Shown: positions 1-17,653 of the stretch, piece after piece | How the letters are laid out: every line of letters begins with the position of its first letter | Position numbering within the stretch: the stretch's first letter is position 1 | Assembly (NCBI GenBank): GCA_023134875.1 | Contig: JAGLUH010000018.1 | Span: 1 to 17,653, forward strand | Origin: Candidatus Zixiibacteriota bacterium | GTDB taxonomy: Bacteria > Zixibacteria > MSB-5A5 > CAIYYT01 | Direction of reading: 5' to 3' | Length of the DNA stretch: 17,653 nt | Program-made: the position numbers and the translations under genes | The notes under the pieces: generated by a model | Databases searched by the model: none | The model's input: only the letters and a program-made list of their open reading frames with translations | Told to the model about the DNA's origin: nothing

Positions 1-209
1 ACAAACCCCAGGTCGTCCGTGCTGAGTATGTCCTCCTTGTTGTCTGTGTAGTCACTGTTGCTGTTCAGGTCGACCAAGACCGTCTTGAAAGTGACGTCTG
101 CGTCGGCGGTGAAATCATCGATCTCAACCTGGACAAAAATATTGGCGTTGACCAGACAGCCAGCCACTGCTAGCGCCAGAGTCAGAACCAGAATTGTCGC
201 ACGTTTCAT
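1..209 (-). CDS. Putative lipoprotein, 3' part cut off by window edge
   Basis: Only the first 69 codons are inside the window; the frame stays open to base 1. The protein starts with a basic residue pair and a hydrophobic stretch ending in LALAVAGC, a typical lipobox, so residue 17 is the likely lipidated cysteine after signal peptidase II cleavage. The mature part seen is acidic and rich in Asp, Asn and Thr, and I do not recognise a family. The ATG overlaps the TGA stop of the outer-membrane barrel gene upstream (ATGA), and a GAGGGGG tract just before it can serve as ribosome binding site. This implies translational coupling and a shared envelope-related role. Surface or periplasmic location follows from the lipobox; the function is unknown. 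Confidence 0.75.
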   Translation of the reverse strand, partial: MKRATILVLTLALAVAGCLVNANIFVQVEIDDFTADADVTFKTVLVDLNSNSDYTDNKEDILSTDDLGF

Positions 210-799
210 AGCTCATCCCCCTCGCCAATGTAGTAATTAACGCCTATGGTAACGATACCGTTTTTACGTGACACTGTCTTGCTGTCCCCCTTGTAAGGGA
301 AGAATAGAAACTTAGCGTGGAAGTCAACGGTGAACGCGTCGTTGATCCCATATTCGACCCCGAGCCCGGTCCAGTAACTGGCTCGGGACAGATTGGGAAT
401 GGCGCCGTCGTGTTTGTTGAAAGTAGCTGCGGAAACGCCAAAAACACCGTAGAAGTTCAGGCCGGCGTTGCCGGTTATCGATCCGAACACGAGGTTAACA
501 CCGAAAGTAGTGTATTTACCGCCATCGGTTTTCTGCGGCGTGTCGTTCCAGTAGTCGTGCTTGATTTCAATCTCGGACTGACCGTTTTTCAGATAGATGA
601 AGTGTGGTTCAATACCGACAAAGGGCACCAGCGGTATCCGCACCTTGATGCCAAATGCGGGTCCCATCCTGGCGTCCTCCTGGCCGATCGGCATATTAGC
701 GCCGGCGAAACCGCCGATCCCGAACCGGAAGGCGTGAGCTGTCGACCCACCGGCGAGAACAGCGATTAGAATAATGATTGACATTACCTTAAGTCTCAT
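206..799 (-). CDS. Outer-membrane beta-barrel protein (OmpA/OmpW-like small porin fold)
   Basis: The 197-residue protein has a clear signal peptide (residues 1-23, hydrophobic core IIILIAVLAGG, cleavage after AHA). The rest is a series of alternating short amphipathic strands with aromatic girdle residues and Gly-rich turns, and it ends in a strand with Val-Asn-Tyr-Tyr close to the C-terminus. This is the pattern of a small (about 8-strand) outer-membrane barrel of the OMP_b-brl type. The segment VRIPLVPFVGIEPHF and the strand pairs with charged loops fit this. A strong ribosome binding site (AAGGAGG, six bases from ATG) sets the start. It overlaps the downstream lipoprotein gene by four bases. 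The fold is well supported, but no specific cargo or partner can be named from sequence. It could equally be a structural or adhesion barrel rather than a pore. Confidence 0.8.
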   Translation of the reverse strand: MRLKVMSIIILIAVLAGGSTAHAFRFGIGGFAGANMPIGQEDARMGPAFGIKVRIPLVPFVGIEPHFIYLKNGQSEIEIKHDYWNDTPQKTDGGKYTTFGVNLVFGSITGNAGLNFYGVFGVSAATFNKHDGAIPNLSRASYWTGLGVEYGINDAFTVDFHAKFLFFPYKGDSKTVSRKNGIVTIGVNYYIGEGDEL

Positions 800-856
800 G
801 TTGCCTCCTTGTCATCATGAAGTAATAAACGATCATTCTTCCTATCATTAATTTAA

Positions 857-884
857 TAATTAGTTGATCTTGAGGTAAAAGCAA
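857..884 (-). promoter_or_regulatory. Possible promoter for the outer-membrane barrel gene
   Basis: On the minus strand a TTGCTT box (879-884) is followed after 16 bases by TAATTA (857-862), in an AT-rich stretch about 60 bases upstream of the gene. The -10 box is imperfect and other registers are possible, so this is a weak call. Confidence 0.3.
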
Positions 885-916
885 CAAAAATTTGAGTGAT
901 TGGCAATTAAATGCGG

Positions 917-945
917 TTGCCGCAGCTATAAATTCCGCCTATTAT
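917..945 (+). promoter_or_regulatory. Promoter for the LolA-like gene
   Basis: TTGCCG (917-922), a 17-base spacer and TATTAT (940-945) give a good sigma-70-type promoter. Transcription would start near 952, about 34 bases before the ATG. Confidence 0.55.
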
Positions 946-985
946 AAAAGAGTAGAAAGAATACCTAATCTAACCAGGAGGAAGT

Positions 986-1720
986 ATGAAAAAGCTTATG
1001 GTTCTGTCTGTGCTTCTACTAAGTGTGGTGTCACTGCTTGCCGGACAGATGACTGCGGAGGAAGTGATCGCCAAGTACCTGAAAGCGATTGGTGGTGAGA
1101 AGAACCTGAAGGCCGTGAAATCGGTGATGATGCAGGGGACGACCTTTGCGCAAGGAATGTCCCTGCAGATGAGAACTTATGTCGTTCTCCCGAAAAAGGC
1201 CTACTTCGAAGTTTTGATGGGTGATATGGTTATCAGCAGCGGTGGCACCAATGGCGTCGATGCCTGGCAGCAGAGTCCTATGGGTACGTTTTATCTTGAA
1301 GGTGACCTGAAGGAAAAAATCATGAAGCAGGCTGAACTCTTTCACCTGCTTGATTACAAAAAGCAGGGGATCAGGGTTGCCTATGTGGGCGAGGAACTGG
1401 CGAAAGGCAAGAAGGCGCACCGGATTCTGGCAGTGACTGAAAAAACGGACACTATTTCTTACTGGTTCGATGCCGAGACCTGTTATCTGATCAAAGCGGC
1501 AAGTCCTGCTGGTGTAAAGGAGATGTTACAGTATAAGAAGGTGGGTGACGTGGTGTTCTCTCACAAAATAAAAACTGCTGCGCCGGAGGGAGAGTTAGTG
1601 ATTACTTTTGACTCGATTGCGGTCAATATCGAGATGTCTGATTCTCTTTTCATCATGCCGAAGAACGCCAAGCCTATGCCCGACCTCAGCAAACCGGCAG
1701 TAGAAAGCAAAGGTAAGTGA
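986..1720 (+). CDS. Secreted LolA/LolB-like outer-membrane lipoprotein-sorting family protein
   Basis: The 244-residue protein has a signal peptide (about residues 1-20, MKKLMVLSVLLLSVVSLLAG). Next comes a helix beginning TAEEVIAKYLKAIGGEKNLKAVKSVMMQG, an opening seen in many proteins annotated as outer membrane lipoprotein-sorting proteins. The body alternates beta strands with few charged interruptions, matching the half-barrel LolA/LolB fold that binds acyl chains. No lipobox cysteine is present, so a soluble periplasmic protein is expected. The start is set by AGGAGG seven bases ahead of ATG. It has its own promoter and stands alone, with a REP palindrome beginning five bases after its stop. 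Family membership rests on overall pattern and not on a diagnostic motif. A generic periplasmic lipid carrier or stress protein is the alternative. Confidence 0.6.
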   Translation: MKKLMVLSVLLLSVVSLLAGQMTAEEVIAKYLKAIGGEKNLKAVKSVMMQGTTFAQGMSLQMRTYVVLPKKAYFEVLMGDMVISSGGTNGVDAWQQSPMGTFYLEGDLKEKIMKQAELFHLLDYKKQGIRVAYVGEELAKGKKAHRILAVTEKTDTISYWFDAETCYLIKAASPAGVKEMLQYKKVGDVVFSHKIKTAAPEGELVITFDSIAVNIEMSDSLFIMPKNAKPMPDLSKPAVESKGK

Positions 1721-1724
1721 ATAC

Positions 1725-1748
1725 GGGCAGAGCACGCTCTGCCCCTAC
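1725..1748 (-). repeat. REP palindrome copy 1
   Basis: Perfect 9-base stem GGGCAGAGC with two central bases (1725-1744), preceded on the minus strand by GTAG (1745-1748). It begins five bases after the stop of the LolA-like gene. It could also slow transcription there, but no T-run follows. Confidence 0.85.
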
Positions 1749-1831
1749 ACGATCTTGAGCATTCTGGCGCATTTAAGGCCATGGTCATCTCGTCTTGCTT
1801 GTCAGATCACTAATCTCGCGTCAAGTCGAAA

Positions 1832-2365
1832 CTAACGGCCTCCATAGTATTTATCCAAATGCCACTTGAGGGGATTATTGACGATATAATTGCGGATATC
1901 AGTAAGGTCGTTTTCGTTGCGAATGATGTGTTCATAGTAACCGCGCTGCCAAATGCGTCTTCCTGGTGTGCCACTGATGCGATTGATTCGTCTGGTGACC
2001 GCTGATTTGAACGCACGAACGATCGAGGGAAGTGAGCCTGACAACGTTCTGCCAAATTGCTCGATCGTAGGGGCACGGCGTGCCGTGCCCGCAGTCTTCC
2101 ATAGACCTATGACACCGTGGAAATGGTTTGGCATTACTACAAACACGTCCAAATCGACATTGGCACGCAGGCTCCCCGTTTTCAGCCATTCTGTTTCCAC
2201 AATCAAACCATGATCATTCATTATCATCATGTTATCAATCACAGTGCCCAAAAGGGGCGTTTTGTTCACAGTACAGATAGTGATGAAGTAGGCACCATCC
2301 TGTGAGTAGTCATGACCTTTCAGGCGCAGCGATTTCCTCTGTCGATAATTCGGTGCTTCTGTCAC
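1832..2365 (-). CDS. REP-associated tyrosine transposase (RAYT, Y1/HUH family)
   Basis: The protein (177 residues from the start proposed here) belongs to the TnpA-REP / IS200-like Y1 family. It shows KSLRLKGHDYSQDGAYFITI, the metal-binding HUH motif in VMPNHFHGVI (His81 and His83), and near the C-terminus WQRGYYEHIIRNENDL, which holds the candidate nucleophilic tyrosine (Tyr143 or Tyr144). It then ends NYIVNNPLKW, typical of this family. Such enzymes cut and join single-stranded DNA at REP hairpins. The frame is open upstream to a GTG at 2446 that lies inside a REP hairpin. I prefer the GTG at 2365 because homologues begin close to the EAPNYRQRKSLRL segment and the extra residues are encoded mostly by REP sequence. 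The ribosome binding site is weak in either case. Residues from about Gly93 to Thr100 are encoded by an internal REP copy. No truncation or frameshift is seen, so it may be active. Confidence 0.8.
   Translation of the reverse strand: MTEAPNYRQRKSLRLKGHDYSQDGAYFITICTVNKTPLLGTVIDNMMIMNDHGLIVETEWLKTGSLRANVDLDVFVVMPNHFHGVIGLWKTAGTARRAPTIEQFGRTLSGSLPSIVRAFKSAVTRRINRISGTPGRRIWQRGYYEHIIRNENDLTDIRNYIVNNPLKWHLDKYYGGR
2067..2090 (+). repeat. REP palindrome copy 3, inside the transposase gene
   Basis: GTAG (2067-2070) followed by a perfect 9-base stem GGGCACGGC with two central bases (2071-2090). It is in frame with the transposase on the opposite strand and encodes part of the segment GTARRAPT between the HUH motif and the tyrosine helix. 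Inner stem bases differ from copies 1 and 2 but remain paired. Confidence 0.8.
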
Positions 2366-2381
2366 TATTCGATCACCACGT

Positions 2382-2405
2382 GTAGAGGCGCAGCGGGCTG
2401 CGCCC
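2382..2405 (+). repeat. REP palindrome copy 4
   Basis: GTAG (2382-2385), then stem GGCGCAGC with two central bases and GCTGCGCC (2387-2404). The expected outermost pair is broken by A2386. It lies just upstream of the proposed transposase start and forms an inverted pair with copy 2, with a 30-base linker. Confidence 0.75.
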
Positions 2406-2434
2406 TCATATGTGACGTTGTACTCCAGCAAATT

Positions 2435-2459
2435 CGGGCAGAGCACGCTCTGCCCCTAC
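2435..2459 (-). repeat. REP palindrome copy 2
   Basis: Identical over 25 bases to copy 1 and in the same orientation: palindrome at 2436-2455, and GTAG on the minus strand at 2456-2459. It lies 48 bases downstream of the hutU stop. With copy 4 it makes a BIME-like inverted pair. Confidence 0.85.
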
Positions 2460-2507
2460 GAGTTGTCGCCACCTTTCTGCTTGATTTCAGCGTTGTCAAG
2501 CCATCAC

Positions 2508-4163
2508 CTACTCCAGCATTGGGATTTTGATATTGTGCTGGCGGGCGCAGATTTTGGCCTGGTCGTAGCCGGCGTCGACGTGGCGCATGATGCCGCTGCC
2601 GGGGTCATTGGCAAGAACCCGCGACAGGCGTTTGGCCATCGCCTCGCTGCCGTCACAGACTACCACCATACCGGCATGAATCGCCAGACCCATACCGACA
2701 CCGCCACCATGATGGATACTGACCCAAGAGGCGCCGGAAACGGCGTTCAACAAGCCGTTTAAGAGCGGCCAGTCGGCGACGGCGTCAGAACCATCCTTCA
2801 TCGCCTCGGTCTCACGATAGGGTGACGCCACCGAGCCGCAGTCGAGATGGTCACGGCCGATTACTATGGGCTGCGATATCCGACCAGACTTGACCAGGTC
2901 GTTGATGATGAGGCCGAACTTCTCACGTTCGCCGTAGCCCAGCCAGCAGATTCGTGAGGGCAGTCCCTGGAAGGCGACTTTCTCCGAGGCCATATTGATC
3001 CAGTGAACTAGATGTTCATCGTAGGCGAATTCCTTCTTGATGACTTCATCAGTGACGGCGATATCCTTCGGGTCGCCGGAGAGCGCCGCCCAGCGAAAGG
3101 GGCCTTTGCCTTCGCAGAAGAGGGGACGGATATAAGCCGGTACGAAACCGGGGAAGTCGAATGCGTTATCCAGACCATGTTTCTGCGCCTGGCCACGCAG
3201 GTTGTTGCCGTAATCGAACACAACCGCTCCGGCCTTTTGCAGATCAATCATCGCCTGGCAATGCTGAACCATCGCATCATAGGCACGGTGGATGTATTCG
3301 TCAGGATCAGATCGGCGCAACGCCAATGCCTCCTGATAGGAGATGCCGTTGGGTATGTAGCCATTTAGTTCATCGTGCGCTGAGGTCTGATCGGTGACAA
3401 CATCGGGAATCACGCCCCGTCTGACCAGTTCAGGAAAAACATCCGCAGCGTTGGCTACCAGGCCGATCGACAACGGTTCCTTTTTAGCTTTGGCTTCGTC
3501 GACCCATTTCAATGCTTCATCAAGGAAATCGGTCTTGCGGTCACAGTACTTCTTATCCAGACGGCGGTCGATGCGCACCTCATCCACCTCGACGACAAGT
3601 ATCACGCCGCCCGCCATAGTCGCCGCCAACGGCTGGGCGCCGCCCATACCACCCATGCCGCCGGTAAGGATAAACTTGCCGGCCAGATCGCCGCCGAAAT
3701 GCTTCCTAGCGCAGGCGACGAAGGTCTCGTAAGTTCCCTGCAGGATACCCTGGGTACCGATATATATCCAGGAACCGGCGGTCATCTGCCCGAACATAAT
3801 CAACCCCAGCTTGTCTAGTTCGCGGAAATGCTCCCAGGTCGCCCACCTGGGCACCAGGTTGGAATTGGCGATCAACACCCGCGGGGCGTATTCGTGCGTT
3901 CTGAATATCCCCACCGGTTTCCCCGATTGCACCAGCAGGGTCTCATCGTTTTCCAGGCCCTTCAAACTACTGACAATCGCGTGATAGCATTCCCAGTTGC
4001 GAGCTGCCTTGCCGCTGCCGCCATAGACGACCAGGTTGTCAGGGTCTTCGGCGACGGCCGGATCGAGGTTGTTATTGAGCATTCGCATGGCCGCCTCCTG
4101 CGCCCAACCTTTGCAGACCAGCGGCGTGTGCAGCGTGTTCGCGTGAGCTTTCTTCTCCATCAT
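2508..4163 (-). CDS. hutU: Urocanate hydratase (urocanase)
   Basis: HutU converts urocanate to imidazolone propionate, the second step of histidine degradation, in the cytosol, using tightly bound NAD+ as an electrophile. The 551 residues match the family's full length. Visible hallmarks are the early [13 protein letters not shown], the Gly-rich NAD-binding segment [11 protein letters not shown] (168-178), the active-site cysteine in [11 protein letters not shown] (Cys406, equivalent to the catalytic cysteine near 410 of the Pseudomonas enzyme), [17 protein letters not shown], and HHGGGVGMG. Two ATGs lie in tandem (4163 and 4160). GGAGG is only two bases from the first and five from the second, so 4160 may be the true start. 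It has its own strong promoter and no hutH, hutI or hutG beside it; those genes must be elsewhere for the pathway to work. The call is very secure. Confidence 0.98.
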
Positions 4164-4180
4164 TTCCTCCAGTTTCGCCC

Positions 4181-4209
4181 AAGTTAGCTGTGGTTTGGAA
4201 GCCTGTCAA
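4181..4209 (-). promoter_or_regulatory. hutU promoter
   Basis: On the minus strand a perfect TTGACA (4204-4209), a 17-base spacer and TAACTT (4181-4186) predict a start near 4174. This leaves only about ten untranslated bases, just enough to hold the GGAGG of hutU. No obvious operator palindrome overlaps it. Confidence 0.65.
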
Positions 4210-4222
4210 AGGAATTTGCGGG

Positions 4223-4252
4223 AGCATCCCCCGGAAGCGAGGATGTTTTTTT
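4223..4252 (+). terminator. Terminator-like hairpin with T7 run, plus strand, without an obvious gene
   Basis: AGCATCC (4223-4229) pairs with GGATGTT (4241-4247, one G-U pair), and a run of seven Ts covers 4246-4252. In form this is an intrinsic terminator for plus-strand RNA, yet no plus-strand gene lies upstream for 1.7 kb or more. It may stop antisense transcription across hutU or insulate the small gene at 4389. Confidence 0.45.
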
Positions 4253-4388
4253 GTCGGGGGTAGGAATTTTATTTGCGTAACGGCATCTTGTTGGATACCA
4301 TCTTTCGTAAAGTTGGTATTACCCCAACTGAGAAACCTAATTATTAGCTACTGAGTCATTTTCGCTCAGCACTTCATGGAGGAAAGAG

Positions 4389-4610
4389 ATGAATCTTACA
4401 GAAGCATTCGTCAGTAGGCAGAAAGAAATCAGAGGCGCTTCACTGCGCGGATTCATGCAGACCGGAAACTCCGACCAGTTACTGTTACTCTTTGAAAAAG
4501 GTGATCAACTTATCGGTTTGAATATAACCGAACGCAAGAATGGCGACAATGTCAGCGTAAGCACTGATATTGATCTTTGCCAAATGATCGGCGATTCGGA
4601 GCTTTACTAA
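4389..4610 (+). CDS. Small protein of unknown function (73 residues)
   Basis: A textbook ribosome binding site (GGAGG, six bases from ATG) supports translation of this short frame. The product is soluble-looking, with a helical first part (MNLTEAFVSRQKEIRGASLR) and a strand-rich second part with alternating hydrophobic residues (QLLLLFEKGDQLIGLNI, then NVSVSTDIDL). It has no signal peptide, no membrane segment and a single cysteine (Cys64). I do not recognise a family. It stands alone between hutU and purL, both on the other strand. Two mutually exclusive hairpins lie in its upstream region (4295-4329). No convincing promoter was found. It could be a small regulatory or structural protein; nothing in the sequence decides this. 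Confidence 0.65.
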   Translation: MNLTEAFVSRQKEIRGASLRGFMQTGNSDQLLLLFEKGDQLIGLNITERKNGDNVSVSTDIDLCQMIGDSELY

Positions 4611-4634
4611 GCAAATAAAAGAAGTAAATCAACA

Positions 4635-4676
4635 GGTCGGCAAAGTTGTGTGATCTATGCCATCGCTTTGCCGACC
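4635..4676 (-). terminator. purL terminator, stem includes the last purL codons
   Basis: A perfect 11-base stem, GGTCGGCAAAG (minus strand, 4666-4676) with CTTTGCCGACC (4635-4645), encloses a 20-base loop that contains the purL stop codon. On the minus strand it is followed by a T-rich tail. The long loop is unusual, but the stem is strong. Confidence 0.6.
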
Positions 4677-6874
4677 GACTCAAAATAGAGATCGGCCAGT
4701 TCTGAAACGGGGATGTTGATATCCTCGTTTATCAATAACCGTTTGCCGACAACGAGACCGATTACCGTCAGTGGGGTGTCCTGCGCTCGCGCCAGTTCTA
4801 CGATGGTTTTCTTATTTCGCGGATCGGTGGATAGAATAACACGAGATTGGGATTCACCGAAATAGAGCGCATCGCGGCGCACGTTCGATTCCAGATTGAG
4901 ACGGGCACCGATCAGGTTCTCTCGATCAGTGATGCAGCATTCGGCCAGAGCAACCATCAGACCCCCCTCAGAGATATCATGCGCCGACTTGACCAGCCCT
5001 TTCCCGATCGATTCCAGGATAAACGTTTGCAGGTAGCGCTCAAAGGCGAGATCAATCGCCGGTGCATCACCAGTCACCAGGCCATGAATCTCCTTGAGAT
5101 ATTCGGAGCCGCCCAACTCATCAGTGCTGTTTCCCGCCAGCAGGATGATGTCCCCTTCATCTTTGAAGTGCTGCGTGGTGATGTGGTCAACATCGTCGAT
5201 GATTCCCAGCATACCGATAGTCGGTGTCGGGTAAACGGCGTGGTCTGGGTCTTCGTTATAGAATGAGACATTGCCGCCCGTTACGGGTGTTTCCAGAACG
5301 CGACAGGCTTCGCCCATACCGGCGACCGCCTCGGCAAAGAGGTAGTACATCTCCGGCTTGTAGGGGTTGCCGAAATTCAGGCAGTTAGTGATCGCTACCG
5401 GCCGTGCGCCGGAACAGGCAACATTGCGCGCCGCTTCGCAGACGGCAATCCGGGCGCCAACTCGCGGGTTCAGATGGCAATAGCGGCCGTTGCAGTCGGT
5501 GGCGAGCGCCAGCGCTTTGCTACTCTTGCGAATACGCATCACCGCCGCATCCGAACCGGGACCGACAGCGGTGTTGGTGCGCACCATCGAGTCGTACTGA
5601 TCATATACCCATCTTTTTGAGGCGATATTATGATTGGCCAGCAGGCGTTTCAGTATATCCTGATAACCGCCAGGCTCCGGCAGGGAACTGAAATCATACG
5701 ATTGCACTTTATCCAGATAAGCAGGCCGCCTTTGTTCACGGGTATAGACCGGCGCGCCGCCACCCAGTACCAGTACGTCAGAGGGTATGTCGGAAACAAC
5801 CTTGCCATCTTTCCTGACGACAAACCGCTTACTGTCGGTAACCTGACCGATGGTGACACAGTTGAGGTCCCACTTGCGGCAAATCTCCCTGATACGCTCC
5901 TCGGTTTCCGGTCGACCCACCATCAACATCCGCTCCTGCGATTCGGAGAGCATGATTTCATAAGCGGTCATCTTTTCTTCACGCACCGGCACCAGGTCAA
6001 GATCAATATCGATACCGCTTTCCCCGCGTGCCGACATCTCCGAACTGCAACAGGTAATGCCGGCGGCGCCCATGTCCTGCACGCCGACAATCAGGTCTTC
6101 CCTGATGATTTCGAGAGTCGCTTCCAGCAGCAGCTTTTCCATGAAGGGATTGCCGATCTGCACCGAGGGACGCTTGGCTTCCGATTTTTCGCTGATTTCC
6201 TCCGAGGCAAAAGTGGCGCCGTGAATACCGTCGCGGCCGGTGGAGGAACCGATGATCATTACCGGATTGCCCACCCCCTGAGCGATTGCGGAAGCCATCC
6301 GGTCAACTTTGCAGATACCGACCGCCATCGCATTGACCAGCGGATTGCCGATGTAGCACTCTTCAAAATAGACCTCACCGCCAACCGTCGGTACACCGAA
6401 AGAATTGCCGTAATCACCAATGCCGCGCACGGCGCCGTCAAACAGGTAGCGGGGTCGCGTCAGGGTCAAAGGCCCGAAACGAAGCGAGTTTAGGGCGGCG
6501 ATCGGACGGGCGCCCATGCAGAAAATATCACGCAGGATGCCACCGACACCGGTAGCCGCCGCCTGGTAAGGCTCGACCGCGGTCGGATGGTTGTGCGATT
6601 CGATCTTGAAAACTACCGCCATACCATCGCCGATATCAACCGCGCCGGCGTTTTCCTCGCCCGCCTCAGTCAGGAGCGCCTTGCCTTCACGGGGCAGGGT
6701 TTTTAGCAGCTCAATCGAGTTCTTGTAGGAACAGTGCTCCGACCACATCACCGAGAAAACACCCAGTTCGGTGAATGTGGGCTCCCGACCAAGTATCTCT
6801 TTTATTCTGTGGTATTCTTCATCAGACAAGCCGTGTTCGGCTACCAGTTCCGGTGTGATCTTGGGTTCCGCCAT
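4655..6874 (-). CDS. purL: Phosphoribosylformylglycinamidine synthase subunit PurL
   Basis: PurL is the synthetase subunit of FGAM synthase in step four of purine synthesis. It uses ATP and ammonia (from PurQ, with PurS as bridge) to convert FGAR to FGAM in the cytosol. The 739 residues match the small stand-alone form, not the 1,300-residue fused enzyme of enterobacteria. Seen in order are the N-terminal [19 protein letters not shown] and [12 protein letters not shown], then [50 protein letters not shown], and in the second half [14 protein letters not shown] and the AHDISEGGL motif of the AIRS/PurM fold. The start is set by GGAGG four bases ahead of ATG. PurS and PurQ are not in the window. 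A long structured leader with its own promoter and terminator lies upstream and probably controls it. Confidence 0.97.
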
Positions 6875-6974
6875 CCGACCTCCGTGGTTAGGGCTTGAAG
6901 GTAGGGCTACAGGTAGTTAAAGGCAAATGAAAACGGCGCCCCCAAATAGCAGTAAACCGATTCGACTGTAAGGA

Positions 6975-7142
6975 TTAAAAGAAAGCCGGGAGGTTCGGCT
7001 TTCGATTTGTTAAGTTGTCGATCTTCCCTTCCGATGGGAAGATTAAGAATTAACTACAGTGGTTATCTGTCCGACTGTTTGCCGGACATGACTTAACCTG
7101 ACCGGGAACAACCGGCCATTATTTCCGACCTCCCGACTGCTG
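6975..7142 (-). ncRNA. Structured purL leader RNA: candidate attenuator/riboswitch or small RNA
   Basis: Between a good promoter and a good terminator, 100 bases ahead of purL, the minus-strand RNA can form three hairpins. These are 7112-7117 with 7100-7105 (6 pairs), 7094-7098 with 7061-7065 enclosing 7083-7088 with 7068-7073, and 7050-7054 with 7009-7013 enclosing 7036-7043 with 7021-7028 (8 pairs). A 13-pair helix with one bulge can join the RNA's 5' end (7125-7137) to 6985-6998, enclosing all three hairpins. That strand is also the 5' arm and loop of the terminator, so helix and terminator exclude each other. This is the layout of a transcriptional attenuator. I could not match it to purine, ZTP, PRPP, THF, glycine, SAM, TPP, cobalamin or T-box consensus elements, nor to SRP RNA. 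No clear second promoter is seen between it and purL. Confidence 0.6.
6977..7003 (-). terminator. Intrinsic terminator of the purL leader
   Basis: On the minus strand an 8-base perfect stem GAAAGCCG/CGGCTTTC (7003-6996 with 6988-6981) with a 7-base loop is followed directly by TTTT. It stops leader RNA before purL unless the stem is disrupted by the competing upstream helix. Confidence 0.7.
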
Positions 7143-7148
7143 TAAATC

Positions 7149-7176
7149 AGCATAGAATCTGAAAGGATGTTGTCAA
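7149..7176 (-). promoter_or_regulatory. Promoter of the purL leader
   Basis: On the minus strand a perfect TTGACA (7171-7176), a 16-base spacer and TATGCT (7149-7154) predict a start near 7142. It lies back to back with the rpmB promoter. Confidence 0.65.
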
Positions 7177-7215
7177 GCAGTAAGTTCGGGAGATCGAAAA
7201 ATCGAGAGAAAATGC

Positions 7216-7243
7216 TTGCTTTTATTAGATGGGAGAGTATAAT
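7216..7243 (+). promoter_or_regulatory. rpmB promoter
   Basis: TTGCTT (7216-7221), a 16-base spacer and a perfect TATAAT (7238-7243). Transcription would start near 7250, giving a short leader of about 25 bases that carries GGAGG at 7263-7267. Confidence 0.65.
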
Positions 7244-7274
7244 TTAAGTCTTGATGTTTTTTGGAGGATAGCTC

Positions 7275-7466
7275 GTGTCTAAAGTTTGCGAAATCTGCGG
7301 TAAGAAACCAATGTTCGGCAGCAATGTCTCTCATGCTCATAATGTCACCAAGAGGCGCTTCAATCCCAACCTGCAAACGGTACGGGCACGGGTGGACGGC
7401 AAGGTTAAGAAAATGACCGTCTGTACCCGCTGCCTCAAGGCCGGCAAGGTCGAGAAGGTTCATTAG
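7275..7466 (+). CDS. rpmB: 50S ribosomal protein L28
   Basis: This 63-residue protein of the large ribosomal subunit is recognised by [32 protein letters not shown] and the C-terminal [13 protein letters not shown]. Two Cys-x-x-Cys pairs (Cys5/Cys8 and Cys50/Cys53) make it the zinc-ribbon (C+) form. Many bacteria also keep a zinc-free paralogue for zinc starvation; none is in this window. The start codon is GTG, set by GGAGG seven bases upstream and by the N-terminal alignment with the family. It has its own consensus promoter and is monocistronic, as L28 often is outside the rpmB-rpmG pair. Confidence 0.96.
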
Positions 7467-7542
7467 GTTTTCGCGGTTCCCCTCAAGAAATCAGGATTCC
7501 CTTTCTGAATGATACAGCCTGCAGTATCACTACAGCGTGAAT

Positions 7543-7565
7543 GTCGAAAACGCGAGACTTTCGAC
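7543..7565. terminator. Hairpin between convergent rpmB and nfi
   Basis: GTCGAAA (7543-7549) pairs with TTTCGAC (7559-7565) across a nine-base loop. A second weaker hairpin (7510-7515 with 7524-7529) lies on the rpmB side. Neither has a T-run, so a terminator role is only suggested by the tail-to-tail position. Confidence 0.3.
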
Positions 7566-7590
7566 CTACAAGATTACACTTGCGGAATTA

Positions 7591-8292
7591 TTATCGTCGT
7601 GCAAAGCTGAGGTTGTTATCGTAGTTGCGGCGCTGCTTATTAGCCATTACATGAGCCAGCCGCAACGGTTCGGGGAGACGATAACCACGCAGCAGATCGA
7701 TCACGGTTCGCACCGCAGTTTCGATATCTATCTTGTGACCGGGGGAAACATAGAGAGGTTTTACATTCTGACGGGATCGCACGGCGCATCCCACTTCTCG
7801 GTTACCGTTATGGATCGGTGTCGTATCGCCCACTTCGTTACCCAGCTCTCCCGCCTCACCACAGAGAAGCTTCTTGGCGCAACCGATAGACGGCATATCG
7901 AGAAGCAGGCCGAGGTGTGAAGCCATACCGATTCCTTTGGGATGGCCGATGCCGTGCGCGTCGAAAATAAAACAATCGGGCACAATCTTCAGCCGCGCCA
8001 GCGCCTTGACCAGTACCGGTCCCTCGCGGAAATAGAAGTAACCGGGCATAAAGGGGAAGGTGACATTCGCCTGCGCCCGCACCTTCTCCACCAGGTCCAT
8101 CTCCGGAACCTTAAGCACCACCACAGTGGCAAAAGCCATGTTGTCTTTCTTGGAATAGGCGACATCGGCGCCACCCACCAGCTTGAAATCAGTTCGTTCC
8201 GGCTTGAGCGAAATCAGGCTGCGGAAACGATCCTGAATCTTGTCCGCTTCACGAGGGTCGTCTGTCCATTGATGTAACCTGGAGAATCTCAT
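7591..8292 (-). CDS. nfi: Endonuclease V (deoxyinosine 3' endonuclease)
   Basis: This repair enzyme nicks DNA one base 3' of deoxyinosine, starting removal of deaminated adenine. The 233-residue protein shows the family's motifs in order: GGADVAYS with Asp43, FPFMPGYFYFREGP with Glu90, FDAHGIGHPKGIGMASHLG with Asp111, IGCAKKLLCG, YVSPGHKIDIETA, and YRLPEPLRLAH with His214. These four residues correspond to the metal-binding and catalytic set of the E. coli enzyme (Asp35, Glu89, Asp110, His214). The wedge motif usually written PYIP is PFMP here, a conservative change. The ribosome binding site AGAGGT is modest. It is convergent with rpmB and not part of an operon. Confidence 0.96.
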   Translation of the reverse strand: MRFSRLHQWTDDPREADKIQDRFRSLISLKPERTDFKLVGGADVAYSKKDNMAFATVVVLKVPEMDLVEKVRAQANVTFPFMPGYFYFREGPVLVKALARLKIVPDCFIFDAHGIGHPKGIGMASHLGLLLDMPSIGCAKKLLCGEAGELGNEVGDTTPIHNGNREVGCAVRSRQNVKPLYVSPGHKIDIETAVRTVIDLLRGYRLPEPLRLAHVMANKQRRNYDNNLSFARR

Positions 8293-8664
8293 CTGTTTAC
8301 CTCTGCTGCTGGTGTCTTAAGCCATTTAAGGCACTGTAAATACGACCCGTTTTCTGAGCAGTTTATAGGAGTCAGGTAAATTGGAATATTTACTTCAACC
8401 CGTTGCTACCGCTACAGAGTATACATCCATTTACTCTGAAATCCAATAAATCTTTGCGAAATTCTTTTTCCTGCAGCTTCTTATAAATCAGACAATAGCG
8501 GTCGTACAAGATTTCTTTCACGTTATGAAAGCAACTGATCCCCTCTTGTCAAGCTGCGTCCGCTCGATTAGTAATTAGTCCATCTATTGGGTTTTATCGG
8601 CGACTACTTTTGTCAACTTTAATCTGACGGATAAGAGATTTCATCGGAGAGAGACATTTTCTTA
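8293..8664. other. 372-base AT-rich intergenic region
   Basis: Divergent spacer between nfi and the symporter gene. Apart from the weak promoter noted at 8610 and a small CTTAA/TTAAG inverted repeat near its left end, I see no gene, repeat or strong hairpin in it. It should hold promoters for both genes, but the nfi promoter could not be picked out. Confidence 0.5.
8610..8637 (+). promoter_or_regulatory. Possible promoter for the symporter gene
   Basis: TTGTCA (8610-8615), a 16-base spacer and TAAGAG (8632-8637), about 30 bases before the first possible start codon. The -10 box is poor, so confidence is low. Confidence 0.3.
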
Positions 8665-10200
8665 TTGCCATACCGAGCCGGCAGAGTGATTATAAGCGGC
8701 AGTCTTGGCAACATTTTCAAGACAAGGAACAATCGGGTTATAGACAGTACCCTGCTTGGTTTCGTTCTCTACCTGGTGATTATTCTAGCAGTCGGTATAA
8801 TCACCCTACGCCTGACCAGGACGCTGTCCGATTACCTGTTGGCCGGCAGACGACTTGGTATCTGGGTGGTGACTTTCTCGGAACGAGCTTCCGGAGAGTC
8901 CGCCTGGCTATTGATCGGCCTGCCCGGGATGGCACTGGTGGGGGGATTTTCCGCCTTCTGGACTGCTATCGGCTGCATCGGCGGCATTCTTTTTTCCTGG
9001 CTGGTGATCGCCAAAAAACTACGGTTGCTGACCGAAAAATACAACGCGCTCACCATTCCTAGTTTCTTCGAGGCCCGCCTGGCCGACAGTACGCACCTGG
9101 TGCGGATAATCGCTACCGTAATTATCATCTTCTTTTTCACCGCTTATGTCGCCGCCCAGTTTTTGGCCGCCGGTAAAGTGCTGAATATCACTTTCGGTCT
9201 TTCTCCCCTGGTCGGTATGCTGATCGGGGCGCTGATAATCGTCGCCTACACGATCATGGGCGGTTTCTTCGCCGTCGCCTGGACTGATCTCTTTCAGGGT
9301 ATCATCATGATTTTTACCCTGGTGGCACTGCCGTTGGTGATGATCGTGGAACTGGGGGGATTGGGCGAAATGGCATCGGTTATCGGCGGGGTCGATCCGT
9401 TACAGGTCAGCATGACTGAGGGCAAAACCGGCTGGCAGGCGTTGGCGCTGGTTCTTGGCGGTTTGGGAGTCGGGCTTGGCTACATGGGACAGCCGCATCT
9501 GGTGACCAGGTTTATGTCGATCAAAAACCCCGATGATCTGCGTAAGGGAACGGTAATAGCAGGACTTTGGGCGGTCTGCGGTTTTTTCGGGGCTACTCTG
9601 ATCGGGCTGGCGGCCATCGCGTATTTTAAGGGTACGATTCTTCTCGGGCCGCTGGGACTGACTGATGCCGAACAAGTCATGCCCTACCTGGTGGAGAGAT
9701 TCTTCCCCGCCTGGCTGGCGGGTATTCTGATCTCCGGCGCTATCGCGGCAATGATGTCGACCGCCGACAGCCAGTTGGTGGTTTCCACCTCGGCGGTCTC
9801 GGAGGATATCTACCACCAGTTAATAAACAAGCATGCCGACCAGAGAACGCTGTTGTTGATCTCCCGCGTGACCACGCTGGTGATCGGCATTGTCGCCTTT
9901 ATCCTGGCACTCTCCGCCAAACAACTGGTTTACTGGATGGTTCTCTTTGCCTGGGCGGGCCTTGGTTCCGCTTTCGGACCGCCGCTACTACTTTCCCTCT
10001 GGTGGAAAAAGACCACTAAAGCGGGTGTGGCCGCCGGTATGGTAACCGGCACGGTAGTCGTGATCGTCTGGTACTTCGTGCCCGTCCTGAAAAGCAGCCT
10101 CTACGAGATAATCCCCGGCTTCTTTGCCTCGCTGCTGGCGGTAATAGTGGTAAGCCTCCTGACTGATGAGCCGAGGTCAACTTCTCCCGCCTTGCGGTAG
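8665..10200 (+). CDS. putP: Sodium:solute symporter, PutP (sodium/proline) type
   Basis: An inner-membrane secondary transporter of the SSS family with about 13 hydrophobic helices. The second helix begins SERASGESAWLLIGLPG, the PutP signature region, with the conserved serine equivalent to E. coli Ser57 but Gly where E. coli has Asp55. The sodium-site segment AIAAMMSTADSQLVVSTSAVSEDIY keeps the Ser-Thr pair equivalent to Ser340/Thr341. Also seen are GGFFAVAWTDLFQGIIM and GYMGQPHLVTRFMS. Proline with sodium is the likeliest cargo, though close relatives carry other organic acids. At 511 residues from a TTG it is slightly longer than the 502-residue E. coli protein. The family normally starts near IDSTLLGFVLYL, and no ATG exists there: TTG 8665 and GTG 8686 are the only upstream options and neither has a well-placed ribosome binding site. 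The start is unresolved. Confidence 0.85.
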   Translation: MPYRAGRVIISGSLGNIFKTRNNRVIDSTLLGFVLYLVIILAVGIITLRLTRTLSDYLLAGRRLGIWVVTFSERASGESAWLLIGLPGMALVGGFSAFWTAIGCIGGILFSWLVIAKKLRLLTEKYNALTIPSFFEARLADSTHLVRIIATVIIIFFFTAYVAAQFLAAGKVLNITFGLSPLVGMLIGALIIVAYTIMGGFFAVAWTDLFQGIIMIFTLVALPLVMIVELGGLGEMASVIGGVDPLQVSMTEGKTGWQALALVLGGLGVGLGYMGQPHLVTRFMSIKNPDDLRKGTVIAGLWAVCGFFGATLIGLAAIAYFKGTILLGPLGLTDAEQVMPYLVERFFPAWLAGILISGAIAAMMSTADSQLVVSTSAVSEDIYHQLINKHADQRTLLLISRVTTLVIGIVAFILALSAKQLVYWMVLFAWAGLGSAFGPPLLLSLWWKKTTKAGVAAGMVTGTVVVIVWYFVPVLKSSLYEIIPGFFASLLAVIVVSLLTDEPRSTSPALR

Positions 10201-10248
10201 TAGCAGTCGGACAACTTATTCCACTTTCTAATTGTGATGCAACATGTC

Positions 10249-10275
10249 GTAGGGCAGGAGTCCCCGACTGTCGGG
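10249..10275 (+). repeat. Possible degenerate REP or weak hairpin
   Basis: GTAG (10249-10252) precedes a GC-rich segment with a 5-base stem CCCGA/TCGGG (10263-10267 with 10271-10275). It lies in the 82-base gap between two converging genes. It resembles a decayed GTAG-guided palindrome but does not align with the four copies near 2 kb. No T-run. Confidence 0.25.
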
Positions 10276-10282
10276 AACGGCA

Positions 10283-12385
10283 TCAGACGGCGGGAAGTCT
10301 GATTCGGATAGTGGTTCCTTCACCTATCCGACTGTCCAGTTCAATCGAGCCATTATGCGCCATGACAATCCGTTCGCAGATCGCCAGTCCCAAGCCGGTA
10401 CCACTCTCCTTAGTCGTGAAGTAACGATCAAAGACCTTATCCTGCAACTCCGGCGCGATGCCGTCGCCGCTGTCACTAATCTGCAGTTCGACCATTGATT
10501 TTCCCGATTCCGCCTTAGGCTGAACCACGCCGACAATGGTCAGTTTGCCTCCGGTTGGCATTGAATCGATAGCGTTATGAATCAGGTTCAGGAGCAGTTC
10601 GACAATCTCGTTTTCGTTGATCATCACCGCCGGCAGATTCTCTTGAAATTGCGTTGCAAACTCGATCTGATGCTTGTTTAGATCATTCTCCACCAGGCGG
10701 AGTATGCGCTTGATCAGTTCGGAAATCTGCTTGCGCTCCAGTTGATATTTCCTGGGATTGGAGAAATCGACCAACTCCAGCACCAACTCGTTCAAACGCA
10801 GCAGTTCCTGTTCGGCGGTGGAGAAGAAATCATCCTTCTCGGCGATCTCCGGCCAGTGCTGGCGCATGATCTGCAGCGAACCCCGAATGTTGGTAAGCGG
10901 CTTCTTCAAGTCATGGGAAATCTCGGAAATCATCTTGCCCATCGCTACCAGCCGCGTGGCGTTGAGGATGGCGCGCTGGCGTTCATAGATCGAGGTCGCC
11001 TGGGAAGTGACAATCGAGGCGATATACTCATCATCGGCACTAATCGCATTTTCCCGCCGCGAGCCGAGACAAAAGACGCCATGCAGCGCGCCCTTGGTGA
11101 TAATCGGTACCGCGGTGAGGGTCTTAACCTGATCTTTGAAGAAGGTGAGACGCTCGATTTCTTCCTTGATCGCCGCAGTTCGCAGATTCGTCGAATAGAT
11201 CGTCTTGTCTTTGAGCGGCACCTCGCGGCCGATCAGCCTGGCCGCCTCCTCTTCACCAAACCCTTCCCAGCTATTGAATACCAGTTTCTCACCACGATCA
11301 GACCAGGAGAGCCAGGCTGTGAAGTCGACATCAATGATCTTTTTAAGAGAGCCATAGATCAACTGGGTCATATCACTGGAGTTGTCGACATTGGCCAGCT
11401 CCGAAGCTATCTTGTAGAGAACCGAAAGCTCTTCCAGTTTTCTTCTGAGCTGCTCGAAATGCTCGCCACTGCTGATCGCGATCGCCGCCTGTGAGGCGAA
11501 AGTTTCCAGCAGGTTCAAATCCGCTTCAGTAAATTCCTCATCCTCGCGCGGATCAGATAGATTGATGACGCCGAGGATGCGATCCTTAACCTTTAAGGGT
11601 ACGCAAAGCGCTGAGCCGGTTTCATAACCGCCGGTCTGGTAGCGGGAGAAACGGGGATCGTTATCGATATCTGAAATCAGCAAGGGCTCTCCCGTCTTGG
11701 CGACATGACCGGCGATGCGGCTGCCCAGCTTGACCCTCGTTCTCTCTCGAACCTCTTCACTGAGACCGACAGCGGCACTGATAGTCAACTCATTGGTTTC
11801 CGGATTGAGAAGCATCACCGATCCAACCGAAGCCTTGATTACATCGAGGGCCAGCTCGATGATGCGGGTCAGGAGGGTGTTGAGATCGGCAGCCCGCGAC
11901 AGCGTTAAGCCCGCCTGGTAGAGCGCATCGATTTCCGCCACTCGGCGGGAAAGCTGGATGTTCTTATCCTGGAGTTCCTGCATCAACTGCGCCCGCGACT
12001 CTTGCAGTTCCCTTTTCTCCAGGGCACGCTTGACCGCCAGCCGCAACTGCGTAAACTCCACCGGCTTGACGATGTAATCGTAAGCGCCGGTATTGATGGC
12101 CGCCACCGCCGTGTCCAGGGAAGCATAGGCGGTCATCAGGATCACCATCGAATCGGGATTATCGCGACGCACTTCCTGCATCAGTTCGATACCGTCCATC
12201 TTCGGCATCTTGATGTCGGTAATCACCAGGTCGTGCGGATTGCGCCGGTAAAGTTCAAGAGCCTCTTTGCCGTCACCGGCTGTTTCGACCAGGTAGCCGG
12301 CCTTGGTCAGGAGGCTGTCGAGCGAACGACACATCCGCTCCTCATCATCAACCACCAGGATTCTCGATTTCCGAGAGCTACTCAT
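10283..12385 (-). CDS. Cytosolic hybrid sensor kinase: receiver, two GAF domains, histidine kinase
   Basis: The 700-residue protein starts with a receiver domain (8-120) with the acidic pair Asp13/Asp14, phospho-acceptor Asp57 in VITDIKMPKMDG, Thr85 and Lys107. A coiled linker (about 122-165) leads to a GAF domain (about 166-308), then a second coiled stretch and a more divergent GAF domain (about 320-470). The kinase core has the phospho-acceptor His491 in EISHDLKKPLTN, an N-box around Asn604, and G-boxes DSGDGIAPE and TTKESGTGLGLAI. No membrane segment is present. An N-terminal receiver in front of a kinase usually receives phosphate or is read by a partner kinase and tunes the attached kinase. 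Its start overlaps the preceding kinase gene by eight bases without a clear ribosome binding site, so translation is probably coupled. GAF ligands are unknown. Confidence 0.9.
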   Translation of the reverse strand: MSSSRKSRILVVDDEERMCRSLDSLLTKAGYLVETAGDGKEALELYRRNPHDLVITDIKMPKMDGIELMQEVRRDNPDSMVILMTAYASLDTAVAAINTGAYDYIVKPVEFTQLRLAVKRALEKRELQESRAQLMQELQDKNIQLSRRVAEIDALYQAGLTLSRAADLNTLLTRIIELALDVIKASVGSVMLLNPETNELTISAAVGLSEEVRERTRVKLGSRIAGHVAKTGEPLLISDIDNDPRFSRYQTGGYETGSALCVPLKVKDRILGVINLSDPREDEEFTEADLNLLETFASQAAIAISSGEHFEQLRRKLEELSVLYKIASELANVDNSSDMTQLIYGSLKKIIDVDFTAWLSWSDRGEKLVFNSWEGFGEEEAARLIGREVPLKDKTIYSTNLRTAAIKEEIERLTFFKDQVKTLTAVPIITKGALHGVFCLGSRRENAISADDEYIASIVTSQATSIYERQRAILNATRLVAMGKMISEISHDLKKPLTNIRGSLQIMRQHWPEIAEKDDFFSTAEQELLRLNELVLELVDFSNPRKYQLERKQISELIKRILRLVENDLNKHQIEFATQFQENLPAVMINENEIVELLLNLIHNAIDSMPTGGKLTIVGVVQPKAESGKSMVELQISDSGDGIAPELQDKVFDRYFTTKESGTGLGLAICERIVMAHNGSIELDSRIGEGTTIRIRLPAV

Positions 12386-13718
12386 CCGCAGTTCTCACCG
12401 GCAAATTGATAGTAAAACGCGCGCCCCCCTCAGGAGCATTGTCAACACTGATCGTACCGCCGTGCGCCTTGATTATGCCATAGCAGACACTCAAACCCAG
12501 GCCGGTACCCTGATCGTTGCTCTTCGTCGTAAAAAATGGTTCAAACACAACGGCAAGATTCTCCGGTGGGATACCGGGCCCTGAATCGGTGAAGGTAAGG
12601 GTGAGGTTACCATCGCCGAGCGTTCCGACCACGCTCATCTTCCCCCCCACCGGCGTAAAATCGCAGGCGTTCATCAGCAGATTCAGAAAGACCTGCTTGA
12701 GTTGTTCCGCCGAGCCGTTGATCCGCGGAAGGCTGTCAGGCAACTGCTTTTCAATCGATATTTGTGATTTTTGGATCTGAATCGACATCAGCAGCAGAGT
12801 CTCATCCAGTACAGTCTCCAAGTCGATCTCGGCGAATTGCTCCTGGCGCGGGCGGAACATCGAGAGCAGTTGCCGCACGATACCCGCAATACGATCCACC
12901 TCTTCAGCGACAACCTGCAAGTGCTCTGCCGATTCCTGGTCAGCGGCCAGGTGCGCCCGAGTGATCTCCAGGTAATTCTTGATAATACCCAACGGGTTGT
13001 TTACCTCATGCGCCACCCGTGCCGAGAGCTGTGCCAGCGCTGCCAGTTTCTCGGTTTGCACCAACTGTTTCTGGGTTTGCTTCAGTTTCTCCAATGCTTC
13101 TTTCTCGGAGTCGAACAAACGAGCGTTATCAATTGCCACTGAAAGCTGATTGGCCAGTATCGCCAAAAACTCCAGATCGTCTTCAAAGAACTCCGTGCCG
13201 GAAATCTTGCGAGTAACCGACAATAGCCCCCGCACCTGGTTTTGCAGCGCCATGGGAATCAGGTACTCACATTCCAGTTTTCCCAACAGTTCCACTTCCG
13301 GAAGGTCTCCGGCTCGCTTCTTGATTTCTCCGTAACTGAGCGGTTTCGCATGCGAACCCTGAAACAGCTCAATTACCGGACTGTTTTCGGGAATCACCAC
13401 ATCAGCCGCAGGTACCAGTTTGAGACCCTTGCATTGAGCCATCGTCAGATCGTTGCTGAGATGATCTTTGGCGATGAAAATAGCCGCGCCGTTCACACCC
13501 ATTTGACCGATGCAGGTGAGGATGATACCGTCGAGCAACGCCTCTGTATTTAGTACCGAGTTGAGATGCTTGGAAATCTCAAATACGGTGTAGAGGTCGA
13601 ATATCTTGCGCTTGAGCCTCTTGTTGGCTTCGGCCAATTCGGTCAGCTTGTCGATCTTGCCCGCTGCCGCGGGGCGATCGCCAACAGGCTGCGCCATCTG
13701 TTCGTCAGAGTCTATCAT
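12378..13718 (-). CDS. Cytosolic GAF-domain sensor histidine kinase
   Basis: The 446-residue protein opens with a coiled coil (about 20-48), then a GAF domain (about 50-200) reaching QLSVAIDNARLF. A signalling helix KEALEKLKQTQKQLVQTEKL leads into the kinase core. The phospho-acceptor is His237 in ARVAHEVNNPLGIIKNYLEI (an NtrB/ZraS-like H-box), the N-box is around Asn350 (LLMNACDFTPVGG), and the G-boxes are DSGPGIPPE and GTGLGLSV. There are no membrane helices or signal peptide, so it senses a cytosolic cue. The start overlaps the end of folC by 14 bases and lacks a ribosome binding site. An alternative ATG seven codons in (MAQPVGD) has none either. The next gene is a receiver-kinase hybrid, its likely phosphorelay partner. 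Confidence 0.92.
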   Translation of the reverse strand: MIDSDEQMAQPVGDRPAAAGKIDKLTELAEANKRLKRKIFDLYTVFEISKHLNSVLNTEALLDGIILTCIGQMGVNGAAIFIAKDHLSNDLTMAQCKGLKLVPAADVVIPENSPVIELFQGSHAKPLSYGEIKKRAGDLPEVELLGKLECEYLIPMALQNQVRGLLSVTRKISGTEFFEDDLEFLAILANQLSVAIDNARLFDSEKEALEKLKQTQKQLVQTEKLAALAQLSARVAHEVNNPLGIIKNYLEITRAHLAADQESAEHLQVVAEEVDRIAGIVRQLLSMFRPRQEQFAEIDLETVLDETLLLMSIQIQKSQISIEKQLPDSLPRINGSAEQLKQVFLNLLMNACDFTPVGGKMSVVGTLGDGNLTLTFTDSGPGIPPENLAVVFEPFFTTKSNDQGTGLGLSVCYGIIKAHGGTISVDNAPEGGARFTINLPVRTADE

Positions 13719-15030
13719 TGATATAGGTTATATCGGCAGAAAGTGTCGTTAATTGCCTCTGTCGCCGCAACTGTCCCAGGCGAGTGATTGCCTCACCGAT
13801 AGTGAAATGCGACCCGCAGATCAAGAGAATATCCTTTTCACCGATTATTTGCAGGGCCCGGTCGACAGCATCAGCGACCTTGAGCCGGACATCAAAATCG
13901 ATACCGGCATTGACCGCTGCCCAGATAACGCCCTCAATCTCGGCGCTGCGGCGATAATCAGGACGGGAGATTACCGCCCGTCGGGTGATCTGTTGCAGCG
14001 ATTCCAGCATCACATCATAATCGGGTCGCTCGAGAAAACCACAAACCAGAACCGCGCGACGCGCTGGAAAGGCAAGCCGAAAACTTTCCACCAGGCAGCG
14101 GGCGCCGGACGGATTGTGGGCAACGTCAAGCAGAATCGTCGGTTGCCGACAGATCACCTGGAAACGAGCCGGCCAGCGCGTTTGTTTGAAGCCACGCTGA
14201 AAAGCTCGTTTACCGATCCTAAAACCATTCCCGTTAAGCAGATCGACACAGCAAGCGGCGACAGCAGCGTTTTGAATCTGATGCACACCAGCCAGCGGCG
14301 TCAGCAAGAACGGACCATCGCCATTCCGGCTGAGAGAGAATCGCATCATCCCGTTATCATACGTCAGCTTCTTGGGTGGCGACACCGCTCGCGTGATTGT
14401 TGTTTGCCGCTCCTTGCAAATTCGCCTGAGTAAAGCGTAAATCCGCCGATTGCGAACACCCGTGACCACCGGTACCGCCGCCTTGATGATCCCCGCTTTC
14501 TCAATGGCGATTTTTTCCAGGCTGTTACCCAGAATCTTGGTGTGATCGTAATCGACATCCGTTATTACTGAAAGCTGCGGCCTGAGTATATTGGTAGCAT
14601 CGAGGCGACCACCCAGTCCCACCTCCACTACCGCCACCTCGACTGCCATCTTGCGAAAATACCAGAAAGCCAGTGCGGTTGATATCTCAAAAAAAGTAAT
14701 GCGGGCATCGCGGATGAACTGCTGATTATCACCGATAAAGCGCGCCAGCGATCTCTTGTCGATATGTCCCCGGTCGGTGCGAAACCGTTCCCGAAAATCG
14801 ACCAGGTGCGGCGAGGTGAAAACGCCGACGCGGTAGCCGGCCGCCTTGAGAATCGAAAAGAGCATCGCCGCCACCGAACCCTTGCCGTTAGTGCCGGCGA
14901 TATGAATCGATTTGAACGCCTCCTGTGGATTATCGAGATGCTGGAGCATACGCGTGATATTGCCCAGTCCCATCTTGATACCAAAGAGTTCGAGATTATA
15001 GATAAAATCTATGGCGTCATCGTAACGCAT
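13705..15030 (-). CDS. folC: Bifunctional folylpolyglutamate synthase / dihydrofolate synthase
   Basis: FolC adds glutamate to dihydropteroate and to folates with ATP, making dihydrofolate and retaining folates in the cell. The 441-residue protein shows the Mur-ligase-type P-loop HIAGTNGKGS (43-52), FTSPHLVDFRERF, the magnesium/glutamate region VVEVGLGGRLDATN, DYDHTKILGNSLEKIAIEKAGIIK, the TRWPARFQ motif, and the C-terminal-domain marker LLDVAHNPSGA. It starts two bases after the accD stop with no clear ribosome binding site, so translation is probably coupled to accD. The accD-folC order is also found in E. coli and many other bacteria. The 3' end overlaps the GAF kinase gene by 14 bases. 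Confidence 0.96.
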   Translation of the reverse strand: MRYDDAIDFIYNLELFGIKMGLGNITRMLQHLDNPQEAFKSIHIAGTNGKGSVAAMLFSILKAAGYRVGVFTSPHLVDFRERFRTDRGHIDKRSLARFIGDNQQFIRDARITFFEISTALAFWYFRKMAVEVAVVEVGLGGRLDATNILRPQLSVITDVDYDHTKILGNSLEKIAIEKAGIIKAAVPVVTGVRNRRIYALLRRICKERQTTITRAVSPPKKLTYDNGMMRFSLSRNGDGPFLLTPLAGVHQIQNAAVAACCVDLLNGNGFRIGKRAFQRGFKQTRWPARFQVICRQPTILLDVAHNPSGARCLVESFRLAFPARRAVLVCGFLERPDYDVMLESLQQITRRAVISRPDYRRSAEIEGVIWAAVNAGIDFDVRLKVADAVDRALQIIGEKDILLICGSHFTIGEAITRLGQLRRQRQLTTLSADITYINDRL

Positions 15031-15032
15031 AG

Positions 15033-15869
15033 TCAGTTTGTCATGTAATCGAGCAGCAGGCTGACAGTGTGGCGCAACTGGTGGCGATGCACGATCTTGT
15101 CGAGAAAACCGTGCTTGGAGAGAAATTCCGAACTCTGGAAGTCATCGGGAAGTTTCTGGCCGATGGTTTGCTCGATAACGCGGCGACCGGCAAAACCAAG
15201 TAAAGCTCCCGGTTCAGCGATAATCACGTCACCCAGCGAGGCAAAGCTGGCCATCACGCCGGCGGTAGTGGGATTGGTGAGGATGGAAATGAAGGGGATG
15301 CCCTGATCCGCCAGCTTGGAGAGAAGTATCGATGTCTTGGCCATCTGCAACAGCGAAAGAATTCCCTCCTGCATCCGGGCGCCGCCGGAGCAGGAAACAA
15401 TCACCAGCGGGATCGATCGCTCTAACGACCGCTCAATTGTGCGGGCGATCTTCTCGCCGACCACGCTGCCCATGCTGCCACCGACAAAAGCGAAATCCAT
15501 AATCGCCAGCGAAATCGGGCGGCCGTCGATTGTCGCCAGCCCGACGACAGCCGCATCGTTCATACCGGTTTTCTTGCGAGCGGCACTGATGCGGTCGGGA
15601 TATTTCTTGGAATCGCGAAACCCCAGCGGGTCGAGCGAAACCAGGCCGGTGTCATATTCCTCAAAACTGCCAGTATCGGTGAGAATGTTCAGATAATCGC
15701 CATGTTTGATCCGGAAATGATAGGAGCAGTTGGAACAGACCCAGAGCGCTTTTTCCAACTCCTTGACATAGATAATCTCACCGCAGGAGTTGCATTTAGT
15801 CCAGAGTCCATCCGGGATATCCCGTCTGGTTGTCGGCGGCGGTTTTGGTTTGCGCTTAAACCATTCCAT
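15033..15869 (-). CDS. accD: Acetyl-CoA carboxylase carboxyltransferase subunit beta
   Basis: AccD pairs with AccA to move carboxyl from biotin on AccB to acetyl-CoA, giving malonyl-CoA for fatty-acid synthesis. The 278-residue protein carries the N-terminal zinc ribbon with Cys26/Cys29 and Cys45/Cys48 and the opening MEWFKRKP. The crotonase-fold core follows, with YPDRISAARKKTGMNDAAVVG, FVGGSMGSVVGEK, the SGGARMQEGILSLLQMAKTS segment, and LTNPTTAGVMASFASLGD. Length and motif order are normal. It starts two bases after the stop of the tsaB-rimI fusion gene. A GGAG about 14 bases upstream is farther than ideal, so coupling with that gene is likely. AccA, AccB and AccC are not in the window. 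Confidence 0.97.
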   Translation of the reverse strand: MEWFKRKPKPPPTTRRDIPDGLWTKCNSCGEIIYVKELEKALWVCSNCSYHFRIKHGDYLNILTDTGSFEEYDTGLVSLDPLGFRDSKKYPDRISAARKKTGMNDAAVVGLATIDGRPISLAIMDFAFVGGSMGSVVGEKIARTIERSLERSIPLVIVSCSGGARMQEGILSLLQMAKTSILLSKLADQGIPFISILTNPTTAGVMASFASLGDVIIAEPGALLGFAGRRVIEQTIGQKLPDDFQSSEFLSKHGFLDKIVHRHQLRHTVSLLLDYMTN

Positions 15870-15871
15870 AA

Positions 15872-16960
15872 TCAGTACAGAATCTCCATGCTCATAGTAT
15901 AGGAATCTTCCACCGGACTGCTGTAAAAATCTTTTCTTCGCATCAGAATCGAAAAACCATAACTCTGGTAGAACTCAACCGCCTTTACATTGGAAGGACG
16001 AACATCGAGCAGCAGTTGCCGTTTCTTCAGGCGTCGCAGGCGGGAAAACAACTCATCCAGAAGGGCTTTGCCGATCCCTTCCGAACGATACTCCCTGGCG
16101 GTGGCGATATTCGAGATATAACCGTACGCATCGACGGCAACACAGACCGCATAGCCGATGCATTGTTTCCCCCGCCGTACTGCGAGAGTGATCACATCGG
16201 GATTGTCTATGTCGGCGCGGAAGTTCTTCTCCTTCCAGGCATCGCTGAATGACTCAGCTTCAATCCGCATAATGTCATTAAGATCAGCCGGCGCCATTTC
16301 GACAATCTCGAAGCTTTCCTGGTCACGTTTTCGTTCCGGCTGTGACTTTACCAGGTAGTTGATCTGCACATCAGCCGGATCAAGAACCGCAAAGCCCTGC
16401 CGGTTGGCGGTAAACAACGCCGCTAACTGGCCGCCATCGTAAGATGACGGCGCTGCCAGCCGTAAAGCGTGACCACCTGCTTTTGATACCAACTCCTGCA
16501 ACTTCTCGGCTCCAGGCCCGCCGAAGAGAGCTTCGGGGTAACGGCTGGTAATCTCCGACACGTTAAGAATCTCCACTTCCGTGGCAGCGGTCGATACGAA
16601 GAACTGATCGGCGCGGCAATGAATTACCACTAACGCCTCACTGTTCCCGCCCGCGAGGAACAGGTGATGCATAACCGTTGTTGAGCCGGCGATGATCTCC
16701 TTATTCCACGCCTGAGCCAGTCCAATCAGCGTGGCAGTACCTACCCGCAAGCCGGTAAACGACCCCGGGCCGGTAATCACCGCCATGCCGTCAAGCTGTG
16801 CAGGTGAAATATTGGCATTCACCAGGAGCTTGTCAAGCTCCCCAATGATTTTTTCGGAATGGCTACGATCCGCGGGGCCGACATAGTTGCCGTGAATTAC
16901 CGCCTCATCAGCCAGCCCCAGCTTAAGTCTGGCCGATGAGCTGTCAACCGCCAGCAGCAT
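15872..16960 (-). CDS. tsaB: TsaB-RimI fusion: t6A synthesis subunit joined to ribosomal S18 acetyltransferase
   Basis: The 362-residue protein joins two proteins usually made separately. Residues 1 to about 212 are TsaB, the ASKHA-fold partner that holds TsaD for N6-threonylcarbamoyl-adenosine formation on ANN-decoding tRNAs. It shows MLLAVDSSSARLKLGL, SHSEKI, the hallmark GPGSFTGLR (64-72), and a C-terminal end PADVQINYLV. Residues from about 217 to 362 are a GNAT acetyltransferase of RimI type with EAESFSDAW, YGYISNIATAREYRSEGIGKALL (acetyl-CoA loop 292-297) and DVRPSNVKAVEFYQSYGF. RimI acetylates the N-terminus of ribosomal protein S18, and relatives can act more broadly. The frame is open throughout, with no stop or frameshift at the joint. 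GAGGA seven bases ahead supports the ATG, which lies inside the end of tsaE (17-base overlap). TsaD and TsaC are elsewhere. Confidence 0.93.
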   Translation of the reverse strand: MLLAVDSSSARLKLGLADEAVIHGNYVGPADRSHSEKIIGELDKLLVNANISPAQLDGMAVITGPGSFTGLRVGTATLIGLAQAWNKEIIAGSTTVMHHLFLAGGNSEALVVIHCRADQFFVSTAATEVEILNVSEITSRYPEALFGGPGAEKLQELVSKAGGHALRLAAPSSYDGGQLAALFTANRQGFAVLDPADVQINYLVKSQPERKRDQESFEIVEMAPADLNDIMRIEAESFSDAWKEKNFRADIDNPDVITLAVRRGKQCIGYAVCVAVDAYGYISNIATAREYRSEGIGKALLDELFSRLRRLKKRQLLLDVRPSNVKAVEFYQSYGFSILMRRKDFYSSPVEDSYTMSMEILY

Positions 16961-17384
16961 CGCCGATTTCCTCGATAGTAATCAGTCGTTCCGTTTCCGC
17001 CACCATTTTCAGCATCACTCGATAATAACGCTGCGGCCAGTGTTTACGGCATTTCTCCGCCCATTCAATAACCACAATACCATCAGATTCAAGGTATTCA
17101 TCGAAGCCGAGGTCGGCAAGGTCATTGTCGTCGGTTATGCGGTAGAGATCGATATGGAAGATTTGGGGCGTTGTCGGATAGGCGTGAACCAGGGCGTAGC
17201 TGGGCGAGGTGACTTCGATATCCTGGTCAAAGTGCGCCACTAATCCCTGCGCAAAGACGGTCTTGCCTGCTCCCAAGTCACCGATCAGCAACACGCGGTC
17301 ACCGGCTGCCAGTTGCGCCGCGAACCGATCAGCAATTTCCCGGGTTTGAGTTTCCGATTGCGACCGCCACGATTGAGAAAACAT
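16944..17384 (-). CDS. tsaE: tRNA threonylcarbamoyladenosine synthesis ATPase TsaE
   Basis: TsaE is the small P-loop ATPase that binds the TsaB-TsaD complex and drives turnover in t6A synthesis. The 146 residues hold the Walker A GDLGAGKT (35-42), TSPSYALVHAY (equivalent to the common SPTF.LV..Y), HIDLYRI (77-83), DLGFDEYL, and IEWAEK (106-111). These are all in the family's order and length. The ATG directly follows two stop codons in a row (TAGTAG) that end the upstream PglZ-type gene, and no ribosome binding site is visible, so translation must be coupled or inefficient. The downstream partner gene tsaB-rimI overlaps it by 17 bases. Confidence 0.96.
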   Translation of the reverse strand: MFSQSWRSQSETQTREIADRFAAQLAAGDRVLLIGDLGAGKTVFAQGLVAHFDQDIEVTSPSYALVHAYPTTPQIFHIDLYRITDDNDLADLGFDEYLESDGIVVIEWAEKCRKHWPQRYYRVMLKMVAETERLITIEEIGDAAGG

Positions 17385-17387
17385 CTA

Positions 17388-17653
17388 CTATCTGGGCGTT
17401 AGTGTACACACGGGAATAATCATCTCGTCCAGGCTGATGCCGCCGTGCTGGAAGCTGTTCTGAAACTGGCGGCTGTATTCGTGGTAGTTGGTCGGGTAAA
17501 CAAAGTAATAGTCCTCCCGAGCGATCAGATAGGTGGTTGCCAGACTCATGTGGGGCAGGCGATAGCGGCTCGGGTTCTTGATCAGAAGCGATTCCTGAGG
17601 ATTGCAGTTCAGGTTGTCGCCATATTTATAGCGAAGATTGGTTGAAGTATCCT
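17388..17653 (-). CDS. C-terminal part of a PglZ-domain response regulator, PorX-like; 5' part outside window
   Basis: The 87 complete codons inside the window end in FQHGGISLDEMIIPVCTLTPR, the typical end of PglZ-domain proteins of the response-regulator/alkaline-phosphatase type. Upstream, NLRYKYGDNLN, RYRLPHMSLATTYLIARED and YYFVYPTNYHEYSRQFQNSF also fit PorX, the regulator of the type IX secretion system in Bacteroidota. The N-terminal receiver domain expected for PorX cannot be seen here, so a PglZ protein without a receiver is possible. The gene ends in tandem TAG codons, one base before the tsaE ATG. I recall PorX next to tsaE as a common neighbour pair in Bacteroidota. It would be the most upstream gene of the operon seen in this window. 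Confidence 0.75.
   Translation of the reverse strand, partial: DTSTNLRYKYGDNLNCNPQESLLIKNPSRYRLPHMSLATTYLIAREDYYFVYPTNYHEYSRQFQNSFQHGGISLDEMIIPVCTLTPR

What the first reader, a model, noticed from the sequence alone, without database searches (positions are those of the whole stretch)
6975..7142. Unrecognised structured leader RNA ahead of purL with mutually exclusive helix and terminator
Seen directly: TTGACA/TATGCT promoter, about 168 bases of RNA able to fold into three hairpins, and an intrinsic terminator. A 13-pair helix (7125-7137 with 6985-6998, one bulge, one G-U) encloses the three hairpins and uses the terminator's 5' arm and loop. That is the logic of a transcription attenuator or riboswitch in which formation of the enclosing helix allows purL expression. 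It does not fit the consensus of the purine, ZTP, PRPP, THF, glycine, SAM, TPP, cobalamin or T-box elements as I know them. A ligand from purine, one-carbon or glycine metabolism would make sense next to purL; that is inference.
Basis: partly seen in the sequence, partly recalled or inferred. Interest (0 to 1): 0.75.

Follow-up and report, generated by a model that had tools for sequence, protein, structure and literature searches.

The report
Stand-alone structured small RNA beside purL
A roughly 160-base folded RNA lies between the genes rpmB and purL in one family of uncultured bacteria; it is conserved and matches no catalogued RNA family, but it looks like its own small RNA gene rather than a switch controlling purL, and its job is unknown.

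Summary
The structure is real. The minus-strand RNA folds at -68 kcal/mol (z -5.83), with a 14-pair enclosing helix P1 and three hairpins, and has no Rfam match. Relatives exist in three other genomes of the same family, each next to rpmB. A covariance model built without the window finds the window at 47.1 bits, E 5.1e-11. Seven of 28 counted pairs carry two-sided changes. A model of all four finds 4 of the 132 phylum genomes searched.

The leader/attenuator reading is not supported. P1 is conserved, but the competing hairpin has 8 pairs in the window, 4 in G001 and 3-4 in G003. P1 itself ends 0-2 bases before a U-tract in all three complete copies, so forming it should not prevent termination. 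In G001 the RNA and purL are 909 bases apart, with an opposite-strand ORF between them. purL has a promoter-like site of its own below the RNA, though a weak one in this family.

Best explanation: a stand-alone, intrinsically terminated, family-restricted small RNA of unknown target. Rivals: a true purL leader in some species, or a diverged 6S-like RNA.

The parts
7149..7176 (-). promoter-like site of the small RNA: TTGACA 7176-7171, 16-nt spacer, TATGCT 7154-7149
   Evidence: G003 (TTCACA-17-TATAAT) and G001 (TTGACA, weak -10) have sites at the same place; G002 scored poorly, though a TATTAT is there by eye
6977..7142 (-). the structured small RNA (about 160-166 nt; ends inferred from promoter and U-tract)
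7125..7138 (-). 5' arm of enclosing helix P1
   Evidence: covariation
6984..6998 (-). 3' arm of enclosing helix P1 (bulge at 6995), followed directly by the U-tract
   Evidence: covariation
7099..7118 (-). hairpin P2 (core CCGG / 6-nt loop / CCGG), in the best conserved part of the RNA
7061..7098 (-). hairpin P3 (base GGTT/AACC; body differs between relatives)
7009..7054 (-). hairpin P4; apical stem 7043-7036 with 7028-7021 and a seven-base loop A(U/A)(C/U)GGA(N) at 7035-7029
6981..7003 (-). local terminator hairpin that competes with P1 in the window; 3-4 pairs in relatives
6977..6983 (-). U-tract TTCTTTT after P1
6898..6926 (-). promoter-like site of purL, TTGCCT-17-TACCTT, 23 nt before the start codon
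   Evidence: weak: score 8.7 against a class median of 20.1
4655..6874 (-). purL, phosphoribosylformylglycinamidine synthase subunit
7216..7243 (+). promoter-like site of rpmB, TTGCTT-16-TATAAT
   Evidence: read by eye in the sequence printed; not scored
7275..7466 (+). rpmB (ribosomal protein L28), divergent neighbour in the four genomes with the RNA

Best explanation
The region is a stand-alone small-RNA gene, divergent from rpmB and ahead of purL. A sigma-70-type promoter starts an RNA of about 160-180 nt. Its 5' end pairs with its 3' end in a 12-14-pair helix (P1) that ends 0-2 bases before a U-tract, so P1 (or in the window first a local hairpin) ends transcription and then seals the RNA ends. 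Inside P1 three hairpins are presented; the P1-P2 linker, P2 and its junction with P3, and the seven-base GGA loop of P4, are the best conserved and the likeliest contact sites. purL is transcribed mainly from its own promoter further down. Shown by computation: conservation, covariation, position, U-tract. Inferred: transcript ends, independence from purL, action in trans. The target is not known.
For: Model R1, built from G003, G001 and G002 only, finds the window (47.1 bits, E 5.1e-11). 7 of 28 pairs show two-sided changes against a shuffle mean of 3.3 (3 of 500 reach it) and at most 2 when slid. P1 followed within 0-2 nt by a U-tract in 3 of 3 complete copies. Next to rpmB in 4 of 4 genomes with the RNA. 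In G001, 909 bases and an opposite-strand ORF separate it from purL on one contig. Promoter-like sites for purL below the RNA (joint p 0.003).
Against: In the window and G003 the RNA does lie 103 and 121 bases before purL on the same strand, and the purL promoter-like sites of this family score 5.2-8.7 against a class median of 20.1. In one search, without restricting position, 62, 137 and 194 of 2000 shuffles score as high; one search restricted the position after I had seen those sites, so its p-values are generous. The ORF in G001 has only its identical self in the protein database, no relative in G002-G004 and no family. Only three complete copies. No transcript data. G001's -10 and G002's -35 for the RNA are poor. 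The opposite strand folds about as well in G001 and better in G003 (-82.5 against -71.5).
Confidence: 0.7

Rival explanations
1. A purL leader (attenuator or riboswitch): the RNA senses a purine- or one-carbon-related ligand and part of the transcripts read through into purL.
For: Same strand, 103 and 121 bases before purL in the window and G003; in the window a local 8-pair terminator hairpin competes with P1; purL's own site in the window is weak.
Against: Decoupled from purL in G001; competing hairpin not conserved; P1 abuts the U-tract, so it should not antiterminate; P1 is predicted to win in the full RNA (pairing probability 0.78-1.0 over its 5' arm); no Rfam riboswitch.
Confidence: 0.15
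2. A strongly diverged 6S-type RNA that binds RNA polymerase.
For: Stand-alone, about 160-180 nt, long closing stem with terminator, fast-evolving; Rfam 6S is found in 0 of 132 genomes (strict filters) and 0 of 5 family genomes at E 10, although 6S is described as found in nearly all bacteria (PMC8414754, abstract start in the listing); cyanobacterial 6Sa/Yfr7 genes lie directly downstream of purK (PMC1242208, passages).
Against: No 6S score even at E 10. A conserved predicted hairpin (P2) occupies the 5' side where canonical 6S has an open central bulge; three side-by-side hairpins instead of one apical stem.
Confidence: 0.12
3. Chance structure or simple intergenic terminator with no function as an RNA.
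For: One family only (4 of 132 genomes); body of P3 differs between relatives.
Against: z -5.83, independent model hit, compensatory changes, a 40-nt stretch 88% identical between two genera.
Confidence: 0.03

Closest known systems
6S RNA (Rfam RF00013)
   Same: Stand-alone RNA of similar length with a closing stem; in cyanobacteria it neighbours a purine gene (PMC1242208, passages read)
   Different: No Rfam score; conserved predicted hairpin in place of the open 5' central bulge; three side-by-side hairpins rather than one apical arm
Purine, ZTP, PRPP and THF riboswitches (names recalled; any in Rfam 15 were covered by the scan)
   Same: Would sit ahead of purine genes with promoter and terminator
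   Different: No match at E up to 10; not kept next to purL in G001; no conserved antiterminator logic
Intrinsically terminated bacterial small RNAs in general (recalled)
   Same: Own promoter, structured body, terminal stem with U-tract
   Different: P1 joins the two ends of the RNA, so the terminal stem is a long-range helix; no match to a catalogued family

Membership tests
6S RNA | match to RF00013 covariance model | tested here: not met
   no match in window, 0 of 132 genomes (strict filters; control rings in 4 of 14), 0 of 5 at E 10 (control rings in 8 of 14, 4 over cut-off)
6S RNA | closing stem joining 5' and 3' ends | tested here: met
   P1 in 3 of 3 complete copies
6S RNA | large open 5' central bulge and single apical arm | tested here: not met
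   by prediction only: P2 hairpin in that strand, side-by-side hairpins; feature as described in PMC8414754 passages
6S RNA | RNA polymerase binding and product RNA synthesis | not testable with these tools
   needs biochemistry
cis-acting purL leader / riboswitch | kept directly ahead of the regulated gene | tested here: not met
   2 of 3 genomes where both are assembled (window, G003); G001 has 909 bases and an opposite-strand ORF between; G002 has no purL in its assembly
cis-acting purL leader / riboswitch | conserved choice between terminator and antiterminator | tested here: not met
   local hairpin 8, 4 and 3-4 pairs in window, G001, G003; P1 abuts the U-tract
cis-acting purL leader / riboswitch | ligand-dependent change | not testable with these tools
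   needs in-line probing or reporter
known Rfam riboswitch families | score above gathering cut-off | tested here: not met
   0 matches in the window; (6800-7350): only a microRNA model at E 6.4, elsewhere than the RNA
stand-alone small RNA | own promoter and terminator, location independent of the downstream gene | tested here: inconclusive
   sequence features present and decoupled from purL in 1 of 3 genomes with both; the transcript itself is not shown

The most novel reading that the evidence does not exclude
The RNA is the unrecognised polymerase-binding (6S-equivalent) RNA of a phylum in which the Rfam 6S model finds nothing, with a new four-helix form in place of the canonical rod and open bubble.
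Probability: 0.1. Interest if true: 0.7.

Novelty: new member of a known kind. Interest (0 to 1): 0.42.

Why it matters
It adds a covarying RNA family that the Rfam 15 scan did not recognise, in a lineage for which two literature searches, pairing the word Zixibacteria with riboswitch and with non-coding RNA, returned no paper (other spellings of the phylum were not tried). It also warns that an RNA ahead of a biosynthetic gene need not be its leader. If it proves to be the missing 6S equivalent, it would show how far that RNA can drift.

Tried and rejected
Plain BLASTN of the window RNA in 132 genomes gave only 19-28-base matches outside the window; homologues appeared only after reading purL upstream regions by eye and searching with the G003 copy. 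A 26-base match in the window's own genome (C467) lacks the P1 arms by eye: rejected. Weak R1 hits in G119, G035 and G025 (E 0.2-0.9) were read and show no enclosing helix with U-tract by eye; R2 was asked only to E 0.1 and lists none of them. R2 in 30 rpmB loci, 26 of them outside the family: nothing there below E 0.5 (48 of 58 genomes had an rpmB match). R2 in the 80 named purL loci: 3 matches, best E 0.89, taken as chance; these loci hold at most 3 kb before purL, not whole genomes. MAFFT alignment A2 shifts P1 of the window by a column, so pair counts use the model-fitted alignment A5, which leans towards its structure; P3 was left out of the count because A5 misplaces it in the window. 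G004 has no RNA hit, but neither purL nor rpmB was found in its assembly. A leader peptide (an ATG inside the window RNA) is not kept in relatives, by eye. A P2-loop/P4-loop contact (UCC with GGA) was noted by eye, not tested. Literature: no paper pairs purL, small RNA, rpmB and intergenic; the listings looked off topic by title and abstract start. Promoter model: trained on 27 loci outside the family (so their own scores are circular); one search used 25 of these 27, dropping L005 and L021, whose best sites lack a TTGA box.

Full report
WHAT WAS CHECKED. The fold is far better than shuffles (-68 against -43.5, sd 4.2, 0 of 200). P1 has 14 pairs (7125-7138 with 6984-6998) in the predicted best fold. 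No Rfam family matches at gathering level in the window; in 6800-7350 at E up to 10 only a microRNA model at 6.4 appears, outside the RNA.

WHERE IT COMES FROM. The window lies in a 77%-complete draft genome. The best purL matches in named genomes are Candidatus Zixiibacteriota at 65%, with Bacterium BMS3Abin03 at 63% close behind; this suggests, but does not prove, that phylum. purL and rpmB are identified by NCBIfam models above cut-off.

RELATIVES. Reading the regions before purL in 29 other loci showed a similar RNA in G003, same family. Searching with it found copies in G002 (cut by a contig end) and G001. G001's two matches are one locus: the contigs overlap by exactly 141 bases. A covariance model from these three, without the window, finds the window at 47.1 bits, E 5.1e-11, so homology does not rest on my eye alone. 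A model with all four finds 4 of the 132 phylum genomes searched, all in one family of five; in the fifth (G004) neither rpmB nor purL was found. Over 40 genomes the search uses stricter filters and loses weak matches; R1 missed the window itself that way. Absence elsewhere therefore means no close copy. In 80 named purL loci from other genomes the best match has E 0.89.

STRUCTURE. On the model-fitted alignment, 28 pairs of P1, P2 and P4 were counted: 90% of 90 cells pair, 7 pairs have changes on both sides (shuffle mean 3.3, reached by 3 of 500; at most 2 for slid versions), covariation score above all 500 shuffles; the number of further pair types is less telling (60 of 500 reach it). Only three copies are complete, and the alignment was fitted to most of this structure, so this is good but not overwhelming support. 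G003 and G001 fold with z -2.81 and -2.78 (2 and 1 of 200 shuffles as low). The opposite strand folds worse in the window, about equally in G001 and better in G003, so strand is assigned by promoter and U-tract, not by energy.

WHY NOT A purL SWITCH. In G001 the RNA and purL lie on one contig, 909 bases apart, with an opposite-strand 164-codon ORF between them that has a GAAGGAGGAAG sequence before its ATG. That ORF has no relative in G002-G004 and only its identical self in the protein database, on 14 contigs, so it may be a young gene or not a gene; the distance stands either way. Masking the P1 5' arm costs 8.9, 19.7 and 17.6 kcal/mol in window, G003 and G001, and that arm pairs with the 3' arm at probability 0.78-1.0. 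The competing local hairpin has 8 pairs in the window, 4 in G001 and 3-4 in G003. In all three, P1 is followed within 0-2 bases by the U-tract, the arrangement of a terminator, not of an antiterminator. In 25 of 27 class purL loci outside this family the best site before the gene has a TTGAC or TTGAT box 16-17 bases from a -10-like hexamer, a few of them with weak -10s. In the window, G003 and G001 weaker sites lie 23-28 bases before the start: 62, 137 and 194 of 2000 plain shuffles score as high over the whole region; with position limited to 18-50 bases before the start, p is 0.048, 0.026 and 0.044, jointly 0.003. The limit was set.

WHAT IT MOST LIKELY IS. A stand-alone small RNA next to rpmB. 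I put 0.70 on this, 0.15 on a purL leader, 0.12 on a diverged 6S, 0.03 on chance. The 6S idea rests on size, closing stem, no Rfam 6S match in the phylum genomes searched, and the purK neighbour of cyanobacterial 6S (PMC1242208, passages); it fails the bulge-and-arm layout described for 6S (PMC8414754, passages). The original 6S structure paper is not held.

LIMITS. No transcript data; no metagenome scan was available; outside the phylum the model was run only on 80 purL loci, of which at least two are from the phylum itself by title (the whole-genome tries failed on the handle). Target and function are unknown.

Noticed in passing
L122 1414-1554 and L119 1-141: The G001 assembly breaks inside the RNA: two contigs share exactly 141 bases there; the G002 contig also begins inside the RNA. 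This may reflect strain variation at the locus.
   Followed up: partly
L119 395-889 (minus): 164-aa ORF between the RNA and purL in G001, lipoprotein-like by eye, with no relative in three family genomes and no known family.
   Followed up: partly
G002 and G004 genomes: Only weak, distant matches to purL in these assemblies although they are given as 99% and 96% complete.
   Followed up: no
window 7029-7035: P4 loop keeps a GGA (AUCGGAA, AUUGGAG, AAUGGAU), and the P2 loop ends UC or UCC and could pair with it; a loop-loop contact is possible, untested.
   Followed up: no
window 1832-2446 (minus): ORF that looks like a REP-type transposase; label recalled, not searched.
   Followed up: no
window 2508-4163, 7591-8292, 8665-10200: Urocanase, endonuclease V and a sodium:solute symporter by Pfam.
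   Followed up: yes
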